Assembly: GCA_035714365.1 (NCBI GenBank)
Contig: DASTMB010000035.1
Coordinates: 1 to 44,919 of the forward strand
From: Mycobacteriales bacterium
GTDB taxonomy: Bacteria > Actinomycetota > Actinomycetes > BP-191
Length of the DNA stretch: 44,919 bases
Direction of reading: 5' to 3'
Shown here: positions 1 through 44,919 of the stretch, in pieces
Layout of the letters: every line of letters starts with the position of its first letter
Position numbering within the stretch: the stretch's first letter is position 1
The notes under the pieces: model-generated
What the model was told of the DNA's origin: nothing
Databases searched by the model: none
What the model saw: only the letters and a program-made list of their open reading frames with translations
Translations under genes and position numbers: made by a program

Positions 1-152
1 TACTTCGTGCGCAAGCGACCGACAACGCAGCCAGCGCCGACCTGGGCGCGCCGCCTCAGCGCCGCGTCCAGGCGTGGGCTGGCCAGGCGGCAGGGAGCGC
101 CGCGTGCTTCGCACGCAAGCGACCGACAACGCCGCCAGCGCGCGGCTGGGCG
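1..152. repeat. imperfect direct repeat, two ~48-base copies
   Basis: Copy A (1-48) and copy B (105-152) align without gaps and with about eight mismatches. The identical core, cgaccgacaacgc, is at 16-28 and 120-132. Between them lies a near-perfect hairpin (arms 41-50 and 63-72, one mismatch), and a 6-bp stem with a ttc loop spans the start of copy B (102-116). The whole segment lies behind the metH stop codon and has no convincing gene. It may be a transcription terminator region or a small intergenic repeat family. Copy A begins at the window edge, so its true extent is unknown. Confidence 0.6.
102..116 (-). terminator. possible metH terminator hairpin
   Basis: A perfect 6-bp stem (gcgtgc/gcacgc) with a 3-base loop begins about 42 bases after the metH stop on the minus strand. 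It has no U-tract, which is usual for actinomycete terminators. It overlaps the second copy of the direct repeat, so it could instead be part of that repeat unit. Confidence 0.35.
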
Positions 153-157
153 TGGCG

Positions 158-3640
<3,483 letters not shown>

Positions 3641-3646
3641 CGCCCC

Positions 3647-3652
3647 AGCGTA
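3647..3652 (-). promoter_or_regulatory. -10 hexamer TACGCT for metH
   Basis: TACGCT on the minus strand ends six bases before the metH GTG, and no Shine-Dalgarno lies between them. This fits a leaderless promoter. No clear -35 was seen. Confidence 0.5.
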
Positions 3653-3684
3653 CCGGCGCGCTGCGACACGAACGCCCGGCCGGG

Positions 3685-3690
3685 TAGGGT
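3685..3690 (+). promoter_or_regulatory. -10 hexamer TAGGGT for the usp gene
   Basis: TAGGGT lies six bases before the ATG at 3697 and fits a leaderless promoter. It is back-to-back with the metH promoter. Confidence 0.45.
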
Positions 3691-3696
3691 CCGGCC

Positions 3697-4140
3697 ATGC
3701 CGAGCTACCAGCGTGTCCTGGTGGGCACCGACGGGTCCGAGACGTCGTACAAGGCGGTCGACCGCGCCGCCGAGATCGCTCGGGAGTCGGGCGCCCAGCT
3801 CATCGTCGTCACGGCGTACCGGCCGCTGTCGGCGCGCGAGCAGCAGGAGGCGGCGGCCCAGCTCGGCAACGACTCGTACAAGGTGGTCGGCTCGACCCCG
3901 GCCGAGGACGTGCTGCGCGCGGCGTGCGACCGCATCGGCACCGGCGTGGACGTCGACACGGTCGCCGTGCAGGGCGAGCCGGTCGACGCGCTGGTACGCA
4001 CCGCGCACGACCGCCAGGTCGACCTGCTCGTCGTCGGCAACCGCGGCCTGAACAGCCTCACCGGCCGCCTGCTCGGCTCCGTCCCCTCCGTCGTCACGCA
4101 CCGCGCGCAGTGCGACGTGCTCATCGTGGCGACGACCTGA
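3697..4140 (+). CDS. universal stress protein (UspA family)
   Basis: A single-domain 147-residue Usp. Proteins of this family bind ATP or other nucleotides and help cells through starvation or oxidative stress; the client is unknown here. The N-terminus VLVGTDGSETS carries the conserved VG(T/V)DGS strand and loop. The C-terminal GNRGLNSLTGRLLGS matches the ATP-binding signature G-x2-G-x9-G-S, so this is predicted to be an ATP-binding type. Its stop codon lies within or next to the start region of the alpha/beta hydrolase, so the two are probably co-transcribed. The start ATG at 3697 is preceded by a -10-like hexamer rather than a ribosome site. Confidence 0.93.
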   Translation: MPSYQRVLVGTDGSETSYKAVDRAAEIARESGAQLIVVTAYRPLSAREQQEAAAQLGNDSYKVVGSTPAEDVLRAACDRIGTGVDVDTVAVQGEPVDALVRTAHDRQVDLLVVGNRGLNSLTGRLLGSVPSVVTHRAQCDVLIVATT

Positions 4141-5027
4141 GCCGGGTCCTCGGCGGCACCGCTCCGGTCGCCGGCGGCCGCGACCTCGCGCTCCCCGGCG
4201 GCGACCTGCGGCTGGCCGCGACCCGCTGGTCCGGCACCGGCACCCCGATCCTGCTGCTGCACGGGCTCGCGTCGCAGCGGCGCTTCTGGAACCTCGTGGC
4301 GACGGAGCTGGCCGGCCGCCCCGTCTGCGCGCTGGACCAGCGCGGCCACGGCGACTCCGACCAGCCGGACGACGGGTACGACCTGGCCACGGTCGCGGCG
4401 GACGCCGCCACCGCGCTGGACGCCCTCGGCTGGTCCCGCGCGGTCGTCGTCGGCCACTCGTGGGGCGCCGCCGTCGCGACCACGCTCGCCGCCGAGCACC
4501 CCGAACGCGTCCTCGCCGTCGTCGCGGTCGACGGCGGCCTCGGCTCGCCGCTGGCGGAGGGCGGGACGCGCGAGGAGTGGCGGCAACGCCTGGAGCCGCC
4601 GCGCATCGCCGCACCGCCGGACGAGCTCACGGCCCGGCTCCGGCAGGGCCCGCTCGCGCCGTGGTGGTCGGACGCGGTGGAGCAGGCGGTGCTGCCGATC
4701 TTCGCCGTCGGCGACGACGGGCTGGCCCGCGCGCGGCTCACCCGCGAGCGGCACCTCGCGATCCTCGACGGGCTGCTCGACTACGACGCGCCGGGCACGC
4801 TGGCGCGCGTGGCGGCGCCGTTGTGGGCGCTCGCCTGCCTCGGCGACGACGACTGGTCGGCGGCCAAGCAACGGCAGCTCACCGGGCTGCCGGAACGCGT
4901 CGCGCGAGTGCGCGCGTTCGCCCTCCACGGCGCCGTCCACGACGTACCCTTGCAGTGGCCGGCGCTCGTCGCGGGTGTCGTCAAGGCGGCCGCCGACGAG
5001 GTGGCCGCGACCGAGGGACGGGGATGA
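4110..5027 (+). CDS. alpha/beta hydrolase
   Basis: A hydrolase of the alpha/beta fold; the substrate cannot be told from sequence. Visible motifs are the oxyanion-hole strand LLLHGLASQ, the DQRGHGDSD segment, the nucleophile elbow GHSWG (Ser) and a late histidine in GAVHDVPL. An acid residue is expected between the last two. The start is uncertain. GTG at 4110 overlaps the stress-protein gene by 31 bases, while CTG at 4137 would overlap its stop codon; neither has a good ribosome site. Homology clearly begins by GGRDLALPGGDLRL. The gene ends in an ATGA overlap with the PAC2 gene, implying translational coupling. Confidence 0.85.
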   Translation: MRRAHRGDDLSRVLGGTAPVAGGRDLALPGGDLRLAATRWSGTGTPILLLHGLASQRRFWNLVATELAGRPVCALDQRGHGDSDQPDDGYDLATVAADAATALDALGWSRAVVVGHSWGAAVATTLAAEHPERVLAVVAVDGGLGSPLAEGGTREEWRQRLEPPRIAAPPDELTARLRQGPLAPWWSDAVEQAVLPIFAVGDDGLARARLTRERHLAILDGLLDYDAPGTLARVAAPLWALACLGDDDWSAAKQRQLTGLPERVARVRAFALHGAVHDVPLQWPALVAGVVKAAADEVAATEGRG

Positions 5028-5875
5028 CCGGGATAGAGCCGGAGGACGCGCTGCGCTCCCCCGTCGTCGTCGCGGCGTTCGAGGGGTGGAACGACGCGGG
5101 CGACGCCGCCACGGCGGCCGTGGAGCACCTGGAGCTGGTCTGGGAGGCCCGCCCGCTCGTCACGATCGACCCCGAGGACTACTACGACTTCCAGGTCAAC
5201 CGGCCGACCGTGACGATGATCGACGGCGTCACCCGGCGCATCCAGTGGCCGACCACGCGGCTGTCGATCTGCCGGCTCGACGGCCCGCGCGACGTCATCC
5301 TCATCCGCGGGCTGGAGCCGAACATGCGGTGGAAGGCGTTCTGCGGCGAGATCCTCGACGTGGCGCTCGACCTCGACGCGGAGCTGCTCATCGCGCTCGG
5401 CGCGCTGCTCGCCGACGCCCCGCACACCCGCCCCATCCCGGTCACCGGCACCGCGAGCGACCCGGCGGTCGCGACGCGGCTGGGGCTGGACTCGTCGCGG
5501 TACGAGGGGCCGACCGGCATCGTCGGCGTCCTGCACGACCAGTGCGTGCAGCGCGGCCTGCCGTCGCTGTCGTTCTGGGCGGCGGTCCCCCACTACGTCG
5601 CGCAGCCGCCGTCGCCGAAGGCGACGCTCGCGCTGCTGCGCCGCGTCGAGGACGTGCTCGACATCCAGGTGCCGCTCGCCGACCTCGAGGAGCAGGCGCG
5701 CGGCTGGGAGCGTCAGGTCAACGAGCTCGCGTCGGAGGACACCGAGGTCGCCGAGTACGTGCGTTCGCTCGAGGACCGCGAGGCCGAGACCGACCTGCCG
5801 GAGGCGAGCGGCGAGGCGATCGCGCGGGAGTTCGAACGCTACCTGCGCCGCTCCGGCGACGACCCCGTCGGCTGA
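5024..5875 (+). CDS. PAC2 family protein
   Basis: A 283-residue member of the PAC2 family, named after a proteasome assembly chaperone. The bacterial members are abundant in actinobacteria but have no established role. The N-terminal VVVAAFEGWNDAGDAA is the typical family opening, and the middle contains ILIRGLEPNMRW and the GALLADAPHTRPIPVTG segment. The C-terminal third is rich in acidic residues and predicted helical. ATG at 5024 overlaps the preceding stop codon by four bases. It is followed by a strong hairpin and then by the convergent peptide array. In other actinomycetes this family also sits close to mshC, so its position is ancestral. Confidence 0.92.
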   Translation: MTGIEPEDALRSPVVVAAFEGWNDAGDAATAAVEHLELVWEARPLVTIDPEDYYDFQVNRPTVTMIDGVTRRIQWPTTRLSICRLDGPRDVILIRGLEPNMRWKAFCGEILDVALDLDAELLIALGALLADAPHTRPIPVTGTASDPAVATRLGLDSSRYEGPTGIVGVLHDQCVQRGLPSLSFWAAVPHYVAQPPSPKATLALLRRVEDVLDIQVPLADLEEQARGWERQVNELASEDTEVAEYVRSLEDREAETDLPEASGEAIAREFERYLRRSGDDPVG

Positions 5876-5887
5876 CCCGCGACGACG

Positions 5888-5919
5888 CGGCGGCCCCGCG
5901 CGAGTGCGCGGGGCCGCCG
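5888..5919. terminator. bidirectional terminator between PAC2 and peptide array
   Basis: A perfect 14-bp GC stem (5888-5901 with 5906-5919) closes a GAGT tetraloop. It lies 12 bases after the PAC2 stop and 20 bases beyond the last peptide gene, so it can serve both convergent units. Confidence 0.8.
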
Positions 5920-5939
5920 GTCGTGCCGTGCGTTCGCCG

Positions 5940-6161
5940 TCAGCCGGTGGCGATGCAGGTGTTGATGTTGCCGACCGTGGCGCAGCCCGCCGCCACGGTG
6001 CGGACGCAGTTGCCGATCGGCACGGTCGGGCACGCGTCGACGGACAGGTGCGTGCAGTCGGCGGTGATGCCGCAGCCGACGTGGGTGCCGCCGACGACGG
6101 CGACGAGCTGCCGGCCGGTGAGCTCGGTCAGCGTCTCCCGGCGCAGGGTGAGGCGGCGCAT
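5940..6161 (-). CDS. RiPP precursor peptide 5 (lanthipeptide-like leader)
   Basis: A 73-residue peptide, last of five tandem paralogues. Leader MRRLTLRRETLTELTG... ends in VVGG near residue 25. The core opens with THVGC and contains CTH, ACPTVPIGNC, and two more cysteines in the tail (six in all). It is probably the ribosomal substrate of a post-translational modification system, by analogy with class I lanthipeptide leaders of the form LxLxKETLxxLxxxEL. ATG at 6161 shares its A with the preceding TGA (TGATG) and has no ribosome site, so translation should be coupled to peptide 4. The C-terminal 13 or so residues are almost identical to those of peptide 4, indicating a recent tandem duplication. 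No function is proven. Confidence 0.8.
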   Translation of the reverse strand: MRRLTLRRETLTELTGRQLVAVVGGTHVGCGITADCTHLSVDACPTVPIGNCVRTVAAGCATVGNINTCIATG

Positions 6162-6397
6162 CACGCGGTCGCGATACAGGTGTTGATGTCGCCGATCGTG
6201 GCGCAGTTCGGGCTGATGCTGTTCACGACGACGGCGCACTGGGTCACCGGGACGGTCGGGCAACGGTCGAAGCTGAGGCCGTGGGTACAGCCGTCGGTCG
6301 CGGCGCAGCCGACGTGCGTGCCGCCGGCGACGGAGGCGAGCTCGGGGCTGGTCAGCTCGGCGAGGGTCTCGCGCTTGAGGTGCAGGGTGCGCTTCAT
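6161..6397 (-). CDS. RiPP precursor peptide 4 (lanthipeptide-like leader)
   Basis: A 78-residue peptide, the longest of the array. Leader MKRTLHLKRETLAELTS... ends in VAGG (residues 23-26). The core has THVGC, TDGCTHG, RCPTVPVTQC and a tail with CATIGDINTC, six cysteines in total. Ser and Thr are plentiful, so thioether or dehydrated residues are possible, but this is inference from the leader class. ATG at 6397 follows a GGAG ribosome site in a 24-base gap after peptide 3. The leader differs from that of peptide 3 at two positions, while the tail is shared with peptide 5, so exchange or stepwise duplication has shaped the array. Confidence 0.82.
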   Translation of the reverse strand: MKRTLHLKRETLAELTSPELASVAGGTHVGCAATDGCTHGLSFDRCPTVPVTQCAVVVNSISPNCATIGDINTCIATA

Positions 6398-6421
6398 GCT
6401 GGGGTCTCCGGGAGGTAGGGG

Positions 6422-6640
6422 TCAGTTGGTCTGGACGCAGAGGACGCCGGTGTAGCAGCCGCCGAGGGTCAGGCAGGGGTTGACCGGCACGGTCGGGCAG
6501 CCGACGTCGACGCTGCCGCAGCCGTGGGTACAGCCGTCGGTCACCGCGCAGCCGACGTGCGTGCCGCCGGCAACGGAGGCGAGCTCCCGGCCGGTCAGCT
6601 CGGCGAGGGTCTCGCGCTTGAGGTGCAGGGTCCGCTTCAT
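6422..6640 (-). CDS. RiPP precursor peptide 3 (lanthipeptide-like leader)
   Basis: A 72-residue peptide with leader MKRTLHLKRETLAELTG... and VAGG at 23-26. The core is the most cysteine-rich (seven): THVGC, TDGCTHGC, VGCPTVPVNPC and a tail GGCYTGVLC. The CPTVP motif and the Cys-Thr-His pair are shared with its neighbours. ATG at 6640 follows a strong AAGGAG ribosome site six or seven bases upstream, in a 33-base gap after peptide 2. The odd total of cysteines argues that not all are simply paired as disulfides. It could also be a cysteine-rich secreted peptide, but there is no signal sequence and the leader is polar. Confidence 0.82.
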   Translation of the reverse strand: MKRTLHLKRETLAELTGRELASVAGGTHVGCAVTDGCTHGCGSVDVGCPTVPVNPCLTLGGCYTGVLCVQTN

Positions 6641-6673
6641 GCTGGGCTCCTTACGGGGTAGGGGGCGGGGCGG

Positions 6674-6871
6674 TCAGCCCGCCGGGCACGGGTAGACCGC
6701 GCGCGACAGGCAGTAGTTGAGCGGGGTGGTCGGGCAGGCGTCGAAGCTGGCGCCGTGGGTGCAGGTGTCGGTGGCGGCGCAGTCGACGTGGGTGCCGCCG
6801 ACGACCGAGACGAGCTCGGGCGCCGTGAGCGCGGTGAGGGTCTCGCGGCGCAGGCGCAGGGTTCGCTTCAT
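6674..6871 (-). CDS. RiPP precursor peptide 2 (lanthipeptide-like leader)
   Basis: A 65-residue peptide with leader MKRTLRLRRETLTALTA... ending VVGG. The core starts THVDC and includes TCTHG, ACPTTPLNYC and a YPC near the end, five cysteines in all. CPTTPL replaces the CPTVP(V/I) of the others. ATG at 6871 follows a GAGGAG ribosome site that lies in the 8-base gap after the stop of peptide 1, so the two are on one message. Leader conservation with a diversified core is the pattern expected when one enzyme set processes several substrates. Confidence 0.82.
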   Translation of the reverse strand: MKRTLRLRRETLTALTAPELVSVVGGTHVDCAATDTCTHGASFDACPTTPLNYCLSRAVYPCPAG

Positions 6872-6879
6872 GGCGCTCC

Positions 6880-7065
6880 TCAGAAGGTGACGGTGCAGGG
6901 GAACACCGTGGTGCAGGCGTTCACGCTGGCGCAGTTGAAGACGGGCACCGTCGGGCAGGAGCGGTCCAGGCTCGGGCCGCTGAGCAAAGCGCCGGCGACC
7001 GACTCCAGCTCCGGTCCGGTGAGCTCGGCGAGCGTCTCGCGCTTCAGGCTGAGCGTGCGCTTCAT
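6880..7065 (-). CDS. RiPP precursor peptide 1 (divergent core)
   Basis: A 61-residue peptide, first in the transcriptional order. The leader MKRTLSLKRETLAELTG... is fully typical, but the double glycine is Gly-Ala (VAGA) and the THVGC opening is absent: the core begins ALLSGPSLDRSC. It keeps CPTVPVFNC and ends in a threonine-rich tail, with four cysteines. ATG at 7065 follows a clear GGAAGGA ribosome site. As the promoter-proximal and most divergent member it may give a different product, or be processed at a different site. Confidence 0.8.
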   Translation of the reverse strand: MKRTLSLKRETLAELTGPELESVAGALLSGPSLDRSCPTVPVFNCASVNACTTVFPCTVTF

Positions 7066-7140
7066 CGCGGGGTCCTTCCAGGGCAGGCGCGGGCGGCGCC
7101 GGGGCGGGGACTGGCTGGGTGGGAGCGGGCGGGTGAGGTC

Positions 7141-7165
7141 ACGCCCGGAGGGGCTCCTTCGGCGT
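7141..7165 (-). terminator. hairpin after the mshC operon
   Basis: ACGCC (7141-7145) pairs with GGCGT (7161-7165), and inside it GGAG (7147-7150) pairs with CTCC (7154-7157). It lies 24 bases past the stop of the small membrane protein and before the peptide array. It would separate the two minus-strand units. The array promoter must then lie in about 7066-7140, where I see no convincing -10. Confidence 0.4.
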
Positions 7166-7188
7166 AGGGGACCGAACGAGCCGGAATG

Positions 7189-7482
7189 CTACGCGCGACG
7201 CTGGGTCAACGGGTAGCCGAGCGCGACCGCCACGCCGGCGGCGACCGGCACCGCCCACGCCAGCGGGGTCCGCTCCCCCGCCGTGACGTAGACCAGCGCC
7301 CACGCCGCCTCGGCCGCCGTGAGGACCGCCAGCGCGTCGAACGCCGCCCGCGCCGGCGGCCGCGCGGACCGTCCGGCCCACCACAGCAACGGCAGCGTCA
7401 CGGGCGCCGCGAGGACCGCGCCGCCCATCGACAGCAGCAGCACGAACGCCACCAGCCCGAGCAGGACGCGCAACGCCCTCAC
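7189..7482 (-). CDS. small two- or three-helix membrane protein
   Basis: A 97-residue hydrophobic protein of unknown role. It has an N-terminal helix (LLGLVAFVLLLSMGGAVLAA), a short polar loop, and one or two further helices around DALAVLTAAEAAWALVYV and AVPVAAGVAVALGYPL. GTG at 7482 forms a GTGA overlap with the mshC stop codon, the same kind of coupling seen elsewhere in this block, which is why this start is preferred. I do not recognise a family. Its link to mycothiol synthesis is only positional. Confidence 0.7.
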   Translation of the reverse strand: MRALRVLLGLVAFVLLLSMGGAVLAAPVTLPLLWWAGRSARPPARAAFDALAVLTAAEAAWALVYVTAGERTPLAWAVPVAAGVAVALGYPLTQRRA

Positions 7483-8702
7483 AGCCGCACCCCCAGCAGC
7501 CCGCCGGCGACCGCGCGGACCGCGGCCGGCGCCTCCGCGTCGGTGCCGCCGGTCCGCAGCGCCGCGTCGGCCCAGCGGTCGACCGCTGCCACGGCGGCGG
7601 GCGCGTCCAGGTCGTCGGCGAGGTGGCGGCGGACGGCCTCGGCGACCGGGCGCGCGTCCGGCCCGGCGTCGCGCGCCACGGCCTCCCGCCACCGCGCCAG
7701 CCGCGCGTCGGCGGTGACGATGTCGTCGTGCGTCCACTCCCACGGCGTGCGGTAGTGGTGGGCGAGCAGCGCGAGGCGGATCGCGGCGCCGTCGTGGTCG
7801 AGGCGGAGGTGGCGGACGAAGACGAGGTTGCCCTTCGACTTCGACATCTTCTCGCCGTGCAGGCCGACCATCGCGGTGTGCGTCCAGTGCCGGACGAACG
7901 GCCAGATGCCGAGCGCCGCGGTCGCCTCCGCGGAGGACATCTCGTGGTGCGGGAACACCAGGTCGGTGCCGCCGCCGTGCAGGTCCATCGTCTCGCCGAG
8001 CGTGGCCCGCGCGATCGCCGAGCACTCGACGTGCCAGCCGGGCCGGCCGCGCCCCCACGGCGCGTGCCACGACGGCTCGCCGGGCCGCTCGCGCAGCCAG
8101 AGCACCGGGTCGAGCGGGTCCTTCTTGCCGGGGCGGTGCGGGTCGCCGCCGCGCTCCGCGGACAGCGCGACCATCTCGTCGTACGACAGGTTGCCGACGG
8201 TGCCGAACCGCGGCGCCGACGACACCGCGAAGTACGTGTCGCCGTCGAGGTCGTACGTCGCGCCGTTGGCGCGCAGCAGCCCGATCATCTCCACGATCGT
8301 CGGCATCGCCTCGACGGCGCCGACGAAGTGCGTCGGCGGCAGCACCTCCAGCGCCGCCATGTCGTGGCGGAACTGCTCGGTCTCCCGGCTGCCCAGCGCG
8401 GCCCAGTCGTCGGCCGTCTCGGCGGCGCGTTCGAACAGCGGCTCGTCCACGTCGGTGACGTTCTGCGTGTAGACGACCTCGTGGCCGGCGTCGGCGAGGA
8501 CGCGGCGGACGAGGTCGTAGGTGAGGTAGGTCATCGCGTGGCCGAGGTGCGCGGCGTCGTACGGCGTGATGCCGCACACGTACATCGTCGCGGCGCGGCC
8601 GGGCGCGAGCGGGCGGACCTCGCCGGTGGCGGTGTCGTGCAGCCGCAGCGGCGGGCCTTCGCCCGGGACGGCGGGGGGCGCGGGAACGTGCCACGACTCC
8701 AT
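7479..8702 (-). CDS. mshC: mycothiol cysteine ligase MshC
   Basis: Joins L-cysteine to glucosaminyl-inositol with ATP, the third dedicated step of mycothiol synthesis in the cytosol. The 407-residue protein is a paralogue of cysteinyl-tRNA synthetase. It has CGITPYDAAHLGHA (zinc Cys43 and the HIGH-like motif at 52-55), GWHVECS and FPHHE for the remaining zinc ligands, and KMSKSKGN near residue 287. It lacks the long anticodon-binding domain of CysS, which together with its length separates MshC from the synthetase. ATG at 8702 is preceded by TAGGCT seven bases away. It has its own promoter signal yet lies only 10 bases after the SCO1664 gene. Confidence 0.95.
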   Translation of the reverse strand: MESWHVPAPPAVPGEGPPLRLHDTATGEVRPLAPGRAATMYVCGITPYDAAHLGHAMTYLTYDLVRRVLADAGHEVVYTQNVTDVDEPLFERAAETADDWAALGSRETEQFRHDMAALEVLPPTHFVGAVEAMPTIVEMIGLLRANGATYDLDGDTYFAVSSAPRFGTVGNLSYDEMVALSAERGGDPHRPGKKDPLDPVLWLRERPGEPSWHAPWGRGRPGWHVECSAIARATLGETMDLHGGGTDLVFPHHEMSSAEATAALGIWPFVRHWTHTAMVGLHGEKMSKSKGNLVFVRHLRLDHDGAAIRLALLAHHYRTPWEWTHDDIVTADARLARWREAVARDAGPDARPVAEAVRRHLADDLDAPAAVAAVDRWADAALRTGGTDAEAPAAVRAVAGGLLGVRL

Positions 8703-8709
8703 GCGGGAC

Positions 8710-8715
8710 AGCCTA
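8710..8715 (-). promoter_or_regulatory. -10 hexamer TAGGCT for mshC
   Basis: TAGGCT on the minus strand ends seven bases before the mshC ATG. It overlaps the end of the upstream SCO1664 gene (stop codon at 8713-8715), so it would be an internal leaderless promoter. Confidence 0.45.
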
Positions 8716-9435
8716 GAACGGCGGCCAGGGCACGGCGGGCCAGTCCGGGCTCGGGTGCGGGAAGCGCCCGGTCCGCAGCAGCGCCTCGACCCGCGCCAGC
8801 GTCGCGTCGACCTCCTCCGGCGCGAGCAGCCCGCGCAGCGTGCCGCCGAGGTCGCCGCCCGCGATCTCGGTGCGCAACGCCGCCAGCACCGCGACCTCCT
8901 CCGCCGCGAACCGCCGCCCGCGCCAGCCCCAGAGGACGGTGCGCAGCTTCGGCTCGACGTTGAACGTCACGCCGTGGTCGACGCCGTAGACGTGGCCGCC
9001 GGGCACGGGGAGGAGGTGGCCGCCCTTGCGGTCGGCGTTGTTGACGACGGCGTCGAGGACGGCCATGCGGCGCAGCGCGGGATGGTTCTGCCGCACCAGG
9101 TCGGCGAGGTCGACCTCCTCGTCCACGTCGATCCAGAGCTGCACCATCCCCTCGCCGAACGGCCCGTCGCGCAGCACGGTCGGCGGCACGACGTCCCAGC
9201 CGGTCGCGGCGGAGACGGCGTAGGTGGCGACCTCGCGGAAGGCCAGCGTCCCGTCGGGGAAGTCCCACAACGGCCGCTCGCCGCGGATCGGCTTGTAGAC
9301 GCAGGCGGTGGTCAGCTCCTCGTGCGCGATCCGCGCGTAGAGCGTGGCGTTGCTCGCGTCGACCAGCCGCCCCTCGATCTCCAGCTCGCCCTCGCGCAGC
9401 AGCGCGAGCGCGCGGTCCAGGTCGATCTCGGTCAT
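8713..9435 (-). CDS. SCO1664 family protein (kinase-like fold)
   Basis: A 240-residue conserved actinobacterial protein, placed from memory in the SCO1664 family, whose sequence resembles the phosphatidylinositol 3/4-kinase-like fold. Features consistent with this are a nucleotide-lysine candidate in CVYKPIRGE, a catalytic-loop-like DAVVNNADRKGGHLL and a metal-site-like YGVDHGVTFN. The substrate is unknown. ATG at 9435 overlaps the preceding stop codon (ATGA). Its constant association with mshC and the P-loop kinase suggests a shared, still unassigned pathway. Confidence 0.85.
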   Translation of the reverse strand: MTEIDLDRALALLREGELEIEGRLVDASNATLYARIAHEELTTACVYKPIRGERPLWDFPDGTLAFREVATYAVSAATGWDVVPPTVLRDGPFGEGMVQLWIDVDEEVDLADLVRQNHPALRRMAVLDAVVNNADRKGGHLLPVPGGHVYGVDHGVTFNVEPKLRTVLWGWRGRRFAAEEVAVLAALRTEIAGGDLGGTLRGLLAPEEVDATLARVEALLRTGRFPHPSPDWPAVPWPPF

Positions 9436-9902
9436 GCGGGGAGCACGACGTCGGCGCGTTCGGTGGGGCGGACGGCGGCCTCGTACGCGTCGTGCGCGGG
9501 CCGGTAGCGGGTGGCGTAGCGGTCGACGGCGTCGCCGCGCGCGGCGGCGCGGCGGAGCTGCTCGGCCGGGTCGACCTCGAGGCGTACCCGCAGGTCCCAC
9601 AGCGGGTCCAGCTCCGGCCGGAACAGGAAGACGCCGTCGGCGACGACGGTGCCGGCCGCGGCGCGGACCGCGGCCGCGAACGCCGCCAGGTCGAACGCGT
9701 CCCGGTAGTAGTCGACCCGCTGCTCCGCCGGGCGGTGGTGGTCGTCCAGCCGCACCCGCGTCACCGGCGGCGGCAGCACCGCCGCCAGCGCGTCGGCGAA
9801 CGTCGTCTTCCCGGCCGCGTCGCGCCCGTCGACGCCGACGCGGCTCCCGGGCGTCACCAGCGCGGCCACCCGCGAGACGTCGGCGTCAGTGACCGTGGCC
9901 AT
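9432..9902 (-). CDS. small P-loop kinase, uridine-kinase-like
   Basis: A 156-residue protein with a Walker A motif GVDGRDAAGKTTF near residue 23, followed by RLDDHH and a YYRDAFD segment like those of uridine and related nucleoside kinases. It also has VVADGVFLFRPEL (Walker B-like) and a basic lid region RRAAARGDAVDRY. It is shorter than true uridine kinases (about 210 residues), so the substrate is open. ATG at 9902 lies inside the end of the DUF3090 gene (17-base overlap), and its own stop overlaps the start of the SCO1664 gene, so all three should be translated together. Confidence 0.8.
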   Translation of the reverse strand: MATVTDADVSRVAALVTPGSRVGVDGRDAAGKTTFADALAAVLPPPVTRVRLDDHHRPAEQRVDYYRDAFDLAAFAAAVRAAAGTVVADGVFLFRPELDPLWDLRVRLEVDPAEQLRRAAARGDAVDRYATRYRPAHDAYEAAVRPTERADVVLPA

Positions 9903-10428
9903 TGAGGCGGGCGCAGACGTGGCCCTCCGGGTCCAGCGGGCGCCCGCAGAGGGGGCACGGCGGCCGGCCGGCGGCGACGACGCGCAGCGCGCGCTTGACG
10001 AACGCCCGGGCGAACGCCGGCGTGATCCGCACGCGCAGCAGGTCGCCCTCGGCCGTCTCGTCGTCGTCCTCGGCGTCCTGCGCGTCGGTCATCTCGTGCG
10101 CCTCGACCACGACCATGCCGTCCTCGCCGTCCCACGCGATGGCGAGCGTCCCGGCGCGGAACTCCTCGAGGATCGGCTGGTCCAGCGGCGCGACGTCCTC
10201 CAGCCCGGGCGGCGCCTCGACGGGCGCGTCGGCGCCGCGGCGGCGGACCTCGTCCAGCAGGTCGGCGAGGCGTTCCGCCAGCACCTGCACCTGGGTCTTC
10301 TCCAGGGCCACGCTGGTGACGCGCTCGCCGTCGGTGGCCTGGAGGAAGAACGTCCGCTGCCCCGGCTGCCCCACGGTCCCCGCCACGAAGCGGTCCGGCT
10401 GGTCGAAGGAGAACACCTGTCGCGGCAT
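9886..10428 (-). CDS. DUF3090 family protein
   Basis: A 180-residue member of a conserved actinobacterial family of unknown function (DUF3090). It opens with PRQVFSFDQPDRFVAGTVGQ, continues with FFLQATDG and VALEKTQVQVLAERL, and ends in a probable zinc site made of CPLCG and the cysteine of GHVC. An acidic stretch (DAQDAEDDDETAEGD) precedes the last domain. ATG at 10428 is supported by TAGGTT seven bases upstream and by the family start. The C-terminus overlaps the kinase gene. Confidence 0.88.
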   Translation of the reverse strand: MPRQVFSFDQPDRFVAGTVGQPGQRTFFLQATDGERVTSVALEKTQVQVLAERLADLLDEVRRRGADAPVEAPPGLEDVAPLDQPILEEFRAGTLAIAWDGEDGMVVVEAHEMTDAQDAEDDDETAEGDLLRVRITPAFARAFVKRALRVVAAGRPPCPLCGRPLDPEGHVCARLNGHGH

Positions 10429-10435
10429 GCGCTCC

Positions 10436-10441
10436 AACCTA
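10436..10441 (-). promoter_or_regulatory. -10 hexamer TAGGTT for the DUF3090 gene
   Basis: TAGGTT on the minus strand lies seven bases before the ATG, in the short gap after the histidine phosphatase gene. It suggests an internal leaderless promoter. Confidence 0.4.
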
Positions 10442-10442
10442 C

Positions 10443-11123
10443 CTACGCGCCCGCGCCGCCGCCCACGGCGGCGTCGGAGGACGGCCTGCGGCGGCCCTTC
10501 TTCTTCGGCGGCAGCAGGTCCGCGACGCCGCCGCCGGTGTCGTTGAGCCGGAGCACGAACGGCCGCAGCTCGGTGTAGCGGATGACCGTGACCGAGCACG
10601 GGTCGGCCGAGATCCGCTGGAACTGGTCGAGGTGCAGGCCGAGCGCGTCGGCGACGATCGCCTTGATGACGTCGCCGTGGCTCACCGCGACCCAGGTGGC
10701 GTCCGGGCCGAGGCGGGCGTTCCAGTCGCGGACCGCGTCGACCGCGCGGGCCGCCGTCTCCCGCAGCGCCTCGCCGCCGGGGAACGTCACGGCGCTGGGG
10801 TGGGCCTGCACGACCTTCCAGAGCGGGTCCTTGGCTAGGACCTTCAGCTCCTTGCCGGTCCAGTCGCCGTACCGGCACTCCCCCAGCCGTTCCTCGACCG
10901 CGACCTCGTTGTCGCGCCCCTCCGCGATGAACGCCGCCGTGTCGAGGCAGCGGTCGAGCGGCGAGGAGACGATCGCGGCGACGGGCAGCGGGGCGAGCCG
11001 CGCGGCGACGGCCGCGGCCTGCTCGCGGCCCCGGTCGTCGAGGTGCAGCCCGGGCGTCCAGCCGGCGAGCACCGGCCCGGTCATAGCCGTCAGGCCGTGG
11101 CGGACGAGCAGCAGCGTGGTCAC
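10443..11123 (-). CDS. histidine phosphatase (MSMEG_4193-like)
   Basis: A 226-residue phosphoglycerate-mutase-like phosphatase. The phospho-accepting histidine is in LLLVRHG at the N-terminus, the basic pocket arginine in SPLDRC, the acid in LGECRYGDW, and the second histidine in VAVSHGDV. This matches the actinobacterial subfamily found next to DUF3090 genes. The substrate is unknown; a small phosphorylated metabolite is likely. GTG at 11123 overlaps the uppP stop codon (GTGA). The C-terminal 25 residues are a basic low-complexity tail (KKKGRRR) that may be disordered. Confidence 0.9.
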   Translation of the reverse strand: MTTLLLVRHGLTAMTGPVLAGWTPGLHLDDRGREQAAAVAARLAPLPVAAIVSSPLDRCLDTAAFIAEGRDNEVAVEERLGECRYGDWTGKELKVLAKDPLWKVVQAHPSAVTFPGGEALRETAARAVDAVRDWNARLGPDATWVAVSHGDVIKAIVADALGLHLDQFQRISADPCSVTVIRYTELRPFVLRLNDTGGGVADLLPPKKKGRRRPSSDAAVGGGAGA

Positions 11124-11992
11124 AGCGTCGCGCTCCTCACCCCGGTCGCGACGAGCAGCAGCACGGCCGCCGCCGCCGCGACCCGGTACCAGGCGAACGT
11201 CCCGAACGAGTGCCGCCGCAGGAACGCCAGCACCCCGAACACCGCCAGCGCCCCCGACACCGCCGACGTCACGATCCCGACCGCGAACGGCACGCCCTGG
11301 CCGCCGAGCCCGCCGTCCAGCGTGGCGAGCGAGTACGCGCCGGCGCCGAGGATGACCGGCAGGCTCATGAGGAACGAGAACCGCGCGGCGGCGTCCCGCG
11401 ACACCCCGGTCGCGCGGGCGGCGGTGATGGTGATGCCGGAGCGGGAGACGCCGGGCATCAGCGCGAACGCCTGGGCCACCGCCATCGCGACGACCTGGTG
11501 GCGTTGCAGGTCCTCGTAGCCGGTCGCCCGCGGCGCGCGCCGGTCCACCCACCAGAGCACGACGCCGAACACCGCGAGGAAGACGGCGATCTGCCACGGC
11601 TGGCCGAGGCGTTCGGTGATGACACCTTCGAGCAGCGCGCCGGTGACGGCGGCCGGGATCGCGGACAGCACGAGGAACCACGCCAGCCGCTGCTGCGGGC
11701 CGCGTACAGAGCGCGCGGCCACGGAGGCGAACCACGCGCGCACCAGCGCCGCCAGGTCGCGGCGCAGGTACAGCGCGGCGCCGGCGAACGTGCCGAGGTG
11801 CAGCGCGACATCGAAGAGCTTGTTGCCCTCCTTGGCGCAGTAGACGTCGCGCCAGCCGGCCGCCCACGGCACGAGGATCAGGTGGCCGGACGACGAGATC
11901 GGCAGGAACTCGCTGACGCCCTGCGTCAGCCCGAGCGCGGCGGCCTGGAGGACCGACAGGTGCAGCGGCAGGTCCGGCGGGCAGGCGGTCAA
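11120..11992 (-). CDS. uppP: undecaprenyl-diphosphatase UppP (BacA family)
   Basis: Dephosphorylates undecaprenyl diphosphate so that the lipid carrier for peptidoglycan and other wall polymers can be reused. It is an integral membrane protein of about 290 residues with several hydrophobic helices. Both active-site motifs are present: GVSEFLPISSSGHL near the N-terminus and MPGVSRSG in the middle. The start is inferred as TTG at 11992, which overlaps the preceding stop codon (TTGA) exactly as its neighbours do with GTGA; no ATG or GTG fits. Loss of activity would be expected to raise bacitracin sensitivity, by family knowledge. Confidence 0.93.
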   Translation of the reverse strand: MTACPPDLPLHLSVLQAAALGLTQGVSEFLPISSSGHLILVPWAAGWRDVYCAKEGNKLFDVALHLGTFAGAALYLRRDLAALVRAWFASVAARSVRGPQQRLAWFLVLSAIPAAVTGALLEGVITERLGQPWQIAVFLAVFGVVLWWVDRRAPRATGYEDLQRHQVVAMAVAQAFALMPGVSRSGITITAARATGVSRDAAARFSFLMSLPVILGAGAYSLATLDGGLGGQGVPFAVGIVTSAVSGALAVFGVLAFLRRHSFGTFAWYRVAAAAAVLLLVATGVRSATL

Positions 11993-13032
11993 CCCACCCC
12001 GGCCTTCTCCAGCGCCTCGACCGCCGTGCGCAGCAGCGCGACCCGCTCCTCGACGGTCGCCGCCGCCGGCGTGATGGTCAACGTCGTCACGCCCGCCGCC
12101 GCGAACGCCTGGAGCCGGTCGGCGATGCGGTCCGGCGGGCCGAGCAGCGACGTGGAGTCGACGAACTCGAACGGCACCTCCGCCATCGCCGTCGCGTAGT
12201 CGTGCGCGAGGTAGGCGTCCTGCACCTTCCGCGCCGCCTCCTCGTAGCCCATGCGGCGGGCGAGGGCGTTGTAGAAGTTCTGCTCGCGCGAGCCCATGCC
12301 GCCGACGTAGAGCGCGGCGTACGGCCGGATCGGGTCGGCGCACGCATGGACGTCGTCGCCGACCGACAGCGGCACCGTCGGCACGACGTCGAAGCCGTCC
12401 AGCCCGCGCTCGCCGCGGCCGCGCGCGATCGCGGCGAGGTGCTCGCCGGCGTGCTCCGGCGAGAAGAACACCGCGAGCCAGCCGTCGGCGACCTCGCCGG
12501 TCAGCTCGAGGTTCTTCGGCCCGACCGCCGCGAGGTAGAGCGGGATGCGGTCGCGGACCGGGTGGACGATCAGCTTCAGCGCCTTGCCGGGGCCGTCCGG
12601 CAACGGCAGCGGGTAGTGCGGCCCCGGCGCGGTGAGCCGTTCGCGGGTGAGGGCGCGGCGGACCACGTCGACGTACTCGCGGGTGCGGGCCAGCGGCTTG
12701 TCGTAGCGGACACCGTGCCAGCCCTCCGACACCTGCGGCCCGGACACGCCGATGCCGAGCCGGAACCGCCCGCCGGACAGCGCGTCCAGCGACGCCGCCG
12801 TCATCGCCGTCATGGCCGGGGAGCGCGCGGGGATCTGCATGATGCCGCTGCCGACGTCGAGGCGTTCGGTCTGCGCGGCGACCCAGGTGAGGACGGTGAC
12901 GACGTCCGAGCCGTACGCCTCCGCCGCCCACGCGACGGCGTACCCGAGCCGGTCCGCCTCCCGCGCCAGCGCGACGCCGTCGCGGGCGTCCTGCGCGGTG
13001 CTCCAGTACCCGAGGTTGACGCCGAGTCGCAT
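11989..13032 (-). CDS. F420-dependent LLM-class oxidoreductase
   Basis: A 347-residue luciferase-like TIM-barrel protein of the kind that uses coenzyme F420 in actinobacteria. The opening LGVNLGYW, the SGIMQIPARSP segment, FRLGIGVSGP and YLAAVGPKNLEL are typical of this class, close to MSMEG_2256-type or F420-dependent dehydrogenase-like proteins. The substrate is not predictable. ATG at 13032 follows TAGGTT by six bases. The gene heads the tightly overlapping run that continues into uppP, perhaps only through shared transcription. Confidence 0.9.
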   Translation of the reverse strand: MRLGVNLGYWSTAQDARDGVALAREADRLGYAVAWAAEAYGSDVVTVLTWVAAQTERLDVGSGIMQIPARSPAMTAMTAASLDALSGGRFRLGIGVSGPQVSEGWHGVRYDKPLARTREYVDVVRRALTRERLTAPGPHYPLPLPDGPGKALKLIVHPVRDRIPLYLAAVGPKNLELTGEVADGWLAVFFSPEHAGEHLAAIARGRGERGLDGFDVVPTVPLSVGDDVHACADPIRPYAALYVGGMGSREQNFYNALARRMGYEEAARKVQDAYLAHDYATAMAEVPFEFVDSTSLLGPPDRIADRLQAFAAAGVTTLTITPAAATVEERVALLRTAVEALEKAGVG

Positions 13033-13038
13033 GCCCGG

Positions 13039-13044
13039 AACCTA
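13039..13044 (-). promoter_or_regulatory. -10 hexamer TAGGTT for the LLM oxidoreductase
   Basis: TAGGTT on the minus strand lies six bases before the ATG at 13032, overlapping the last codon and stop of the YbjN-like gene. Confidence 0.45.
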
Positions 13045-13926
13045 CAGGTAGCCGCCCGCCATCCCCGGGCCCAGCGGCCCCGCGTCCGCGACGGGCGACC
13101 CCTCCTCGCGGAACGTCCGGCCGCCGAACCTCGCCTTGATCTCGTCGTCCACCCGGTCCGCCGTCTGCGCGATCGTCGCGACCGTCCGCGCCAGCGTCTG
13201 CTCGTCGAGCTGGTCGGCGGTGAGGACGTGGTCCAGCCGGACCGCGCCGCGTTCGCCGTCGAGCGAGAACCGGCCGACCGGCATGGAGAAGTTCATGTTC
13301 AGCAGGAACGCCCCGAGGTCGCCGTCCGGGGTCACCTCGACGTTGGTGATGGACAGCACGCGGACGAGCACGCTGCCCTCGACCAGGCCCAGCGTCACGA
13401 AGACCCGGACGCTGCCGACGTCGACCGACCAGCCGCCCGCCGGCAACGGCGTGGGCTCGCCGAACATCGCCCGCAGCACCGGCTCCACCCGGGCCGCCGC
13501 CGTCGTCAGGTCGTCCTCCGCGCCGGTCGGCCGGTGCCCCGGCGACCGCCGCCAGAAGTCCTCCGACGTCCCCGTCGCCACCGTCCAGTGGATGACGCCG
13601 CCCGGGCCGGCGACCGCGTCCAGCGAGAGCAGCTCGGTGAGCCGCCCGAGCAGCCCGCGGGCGGCGTCGCCGTCGGTGCCCTCGGGCAGCGCCAGCAGCC
13701 CCTCGACCGTGTCGCCGTAGACGACCGTCAGCGTCGCGGCGCGGGTGCCGTCGGCGGCGACGAGGTTCCACACCTCGGCGGACGCGGTCCGGGTGACGCG
13801 GTGCAGCGACCAGCCGTCCGCGCCCTGCTCCGCCGGCTGCCCCACCGGCTGCTCCGCCGCGGGCGGCGAGGCGGGCGGCGGCGCGGGCGGCGTGCCGTTG
13901 GCGGACGGGGGCGGCTGCTCGGTCAT
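13042..13926 (-). CDS. YbjN domain protein
   Basis: A 294-residue protein. The first 45 residues are a Pro/Ala/Gln-rich disordered tail. The rest is a YbjN-type fold related to type III secretion chaperones, seen in actinobacteria as a cytosolic protein of unknown role. Recognisable segments are ITNVEVTPDGDLGAFLLNMN, the basic RFSLDGERGAV strand and the LDEQTLARTVATIAQTADR helix. Two related halves may be present, the first around residues 50-165. ATG at 13926 follows TACGCT by six bases. It diverges from the aldo/keto reductase gene across 49 bases. Confidence 0.82.
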   Translation of the reverse strand: MTEQPPPSANGTPPAPPPASPPAAEQPVGQPAEQGADGWSLHRVTRTASAEVWNLVAADGTRAATLTVVYGDTVEGLLALPEGTDGDAARGLLGRLTELLSLDAVAGPGGVIHWTVATGTSEDFWRRSPGHRPTGAEDDLTTAAARVEPVLRAMFGEPTPLPAGGWSVDVGSVRVFVTLGLVEGSVLVRVLSITNVEVTPDGDLGAFLLNMNFSMPVGRFSLDGERGAVRLDHVLTADQLDEQTLARTVATIAQTADRVDDEIKARFGGRTFREEGSPVADAGPLGPGMAGGYL

Positions 13927-13932
13927 GCGGCG

Positions 13933-13938
13933 AGCGTA
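13933..13938 (-). promoter_or_regulatory. -10 hexamer TACGCT for the YbjN gene
   Basis: TACGCT on the minus strand lies six bases before the ATG at 13926 in the 49-base divergent gap. It fits a leaderless start. Confidence 0.45.
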
Positions 13939-13962
13939 CGTGGCGCGGCCGGGTCCGGGCGG

Positions 13963-13968
13963 TACCGT
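13963..13968 (+). promoter_or_regulatory. -10 hexamer TACCGT for the aldo/keto reductase
   Basis: TACCGT lies seven bases before the ATG at 13976 in the same divergent gap, on the plus strand. Confidence 0.45.
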
Positions 13969-13975
13969 CGCAGCC

Positions 13976-14980
13976 ATGAAGCACCGGCACCTCGGCCGCA
14001 GCGGCCTGGTCGTGTCGCGCCTGGCGCTCGGCACCATGACGTGGGGCGGCGACACCGGCGAGGACGACGCCGAGCTCCAGCTCCGGGCGTTCCGCGAGGC
14101 GGGCGGGACGCTGATCGACACCGCCGACGTGTACGTGAAGGGCGAGAGCGAGCGCGTCCTCGGCCGGCTCCTCGCGAAGGAGGGCGGCCGCGAGGAGGTG
14201 CTGCTCGCGACGAAGGCGTTCGGCGTCACCGGCCCCGGGCCGATGGGCCGCGGCACCTCGCGCGGGCACCTGCTCGCCGCGCTCGACGCGTCGCTCGCCC
14301 GGCTCGGCACCGACTGGGTCGACCTGTGGCAGGTCCACGCGTGGGACGCCAGCACGCCGCTGGACGAGACGCTGGACACCCTCGACACCGCCGTGCGCTC
14401 CGGCCGCGTCCGCTACGCCGGCCTGTCGAACTTCACCGGCTGGCAGACCGCCAAGGCCGCCGAGCACCAGCGCGCCAACGGCCTCACGCCGATCGTGTCC
14501 ACGCAGATGGAGTACTCGCTGCTCCAGCGCGGCATCGAGCGCGAGGTCGTGCCCGCCTGTCTCGACGCCGGCATCGGCATCCTGCCGTGGTCGCCGCTCG
14601 GCCGCGGCGTGCTCACCGGCAAGTACCGCGACGGCAAGGTGCCCAGCGGGTCGCGCGCCGCCAGCGGCAACTTCTCGTCGTTCGTCGAGCCGTACCTCGA
14701 GGACGACCGCACCCACGTCGTCGACGCCGTCCTCACCGCCGCCGACGGGCTCGGCGTGACGCCCGTCGCCGTCGCGCTGGCCTGGGTCCGCGACCGGCCC
14801 GGCGTCGTCGCGCCGATCGTCGGCGCCCGCACCGCCAGCCAGCTCGCCGCGTCGCTGGCCGCCGAGGCCGTGACGTTGCCGGACGAGATCCGGGCCGCCC
14901 TGGACGACGTCTCCATGCCCGCCGCCTCCTACCCGGAACGGCTGCCGTTCGCGACCCGGCACGAGGACGTGGAGGACTGA
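13976..14980 (+). CDS. aldo/keto reductase
   Basis: A 334-residue NADPH-dependent reductase with the full catalytic tetrad: Asp48 and Tyr53 in DTADVY, Lys80 in LLATKAFG and His121 in WQVHAWD. The C-terminal cofactor-binding segment (APIVGARTASQL) is intact. It resembles the bacterial YghZ/Tas-like group of general aldehyde and ketone reductases; the physiological substrate is unknown. The start is ATG at 13976, matching the family opening KHRHLGRSGL. The secreted subtilase follows 48 bases downstream on the same strand. Confidence 0.93.
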   Translation: MKHRHLGRSGLVVSRLALGTMTWGGDTGEDDAELQLRAFREAGGTLIDTADVYVKGESERVLGRLLAKEGGREEVLLATKAFGVTGPGPMGRGTSRGHLLAALDASLARLGTDWVDLWQVHAWDASTPLDETLDTLDTAVRSGRVRYAGLSNFTGWQTAKAAEHQRANGLTPIVSTQMEYSLLQRGIEREVVPACLDAGIGILPWSPLGRGVLTGKYRDGKVPSGSRAASGNFSSFVEPYLEDDRTHVVDAVLTAADGLGVTPVAVALAWVRDRPGVVAPIVGARTASQLAASLAAEAVTLPDEIRAALDDVSMPAASYPERLPFATRHEDVED

Positions 14981-15028
14981 CCCGCCGGTGAGCAGGAGCG
15001 GCGCGGGGCGCCGCCGAACCGTCTCCCC

Positions 15029-16585
15029 ATGCGCCTGCTCCCCCGCCTCCTCGTCGTGCTCGCGGTCCTCGCCGCGCCGCTGTCCGCCGCCGACGCCGCC
15101 GCCCCGCGCGACGGCCGCGGCGACGCCACGGTCATCGCCGTCATCGACTCGGCGTTCTCGCCGTACCACTGGGACTACCTCGCCTCGAAGATGCCGCAGG
15201 CGCGGAACAAGGACCGCTCCGACGACCTGCCGCTCACCACGGCGCCCGACAAGTGGCTGCCCGGGTTCCCGTCGACGCGGTCGTTCTCCTCGTACAACAA
15301 GCTCCCGCTCACCCTCGAGGGCAGCGACCCGGCGACCAAGCCGCAGGACCTCGACGCCAAGGACAAGGCGAAGTGGGACGCTGTGAAGTCCTCCGACGCC
15401 AAGGCCGTCCACTACTACTGGATGCCGGGCACCAAGGTGATCGGCGCGCTGACGTTCGGCCCCACGCCGTTCTCCCGGTACAACCCCGACTCCGCGCTAG
15501 GCACGCCCGGCCACATCCACGGCGACACGTCCGAGCACGGCATGGGCACCACCAGCGTCTCCGTCGGCAACCTCAACGGCACCTGCCCCGAGTGCCTGCT
15601 CGTGTTCATCCAGTACACCGACGCCGGCAGCGCCGAGCTCGCCATCAACTGGGCCATGCGCCAGCCGTGGATCGACGCCATCAGCAACTCGTACGGCATC
15701 TCCTCCGGCTACGCCGTCCGGGACCGCGTCTACAACGGCTCCGACGTCGCCCTCCAGCGCGCCGCCAGCCAGCGCGGCCAGACCGTCTTCTTCTCCGCCG
15801 GCAACGGCATGGAGAACGCGTTCACCGTCCCGAACAGCACCCTCGAGTCCTCCCAGGAGGGCCCGGACTGGATCGTCACCGTGACCGCCACCGACCCCAA
15901 CGGCGGCACGTACACCGGCACCGGCAAGCCCGCCGACGTCGCCGGCATCGGCGTCTCCTACCCGAGCGCGTACGAGGCCGAGTACGTCAGCAGCCGCGGC
16001 AAGTACGGGTTCAGCGGCACCTCCAACGCCACCCCCACCATCGCCGGCACCTACGGCCGCGCCCTCTACCTCGCCCGCCGCACCCTCCCCGGCGACAGCC
16101 GCACCCAGTCCGCCGGCGTCGTCGCCAAGGGGTCGTTCCGCTGCGGCAAGGCGCGCACCGCCTGCGAGCTCGCCGGTGGCCTCACCGCCAACGAGCTGCG
16201 GATGCGCCTGCTCCAGAGCGCCGTCTCCACCGGCAAGGGGTACACCGACGGCCTGCTCGGCCTCACCACCACCCCGCGCGCCGCCGACTCCCAGTACGCC
16301 GCCGAAGGGCACGGCACGTACGCCGCCCGCCTGCACGGCGACAAGGCGTGGCTCGCGGAGTTCGACCGCCTCTGGAAGCCGCTCGTCGGCGCCGCCAAGG
16401 CGCCCGCACGCCCGGCCGGCGAGAAGGAGTGGTTCCTGGTCGACTCGTGGTGCCGGCAGCACATCTGGGGCGAGTGGAGCGGCGGCTACTACAAGGGCGG
16501 TGCCCTGCCCGCCGACGACCCGAACTACCCCACCCGCACCTCGCTCCACAACGCCTGCCAGAACATGCAGCAGCCGCCGAAGTAG
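15029..16585 (+). CDS. secreted subtilisin-like serine protease (S8)
   Basis: A 518-residue exported peptidase. Residues 1 to about 24 are a signal peptide. The catalytic triad is visible: Asp40 in VIAVIDSAF, His170 in SEHGMGT and Ser332 in SGTSNATPTIAG, with the oxyanion Asn259 in FFSAGNG. No inhibitor-type propeptide precedes the catalytic Asp. The Asp-to-His distance (130 residues) is far longer than in subtilisin, because an insertion of roughly 90 residues lies between them. The last 110 residues contain two cysteines and a tryptophan-rich segment (HIWGEWSGGYYKGG). ATG at 15029 follows no obvious ribosome site. It probably acts outside the cell. Confidence 0.88.
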   Translation: MRLLPRLLVVLAVLAAPLSAADAAAPRDGRGDATVIAVIDSAFSPYHWDYLASKMPQARNKDRSDDLPLTTAPDKWLPGFPSTRSFSSYNKLPLTLEGSDPATKPQDLDAKDKAKWDAVKSSDAKAVHYYWMPGTKVIGALTFGPTPFSRYNPDSALGTPGHIHGDTSEHGMGTTSVSVGNLNGTCPECLLVFIQYTDAGSAELAINWAMRQPWIDAISNSYGISSGYAVRDRVYNGSDVALQRAASQRGQTVFFSAGNGMENAFTVPNSTLESSQEGPDWIVTVTATDPNGGTYTGTGKPADVAGIGVSYPSAYEAEYVSSRGKYGFSGTSNATPTIAGTYGRALYLARRTLPGDSRTQSAGVVAKGSFRCGKARTACELAGGLTANELRMRLLQSAVSTGKGYTDGLLGLTTTPRAADSQYAAEGHGTYAARLHGDKAWLAEFDRLWKPLVGAAKAPARPAGEKEWFLVDSWCRQHIWGEWSGGYYKGGALPADDPNYPTRTSLHNACQNMQQPPK

Positions 16586-16604
16586 GTCGCGGTTGTAGGC
16601 CGCA

Positions 16605-16674
16605 CCGGGCTACTGCTCCCGCTAGTTCCGCGCCGCTGCGCGGCGCTCCCTTAGTCGCGGGAGCAGTAGCCCGG
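16605..16674. terminator. large perfect inverted repeat between convergent genes
   Basis: Arms 16605-16622 and 16657-16674 are perfect 18-base reverse complements. The 34-base interior carries a second hairpin (16630-16635 with 16641-16646). It stands 20 bases after the subtilase stop and 118 bases past the peptidase stop on the other strand. It may act as a two-way terminator, but the nested design and the single-stranded flanks of the inner hairpin also fit a mobile repeat unit. Confidence 0.7.
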
Positions 16675-16791
16675 CCCGTCCTTTCCCGTCCTCCGTCCCC
16701 GTCCCCCAGCCCCGGTGATCAATGCTGCGGGGCGGGCGGGCGCGGGCGCGGCGGCGCAGCACGGTTCGTCCCGGGCGCGGCCGTCAGAGGA

Positions 16792-18069
16792 TCAGCAGGT
16801 CCTCAGGAAGCGGTCGAGGACGCGGGCGCCGAACTCCAGGGCGTCGATCGGGACGCGTTCGTCGACGCCGTGGAACATGCCCGCGAAGTCCAGGTCGGGC
16901 CGCAGCCGCAGCGGGGAGAAGCCGAAGCCGCGGATGCCGAGGCGGCTGAACGCCTTGTTGTCGGTGCCGCCGGAGAGCATGTACGGCACGATCCGCGCGC
17001 CCGGGTCCTCCGCCTTCAGCGCGGCCCCCATCGCCTCCACCAGGTCCCCCTCGAACTCCGTCTCCAGCTCGATGTCGCTGTGCACGTACTCGACCTGGAT
17101 CTCCGGCCCGAGGACCTCCCGCAGCTCGGCGTCGAACTCGTCCGCGAACCCCGGCAACGTCCGCCCGTCGACCTCCGCGTAGGCCTCCGACGGGATGACG
17201 TTCACCTTGTAGCCGGCCTGGAGCATCGTCGGGTTCGCGGTGTTGCGCAGCGTCGCGCCGACCATCCGCGCGAGCGGGCCGAGTTTCGCGACCGTCGCGT
17301 CCATGTCGTCCGGGTCGAGCGTGATGCCGAACACGTCGCTGATCTCGGCGAGGAACCGCCGCATCGTCGGCGTGACGTGGATCGGGAACGTCGCGTTGCC
17401 GAGCCGCGCGACGGCCTCGCAGAGGGTGGTGACGGCGTTGTCGTCGTTGATCATCGAGCCGTGGCCCGCCCGGCCCTTCGCGGTCAGCTTCATCCAGCGC
17501 ATGCCCTTCTGCGCCGTCTCGATGAGGTAGAGCCGCAGGTCGTCGCGGACCTGGAGGGAGAAGCCGCCGACCTCGCTGATCGCCTCCGTCGCCCCCTCGA
17601 ACAGCTCCGGGTGCGCGTCGACGATCCACTTGGAGCCGTAGAGGCCGCCGGCCTCCTCGTCGGCGAGGAAGCAGAAGATCAGGTCGCGCGGGGGAACCAC
17701 GCCGTTGGTCCTGAAGTCGATCGCCGTCTTGAGGGTCATGGCGACCATGTCCTTCATGTCGACGGCGCCGCGCCCCCACACGCAGCCGTCGTCGACCTCC
17801 CCGGCGAACGGGTCCATCTTCCAGTCGATCGCGCTCGCGGGGACGACGTCGAGGTGGCCGTGCACGAGCAGCGCGCCGCGGCTGCTGTCGGCGCCCTCCA
17901 GCCGCGTGACGACGGTGGTGCGGCCGGGGTCGGACTCGACGACGGTGCACTCGTAGCCGGCGTCCGAGAGGGCGGTGGCGACGTACTCGGCGGCCGGGCG
18001 TTCCTGGCGGCCCGGGTTCGACGTGTCGATACGGATCAGGTCCCGGCACAGCTCGACGACGTCGGTCAC
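16792..18069 (-). CDS. M20 family metallopeptidase
   Basis: A 425-residue zinc amidohydrolase or dipeptidase of the M20/ArgE/DapE group. Metal and catalytic residues are visible in LLVHGHLDVVP, GRGAVDMKDMVA and FLADEEAGG, with the late histidine in MFHGVDE. The middle dimerisation domain starts near KGMRWMKLTAKGRAGHGS. It probably hydrolyses small peptides or N-acyl amino acids in the cytosol; no signal peptide. GTG at 18069 is preferred because an AGGAG ribosome site lies six bases upstream; a longer reading to 18156 would add a basic, unconserved extension. It is transcribed away from the tRNA gene. Confidence 0.92.
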   Translation of the reverse strand: MTDVVELCRDLIRIDTSNPGRQERPAAEYVATALSDAGYECTVVESDPGRTTVVTRLEGADSSRGALLVHGHLDVVPASAIDWKMDPFAGEVDDGCVWGRGAVDMKDMVAMTLKTAIDFRTNGVVPPRDLIFCFLADEEAGGLYGSKWIVDAHPELFEGATEAISEVGGFSLQVRDDLRLYLIETAQKGMRWMKLTAKGRAGHGSMINDDNAVTTLCEAVARLGNATFPIHVTPTMRRFLAEISDVFGITLDPDDMDATVAKLGPLARMVGATLRNTANPTMLQAGYKVNVIPSEAYAEVDGRTLPGFADEFDAELREVLGPEIQVEYVHSDIELETEFEGDLVEAMGAALKAEDPGARIVPYMLSGGTDNKAFSRLGIRGFGFSPLRLRPDLDFAGMFHGVDERVPIDALEFGARVLDRFLRTC

Positions 18070-18156
18070 GGTCGCTCCTCGGCGGTTCGCGTTGGTGGAC
18101 GGGGCGCGGTAGGAGGTATCTTGTCGCCTCGCGCGCCTCCGTGGAGCGCGGGTCAC

Positions 18157-18240
18157 GTCCGAGTGGCGGAATAGGCAGACGCGCTAGGTTGAGGGCCTAG
18201 TGCCCGCAAGGGCATGGGAGTTCAAGTCTCCCCTCGGACA
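18157..18240 (+). tRNA. tRNA-Leu (anticodon GAG)
   Basis: An 84-base class II tRNA. The acceptor stem pairs gtccgag (18157-18163) with ctcggac (18233-18239), followed by discriminator A; the CCA end is not encoded. The anticodon stem ctagg/cctag (18184-18188, 18196-18200) holds the loop ttgaggg with anticodon GAG at 18191-18193, which reads CUC and CUU. A long variable arm (tgccc-gcaa-gggca) and a T-arm with ttcaagt complete the leucine type. Confidence 0.96.
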
Positions 18241-18341
18241 CTCAGCTCGGGAACGTTCCCCGGCCGACGCGTAACGGAAAGCCGCGCGTGCGACGCGTTC
18301 CCGTTGGCAGCCCCGTCCCGTACGAGGCAGGATCGGCCCTC

Positions 18342-19025
18342 ATGACCACCGATGCGGACGCGGACGCCCTGCGTCGCCTTGCTCACGGGCTCCAGGGTCG
18401 GACCGGTCGTCTCTTCTCCGTGACGGACGACTGCGTCGACGGGCCGGGCACCACGCGCGTGGTCATCGCGCCGCACGGCGACATGCCGGCGAGTGACCAG
18501 GCGGCTCACATCGACGTCGGTTTCATGCTCAACAGGGACCGCGCGGACACGACGATCTGGGACTGCGCCACCGGGTTCGGCCGCAGCAAGGCCGAGGCGA
18601 TCGACTCGGCGGTGAACGCCTGGCTGAGTACCACCGGCTCGGTGGTGCTGGAGTTCCTCGAAGGCACCGGTGAGCACGCCGATCACTACACCAGCGCCGA
18701 GACGGGCCTGGCCGGATGCCATGCCATCCACGGGCCGATCCTCGGATGGGGGGTCGGGGACGGGCCAAAGGCACTGCAGCAATGGTGGCTGGACCATCCG
18801 TTGCTGCCGCTGCTGGCACAGGTCCTGCCACTGGGCGGGAGTGACTTCATCAGGGCGCTCCGGGTGTTCTTCGGCTCGCAGGGCTTCGAGAGCATCGCGG
18901 AGGTGACTCTCGACCGACAGCCATCGGCGGCGGCGAGCGACCTGCTCCTTGCGCAGGACTGGCCCAGGTTCGACGAGCCCGCCTACGTGCGTACCTTCGT
19001 GCTGGTGATCCCGGAGACCCTCTGA
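18342..19025 (+). CDS. DUF6348-like protein
   Basis: A 227-residue soluble protein that I match from memory to the DUF6348 family. Characteristic segments are HIDVGFMLNRD, TIWDCATGFG, a HGPILGWG region and the C-terminal AQDWPRFDEPAYVRTFVL. The role is unknown; such proteins are scattered in Streptomyces and relatives, often near secretion or toxin-immunity genes. ATG at 18342 is used; an upstream start at 18288 would enter the gap behind the tRNA. Base composition is visibly less GC-rich than its neighbours, with codons such as CTT, CGT and GGA. Combined with its place right behind a tRNA, this hints at acquisition by transfer. Confidence 0.65.
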   Translation: MTTDADADALRRLAHGLQGRTGRLFSVTDDCVDGPGTTRVVIAPHGDMPASDQAAHIDVGFMLNRDRADTTIWDCATGFGRSKAEAIDSAVNAWLSTTGSVVLEFLEGTGEHADHYTSAETGLAGCHAIHGPILGWGVGDGPKALQQWWLDHPLLPLLAQVLPLGGSDFIRALRVFFGSQGFESIAEVTLDRQPSAAASDLLLAQDWPRFDEPAYVRTFVLVIPETL

Positions 19026-19082
19026 TGCTCCGACCGCGCTGCTGACGTTCGAGGTGCCGTCGGGGCGGGGTACGACGGCCAC

Positions 19083-19574
19083 GTGGGCGACGAGCGAGCG
19101 GCGTTCGACGGGCTGGTGAGCCGGCTCGACTACCCGATGTACGTCGTCACGACGGCGGCGGGCGGCGAGCGCGCCGGCTGCCTCGTCGGCTTCGCCACCC
19201 AGTGCTCGATCGACCCGCCGCACTACCTCGTCTGCGTCTCGAAGCGCAACCACACGCACCGCGTCGCGGCGGCCGCGACGACGCTCGCCGTCCACGTGCT
19301 GCCGGCGGCGCGACGGGACCTGGCCGAGCTGTTCGGCGGCGAGACCGGCGACGAGGTCGACAAGTTCGCGCGCTGCGCGTGGCGGGAGGGGCCGGACGGC
19401 GTGCCGGTGGTCGACGGCAACGCCGGGTGGTTCGCCGGACGGGTCCTGGCCCGGCACGACCTCGGCGACCACACCGGCCTGCTCGTGGAGCCGGTGGGCG
19501 GCGAGGCGGGCGCGGGGCGGGACCTGGTGACGTTCGACGCGGTGCGGGACCTGGAGCCGGGGCACGAGGCGTAG
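19083..19574 (+). CDS. flavin reductase domain protein
   Basis: A 163-residue protein of the flavin reductase-like (FMN-binding split barrel) family. YPMYVVTTAAGGERAGCLVGFATQCSIDPP is the canonical flavin-binding region (residues about 17-46) and KRNHTH lies over the isoalloxazine site. It probably supplies or uses reduced FMN, or acts on a small substrate. GTG at 19083 has no ribosome site, and a TACGAC hexamer lies six bases upstream. The HIT-like gene follows after 11 bases. Confidence 0.9.
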   Translation: MGDERAAFDGLVSRLDYPMYVVTTAAGGERAGCLVGFATQCSIDPPHYLVCVSKRNHTHRVAAAATTLAVHVLPAARRDLAELFGGETGDEVDKFARCAWREGPDGVPVVDGNAGWFAGRVLARHDLGDHTGLLVEPVGGEAGAGRDLVTFDAVRDLEPGHEA

Positions 19575-19577
19575 GCT
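19572..19577 (+). promoter_or_regulatory. -10 hexamer TAGGCT for the HIT-like gene
   Basis: TAGGCT lies eight bases before the GTG at 19586. It overlaps the stop codon of the flavin reductase gene. Confidence 0.35.
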
Positions 19578-19585
19578 CCGGCGCC

Positions 19586-20188
19586 GTGCCGCTGACACCC
19601 GGGGAGTTCTACGCGAACGCGCTCGCGCACGCGGGCGAGGCCGGCCGGCTGCCGCTGCCGGAGCAGGCGATGTGGGAGATCTTCCCGTTCGAGCCGGACC
19701 GGCTGGTGGTCAAGCCGCTGGAGCCGCCGGTGCTGCCGGAGCCGCCGCGCAACGGCGAGGGCGGCCGGGAGTGCTGGCGCTGCGCCCACCCCGACGAAGG
19801 GGTGGTGTGGAGCGACGAGCGGTGGGTGTTCGCGACCGAGCGCACCGGGCTGCCGTTCGCGGGGATGCTCCAGCCGCGGGCGCACCTCGACCTGGGCGAC
19901 CTGGACGAGACCCACGCGGCCGAGCTCGGCGTCCTGACCGTGCGGATCGAACGCGCCATCCGCGGCCTCGGCGGGGTCGGCCGGGTGCACCTGTACAAGT
20001 GGGGCGACGGCGGCGCGCACCTGCACCTGATGTTCCTGGCCCGGCCGGAGGGGCTGCTCCAGCTCCGCGGGTCGAACCTCGCGCTCTGGGAGGAGATGCT
20101 GCCGCGGGTGCCGGAGGACGTGTACGCGGCGGACGCGCGGGCGGTCGCGCAGGCGCTGGCCGCGCACGGCGGCACCGCCCGCGCCTGA
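19586..20188 (+). CDS. HIT-like protein with N-terminal zinc-knuckle
   Basis: A 200-residue protein. A CWRCAHPDEG segment near residue 62 looks like half of a metal site. The second half resembles the histidine triad fold: VGRVHLYKWGDGGAHLHLMFLA has the shape of a HIT motif, though the third histidine is replaced. It may bind or hydrolyse a nucleotide derivative, or have lost catalysis. GTG at 19586 gives the start PLTPGEFYANALAHAGEAG, a conserved-looking helix. I am unsure of the exact family. Confidence 0.65.
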   Translation: MPLTPGEFYANALAHAGEAGRLPLPEQAMWEIFPFEPDRLVVKPLEPPVLPEPPRNGEGGRECWRCAHPDEGVVWSDERWVFATERTGLPFAGMLQPRAHLDLGDLDETHAAELGVLTVRIERAIRGLGGVGRVHLYKWGDGGAHLHLMFLARPEGLLQLRGSNLALWEEMLPRVPEDVYAADARAVAQALAAHGGTARA

Positions 20189-20192
20189 CGAC

Positions 20193-20205
20193 GCGGGCGG
20201 CCCGC
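20193..20205. terminator. small hairpin between convergent genes
   Basis: A GCGGG/CCCGC stem of five pairs with a 3-base loop stands in the 25-base gap between the HIT-like gene and the small secreted gene on the opposite strand. It is short, so only a weak terminator. Confidence 0.3.
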
Positions 20206-20213
20206 CAGGACCG

Positions 20214-20459
20214 CTAGCGGAGGTCGTCCGTGCAGAACGGGATCTGGTAGCTGAGGCCGACGCAGGCGCGCCCGGTGCTCGTGTTGACGAACGCGCCGCC
20301 GACCGGCTGCTCGTTGGTCCCCGAGCCGTGCGTGGCGCCGACGCCGACGGTGGTGCCGTCGTTGTAGACCTTGACGTGCACCGGGGCCTCGCTGGCCGCG
20401 TGGGCGGGGACGGCGGTGGCGGCGGCCGCGATCGCGGCGGCGCAGAGGAGTCGCTTCAC
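20214..20459 (-). CDS. small secreted protein
   Basis: An 81-residue protein with a clear signal peptide (cleavage after AVPAHA, residue 21), giving a mature peptide of about 60 residues. It has two cysteines (ACVGL and PFCTDD) that could form one disulfide. The glycine-rich middle (VGVGATHGSGTNEQPVGG) suggests a beta structure. I do not recognise a family. GTG at 20459 follows a GGAGAG ribosome site. It lies 78 bases beyond the response regulator on the same strand. Confidence 0.7.
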   Translation of the reverse strand: MKRLLCAAAIAAAATAVPAHAASEAPVHVKVYNDGTTVGVGATHGSGTNEQPVGGAFVNTSTGRACVGLSYQIPFCTDDLR

Positions 20460-20537
20460 GTGCTCTCCAACCGGGTGAGGGGTCGCCGGGAGTCCGGCGC
20501 GCCCGCGGGCTTCGACGCCGCGGGGTGCCCCTCCTGC

Positions 20538-20912
20538 CTACGCGGGCGGCGTCCCGCGCTCCGCGGCGGCCGCGACGGTCGCCACGAGGTCGTCGGGCGT
20601 GAACGGCTTGGCGATGAAGCTGACGCACCCGGCCTCGACCGCGGTGTCGGCCGCGCTGGCGTGCGCCGAGAACAGCACGACGTTGAGCGAGTCGAGCCGC
20701 CCGGACTCGCGGAGCCGGTCGAGGACGTCCCAGCCGCTGAGGTCGGGCAGCCGCAGGTCGAGCAGCACGACATCGGGCCGGCCTTCGGCGAGGTAGTCGA
20801 GGGCGCCCTGGCCGGTGTCGCGCTCGTCCACCTCGAAGCCCGCGATGGTGAGCGCGAGGCGGCAGATCAGGGCGATGTCGGGCTCGTCGTCGACGACGAG
20901 GACCTTCGTCAC
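20538..20912 (-). CDS. stand-alone response regulator receiver
   Basis: A 124-residue CheY-like receiver without an output domain. The acidic pocket DDEPD (residues 8-12), phospho-acceptor Asp52 in VLLDLRLPDLSGWD, SAH (switch Ser) and FIAKPFTPDD (conserved Lys) are intact. It receives phosphate, most likely from the kinase encoded just upstream: GTG at 20912 overlaps that gene's stop codon (GTGA). The downstream target is unknown; such receivers may act through protein contacts or as a phosphate sink. Confidence 0.93.
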   Translation of the reverse strand: MTKVLVVDDEPDIALICRLALTIAGFEVDERDTGQGALDYLAEGRPDVVLLDLRLPDLSGWDVLDRLRESGRLDSLNVVLFSAHASAADTAVEAGCVSFIAKPFTPDDLVATVAAAAERGTPPA

Positions 20913-22993
20913 GGCGCCGTCCGCAGCGCGACCGCGAACGTCGCGCCGTGCGGCTGCGCGGGCTCGTACGTCAGCCGCCCGCCGAGCGCCGCCGCGAGCC
21001 GGTGCGAGATGGCCAGGCCCAGCCCGGAGCCGGGGGTGCCGGTCACCGCGGCGGAGCGGCTGAACGGCTGGAACAGCTCGCCGAGCAGGTCGGCCGGCAC
21101 GCCGTTGCCGTCGTCGGACACGCTGATTCGCACCTCCTCGCCGACCGTGGTGCCGCGGATGGTGACCGCGGGTCCACCGTACCGGTAGGCGTTGGCGAAG
21201 AGGTTGACCAGGATCTCGCCGAGCCGGTCCGTGTCGGCGAGGGCGGTGAGGCCCGGGTCGACCTCGACGGTGACGTGCGCGGTGACCGGCGGCGGCGCGG
21301 TCTCCAGCGCCGCGACGACGGCGCGCGACACCTCGACCGGCGCGAGCTGCACCGGCACCCGCCCGGCGTCGAGCCGGGACAGGTCGAGCAGGCTGGTGAC
21401 GAGCTGGCGGGCCCGCTGCCCCTGGCGCCCCAGGGCGTCGAACGCCGCGTCCAGCTCGCGCTCCCCGAGCTGCTGGCGGCGCGACGCGAGGAGCGTCGCC
21501 ATGCCGGAGACGGTGGTGAGCGGGGTGCGCAGCTCGTGGGCGGCGTTGGCGACGAACTCGGTGCGCAGCCGGTCCAGCCGCCGCGCCTCCGTGACGTCCT
21601 GCGCGGTGCCGACGAGCGCGACGACGGCGCCGCTGTCGTCGCGGAGCGCGCGGCCGCGCGTGTGCAGCCAGCGCACCGACCCGTCGGGGAGCAGGATGCG
21701 GTACTCGCCGGTGTACTCGCCGCCGGTGGCGACGGCGGCGTTGATGCCGGCGGACGCCTCGGCGATGTCGTCCGGGTGGATGCGGCTGGCCAGCCGGTCG
21801 GTCGCGATCGACACCGAGCGGGGCTCGTACCCGTGGATCCGGTACATCTCGTCCGACCACTCGACGTGGCCGGTGGTGACGTCCCAGTGCCAGCTCCCGA
21901 GGTGCGCGAGCTGCTGCGCCTCGGCGAGCGCCTCGCGGGCGGCGACCTCGCGGGAGTGGGCGTAGGTGCGTTCCAGCGTGACCTGCACCAGGCCGCCGAC
22001 CGTGCGCAGCAGGTCGAACTCGTCGCGGCCGAAGAACGGCGAGTAGGCGCTCGTCCAGATCTCCAGCCGCCCGCCGGGGAGCGTCACGCTGAGGTGGTCG
22101 GGCGCGACCTGCGTCACGCCGGGCGCGACCGGGTGCGGCGTCGCGCCGTCGTCCGCGCGGGTGGTGCCCGAGCGGCCGAGCAGGCCGCCGCTGTCGCGGT
22201 GGATCTCCACGCCCTGCGCGCCGACCAGCTCGACCAGCCGCGGCAGCAGGTCGTCGACCACCTGCTCCGGCCGGGTCGCCTGCGCCAGCGCGACGAGCGC
22301 CTCGTGCAGCTCCTCCACGTCGCGCGCGCGCCAGGTGCGCAGCAGCCCGCGCGGCGGCGCGAACCCGCAGAGGAAGAACAACGCGCTCGTGATCGCGACG
22401 ACCTGCACCACGACCGTCCCGGCCGACGACCGGTCGCTCGGGAACAGCACCGCGAACACCACCGCGCTCGCCGTCGCCGCCGCGCCCGTCGCGAGCATCT
22501 GCATCCGCCGGCGCGCCACCGTCGGCAGCGTCCGGCCCGCCCGCCACAGCCGGACCGAGACGATCGTGCTCAACGTCGTCCACTCCAGCCCGATCAGGAC
22601 GAGGTAGACGACGATCTGCGCCGACCGCGGCCCCTCCGGGTCGCCGAAGCGCACGACGAACGTCGCCAGCAGCACGGCCGCGACGACCGCGTGCACGAGC
22701 GCGCGCACCAGGCGCGACGGGCGTTCGAACGTCTCCATGAACCGGTACAGGAAGTACGGGAACAGCATGATCGCCGCCACCAGCAGCCGCTGGGCCAGGT
22801 GGACGAGGGCGCTGTCGGAGTCGCGGGGCAGCAGGTCGCCGACGCCGAGGGCGGCGGCGACGACGCCGAACGTCGCGGCCAGCCACGCGCGCGCGGCACC
22901 GCGGCGTTGCAGCCAGCGGCGCGCGGCGACGAGGGCGACGAAGGTGAAGACGCCGAGCTCGACGTAGCGCAGTGCCATGACGGTCGTGGTCAC
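20909..22993 (-). CDS. membrane sensor histidine kinase (7TM-GAF-PAS)
   Basis: A 694-residue sensor kinase. The first 215 residues hold six or seven membrane helices of MASE-like topology. A GAF-like domain (about 245-370) and a PAS domain with LGSWHWDVTTGHVEWSDEMY (from about 385) follow. The HisKA motif is NAAHELRTPL (His486), and the ATPase domain has NLFANAYRYGG, SDDGNGVP and GSGLGLAI. GTG at 22993 is favoured by an AAGGA ribosome site; an ATG lies 15 bases downstream. It is coupled to the stand-alone receiver. The signal is unknown; the membrane part suggests sensing at or in the bilayer. Confidence 0.93.
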   Translation of the reverse strand: MTTTVMALRYVELGVFTFVALVAARRWLQRRGAARAWLAATFGVVAAALGVGDLLPRDSDSALVHLAQRLLVAAIMLFPYFLYRFMETFERPSRLVRALVHAVVAAVLLATFVVRFGDPEGPRSAQIVVYLVLIGLEWTTLSTIVSVRLWRAGRTLPTVARRRMQMLATGAAATASAVVFAVLFPSDRSSAGTVVVQVVAITSALFFLCGFAPPRGLLRTWRARDVEELHEALVALAQATRPEQVVDDLLPRLVELVGAQGVEIHRDSGGLLGRSGTTRADDGATPHPVAPGVTQVAPDHLSVTLPGGRLEIWTSAYSPFFGRDEFDLLRTVGGLVQVTLERTYAHSREVAAREALAEAQQLAHLGSWHWDVTTGHVEWSDEMYRIHGYEPRSVSIATDRLASRIHPDDIAEASAGINAAVATGGEYTGEYRILLPDGSVRWLHTRGRALRDDSGAVVALVGTAQDVTEARRLDRLRTEFVANAAHELRTPLTTVSGMATLLASRRQQLGERELDAAFDALGRQGQRARQLVTSLLDLSRLDAGRVPVQLAPVEVSRAVVAALETAPPPVTAHVTVEVDPGLTALADTDRLGEILVNLFANAYRYGGPAVTIRGTTVGEEVRISVSDDGNGVPADLLGELFQPFSRSAAVTGTPGSGLGLAISHRLAAALGGRLTYEPAQPHGATFAVALRTAP

Positions 22994-23135
22994 GGGAGTC
23001 CTTGCGGTGCGGGTGGGAAAAGCATGCGGGTGGGTGGCTTCGCCCGCCTATGGCTAGATCGGGTGGTTCCTGAGCGCCGTTCGGCCGATACGGGACGCCG
23101 TGCGCGCCGTGGCGCCGCCGCGCCGCGCGGCCGGG

Positions 23136-23141
23136 TAGCGT
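23136..23141 (+). promoter_or_regulatory. -10 hexamer TAGCGT for the YqgE/AlgH gene
   Basis: TAGCGT lies seven bases before the GTG at 23149 with no Shine-Dalgarno between, fitting a leaderless start. Confidence 0.45.
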
Positions 23142-23148
23142 CCGGGGT

Positions 23149-23709
23149 GTGGACGGGACGTCGTTGCGGGGCGCGCTGCTCGTGTCGACGCCCGGCCTGC
23201 GCGACCCGAACTTCGACCGCACCGTCGTCCTCGTCCTCGAGCACGACGAGAACGGCTCACTCGGCCTGATCCTCAACCGCCCCAGCGCCACGCCCGTCGG
23301 CGAGGTGCTGCCGTCCTGGCACGACCTCACGTCGGAGCCGTCGGTGGTGTTCTCGGGCGGGCCGGTCGACGGCAGCGCCGCCATCTGCCTCGGCAGCACC
23401 CGCCCGGGCATCTCCGCGCGGGCGGCCGTGCAGCCGATCAACCCCACGCTGGGGGTGGTCGACCTCGACAGCGACCCGGCGCTGCTCGCCGGTGGCGTCG
23501 CCTACGTCCGCGTCTTCGCCGGCTACTCCGGCTGGGGCGGCGGGCAGCTCGAGGCGGAGATCGAGGCGGGCGGGTGGTTCGTCGTGGACGGGCTGCCGGG
23601 CGACCCGTTCACGGCGGCGCCGCTCGCGCTGTGGCGGACCGTGCTGCGCCGCCAGGGCGGGCGCCTCGCGCTGTTCTCGACCTACCCGGACGACCCCGTC
23701 CACAACTGA
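23149..23709 (+). CDS. YqgE/AlgH family protein
   Basis: A 186-residue member of the UPF0301 (YqgE/AlgH) family, widespread and of unclear function; one early report linked it to alginate regulation in Pseudomonas. Typical segments are LRGALLVSTPGLRDPNF, LGLILNRPS, VVFSGGPVD and VFAGYSGWGGGQLE. GTG at 23149 is preferred over a nearby out-of-frame GTG and follows a -10-like hexamer. It lies back-to-back with the sensor kinase across 155 bases. I see no recognisable structure in that gap beyond the kinase ribosome site and this promoter. Confidence 0.93.
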   Translation: MDGTSLRGALLVSTPGLRDPNFDRTVVLVLEHDENGSLGLILNRPSATPVGEVLPSWHDLTSEPSVVFSGGPVDGSAAICLGSTRPGISARAAVQPINPTLGVVDLDSDPALLAGGVAYVRVFAGYSGWGGGQLEAEIEAGGWFVVDGLPGDPFTAAPLALWRTVLRRQGGRLALFSTYPDDPVHN

Positions 23710-23776
23710 TCCCCGTCGTCCACAGGTCGCGGTATTCGGGTCGCTCCGTGTCACACCCGCGGGTGAGGATGCTCCC

Positions 23777-25054
23777 GTGACCGTTCCCGACGCCCTCGCC
23801 GGCCCGCGCCGCCTCTCCCCGGACGTGCGGCGCCTCGTGCTGGGCAACACGCTGTCGGCGCTCGGGACCGGGTTCACGCTGCCGTTCCTGCTCATCTACC
23901 TGACCAGGGTGCGGCACTTCCCCGTCTCCACGGCCGGCTACGCGATCGCCACGCTCGGCCTGGTCGGCCTGGTCAGCGTCCCGGCCATGGGGTCGTTGAG
24001 CGACCGGGTCGGGCCGTGGCGGGTGCTCGTCGGGGCGTTGCTGGTCGAGGGCGCCGGGACCGCCGGGCTGGCCGCGATCACGCGGCCGTGGCACGCGTTC
24101 GTGGTGCTCGCCGTGCTCGGCATCGGCGGCGCCGCCACCTGGCCCGCGCAGGCCGCGCTCATCGCCGTGCTGGTGCCGCCCGAGCAGCGACCTCGCGTGT
24201 ACGCCGTGCAGTTCGCGCTGCTCAACCTCGGCATCGGCGTCGGCGGCGCGGTGTCCGGGCTGCTCGTCGACGTCCACCACGTCGGGTCGTTCCAGACCAT
24301 CTACCTGGTCGACGCCCTGTCGTTCGCCGTCTACGCCGTGCTGCTCGGCACCCTCCGGCACGTCTCGGCGCCGCCCCCGCGCGACCCCGCCGAGGGCGCG
24401 GGCGGGTACCGCGCGGTGTTCGCCGACCGGGTCTTCCTCCGCGTCTGCGGCGCGATCCTGCTGCTGTCGGTCGCCGGCTACGGGCAGGTCAACGCCGGCT
24501 TCCCCGCGTTCGTCAGCGACGTCGCGCACGTGTCCACGCGGGCGATCGGCTTCGCGTTCGCGGCCAACACCGCCGCGATCGTGCTCGCCCAGCTCGCGGT
24601 CGAACGCCGCCTCCAGGGCCACCGGCGCACCCGCGCGTTCGCGCTGCTCGCGATCGTGTGGGCCGTCTCCTGGCTGGTCATCGGCTCGGCCGCGCTGGTG
24701 AGCGGCCTGGGGTCGGCGACGTTCGTGGTCGTCGGGCTCGGCCTGTTCGGGCTCGGCGAGACGCTGTGGGCGCCGACCGGCGCCAGCCTCGTCAACGACA
24801 TCGCTCCCCCGCACCTGCGCGGCCGGTACAACGCGCTGTCCAGCGTCACCTGGCAGGCCTCCGCCGTGCTCGGCCCGGTCGTGGCGGGGGTGGTGCTCGG
24901 CGCCGGGCAGCCCGCGCTGTTCATCGTGGGGCTGGTCGTCGTGCTGCTCGCCAGCGCGGCCGCCGCGCTGCGGCTGGAGCGGCACCTCACCCCGGAGCAG
25001 AACGGCGCCGCCCGCGCCGGGCCGCTCCCCGAGGAGGTGCTGCCCGCCGTGTGA
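23777..25054 (+). CDS. MFS transporter
   Basis: A 425-residue major facilitator with 12 predicted membrane helices. The loop between helices 2 and 3 reads [13 protein letters not shown], the standard MFS signature. It resembles drug/efflux-type MFS proteins rather than sugar transporters, but the substrate cannot be assigned. GTG at 23777 starts at [19 protein letters not shown]. No ribosome site is obvious. The last 25 residues form a polar cytosolic tail. Confidence 0.9.
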
Positions 25055-25063
25055 GGCCGGCGC

Positions 25064-25095
25064 CGCGGCGCGCGGGTTGCTGCGCGCGTGCCGCG
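25064..25095. terminator. hairpin between MFS gene and SGNH hydrolase
   Basis: CGCGGC (25064-25069) pairs with GCCGCG (25090-25095), and a second block GCGCG/CGCGC sits inside with a two-base offset. It lies in the gap between two convergent genes and suits both. Confidence 0.5.
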
Positions 25096-25107
25096 CGTGG
25101 GGCCCGG

Positions 25108-26472
25108 TCAGCGGCCGAGGACGCCGAGCACCTTGCGCGTGAGGAACCGCGTGCCCGCGAACGTCAGGTGGATGCCGTCCTCCTGCCGCGCCAGCACGCC
25201 CTGGACGTAGTCGCTGTACCGGCCGTCCACCGCGTACAGCGACCACGAGTCGACCCACGAGACCCCGCGCACGTCGCGTGCCGCGGCCGCGGTGGCGGCG
25301 TTGAGGGCGCGGTAGCAGGCGGCGATGTCCGGCTTGCGCGCGATCGGCAGGCCGATCCAGTAGACGGGGCGTTCGGCGTTGCCGGTGTACGCGCGCATCA
25401 GCTCGCCGGCGCGGCGGCGGTACTCGGCGGACCAGCCGGCCGAGCCGACCGACGTCCAGGCGCCGGTGCCGCCCGCGCGGATCGGCTGGCAGTCGTTCGC
25501 GCCGATGAACACCACGACGGCGGCCGGGCGGCTCGCGGCCTGCCCGCGGGCGTACGCCGTCCAGTCGAAGTAGTCCGGGCGCGCGAGCCCCGAGCTCGGG
25601 CGGCTCTCGACGGCGGTCGGGCGTTTGCCGCGTGCCGTGGCGACCTGCTGGCCCAGGTAGTACGCGAGCGAGTCGCCGGTGACGAGCAGCCGGCCGGGGC
25701 CGCCGCCGCCCGCCGACGGCGGCTGCGGCAGCACGGCCACGGGCGCGCGCGGCGCGGCCAGCCGGAGGTCGTAGGCGGCCGACCCGGCGTCGAACGCCGC
25801 GTCCGCCGGCCGCACGACCCGGTACGCGTAGCTGCCGGCGCGCCGGTGGGTGACGCGGAACGCGTAGGCGCTGGCGGCGTCGAGCGTGCCGACCGACTCG
25901 GTGCGCCAGCCGGTGCGGGTGCGCAGCTCCAGCCGGACCGGCTGCCCGGCCCGCCCGGGCCGCACCGCGCCGCGCAGCACGGTGGTCCAGACGCCGCGGG
26001 CGACGGTCGTGGCGGCGGTGACGGTGACGCGTTGGGCGACGGCGACGCGGACCGCGGCGGAGGCGGCGGCCGGCTCGCCGGCGACCCGCAGCCACACCTC
26101 GGACCCGGCTGCCGGCCGGAACGACGCGTGCACGTGCCCGGCGCCGTCCGTGACGGGCGTGCCGACGACGGCGGTGCGGTCGCGGTGGTCCATCCGGGCG
26201 GCGACGACCTCGACGGCCCGGCCGGCGAGCGGCGCGCCGTCGGCGCCGCGGACCAGCCCGTCCACGCGGACGGTGCCGCCGTAGGCGACGCGGTCGGGGG
26301 CGACCGAGGCGCGCAGCGCGAGGGTGGGCGCTGTGGTGGCGGCCGCGGCGGCGTGGCCGTGCGGCGCCTCGTGGCCGCCCAGCTCGAACGCCGCGGACGC
26401 GGCGGCGGCGAGCGCGACCGTGACCGCGACGGCGAGCGCGGCGGGCCGCGGCAGCCGTGGGCGACCCCGCAT
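25108..26472 (-). CDS. secreted SGNH/DUF459 hydrolase with Ig-like domains
   Basis: A 454-residue exported protein. A signal peptide or anchor ([18 protein letters not shown]) opens it; two beta-sandwich, Ig-like units fill about 50-250. The rest is an SGNH hydrolase: [13 protein letters not shown] (Ser268), [11 protein letters not shown], and DGIHLT with the Asp/His pair near 432-435. SGNH enzymes remove or transfer ester groups, often on cell-wall sugars; the target here is unknown. ATG at 26472 gives the Arg-rich n-region. It is a paralogue of the lipoprotein at 30270-31241. Confidence 0.85.
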
Positions 26473-26551
26473 CACAGTCCTCAGCTCCCACACGTTCCGC
26501 TCCGGCGACGGCGCATCCTCCCATCCCGGGCGGCCCGCGCGCGCCCACCCC

Positions 26552-26567
26552 CGCCACCGCGGTGGCG
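26552..26567. promoter_or_regulatory. perfect 16-bp palindrome in divergent promoter region
   Basis: CGCCACCG followed immediately by CGGTGGCG sits in the roughly 200-base gap between the divergent SGNH hydrolase and HNH genes. It has the look of an operator for a dimeric regulator. TACCGT at 26634-26639 may be a -10 for the HNH gene. No regulator gene is next to it. Confidence 0.35.
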
Positions 26568-26673
26568 ACACTCGGCTAACCGTTTCGTGACGACACGGCC
26601 GGAATCGGGGGAGCCAACGGGCCCCCCGACCGCTACCGTGAGGCGCACGAAACGCGCGAGGGGAGGGTGCCGG

Positions 26674-27183
26674 GTGTCCCGCAGCCTGCTCCTCAACGCG
26701 TCCTACGAGCCCCTCTGCGTCCTCCCGGTGCGCCGGGCGGTCGTCCTCGTGCTCACCGCCAAGGCGGTGGTGCTGGAGGAGGGGACGGCGGCGTTGCACT
26801 CCGAGCGGCTCACCGTCGCCGCGCCGGCCGTGATCCGGCTGACCCGCTACGTCCGGGTGCCGTACCGGTCCCGCGCGCCCCTGTCCCGGCAGGGCGTGCT
26901 CGCCCGCGACGGCCACCGCTGCCAGTACTGCGGCGCGGCCGCGGAAACGCTCGACCACGTGCTGCCGCGCTCGCGCGGCGGCCGGCACGTCTGGGAGAAC
27001 CTCGTCGCCGCCTGCCGCCGCTGCAACCACACCAAGGCGGACCGCACGCTCGACGAGCTCGGCTGGACGCTGCGCTCGGGGCCGCCGGTGGCGCCGCGCG
27101 GCGTGCAGCGGCTGCTGCTCGGCCACGGCCGGTGCGATCCCGCCTGGGAGCGGTACGTCGGCGCGGAGGCCGCGACCGCCTGA
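26674..27183 (+). CDS. HNH endonuclease
   Basis: A 169-residue single-domain HNH protein of a type common in actinobacteria. The N-terminal strand region [20 protein letters not shown] is the usual opening. The nuclease domain begins with zinc pair CQYC, continues with [12 protein letters not shown] (catalytic His), a [19 protein letters not shown] helix and the second zinc pair. It lies alone, without restriction or phage partners, and probably acts in DNA repair or is a housekeeping nuclease. GTG at 26674 follows a GGGAGGG purine run. Confidence 0.92.
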
Positions 27184-27194
27184 CGGCGGCCGTC

Positions 27195-27857
27195 CTACAT
27201 CGCGACGCCGAGGGTGGTGGCGGTCGGCGAGAGCGGCACGTCGTCCTTCGCCGGGTACGTCCGCAGCAGCCGGTCGCCGAGGTGGCCGGTGACGCCGTAC
27301 CAGTAGTTCTCGTTGCGGAAGTGGTGCAGCCGGTGCGCCCGCCACAGCCCCCGGTAGAAGCGGCCGCGCGGCCGGTAGTCGGTGTGGATCAGGTAGTGCG
27401 TCCACTCGTACACCAGCGTCAACGCCGTCCCGGCGACGACGGCGGTCGCGATCGACGGCCGCCACAACCAGGCGAGCAGCAGCAGGCCGGCGTCGAGGAC
27501 GGCGTAGCAGCGGATCGCGCGCAGCGGGATGAACAGGTAGCGCGGGTCCTTCGGCGCCTGGTGGTGCTTGCGGTGCAGCCGCCCGATCGTGAGGTCGACC
27601 TGCCGCCCGAACACCTGGCGCGGCCGCCAGTGCAGTATCACCACGTGGATGATCCACTCGGTCAGCGGCTGGAGGGCGACCAGCGCGGCGCCCACGACGA
27701 GGTCGCGCCACCGCCAGCCGCCGATGGCGACGCGCGCCGCGACGGCCACGGCCAGCATCCCGGCGAGCCAGCGGGCGGTGGGGAACGTCGTGAACTCCCG
27801 CAGCGAGGCCCGCAGGCCGGGCGGCGCGGGCCTGGTGCGTTCGGCGACGGCGGGCAC
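27195..27857 (-). CDS. fatty acid hydroxylase/sterol desaturase-like protein
   Basis: A 220-residue membrane di-iron oxidase-type protein. Histidine clusters are visible at TEWIIHVVILH, RLHRKHHQAP, YEWTHYLIH and RAHRLHHFRNENYWYGV, the pattern of the hydroxylase superfamily, within three or four hydrophobic helices. It probably modifies a lipid, perhaps a hydroxylated fatty acid or carotenoid; the exact substrate is unknown. GTG at 27857 follows a strong GGGAGGGAGG ribosome site eight bases upstream. It converges on the HNH gene with only 11 bases between. Confidence 0.85.
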   Translation of the reverse strand: MPAVAERTRPAPPGLRASLREFTTFPTARWLAGMLAVAVAARVAIGGWRWRDLVVGAALVALQPLTEWIIHVVILHWRPRQVFGRQVDLTIGRLHRKHHQAPKDPRYLFIPLRAIRCYAVLDAGLLLLAWLWRPSIATAVVAGTALTLVYEWTHYLIHTDYRPRGRFYRGLWRAHRLHHFRNENYWYGVTGHLGDRLLRTYPAKDDVPLSPTATTLGVAM

Positions 27858-27902
27858 GGGACACCACCTCCCTCCCCCGCAGTCTCGCGCGGGCGGGCGT
27901 TC

Positions 27903-29066
27903 CTGGCGAGGACCGACCGCCCGGCGGCGGCCGCGCTCGCGGCGGCGCTGCTGCTCGCGGCGCTGCTCGGCGTCCGGCTGGTCGCCGCGGGCGGGCCGTC
28001 GGGCGCGGTCGTGGCGGGCGACGCGTTCGTCCGGCCCGGGCACCCGGCCGACCTGCGCGTCGTGCACGAGCGCAGCACCGGCTACGACGGGCAGTTCGTC
28101 TACCGGCTCGCGCTGGACCCGTTCACCCGCTCGATCACCGACGACGGGATCACGCTGGACAACGCGCCGTACCGCCAGCAGCGCGTCGGCCTGCCGTTCG
28201 CCGCGTGGGCGGTGCGCGGTGCCACCGGGCTGCCGCTGCCGGTCGTGCTGCTGCTCGTCAACGCCGCCGCCCTCGTCGCGGCCACGGCGGCCGGCGCCGT
28301 GCTGGCGCGGCGCGCGGGCCGGAACGCGCTGTGGGGGCTGCTCGCGGGCCTCTCCCCCGGCCTCGTCGTCGCGGTCACCCGCGACCTCACCGAGCCCCTG
28401 GCCGCGGCGCTGCTGCTCGCCGGGCTGGTCGCCTGGACGGGGCGGCGGCCGGCGGTCGCGGCGGCGGCGTTCACCGCGGCGGTGCTGACCCGGGAGACGG
28501 CGCTGGCGATGCTCGCCGGTCTCGGCCTCCACGAGCTGTTCCGGCTGGCCCGCGGCTCCGACCGCGCCGCCGCCGCGCGGCGCGCGCTGCTGCTGCTCGT
28601 CCCGCTCGCGGTGGACGCGGCCTGGCAGGCGCACCTGCGCGCGGTGTGGGGCGAGCTGCCGCTGCACGCGACGGACGGCGACGTCGGGCTGCCGCTCGCG
28701 CGGACGGTGACCGGCCTGCTCGCGCACGACGCGTCCTGGCGCGACTGGACGTCGACGCCCGCGCTGCTCGCGCACGCGGCCGTCGGCGAACGCCTCCTGC
28801 TCGCGGCGCTGCTCGCCGCCACGGCGGTCGCGCTGGCGCGCAGCGCGGGCGACCCGCGGCTGCGCTGGGCGTGGGTGCCGGCGGCGCTGCTCGCGACGTC
28901 GGCGGCGTGGGCTACCGACGTGGGGTTCCTGCGCGCGGCGAACGAGGCGGTGCTCGCGGGCACGCTGGTGCTGTTCGGACTGCGGACCCGCCTCGGCTCG
29001 GCCGCGCTGACGGCGACCGCCGGGCTGTCGCTGTACGTCGCCGCCGTCTACGGCGCGGCGCTCTGA
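27903..29066 (+). CDS. GT-C-like polytopic membrane protein
   Basis: A protein of about 387 residues with eight to ten membrane helices. A YDGQFVYRLALDP motif follows the first helix, with LDNAPYRQQR after it. This arrangement resembles GT-C glycosyltransferase-like proteins that build surface glycopolymers, but I cannot name a family with certainty. The start is a problem: no ATG, GTG or TTG occurs before the first hydrophobic helix, and CTG at 27903 is the best placed. The gene diverges from the hydroxylase-like gene. Its end is 7 bases from the convergent DUF1385 gene. Confidence 0.6.
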   Translation: MARTDRPAAAALAAALLLAALLGVRLVAAGGPSGAVVAGDAFVRPGHPADLRVVHERSTGYDGQFVYRLALDPFTRSITDDGITLDNAPYRQQRVGLPFAAWAVRGATGLPLPVVLLLVNAAALVAATAAGAVLARRAGRNALWGLLAGLSPGLVVAVTRDLTEPLAAALLLAGLVAWTGRRPAVAAAAFTAAVLTRETALAMLAGLGLHELFRLARGSDRAAAARRALLLLVPLAVDAAWQAHLRAVWGELPLHATDGDVGLPLARTVTGLLAHDASWRDWTSTPALLAHAAVGERLLLAALLAATAVALARSAGDPRLRWAWVPAALLATSAAWATDVGFLRAANEAVLAGTLVLFGLRTRLGSAALTATAGLSLYVAAVYGAAL

Positions 29067-29073
29067 CCGCGCG

Positions 29074-29910
29074 TTACGCGGCTTCCAGCTCGTCCACGGC
29101 CGCCTCGGCGGCGCGGTCGGCGGCGAGCATGGCCAGGCAGGTCTGCAACGCCTTGACGCCGATCGCCTGCTCCTCGCGGGTCGGCTCGGCGGTCGTGACG
29201 AACCGCTGGAGCTGGTGCCCGCCGAACAGCACCGCCCGGCCCCACCAGGAACGCGGCCGGCGCGCGGCGAGCGTGACGATCTCGACGGACAGCGCGAACA
29301 CGAACAGGAACGACAGCACGCTCACCGGCCCGTGCGAGGGCAGCGGCAGCAGGCAGCCGGCGATGAGGACGGCGACGACGTTGGTGCCGCAGCGGTCGTG
29401 GACGCGGGGCGCGGCGAGCACCGCGTCGAGGTCGTCCAGGCTGATGCCGCGCTCGTAGGCGGCGACCGCCTTGTGCTCGGCGCCGTGGAACCGCCACATC
29501 GACGGCGGCATCAGCGCGCGCAGCGCGACGAGCTGCGCCAGCACCAGGGCGACCGCGGTGATGCCGCTCTGCCAGCCCCACACGGGCGGCGCGTGCAGCA
29601 CGCGGGACAGCGCGGCGTTGAGCAGCAACGGCGCGGCGACGAACAGCGGCAGCGCCCAGCGGACCCGCCGCGGGAGCTGGCGGTTGCGGCCGGCGCCGCC
29701 CATCGCGCGCAGGCCGCGGAACAGCGCGGGGCCGAGCCCGGTGAGCACGCGCAGCAGCGGGACGGACGCCCACTTGTTCTCCGGCAGCCGGCCCATCTCG
29801 AGCGAGCCGTCCACCCGGGCCACGGCCCAGACGTCGCCGGCGCGCATCAGCACGCCGTCGGACAGGGCCTGACCGCCGACCTTCGGCGTGGACGTGCGAC
29901 GACGGCTCAC
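29074..29910 (-). CDS. DUF1385 family membrane protein
   Basis: A 278-residue DUF1385 (YqhQ-like) protein, predicted to be a metal-dependent membrane enzyme of unknown reaction. The N-terminal PKVGGQALSDGVLMRAGDVWAVA motif, the central MWRFHGAEHKAVAAYE and HDRCGTN are diagnostic; the histidines and glutamate likely form a metal site. Two or three hydrophobic stretches lie around residues 88-140 and 172-205. GTG at 29910 gives the basic N-terminus MSRRRT. Confidence 0.92.
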   Translation of the reverse strand: MSRRRTSTPKVGGQALSDGVLMRAGDVWAVARVDGSLEMGRLPENKWASVPLLRVLTGLGPALFRGLRAMGGAGRNRQLPRRVRWALPLFVAAPLLLNAALSRVLHAPPVWGWQSGITAVALVLAQLVALRALMPPSMWRFHGAEHKAVAAYERGISLDDLDAVLAAPRVHDRCGTNVVAVLIAGCLLPLPSHGPVSVLSFLFVFALSVEIVTLAARRPRSWWGRAVLFGGHQLQRFVTTAEPTREEQAIGVKALQTCLAMLAADRAAEAAVDELEAA

Positions 29911-30101
29911 GAGCGGCTCCGAACCGGGACAAGAGGGACGTAACCGGGCTGAGGTGCTCCCGTCGGGAAACGGTAACCCGCCGGCCCGCGCCGTACTTCC
30001 CGAAATCGGAAAGGTGACGGAGCCCTCACCTTGTCTTGGGGCGCGTCCGGAACGGGTACCACTGGACCAGACGCGAACGACGATCCGAAGGAGGCTCGCA
30101 G

Positions 30102-30167
30102 ATGTACATCGGTGCCGGTGCCATCGTCCTGATCCTGATCATCCTGCTGCTCCTCTGGCTCTTCTAA
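30102..30167 (+). CDS. 21-residue hydrophobic membrane peptide
   Basis: ATG at 30102 opens a 21-codon frame ending in TAA: MYIGAGAI followed by an uninterrupted run of Val, Leu and Ile and ending LLWLF. An ideal AAGGAGG ribosome site lies seven bases upstream, and a strong terminator begins 17 bases after the stop. So this is a complete stand-alone gene for a single-helix peptide. The peptide could be a membrane-stress peptide, a small regulator of a membrane protein, or the toxin of a type I toxin-antitoxin pair; nothing in the sequence decides. It is too short for ordinary gene finders. Confidence 0.72.
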   Translation: MYIGAGAIVLILIILLLLWLF

Positions 30168-30183
30168 CAGCACCCGAGACCCG

Positions 30184-30235
30184 ACGGGCACCTCGTCGGC
30201 CGACCGCCTCGGCGGCCGGTCCTCGAGGTGCCCGT
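30184..30235. terminator. terminator after the hydrophobic peptide gene
   Basis: A perfect 12-bp stem (30184-30195 with 30224-30235) surrounds a GC-rich interior that can fold into a second hairpin. It lies between the peptide gene and the convergent SGNH lipoprotein gene and suits both. Confidence 0.75.
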
Positions 30236-30269
30236 TCTCGTCTCCGGGGCCGCGCGGCGGCCCGCGGGC

Positions 30270-31241
30270 TCAGCCGCTCAGGTGCCAGTCGGCGTCGAGC
30301 AGCCGCAGCATCCGGCGCGCGAGCAGCCCCGCCCCGTCGGTCGACAGGTGGATCCCGTCGCTGCTGCGCATCCGCCGGACCACCCCCCGCTCGTCGGCGA
30401 AGCTGTCCTGGTAGTGGCCGTCCGGCGCGTACATCGCCCACACGTCCACGAACGTCACCCCCGCGACGCTCGCCGCCGCCCGCCGCACCGCGTCGTTGAG
30501 GACCCGGTAGATCCCGGTGAGCCGGTCGGACCGGGCGATCGGCATGCCGATCCAGTAGACCTTGCGGTGACCGTTCGCGAACGCGCGCATCACCGCCGCC
30601 GCCCGCCGCTGGTACTCCGCCGCCCACTCGGCGGAACCGGCCTGGAGCACGCGGCCGCCGACGCTCATGTTCTGCCCGTCGTTGCCGCCGATCATGAACG
30701 ACACCGCCTCCGGGTCGCGCTCGGCCGCGAGCTGCCGCGCGTACGCCGGCCAGTCGAAGAAGTCGTCGCGCACCAGGCCGGTGGAGTACTTGGGCACGGT
30801 GCAGCCGGCGACGACGTGGCGGCGGGCGTTGGCGTACGCCGCGAGCTGCGGCCCGGACGACTCCTGGAGCGAGTCCCCGGTGACGAGCAGGTCGAGCGGC
30901 GCGGCCGGGGTGATCGCGCGCGGGTACCCGCCGGTCGAGGCGGCGGGCGGCGTCTCGCACCGGCGGTTGGTGCGGATCGCGCCGCCGGTCGTGGCCGTGG
31001 GCGACGCGGGCCGCGAGGAGGGTGGCGTGGTGGCGGGCGCCGAGGTCGCCGCGGCCGTCGTCGGCGGGACGGTCGTGGGCGGCGCGGAGGTCGCCGCCGT
31101 CGTCACCGCGGGCGCCGTGGTCGCGGGCACCGCCGCGCGCCGGGGCGAGCCGGCGCACCCGGCGGCGGCCAGGCAGACGGCGAGCACCGCCGCGACGAGC
31201 GCGGCGGCACGGGAACGGGTCGGGTACGGCACGCGGAGCAC
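30270..31241 (-). CDS. SGNH/DUF459 hydrolase lipoprotein
   Basis: A 323-residue predicted lipoprotein: the signal LAVCLAAAGC ends at the lipid-modified cysteine. A Pro/Thr/Ser/Ala-rich linker of about 60 residues, likely in the wall, follows. The SGNH domain has [23 protein letters not shown] and SSDGIHLS, matching the catalytic Ser, the oxyanion Asn and the Asp/His pair. Sequence is close to the hydrolase at 25108-26472 (FDWPAYAR, KVYWIGMPIARS), so both may act on related surface esters. Start is uncertain: GTG at 31241 or 31232, while TTG at 31262 would only add residues. Confidence 0.85.
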   Translation of the reverse strand: MLRVPYPTRSRAAALVAAVLAVCLAAAGCAGSPRRAAVPATTAPAVTTAATSAPPTTVPPTTAAATSAPATTPPSSRPASPTATTGGAIRTNRRCETPPAASTGGYPRAITPAAPLDLLVTGDSLQESSGPQLAAYANARRHVVAGCTVPKYSTGLVRDDFFDWPAYARQLAAERDPEAVSFMIGGNDGQNMSVGGRVLQAGSAEWAAEYQRRAAAVMRAFANGHRKVYWIGMPIARSDRLTGIYRVLNDAVRRAAASVAGVTFVDVWAMYAPDGHYQDSFADERGVVRRMRSSDGIHLSTDGAGLLARRMLRLLDADWHLSG

Positions 31242-31272
31242 GGTAACGGACCCCTGTGACAAAACGGCGCGA

Positions 31273-31788
31273 TCAGCGGCCGAGCCGCGCGGCGATCTCC
31301 TCGACCACGTCCGCGACCGCGAGCCCGTCCACGTCGACCACGGCGTCCGCCACGGCCGCGAACCCCGGCTCCCGCTCGGCGGCCAGCGCGGTCACGGTGG
31401 TGAGGGGGTCGGCGTGGAGGAACGGTCGCGCCGGGTCGGCCACCACCCGCGCCGCCAGCGTCTCCGGCCGGGCCCGCAGCCAGACGACGTACTCCCCCGC
31501 CAGCAACGACCGCAGCGCCGGGTCGAGCACCGCCGAGCCCGGGGCGGCGACGACCGCCGGTCCCGACGCCGCCAGCGCCGCGCGCAGCACCGCCGCCTCC
31601 GCCGCGTGCAACGCGCCCGCCCCGTCGCGCGCGAGCAGCACGGCCGCCGGGGCGCCGTGCGCGGCCTGCAGCAGCGCGTCGTTGTCGACGTACGGCCGGC
31701 CGAGCCGGGCCGCGAGCGCCCGCCCGACCGTCGTCTTCCCCGCGCCCATCATCCCGACGAGCACCACGCGCTCCACGACGCGGAGCAT
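31273..31788 (-). CDS. shikimate-kinase-like P-loop protein
   Basis: A 171-residue protein with the AroK fold: Walker A GMMGAGKTTVGRALA, DNDALLQ at the substrate Asp position, and a lid motif ARPFL. But the Arg of the usual GE..FR..E segment is replaced (ALHAAEAA) and the shikimate-binding Gly-Gly-Gly is replaced by APGSA. So phosphate transfer seems possible while shikimate binding is doubtful. No aro genes are nearby. It may phosphorylate another small alcohol. ATG at 31788 gives LRVVERVVLVG; the gene ends 31 bases before the start of the lipoprotein gene on the same strand. Confidence 0.75.
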   Translation of the reverse strand: MLRVVERVVLVGMMGAGKTTVGRALAARLGRPYVDNDALLQAAHGAPAAVLLARDGAGALHAAEAAVLRAALAASGPAVVAAPGSAVLDPALRSLLAGEYVVWLRARPETLAARVVADPARPFLHADPLTTVTALAAEREPGFAAVADAVVDVDGLAVADVVEEIAARLGR

Positions 31789-31914
31789 GACACCGCACAA
31801 CTCGGGGCATGTCGTGCAACGAAGCCGGTATCGTCGGCGTCTCACCCTGTGGACGTCCGGTCGGACGGCGAGGGTTTCGGCGCGCCCGGTGCGCCGCGGG
31901 TGGAGGTAGTGCAG

Positions 31915-33012
31915 GTGAGCGGCGTTCCGCGCAAGGCCAAGGCCGGTCTGATCGTCGCGCTGGTCGCGGTGCTGGTGGGCGCGCCCGCCGGCGTCGGCTA
32001 CGCCGCGTACTCCCAGGACGCGCCGATGCGCGGCCTGCTCCCGAAGGGCACCGTCGTCGGCGGCGTCGACGTCTCCCGCCTCCAGCGCCCGGCCGCGCTC
32101 GCCAAGGTCACGGCGGTGGTCGAGCGCGACTTCGACCGCAAGGTCACGGTCACCGTCGGCGGGCACGCGTACACCACCAGCCTGCGCGCGCTCGGCGCGC
32201 GCGACGACGCGAAGGCCGCGGTGGGCCGCGCGTTCGCCGCGGCGTCGGCCGGCAACTGGCTGACCCGCGCCTGGCACCGCGTCGTCGACGGCACCTCGGC
32301 ACCGCGCGAGGACGTCAAGGTCGTCGACCACGACCCGGCCAAGCTCGAAGCACTCGTGACGCGCGCCGTGGCCGACGTGTCGGTCGCCCCCACCAACGGC
32401 GAGGTGCACAGCGCCGGCGGCTGGCTGACGTTCACGCGCGGGAAGTTCGGGCGCACCGTCGACCGCGACGCGGTGCGCAAGGCGTTCGTCGCCGCGTTGA
32501 AGGACGGCTCGCCGCGCAGCGTCGACTCGCTCGAGGTCCCGCCGGGGCCGTCGGTCGAGACCGCGATCCTGGTCCGCACCGGCGAGAACAAGCTCTACCT
32601 CTACCAGCACGGCAGGATCACCCGGACGTTCGGCGTGGCGACCGGCTCGCCGCGGTACCCGACGCCGCACGGGCGGTTCGAGGTCGTGCTCAAGCGGTAC
32701 CTGCCGACCTGGGTCAACCCGTGGTCGCCGTGGTCGATGCACGAGCCGGCGCGGATCGGGCCCGGCCCGAACAACCCGCTCGGCACCCGCGCCATGAACC
32801 TCAGCGCCCCCGGCATCCGCATCCACGGCACGCCCGCCGACCGCTCCATCGGCTACTCGGTGAGCCACGGCTGCATCCGCATGCACATCCCGGACGTCGA
32901 GGCGCTCTACCCGCTGGTCCCGACGCACACGCCGGTGTTCATCCTGAGCGCGGGCCCGCCGCGGCTGCCCGGCGCGAAGGTCGACACCGGCGCCGTCGCC
33001 GACGGCGGCTGA
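31915..33012 (+). CDS. L,D-transpeptidase (YkuD) with peptidoglycan-binding domain
   Basis: A 365-residue envelope enzyme that makes 3-3 cross-links in peptidoglycan or attaches proteins to it. The N-terminus has one membrane helix (about residues 10-28). A YoaR/PG_binding_4-like domain (about 45-215) follows, with RTVDRDAVRKAF. The YkuD catalytic domain contains IHGTPADRSIGYS (His304) and SHGCIRM (Cys320), with the conserved preceding His318. GTG at 31915 is preferred over GTGs at 31900 and 31909 because a GGAGG site lies eight bases upstream. The 126-base upstream region shows no clear structure. Confidence 0.92.
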   Translation: MSGVPRKAKAGLIVALVAVLVGAPAGVGYAAYSQDAPMRGLLPKGTVVGGVDVSRLQRPAALAKVTAVVERDFDRKVTVTVGGHAYTTSLRALGARDDAKAAVGRAFAAASAGNWLTRAWHRVVDGTSAPREDVKVVDHDPAKLEALVTRAVADVSVAPTNGEVHSAGGWLTFTRGKFGRTVDRDAVRKAFVAALKDGSPRSVDSLEVPPGPSVETAILVRTGENKLYLYQHGRITRTFGVATGSPRYPTPHGRFEVVLKRYLPTWVNPWSPWSMHEPARIGPGPNNPLGTRAMNLSAPGIRIHGTPADRSIGYSVSHGCIRMHIPDVEALYPLVPTHTPVFILSAGPPRLPGAKVDTGAVADGG

Positions 33013-33036
33013 CGGCCCCACCCGCACGGTTCCTCC

Positions 33037-33102
33037 CGGGCTACGATGCCCGCGGAGCGCCGGGAAGCCTGGTCGGCAACGCCGCCCAGCCTGCCCGGAG
33101 GA
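33037..33102 (+). promoter_or_regulatory. structured 5' leader of nhaA
   Basis: A first hairpin (CGGGC 33037-33041 with GCCCG 33048-33052) is followed by a long irregular one. Its paired blocks are CCGGG/CCCGG (33060-33064, 33094-33098), CTGG/CCAG (33069-33072, 33086-33089) and CGGC/GCCG (33074-33077, 33081-33084), with small symmetric internal loops. The outer stem ends in the first GG of the GGAGGA ribosome site, so folding could control translation. I match it to no known riboswitch class. Confidence 0.5.
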
Positions 33103-33108
33103 CGCCCG

Positions 33109-34281
33109 ATGAGCGACCACCCGACGCGCGAACGCCCCGCGCCGGAACGCCCCGCCCGCCGCATGGCGGTCGCCGACTACCTGCGCGTCGAGTCGGTCGG
33201 CGGCGCCGTCCTCCTGCTCGCCGCCGCGCTCGCGCTGCTCTGCGCGAACACCCCGCTGCGCGGCGCGTACCACGCCCTCACGCACGCCCGCGTGCCGCTG
33301 CTGCGCCTCGACGTCGCCGGCTTCGCCGCCGAGGGGCTGCTGTCGGTGTTCTTCTTCGTGGCCGGCCTCGAGGTCAAGCGCGAGCTGGTCACCGGCGAGC
33401 TCCGCCACCTCCGCAACGCCGCCCTCCCCGTCGTCGCGGCCGCCGCCGGCATGGTGGCCCCCGCGCTCGTCTTCCTGCTCGTCGCCTGGGGCGCGCCCGG
33501 TGCCGGCCGCGGCTGGACCGTGCCGGTCGCGACGGACATCGCGTTCGCGCTGGGGGTGCTGGCGTTCGCGGGCACGCGGTACCCGGCGTCGTTGCGGGTG
33601 CTGCTGCTCAGCCTCGCCGTCGTCGACGACCTCGGCGCGATCGCGCTGATCGCGCTGCTGTTCGCGCACGGCGTCCGCCCGCTCGCGCTGCTCGGCTGCC
33701 TCGCCGTCCTCGCGCTCTACGCGGCCGCGCAGCGGCGCGGGTGGACCGCGCCGTACGCCGTCCTCCCGCTCGCCCTGCTCGCCTGGCTGCTCGCGCACGC
33801 GGGCGGTGTGCACGCCACGGTCGCCGCGGTCGGCCTCGCGCTGCTCACGCCGGTCGAGCGCGGCGAGCGGCTGGAACGCCTCCTCCAGCCGTGGTCGGCC
33901 GGCGTCGTGGTGCCGGTGTTCGCGTTCACCGCGGCCGGGCTGCCGCTCGACGCCGCCGGCCTGCGCGCGGCGCTCACCGACCGCATCGCGGTCGCGGTCT
34001 TCGCCGGGCTGGTGCTCGGCAAGCTGGCCGGCATCGCCGGCGGCACGGCGCTCGCGACCCGGCTGCGGGTCGCCGCGCGACCGGCCGGCGTCACGGCGTA
34101 CGACACCGTCTGCCTCGGCGCGCTCGGCGGCGTCGGCTTCACCGTCTCGCTGCTGCTCGCCGACCTGGCGTTCACAGGCAGCCGCGCGGAGCACGCGAAG
34201 ACCGGCGTCCTCGCCGCCTCCGTCACCGCCGGGCTGCTCGCCGCGCTACTGCTGCGCGTACGCCGCCACGAGCCGCGGTAG
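33109..34281 (+). CDS. nhaA: Na+/H+ antiporter NhaA
   Basis: A 390-residue NhaA-type antiporter that exports sodium in exchange for protons. Helix motifs are clear: GLLSVFFFVAGLEVKREL, the ion-site region VPVATDIAFALGVLAF and LAVVDDLGAIALI (paired Asp), and LGGVGFTVSLLLADLAF near the end. About 11 or 12 membrane helices. ATG at 33109 has a GGAGGA ribosome site seven bases upstream, part of which lies at the base of the leader hairpin. The gene overlaps the sirtuin gene tail to tail by 36 bases. Confidence 0.95.
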   Translation: MSDHPTRERPAPERPARRMAVADYLRVESVGGAVLLLAAALALLCANTPLRGAYHALTHARVPLLRLDVAGFAAEGLLSVFFFVAGLEVKRELVTGELRHLRNAALPVVAAAAGMVAPALVFLLVAWGAPGAGRGWTVPVATDIAFALGVLAFAGTRYPASLRVLLLSLAVVDDLGAIALIALLFAHGVRPLALLGCLAVLALYAAAQRRGWTAPYAVLPLALLAWLLAHAGGVHATVAAVGLALLTPVERGERLERLLQPWSAGVVVPVFAFTAAGLPLDAAGLRAALTDRIAVAVFAGLVLGKLAGIAGGTALATRLRVAARPAGVTAYDTVCLGALGGVGFTVSLLLADLAFTGSRAEHAKTGVLAASVTAGLLAALLLRVRRHEPR

Positions 34282-34965
34282 CGCCTCGCCGAGCGGCTCG
34301 CGCACCACCTCGTCGGCGATCGCGTCGTACGGCGTCGGCTCGGCGTTGGCGATCACCAGCCGCGCCCCGGCGCGCTTCGCGAGGAGCGCCAGCCCGGCCA
34401 CCGGCTGCACCGTGAGCGACGTGCCCGCCGCGAGGAAGACCGCGCACCCCACCGCCGCCCGCCGCGCCCGCTCGACGTTCGCCGGGTCCAGTGACTGCCC
34501 GAACGACACCGTCCCCGACTTCAGCACGCCGCCGCAGGCGAGGCAGGGCGGGTCCGCCTCGCCCGCCTCGACCCGCGCCAGCGTGTCCGCCATCGGCGTC
34601 ACGGCGCCGCAGCCGAGGCACTCGACGCGGTAGAGCGAGCCGTGCATCTCCACGACGACCTCCGGCGAGGAGCCCGCGCGCTGGTGCAGGCCGTCGATGT
34701 TCTGCGTGACGAGCGTGTGCAGCGCGCCGGCGCGTTCCAGGTCCACCAGCGCGCGGTGGGCGGCGTTCGGCTCGGCGGTCCAGGCGGGGTGCTCCAGCCG
34801 GTTCCGCCAGGCGCGGACCCGCAGCGCCGGGTCGGCCACGTACGCGTCGAGCGTGAACATCCGCTGCGCCGCCGGGTCGCGGGTCCAGACGCCGTTCGGC
34901 CCGCGGAAGTCGGGGATGCCGCTGTCGGTCGACACCCCGGCCCCGGTCAGCACGGTCACGCGCAC
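34246..34965 (-). CDS. NAD-dependent protein deacylase, sirtuin
   Basis: A 239-residue SIR2 protein that removes acyl groups from lysine using NAD. Motifs: GAGVSTDSGIPDFRG, VTQNIDGLHQRAG, catalytic EMHGSLY, a zinc ribbon of four cysteines (CLGC and CLAC) and GTSLTVQPVA. It resembles the CobB/class III group. GTG at 34965 gives VTVLTGAGVS; CAGGAT lies six bases upstream. The last 12 codons overlap the end of nhaA on the other strand. It is divergent from the alcohol dehydrogenase gene with 33 bases between. Confidence 0.95.
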   Translation of the reverse strand: MRVTVLTGAGVSTDSGIPDFRGPNGVWTRDPAAQRMFTLDAYVADPALRVRAWRNRLEHPAWTAEPNAAHRALVDLERAGALHTLVTQNIDGLHQRAGSSPEVVVEMHGSLYRVECLGCGAVTPMADTLARVEAGEADPPCLACGGVLKSGTVSFGQSLDPANVERARRAAVGCAVFLAAGTSLTVQPVAGLALLAKRAGARLVIANAEPTPYDAIADEVVREPLGEALPRLVAAYAQQ

Positions 34966-34985
34966 GGCCCCATCCTGCCGCCCGT

Positions 34986-34991
34986 TACGCT
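34986..34991 (+). promoter_or_regulatory. -10 hexamer TACGCT for the alcohol dehydrogenase
   Basis: TACGCT lies seven bases before the ATG at 34999 without a Shine-Dalgarno, fitting a leaderless message. Confidence 0.45.
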
Positions 34992-34998
34992 CCCCCGC

Positions 34999-36087
34999 AT
35001 GACCAGGGCCGCCGTCCTGCGCGCGACCGGCGCGCCCCTCGACGTCACCGACATCGACCTCGCGCCGACCGGCCCGGGCCAGGTGCGGGTGCGGCTGCGC
35101 GCCACCGGCGTCTGCCACTCCGACCTGTCGATCTGCACCGGCGCGCTGCGCCACCCGCTGCCCGCCGTGCCCGGCCACGAGGGCGCCGGCGTCGTCGCCG
35201 AGGTGGGCGAGGGCGTCACGTCCGTCGCCCCCGGCGACCACGTCATCCTCAACTGGACGCCGTCCTGCGGCACCTGCTTCTTCTGCGCCAAGCACGAGCC
35301 GTGGCTCTGCGAGCGCGCCGCCGCCGACGCGCTCGCCGCCCCCTACGCGACCGCCGGCGGCGAGGCGCTCGCGCCGGTGCTCGGCAGCGGGGCGTTCGCC
35401 GAGGAGACGCTGGTGCTCGAACGCGCCGTCGTGCGCATCCCGGACGACGTGCCGTTCGAGGTGGCGGCGCTGGTCGGCTGCGCGGTCACCACCGGCTTCG
35501 GCGCGGCCGTCAACACCGCGAAGGTGCAGCCGGGCGACACCGTCGCCGTCCTCGGCTGCGGCGGCGTCGGGCTGTCGGTGATCCAGGGCGCGCGGCACGC
35601 CGGCGCGGCGCTCGTCGTCGCCGTTGACATGACCGACGACAAGCTCGCGCTCGCCCGCGACCTCGGCGCCACCGACACCGTGAACGGCGGCGACGACGTC
35701 GAGGCGTTCGTCCGCGGGCTGACCGAGGGGCGCGGCGTCGACCACACGTTCGAGGCGATCGGCCGCGGCGCCACCATCCGCACGGCGTACCGGATCGCCC
35801 GTCGCGGCGGCAACGTCGTCGTGGTCGGCGCCGGCCGCCACGACGACAAGGTCGAGCTCTCCGCGCTGGAGCTGTTCTTCCAGGCGCGCAGCATCGTCGG
35901 CTGCGTCTACGGCTCCGCCGACGTCGCCCGCGACTTCCCGCGGATCCTCGCGCTCTACAAGTCAGGCGCGCTCGACCTGGACCGGCTGATCACCGCCCGC
36001 ACCACGCTCGACGGCGTCAACGACGCCCTCGACGCGATGGCGGCCGGCGTCGGCGCGCGCACCGTCGTGACGTTCGGGCAGGACTGA
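34999..36087 (+). CDS. zinc-dependent alcohol dehydrogenase
   Basis: A 362-residue medium-chain dehydrogenase. The catalytic zinc ligands are in GVCHSD, PGHEGAG and GCAVTTG; the structural-zinc lobe CGTCFFCAKHEPWLC has all four cysteines. The NAD fold has VLGCGGVGLSVIQGA and VAVDMTDDKL. It resembles the class III/NAD-dependent alcohol dehydrogenase group of actinobacteria, including mycothiol-linked formaldehyde dehydrogenases, but the closest substrate is not resolved. Start at ATG 34999 matches the family. The downstream small secreted gene begins 57 bases later. Confidence 0.93.
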   Translation: MTRAAVLRATGAPLDVTDIDLAPTGPGQVRVRLRATGVCHSDLSICTGALRHPLPAVPGHEGAGVVAEVGEGVTSVAPGDHVILNWTPSCGTCFFCAKHEPWLCERAAADALAAPYATAGGEALAPVLGSGAFAEETLVLERAVVRIPDDVPFEVAALVGCAVTTGFGAAVNTAKVQPGDTVAVLGCGGVGLSVIQGARHAGAALVVAVDMTDDKLALARDLGATDTVNGGDDVEAFVRGLTEGRGVDHTFEAIGRGATIRTAYRIARRGGNVVVVGAGRHDDKVELSALELFFQARSIVGCVYGSADVARDFPRILALYKSGALDLDRLITARTTLDGVNDALDAMAAGVGARTVVTFGQD

Positions 36088-36144
36088 CCCGGCCGGGCGG
36101 CGAAGCGGGTCGCGACCGTACCCCTCAACGGCTGGAGCCCCCTC

Positions 36145-36354
36145 ATGCGCCGTCTCCTGCTCGCCGCCGCCGTGGCGGCCGCCGCGTTCGCGCCCTCCGC
36201 GCACGCCGCCCCCGACTCCAACGTGCACGCCTGCGACCTGATGGTCTACCTCGGCGACGAGGTGCCGTTCGTCGTGCGCACCGTCTACCCGCTGCTCCCG
36301 CGCCCGGCGCAGGAGGAGTACCAGCACGCCGTCTACGTCGCCTGCTCGCTCTAG
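36145..36354 (+). CDS. small secreted protein A with Cys pair
   Basis: A 69-residue peptide with a signal sequence (cleavage after SAHA, about residue 21) and a mature part of about 47 residues. It contains HACDLMVYLGDE near its start and VACSL at its very end, allowing one disulfide that would close almost the whole chain. I recognise no family. ATG at 36145 follows GGAG. The sister gene starts 14 bases downstream. Confidence 0.7.
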   Translation: MRRLLLAAAVAAAAFAPSAHAAPDSNVHACDLMVYLGDEVPFVVRTVYPLLPRPAQEEYQHAVYVACSL

Positions 36355-36368
36355 CCGAAGGAGCCCCC

Positions 36369-36557
36369 GTGCGCACCCTCCGCCTCGCGCTCGCCGCCGT
36401 CGCCCTCGGCGCGGCGTTCGCCGTCCCCGCCTCCGCGTCGGAGCCGCCGGTCGGCATCTGCTCGCAGGACATCGACTGGGGCAACGTCAACGACGTGCTC
36501 GCCCAGCTCCCCGAGCCGGTCGCCCGCGCGGTCGTCTCGACGATCTGCCGGGTCTGA
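36369..36557 (+). CDS. small secreted protein B with Cys pair
   Basis: A 62-residue peptide with a signal sequence (cleavage after PASA near residue 23) and a mature part of about 39 residues. Its two cysteines lie at ICSQD near the N-terminus and TICRV at the C-terminus, the same spacing plan as protein A. The middle (DVLAQLPEPVARAVVS) looks helical. GTG at 36369 has an AAGGAG ribosome site. It is probably co-transcribed with protein A and may be a distant paralogue or a partner. It converges on aconitase 27 bases away. Confidence 0.7.
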   Translation: MRTLRLALAAVALGAAFAVPASASEPPVGICSQDIDWGNVNDVLAQLPEPVARAVVSTICRV

Positions 36558-36584
36558 CCTGCGCGACGTCCTCGCGGCGGGCGG

Positions 36585-38855
36585 TCAGCCCGCCGTGAGG
36601 ACGTTGAGGGAGGAGCCCGCGCGGAACCACGCGATGTGCTCCTCGCTCATCGTGTGCGTGGTCTCGAACTCGTCGCTCGTGCCGTCCGCGTGCCGCGCCA
36701 CGACGCGGACGGTGCGGCCCGGCGCGAGGTCGGCGAGGCCGACCACGTCGATCCGGTCGTCCTCGCGGATCAGGTCGTACGACGCCGGGTCGGCGAACGT
36801 CAGCGGCAGCATCCCCTGCTTCTTCAGGTTGGTCTCGTGGATGCGCGCGAACGACCGGGCCAGCACCGCGACGCCGCCGAGGAACCGCGGCTCCATCGCC
36901 GCGTGCTCGCGCGACGAGCCCTCGCCGTAGTTCTCGTCCCCGACGGCGACCCAGCGCACGCCCTTCGCCTTGTAGTCGCGCGCCACGGCCGAGTACTGGT
37001 CGGTGGCGCCGGTGAGGACGTTGAGGCCCTTGCCGGTCTCGCCGCTGAACGCGTTGACCGCGCCGATGAACATGTTGTCGCTGATCCGGTCCAGGTGACC
37101 GCGGAAGCGCAGCCACGGGCCGGCGGGGCTGATGTGGTCGGTCGTGCACTTGCCGGTCGCCTTCATCAGCACCGGGCAGTCCAGGAAGTCGCCGCCGTCC
37201 CAGGCCGCGAACGGCTCGAGGAGCTGGAGCCGGTCGCTGTCCGGGCGGACGACGATCTCGACGCCCTCGCCGCTCTCGGGCGGCGCGACGAACCCCGCCT
37301 CTCCCTCGCTGAACGACCCCTCCGGCAGCTCCGGCGCGACCGGCGGCTCGAGCATGAACGTGCTGCCGTCCGGCGCCGTGATCGGGTCGGTGGCCGGGTT
37401 GAAGTCGAGCCGGCCGACGAGCGACTGCGCGACCACGAGCTCGGGCGACGCGATGAACGACAGCGTTTCGGCGCGGCCGTCGTTGCGCTTCGGGAAGTTG
37501 CGGTTGTACGAGTTGAGGATGGAGTTGCGGGTGCCGGGCGGCAGGTCGTTGCGCTGCCACTGGCCGATGCACGGGCCGCACGCGTTGGCGAGCACCGTCG
37601 CGCCGATCGCCTCCAGCGCCGCCATCTGGCCGTCCCGCTCGATCGTCGCGCGCACCTGCTCCGAGCCGGGCGTCACGAGCAGCGGCGTCGCCGCCTTGAC
37701 GCCGTGCGCGGCGGCCTGGCGCGCGACGTGCGCGGCGCGGCTCATGTCCTCGTAGGAGGAGTTCGTGCACGAGCCGACGAGGGCGTTGGTGAACTCCACC
37801 GGGTAGTCGTTGGCGGCGGCGTCGGCCCCCATCCGCGACACCGGCCGGGCCAGGTCGGGGGTGTGCGGGCCGACGATGTGCGGCTCCAGCGTGGCCAGGT
37901 CGATCTCGACCACGCGGTCGTAGTAGGCCTCGGGGTCGGACTCGACCTCGGCGTCGGCGCGCAGGTGCTCGGCGACGGCGTTCGCCAGGTCGGCGTAGGC
38001 CTCGCGGCCCGTCGCCTTGAGGTAGGCGGCCATCCGCTCGTCGTACGGGAACAGCGAGCAGGTCGCGCCGAGCTCGGCGCCCATGTTGCAGATCGTCGCC
38101 TTGCCGGTGGCGCTCAACGACGCCGTGCCAGGCCCGAAGTACTCGACGATCGCGCCGGTGCCGCCCTTGACGGTGAGGATGCCGGCGAGCTTGAGGATGA
38201 CGTCCTTCGCGCTGGTCCACCCGGAGAGCTCGCCGGTGAGCTTGACGCCGATCAGCTTCGGCACGCGGACGCCGAACGGCCCGCCGGTCATCACGTCGAC
38301 CGCGTCCGCGCCGCCGACGCCGATGGCGACCATGCCGAGGCCGCCGGCGTTCGGGGTGTGCGAGTCGGTGCCGATCATCATGCCGCCGGGGAAGGCGTAG
38401 TGCTCCAGCACGACCTGGTGGATGATCCCGGACCCCGGCTTCCAGAAGCCGATGCCGTACTTCGCGGACACCGACTGGAGGAAGTCGTAGACCTCCTTGT
38501 TGACGTCGACCGCGGCGATGAGGTCGGACTTGGCCTCGTGCTGGGCGAGGATCAGGTGGTCGCAGTGGACCGTGCTCGGGACGGCGACCTTCGGCAGCCG
38601 CGCGGTCATGAACTGGAGCAGCGCCATCTGCGCCGTCGCGTCCTGCATCGCGACCCGGTCCGGCAGGTACTCGCCGTAGTCGACGCCGCGTTCCAGGCCC
38701 TGGCCCTCGGGGTCGCGCAGGTGGTTGAACAGCACCTTCTCGGCGAACGTCAGCGGCCGGCCGAGGCGGCGGCGGGCGACGGCGAGCCGCTCGGGCAGCC
38801 GGTCGTACAGGGCCGAGATCAGCTCCACCGGGGTGCTCAGGCCGTCCGTCGTCAT
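36585..38855 (-). CDS. aconitate hydratase, mitochondrial type
   Basis: Interconverts citrate and isocitrate in the TCA cycle using a 4Fe-4S cluster. The 756-residue length and order match the mitochondrial-type aconitases rather than the AcnA/IRP type of about 900 residues. Cluster ligands are Cys363 in GSCTNSS and Cys426 and Cys429 in ACGPCIG. Other motifs: [14 protein letters not shown] and [14 protein letters not shown] at 38855 follows a GAGGAG site. A TetR gene diverges from it, as the aconitase regulator does in Corynebacterium, so local control is likely. Confidence 0.95.
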
Positions 38856-38888
38856 CGCGCGCTCCTCGTCCGTCGTGCCGCTCGGCCG

Positions 38889-38918
38889 AGCATAGTGCGG
38901 CGCCCGGCGCGTTAGCAA
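38889..38918 (-). promoter_or_regulatory. promoter of the aconitase gene
   Basis: On the minus strand, TTGCTA (38913-38918) and TATGCT (38889-38894) stand 18 bases apart, close to the sigma-A consensus. The implied leader is about 25-30 bases and includes a GAGGAG ribosome site. Confidence 0.6.
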
Positions 38919-38920
38919 GA

Positions 38921-38948
38921 CGAACGTACGGTTTTCTTTTGGTACCGT
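38921..38948. promoter_or_regulatory. putative TetR operator between aconitase and its regulator
   Basis: The gap holds CGTACG (a 6-bp palindrome, 38925-38930) and an ACGGT/ACCGT inverted pair (38928-38932, 38944-38948) with an AT-rich spacer. This is a local low-GC island in a GC-rich sequence. It lies just upstream of the aconitase -35 and over the regulator promoter. Which bases the regulator contacts is a guess. Confidence 0.35.
38943..38948 (+). promoter_or_regulatory. -10 hexamer TACCGT for the TetR gene
   Basis: TACCGT lies six bases before the GTG at 38955, fitting a leaderless message that would be shut off by the regulator binding nearby. Confidence 0.45.
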
Positions 38949-38954
38949 CGGAGC

Positions 38955-39506
38955 GTGCCCAAGGTGAGCGCGGAGGCGCTGGAGGCGCGGCGGCGGGAGA
39001 TCCTCGACGGCGCCCGGCGGACGTTCGCGCGCTGGGGGTTCGAGGGCGCCACGGTGCGCCGCCTCGAGGAGGAGACCGGCCTGTCGCGCGGCGCGATCTT
39101 CCACCACTTCCGCGACAAGGAGTCGCTGTTCCTCGCCGTCGCCGAGGACGACGCGCTGGCGATGGCCGAGACCGTCGCCGAGCACGGCCTGGTGCAGGTC
39201 ATGCGCGACCTGCGCACCTCCGACCCCGGCTGGCTCGGCACCCAGCTCGAGGTGGTCCGCCGGATGCGCACCGACGCGGCGTTCCGCCGCCGCTGGTCGG
39301 CCCGCACCGCCCGGCTCGCCCGCGCCGCCACCGAGCGGCTGGAACGCCAGCGCGAGGCCGGCGCGGTCCGCGACGACGTGCCGGTCGGGACGCAGGTGGC
39401 GTTCCTGCTGCTCGTGCTCGACGGCCTGGTGCTGCACCGCGCCACCGGGCAGCCGACACCGGACGCGGTGCTCGACCTGGTCGAGACCGCGGTGCGGCGC
39501 CCGTAG
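38955..39506 (+). CDS. TetR family regulator, aconitase-linked (AcnR-like)
   Basis: A 183-residue one-domain-plus-ligand regulator. The N-terminal helix-turn-helix reads [20 protein letters not shown] followed by [11 protein letters not shown], the classical TetR fold (residues about 12-58). The rest is a helical ligand domain. Its position divergent from aconitase parallels AcnR of Corynebacterium glutamicum, which represses the aconitase gene; same role is inferred here. GTG at 38955 is leaderless. The effector is not predicted. Confidence 0.9.
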
Positions 39507-39576
39507 TCACTCGGGACCAGCCGGAATCGGCCGGAACAGGCCATGCGCTCCGGCGCCCCACCTGCCGTTACCGAAG

Positions 39577-42222
39577 GTGGAGGACTCGACCGACGGGACG
39601 GGCGGCGTGGCTGGCGACGAACGCGAACGGCACGGCCGGCCGCCGCGCGTCGTCCTGACGACGACCGCGGTGCTCTGGGCCGGCGCGCTGGCGCTGTTCG
39701 TCGCGCTGCCGGACACGCCGTACCTCCGGGTGCCGTTCGCCGGCCCGGCGGTGTGGGCGCTCGCGCTGGGCCCGCTGTTCCTCCTCTGCGAGCGGGCCGC
39801 GGTCCACGTCGAGTACCGCGACCAGACGCACACGATGAGCATGACCGACCTGCCGCTGGCGCTCGGGCTGTTCTTCGTGGCCCCGCACGTCCTGCTGCTC
39901 GTCCAGCTCGCCGCGACGACGCCCGTGCTCGTGTGGCGGCAGCGCCGGGGCGCCTGGCTGCCCAAGACGGCGTTCAACGTCGCCCTCTACCTCGTGATCG
40001 GCGAGGTGGAGACGCTCGTCTTCCGCGGCGTCGCCGGCGGCGCCGGGCCCGGCTGGCGCACCTGGCTGGCCGTGCTGGCCGGCGTGACCGCCGCGAACGC
40101 CGTCGTCACCGCCGCGATCGGCACCGTCATCCGCGCGACCGACGGGATGTCGCCGCGGGACATGGCGTACGGCTTCGGCATCGGCCTGACCGGGTCGCTG
40201 TCGATCGCGGGCGGCGCGCTGCTCGCGGTGCTCGTGCTCGTCACCGACCCCCGCTCGCTGTGGCTGCTCGCGGTCACCTGGGCCGCGCCGTACCTCGCCT
40301 ACCGGCAGCTGGTCCGCACCCGCGAGCAGCAGCACAACCTCGACCTGCTGCACGAGATGAGCGCCCGGCTGATGGCCGACGCCGAGCTCGACGACGTCGT
40401 CGGCTCGCTGCTGGACGAGGTGCGCGGGCGGTTCCGCGCCGCCGTGGCTGAGCTGACGCTGGCGCCCCTCGACGGCGAGACGACCGCGACGCGGACCGTC
40501 GTGCACGCCGACGGCCGCCGCGAGACCGAACGCGTCGCGCTCGACCCGGCGGAGCTCGCGCTGGTGGTCGCCGGCGGCGGCGACTGCCGCGTCGTCCGCG
40601 AGGGCGACGACGACCCGCTCGCGGCCGCGCTGGACCGGCGCGGGGTGCGCGACGCGATGCTGGTGCCGCTCGCCGGCCGCCCCGGCGCGCTCGGGCTGCT
40701 GCTCGTCGGCAACCGCCTCGGCACGCTGGCGGGTGGCTTCGCCGACGCCGACGCGACAGTCTTCGCGACCGTCGGGCGGCAGATGCAGATCGCGCTCGAC
40801 AACGGCCGCCTCGAGCGCAACATCGCCAGCATCACCGCCCTCAAGGACGAGATGCGCTACCAGGCGCTGCACGACCCGCTCACCGGCCTCGCCAACCGGG
40901 TGCAGTTCGCCGCCCGCGTCGAGGAGGTGCTGCGCGACGCGGCCGGCGAGCCGGTGGCGTTGCTGTTCGTCGACCTGGACGACTTCAAGACCGTCAACGA
41001 CACGCTCGGCCACGCCGCCGGCGACGACCTGCTCCGCCAGGTCGCCGACCGGATCCGCCCCCGCCTGCGGCCCGACGACGTGGCGGCGCGCCTCGGCGGC
41101 GACGAGTTCGCGATCTGCCTCGCCGGCGTCCGCGACGCCGCCGCCGCGCGGGTCGTGGCGCAGCGGCTGCTCGCCGCGCTCGCCGAGCCGGTCGACGTCG
41201 ACGGCCACCCGATGACCATCCGCGCCAGCGTCGGCATCGCGATCGGCGGCGCCGAGACCGACCCGGCGGCGTTGCTGCGGCACGCCGACACCGCCATGTA
41301 CATGGCGAAGATGCAGGGCAAGGGCCGGTTCGAGGTGTTCGACGCCGGGCTGGACGAGCACGTGCACGAACGCCAGCTCCTCAAGGCCGACCTCGCGCGC
41401 GCCGCCGTCCGCAACGAGTTCTTCGTGCAGTACCAGCCGGTCGTCGACGTCGCGACGCGGCGGCTGGTCGGCGCCGAGGCGCTGGTGCGGTGGCAGCGGC
41501 CCGGGCGCGGCGTCGTCCCGCCGGACGAGTTCGTCGGCGCGGCCGAGGAGATCGGCGTCATCCACGACCTCGGCACCTACGTCCTGCGCACCGCCTGCCG
41601 GCACCTGCGCGAGTGGCGCGCGGACTGGCTGGCCGACCCGGCGTTCTCCCTCGGCGTCAACGTCTCCGCGAAGCAGCTCCTGCACCCGGCGTTCGTCGAT
41701 GACGTCGCGGCCGTCCTCGCCGACAGCGGCGTCGACCCGGTGCAGGTGACGCTCGAGGTCACCGAGAGCGTCATGATCGGCGACAACGAGCAGTGGCGGA
41801 CGTCGTTGCACTCGCTCAAGGACCTCGGGCTGCGCATCGCGGTGGACGACTTCGGCACCGGCTACTCGTCGTTGAGCTACCTCAAGGACCTGCCGATCGA
41901 CGTGCTCAAGGTGGCGAAGCCGTTCGTGGACGGCCTCGACCACGGGACCCGCGAGACGGCGCTGGTCCGCGCGATCCTCGGCATGGCGCACGGCCTCGGC
42001 CTCGGCACCGTCGCCGAGGGCGTCGAGCGCGAGGTGCAGCGGGAGGTGCTCGCCGACCTCGGCTGCGCGCACGCCCAGGGGTACCTGTTCGCGAAGCCGA
42101 TGGCGCCGGAGGACTTCGCCCGCCTCGCCGCCGCGCTCCGGCCGCCGCACGCGCGGGGCGGCGTCGTGATCCCGCTCCCCCGCAACGCCGCCGACTCCCG
42201 CTCCGGCACGGCACACGCGTAG
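39577..42222 (+). CDS. membrane GGDEF-EAL protein
   Basis: An 881-residue c-di-GMP metabolism protein. Residues about 25-245 hold six to eight membrane helices; a GAF-like region (about 265-415) follows. The GGDEF motif (507-511) is intact, with the inhibitory RPDD site nine residues before its start (498-501). The EAL domain is also intact: EAL at 634-636, GVNVSAKQL, EVTESVM, VDDFGTGYSS (from about 756) and AEGVE. So both synthesis and hydrolysis are possible; such hybrid proteins often favour one. GTG at 39577 is used; GTG at 39607 in frame is an alternative. The SDR follows closely. Confidence 0.92.
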   Translation: MEDSTDGTGGVAGDERERHGRPPRVVLTTTAVLWAGALALFVALPDTPYLRVPFAGPAVWALALGPLFLLCERAAVHVEYRDQTHTMSMTDLPLALGLFFVAPHVLLLVQLAATTPVLVWRQRRGAWLPKTAFNVALYLVIGEVETLVFRGVAGGAGPGWRTWLAVLAGVTAANAVVTAAIGTVIRATDGMSPRDMAYGFGIGLTGSLSIAGGALLAVLVLVTDPRSLWLLAVTWAAPYLAYRQLVRTREQQHNLDLLHEMSARLMADAELDDVVGSLLDEVRGRFRAAVAELTLAPLDGETTATRTVVHADGRRETERVALDPAELALVVAGGGDCRVVREGDDDPLAAALDRRGVRDAMLVPLAGRPGALGLLLVGNRLGTLAGGFADADATVFATVGRQMQIALDNGRLERNIASITALKDEMRYQALHDPLTGLANRVQFAARVEEVLRDAAGEPVALLFVDLDDFKTVNDTLGHAAGDDLLRQVADRIRPRLRPDDVAARLGGDEFAICLAGVRDAAAARVVAQRLLAALAEPVDVDGHPMTIRASVGIAIGGAETDPAALLRHADTAMYMAKMQGKGRFEVFDAGLDEHVHERQLLKADLARAAVRNEFFVQYQPVVDVATRRLVGAEALVRWQRPGRGVVPPDEFVGAAEEIGVIHDLGTYVLRTACRHLREWRADWLADPAFSLGVNVSAKQLLHPAFVDDVAAVLADSGVDPVQVTLEVTESVMIGDNEQWRTSLHSLKDLGLRIAVDDFGTGYSSLSYLKDLPIDVLKVAKPFVDGLDHGTRETALVRAILGMAHGLGLGTVAEGVEREVQREVLADLGCAHAQGYLFAKPMAPEDFARLAAALRPPHARGGVVIPLPRNAADSRSGTAHA

Positions 42223-42232
42223 GCGCGTGCCG

Positions 42233-42238
42233 TACGGT
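42233..42238 (+). promoter_or_regulatory. -10 hexamer TACGGT for the SDR gene
   Basis: TACGGT lies six bases before the ATG at 42245, supporting that start over an in-frame GTG at 42227. Confidence 0.45.
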
Positions 42239-42244
42239 CCGCTC

Positions 42245-43003
42245 ATGGACCTCCGGCTCTCCGGCCGCTGCTACGTCGTCACCGGCGCGTCCCGCGGCCT
42301 CGGCCGCGCCACCGCCGCCGCGCTCGCCGCCGAGGGCGCCCGCGTCGTCCTCAACGCCCGCTCCGTTGAGTCGCTCGCCGCCACCGTCGGCGAGCTCGGG
42401 GCCGGCTCCGCGGAGGGCGTGCCCGGCGACCTCGCCGACCCGGCGCTCGCGGACCGGCTGGTGGCGGCGGCGTTGTCGCGGTTCGGCCGCCTCGACGGCG
42501 CGCTCGTCTCCGTCGGCGGCCCGCCCGGCGGCGGCGTCCTGGACGTGACGGACGAGCAGTGGCGAGCGGCGTTCGACGCGATCTTCGTCGGGGCGGTGCG
42601 GGTCGCGCGGACGGTCGCGGCCGTGTGTGGCGAGGGCGGCGCGGTCGGGCTGGTGCTCAGCACGTCGGTGAAGGCGCCGATCGGCGGCCTCGCCGTCTCC
42701 AACGGCCTCCGCCCCGGCCTGGCGATGGTCGCGAAGACGCTCGCCGACGAGGTCGGGCCGCGCGGCGTGCGGGTGCTCGGGCTGCTGCCGGGGCGTGTCG
42801 CCACCGATCGGGTCGCCGAGCTGGACGCGGCGACCGGCGACCCGGACGCGGCGCGCGAACGCGCCGCCGCCGGCATCCCGCTGCGGCGTTACGGCGAGCC
42901 GGCGGAGTTCGGCCGGGTGGCGGCGTTCCTGCTGTCCCCCGCCGCCTCGTACATCACGGGCTGCGTCGTCCCCGTCGACGGCGGCGCCACCCGCGCGCTG
43001 TGA
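42245..43003 (+). CDS. SDR family protein lacking the YxxxK motif
   Basis: A 252-residue Rossmann protein like FabG. The N-terminal TGASRGLG motif and NARS segment bind NAD(P). At the active site, LSTSVKAP has the usual Ser, but the Tyr-x-x-x-Lys position reads NGLRP: both residues are replaced. This matches the BKR-like SDR subgroup that carries Asn and Arg there. Either it uses a different chemistry or it is a non-catalytic cofactor-binding protein. The C-terminal YITGCVVPVDGGATRAL is normal. ATG at 42245 follows a leaderless promoter. Confidence 0.9.
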   Translation: MDLRLSGRCYVVTGASRGLGRATAAALAAEGARVVLNARSVESLAATVGELGAGSAEGVPGDLADPALADRLVAAALSRFGRLDGALVSVGGPPGGGVLDVTDEQWRAAFDAIFVGAVRVARTVAAVCGEGGAVGLVLSTSVKAPIGGLAVSNGLRPGLAMVAKTLADEVGPRGVRVLGLLPGRVATDRVAELDAATGDPDAARERAAAGIPLRRYGEPAEFGRVAAFLLSPAASYITGCVVPVDGGATRAL

Positions 43004-43024
43004 TCGGCGCGGCCGGCACGGCAC

Positions 43025-43222
43025 CTACTCGCGCTGGACGGCCAGCTCGGCACCGCACTCCGGGCACCAACCCCACTGCGAGGTGATGTGCAGTCCGCAC
43101 CGCGAACAGCGAAGCGGTTCCGGCGTGATGCGGTGCTCCGTGCCGCACATCGGGCAGACGTTCCAGGCGGTCGCCATGACCGACTCGCATTGGTTGCAGC
43201 AGTACCAGGCGGACTCGTACAT
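43025..43222 (-). CDS. small zinc-ribbon protein
   Basis: A 65-residue protein with four CxxC pairs: CNQC, CPMC, CSRC and CPEC. These can hold two zinc ions in a double ribbon. A CC at the first pair and several tryptophans are present. It may bind nucleic acid or mediate protein contacts; no family name can be given. ATG at 43222 follows a TAGCCT hexamer by six bases. The gene converges on the SDR gene with 21 bases between. Confidence 0.8.
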   Translation of the reverse strand: MYESAWYCCNQCESVMATAWNVCPMCGTEHRITPEPLRCSRCGLHITSQWGWCPECGAELAVQRE

Positions 43223-43228
43223 AGGAGC

Positions 43229-43234
43229 AGGCTA
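43229..43234 (-). promoter_or_regulatory. -10 hexamer TAGCCT for the zinc-ribbon gene
   Basis: TAGCCT on the minus strand lies six bases before the ATG at 43222, fitting a leaderless start. Confidence 0.4.
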
Positions 43235-43256
43235 GGCCGCTCGCGTTGGATAAGTC

Positions 43257-44919
43257 CTACGCGGCCTGGCGCTCGAACTGCGTGCGGTACAGCTCGGCGT
43301 AGAGGCCGCCGGCGGCGAGCAGGTCGTCGTGGCGGCCCTGCTCCACGATGCGGCCGCCGTCGACCACGAGGATGAGGTCGGCCTCGCGGATCGTGGACAG
43401 CCGGTGCGCGATGACGAGCGACGTCCGGCCGGCGAGCGCGGACTTCAGCGCCTGCTGCACGGCCAGCTCGGACTCCGAGTCGAGGTGGGCGGTGGCCTCG
43501 TCCAGGATGACGATGCCGGGCGCCTTGAGCAGCAGCCGGGCGATCGCGAGCCGCTGCTTCTCGCCGCCGGAGAGGCGGTAGCCGCGGTCACCGACGACGG
43601 TGTCGAGACCGTCCGGCAGCGACGACACGAGGTCCCAGATCTGCGCGGCGCGGCACGCCTCGACCAGCTCGTCCGCCGTCGCCTCGGGCCGGGCGTAGAG
43701 CAGGTTGGCGCGGATGGTGTCGTGGAACATGTGCGCGTCCTGCGTCACGACGCCGATCGCGTCGCGCAGCGACTGCAACGTCACGTCCCGCACGTCCTGC
43801 CCGCCGATGCGGACGCTGCCCGCCTGCACGTCGTACATGCGCGTCGGCAGCATCGAGATGGTGGTCTTCCCGGCGCCGGACGGGCCGACGAGCGCGACCA
43901 GCGCACCGGCCGGCGCGGTGAACGACACGTCGAACAGCACCTGCTGCGACGGCGCCGAGTCGAGCACCGCGACCGACTCCAACGACGCGAGCGAGACCTC
44001 GGCGGCGGTCGGGTACCGGAAGTCCACGTGCTCGAACTCGATCGAGGCGGCGGCGTTGGGCAGCAGCGCCGCGTCCGGCCGCTCGGAGATCATCGGCGGC
44101 AGGTCGAGGATCTCGAACACCCGCTCGAACGACACGAGCGCGCTCATGACGTCGACCCGGATGTTCGACAGGGAGGTGAGCGGCCCGTAGAGCTGGTTGA
44201 GGAGCTGCGCGAGCGCGACGACGGTGCCGACCGTGAGCGTGCCCTGCGCCGCGAACCGCCCGCCGAGGCCGTAGACGACGGCCTGCGCGAGGCCGGCGAC
44301 GAGCGTCAGCGCGACGAAGAACGTCCGGCTGAACATCGCCGACAGGATGCCGATGTCGCGCACCCGCCCGGCCCGCGCGGAGAACTCGCTCGCCTCCTCG
44401 TCGGGGCGGCCGAACAGCTTCACCAGCAGCGCGCCCGCGACGTTGAACCGCTCGGTCATCGTGGTGTTCATCGACGCGTTGAGCTGCATGCCCTCGCGGG
44501 TGATGGCCTGGAGCCGGGCGCCGACGCGCCGCGCTGGGAGGATGAACACCGGCACGAGCACGAGCGACAGCACGGTGATCTGCCACGACAGCCGCAGCAT
44601 CACGGCGACCGTCGCGACGAGCAGGATGACGTTGGAGACGATGCCGGACAGCGTCGACGTGAATGCCTGCTGCGCGCCGATGACGTCGTTGTTGAGGCGG
44701 CTGACCAGCGCGCCCGTCTGCGTCCGGGTGAAGAACGCGACCGGCATCCGCTGGACGTGGTCGTAGACGCGCGAGCGCAGGTCGAAGATGAGGCCCTCGC
44801 CGATGCGCGAGGAGTACCACCGGTTGGCGAGCGACAGCCCGCTGTCGAAGATCACCAGCCCGGCGTAGACCAGGAAGATGGTCCACACCAGGCCGAGGTC
44901 GTGGTGCGGGATCGCGTCG
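43257..44919 (-). CDS. ABC exporter, membrane and ATPase fused (5' end cut by window)
   Basis: The C-terminal part, at least 550 residues, of a type IV ABC exporter half-molecule. The membrane domain (five helices seen, and FFTRTQTGALVSRLNND coupling region) precedes an ATPase with Walker A GPSGAGKTT, Q-loop VTQDAHMFHDT, signature LSGGEKQRLAIARLL, Walker B IVILDEATAHLDSES and H-loop AHRLST. About 25 extra residues lie between the first strand of the ATPase domain and Walker A (LASLESVAVLDSAPS). The substrate is unknown; lipid or drug export is common. The reading frame stays open to the window edge, so the start is outside. Confidence 0.95.
   Translation of the reverse strand, partial: DAIPHHDLGLVWTIFLVYAGLVIFDSGLSLANRWYSSRIGEGLIFDLRSRVYDHVQRMPVAFFTRTQTGALVSRLNNDVIGAQQAFTSTLSGIVSNVILLVATVAVMLRLSWQITVLSLVLVPVFILPARRVGARLQAITREGMQLNASMNTTMTERFNVAGALLVKLFGRPDEEASEFSARAGRVRDIGILSAMFSRTFFVALTLVAGLAQAVVYGLGGRFAAQGTLTVGTVVALAQLLNQLYGPLTSLSNIRVDVMSALVSFERVFEILDLPPMISERPDAALLPNAAASIEFEHVDFRYPTAAEVSLASLESVAVLDSAPSQQVLFDVSFTAPAGALVALVGPSGAGKTTISMLPTRMYDVQAGSVRIGGQDVRDVTLQSLRDAIGVVTQDAHMFHDTIRANLLYARPEATADELVEACRAAQIWDLVSSLPDGLDTVVGDRGYRLSGGEKQRLAIARLLLKAPGIVILDEATAHLDSESELAVQQALKSALAGRTSLVIAHRLSTIREADLILVVDGGRIVEQGRHDDLLAAGGLYAELYRTQFERQAA

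Follow-up and report, generated by a model that had tools for sequence, protein, structure and literature searches.

An array of five small genes at positions 5,940 to 7,065 appears to be one cassette in a library of class I lanthipeptide precursors that is spread over the whole genome, with 54 precursor peptides that would be served by a single set of LanB, LanC and exporter. We assign this reading a probability of about 0.82. The array lies in a 44,919-nucleotide stretch of DNA from a Mycobacteriales bacterium (the window), whose genome is a draft of 98 contigs that is 99% complete. The 54 genes with the same leader in this genome are spread over 12 contigs and 14 loci, counting both sides of the enzyme operon as one locus. 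Fourteen of these genes flank an operon for LanB, and the other 40, including the five in the window, occupy 13 remote loci. The gene calls rest on a profile and a simple caller based on codon usage rather than on annotation.

The precursor array and its surroundings

The five genes all lie on the minus strand where the first-pass annotation had placed them, and encode peptides of 61 to 78 residues. Gene 1 (6880-7065; 61 residues, leader at 6988-7065) has the core LLSGPSLDRSCPTVPVFNCASVNACTTVFPCTVTF with four cysteines, and gene 2 (6674-6871; 65 residues, leader at 6794-6871) has the core THVDCAATDTCTHGASFDACPTTPLNYCLSRAVYPCPAG with five. The cores of gene 3 (6422-6640; 72 residues, leader at 6563-6640), gene 4 (6161-6397; 78 residues, leader at 6320-6397) and gene 5 (5940-6161; 73 residues, leader at 6087-6161) contain seven, six and six cysteines, so the range of four to seven given earlier is correct. 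In each peptide, a leader of 25 to 26 residues that fits M(K)R.L.L(K/R)RETL..LT...L..V.G(G/A) precedes a core of 35 to 52 residues; the common leader claimed for the array is thus present in all five.

The core motifs described previously need one correction. CPT(V/T)P occurs in all five cores, but THV(G/D)C and CTH occur in only four, because gene 1 lacks both and keeps only CPTVP. The combined pattern THxxC...CTH...CPT(V/T)P marks a subfamily, being confined to the window array and its syntenic partner in a second species, and the remark that the core motifs match no recognized class still holds.

The start codon of gene 5 overlaps the stop codon of gene 4 by 1 base, and the other gaps between array genes are 8 to 33 bp. 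Directly downstream on the same strand is a GC-rich hairpin (5882-5924; -47.3 kcal/mol, z -4.81) that has no T-run and is the probable transcription end of the array. Because the genes are at most 33 bases apart, the last two overlap and a strong hairpin follows, the array is most likely one transcription unit. Its downstream flank is a plus-strand gene for a PAC2-family protein (5024-5875). Its upstream flank is a minus-strand gene for an MshC-like protein of the class I Cys-tRNA-synthetase fold (7479-8702; PF01406, E 9e-90), and both flanking genes are conserved in the second species. The interval between mshC and the array holds a minus-strand gene for a small predicted membrane protein (7189-7473), also present at the syntenic site. 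No modifying enzyme is encoded by these neighbors. Lanthipeptide enzymes adjoin 14 of the 54 paralogues rather than the window array; such adjacency is usual for class I systems but not strictly required.

A shared upstream regulatory motif was considered and rejected as not convincing. C-rich words (CCCCTAC) are enriched, but the exact hexamer CCCCTA precedes only 26 of 140 genes. With one mismatch, CCCCTACC is found in 28 of 75 upstream regions of the family versus 26 of 256 other upstream regions. Where CCCCTAC words occur, in a minority of genes, they are often 19 to 28 bases before the start codon, as at 6400-6425 and 6640-6670 of the window.

A genus-specific family with a common leader

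A profile built from the five array genes matches 49 genes in the window's genome and 25 and 55 genes in two congeneric genomes. Within the window's genome, profile E-values of 4e-38 to 2e-22 argue against a chance pattern. In each of 57 further genomes of the class, the same profile picks up one marginal match or none. A leader-only profile built from 44 members separates the family clearly in the window's genome, with members at E of 3e-6 or better and noise at 0.04. Evenly drawn samples of 396 phylum genomes and 394 class genomes contained none outside the genus with more than one marginal match. When start and stop codons were required, the two congeners yielded 59 and 27 family genes; the lower count belongs to an assembly that is more fragmented and 7% contaminated. 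In the window's genome, every one of the 54 frames is intact with start and stop. A Shine-Dalgarno-like motif stands before 100 of the 140 genes of the family, compared with 13% of random positions.

Over the 54 genes, the leader reads L-22 x L-20 x (K/R)-18 x5 L-12 ... (E/D)-8 L-7 xx (V/I)-4 x G-2 (G/A)-1. Glycine or alanine at -1, valine or isoleucine at -4 and leucine at -7 are found in all 54, leucine at -12 in 53, glutamate or aspartate at -8 in 49 and glycine at -2 in 48. The first half is the class I LxLxKx5L motif, and the second half is a double-glycine cleavage site of C39 peptidases, whose positions it fits. A few members have AG, SG or RA instead of GG or GA at this site; thus, not every copy need be functional. 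Leaders share 57% pairwise identity and have two cysteines in 1398 residues, whereas cores share 31% (27% for shuffled cores). Leader similarity is 0.55 between remote and LanB-adjacent genes and 0.58 within either group. Because leaders are about equally alike between and within groups, no leader feature separates remote from LanB-adjacent genes.

The suggestion that these peptides are RiPP precursors, with variable cores behind a leader of the lanthipeptide type, is supported, and is the best reading of the array given its sequence and the position of 14 paralogues beside a complete LanC-LanB-exporter operon. A search of NCBIfam leader models, proposed earlier as a check, gave a partial answer. 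The nearest model is indeed a class I lanthipeptide model, NF038153 (lant_leader_L1a), but the window genes score 11.8 to 17.2 bits, below its curated cut-off of 22. Several paralogues with the same leader in this genome exceed the cut-off, reaching 27.1 bits.

A single enzyme operon

The window's genome encodes one protein with a Lant_dehydr_N domain (LanB) and one LanC-like protein. Both are in an operon on contig C64 of this genome (G000), at about 102-107 kb (L036), in the order LanC (414 residues; 8153-9397 of L036), LanB (1034 residues; 9394-12498 of L036), a 156-residue protein that matches no Pfam family, and an ABC exporter whose first ~130 residues are the C39 peptidase domain. LanB is full-length, with both the glutamylation and the elimination domain (PF04738, E 1e-153; PF14028, E 1e-62), retains the family motifs R...R.TPFG.F, F.RY.DP..H.R.R and S..HM..NR, and aligns with the solved structures of MadB, MibB and NisB. 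LanC (E 8e-39) aligns with NisC and has the WCYG and CHG stretches, which carry zinc ligands in NisC. The exporter aligns nearly full-length with the structure of an ABC-type bacteriocin transporter, PCAT1 (entry 4ry2). Both congeners have the same gene set together with the same precursor family.

Among lanthipeptide enzymes, the search covered LanB and LanC of class I and LanM of class II. LanM (PF13575) had no match in the three genomes, in a search run without a positive control. The second species has three additional LanC-like genes that lack a LanB counterpart, on its first contig (G002:C1) at 35.3 kb and 77.4-79.5 kb (L056, L057, L058), and one of them adjoins a family precursor gene (34823-35032).

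These components suggest how the remote precursors, as substrates of one enzyme set, might be matured. The single LanB/LanC pair would bind the common motif LxLx(K/R)x5L on all 54 precursors, as the identity of the leaders and their co-occurrence with the enzymes suggest. LanB would then dehydrate serines and threonines, and LanC would add cysteines to form thioether rings in very different cores, which is the chemistry expected from the enzyme families. Finally, the C39 domain of the co-operonic exporter would cut after G(G/A) during export; this step is predicted from the leader motif and the exporter's place in the operon.

Core composition, conservation and turnover

The 54 cores are all different, with 20 to 52 residues and a mean of 4.0 cysteines. 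Cysteine makes up 12.5% of core residues and serine plus threonine 21.7%; the corresponding shares in the larger proteins encoded by this genome are 0.96% and 11.2%. Between species, 38 reciprocal best core pairs reach 45% identity; a control with shuffled cores, run for one species pair, gave 0 to 4. Among the better pairs, conservation is 0.87 for cysteine, 0.76 for proline, 0.75 for threonine, 0.73 for serine and 0.47 for other residues, in alignments that scored all residues equally, blind to residue type. The associated p value of about 1e-19 is overstated, because the counts treat pairs as independent although they share ancestry. Preferential conservation of cysteine, threonine and serine is the pattern that would be expected of thioether-forming peptides. 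The cores are poor in lysine and arginine, which argues weakly against their being simple cationic membrane killers.

In the second species, synteny with the block around the window array extends over about 11 kb, with flanks of 77-86% nucleotide identity. At the same place, between the PAC2-family gene and mshC, that species has a seven-gene array. The two arrays are 68-71% identical, and individual genes match several others. Four further remote loci are flanked by homologous DNA in congeners. Homologous flanks around differing array genes suggest that the sites are old and that the cores turn over.

Alternative explanations

If the remote precursors, including those in the window, were unmodified cysteine-rich double-glycine bacteriocins with disulfides, they would share only the C39 exporter with the precursors beside LanB and LanC, and these enzymes would act on adjacent genes only. 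A double-glycine site would suffice to explain C39 processing, the cores have many cysteines, and one window gene has a faint match to Bacteriocin_IIc (PF10439). That match, in a single gene, scores 14.9 bits against a cut-off of 27.1, and assignment of the array to class IIc bacteriocins was rejected. We consider unmodified bacteriocins unlikely, because the LxLx(K/R)x5L half of the leader, which is not expected to be necessary for C39 processing, is equally conserved in remote and LanB-adjacent genes, and because core serines and threonines are preferentially conserved along with cysteines, although disulfides would not need them. The same core conservation across species also bears on a further alternative, in which the majority of the scattered genes are duplicates that are decaying or not expressed, and few are functional. 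The high copy number, the many loci, some atypical cleavage sites and the differing gene content between species are compatible with decay, but the intact frames and the Shine-Dalgarno-like motifs before most genes make it quite improbable.

Modification of the array by a different kind of enzyme, such as radical SAM or YcaO, is very improbable. The model TIGR04149 ("rSAM-modified RiPP") matches at 14 to 19 bits and the same genome has a separate radical-SAM/C39 cluster on contig C75, but the highest TIGR04149 score is 18.8 bits against a cut-off of 25, no radical SAM gene is evident near the window array or at the LanB locus, and the LanB operon is itself flanked by the precursor family. The array was therefore rejected as a TIGR04149-type radical SAM target. 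The putative precursor of the C75 cluster differs (MSTTAYEKISDDELDAIVGG...) and lacks the family leader; its C39 exporter, belonging to a separate cluster with another precursor type, was set aside as a candidate exporter of the family. The C75 cluster (L199; G000:C75:1-9000) is RiPP-like and comprises a C39-ABC exporter (393-2507, minus strand), a radical SAM gene (6058-7212, plus strand), a 37-residue peptide with a GG-type leader and a short core, and further genes without a match.

Comparison with known lanthipeptide systems

The prochlorosins and synechococsins of marine picocyanobacteria are made by the class II enzymes ProcM, with 29 precursors, and SyncM, with 79 to 83 in different strains; their scattered genes combine a conserved leader with a hypervariable core (PMC10783134, PMC12328550). 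The family described here resembles them in having one enzyme set, dozens of scattered precursors and the same pairing of leader and core. It differs from prochlorosins in that LanB and LanC are separate class I proteins, the host is an actinobacterium and the leader is not of the Nif11 type, as no Nif11 match was found in Pfam at E of 1 or less. The system may best be read as a class I counterpart of the prochlorosins.

Among class I systems, an LxLxKx5L leader, a GG site and a C39 protease have been reported for LanAs of Bacteroidota (Walker et al. 2020; PMC7268733). The family shares this leader architecture and C39 processing type, and NF038153 matches both groups. However, the Bacteroidota precursors were described as enzyme-adjacent (PMC7268733), whereas the window array is remote from the enzymes. 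In a class I survey that spanned over a hundred thousand genomes, the largest precursor number named for a cluster is 10; only seven genes on either side of lanC were considered, so that dispersed precursors were not counted (PMC7268733). Like the nisin system, the present one has LanB and LanC proteins homologous to the NisB, MibB and NisC structures. Unlike it, the leader has no FxLD motif, a C39 exporter-peptidase takes the place of NisP/NisT, and there is one set for dozens of precursors.

Blastococcus mobilis (L061) and a Modestobacter metagenome-assembled genome (L062) have LanBs that, at 46-47% identity, are among the nearest outside the genus. Their genomes also encode a C39 protein and a related leader, but one leader-bearing gene was found at each LanB locus. 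The corresponding peptides (L061:8229-8486 and L062:3414-3671) have a highly charged core rich in lysine, aspartate and histidine with almost no cysteine, which would be an odd lanthipeptide substrate.

A search of the open-licence literature turned up no description of a class I precursor library scattered over a genome. As far as we found, such a natural library has been described until now only for another enzyme class in marine cyanobacteria.

A second probable expansion in Kordia

Nearly all of 47 other LanB-bearing genomes have 0 to 8 leaders of the broad type. Counts are far higher, at 31 and 51, in two genomes of Kordia. A Kordia-specific leader model finds from at least 82 to at least 140 matches in each of five Kordia genomes (L121 in G487, L132 in G491, L133, L135 and L124; samples L190-L198 and L203-L222) and 6 to 13 in three related flavobacteria. 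The Kordia genes are dispersed and have the form MKKK...LxLxK...GG with cysteine-rich cores; cysteine follows the leader in 35 of 38 sampled matches and makes up 11% overall. Each of two Kordia genomes tested has one Lant_dehydr_N protein. A previous study described a cluster in K. algicida that has a single LanA determinant (Marsh et al. 2010; PMC3091789). Several LanBs of Bacteroidota (L121, L132, L135, L087, L104) have about 750 residues, consistent with a dehydratase split into two genes.

In a quick LanB tree whose deep branches are not resolved, the three LanBs of the genus group together and those of Kordia fall within Bacteroidota; at that resolution, the two expansions look independent. 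Class I combinatorial libraries, with dozens to more than 100 dispersed precursors per enzyme set, seem likely to have arisen independently of the class II prochlorosins at least twice, in this genus and in Kordia.

Implications

Prochlorosins are the standard natural example of one lanthipeptide enzyme acting on many substrates, and they belong to class II. If the reading proposed here is true, a class I system with 54 to 59 precursors per genome would mean that this strategy evolved more than once. It would also give peptide engineering a LanB/LanC pair that is guided by the leader and tolerates diverse substrates, and genome mining limited to the neighborhood of the enzymes would miss most class I precursors where these are dispersed. 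Some core families have cysteine, serine and threonine conserved between species, and comparing conserved with fast-changing members would make the purpose of the library testable.
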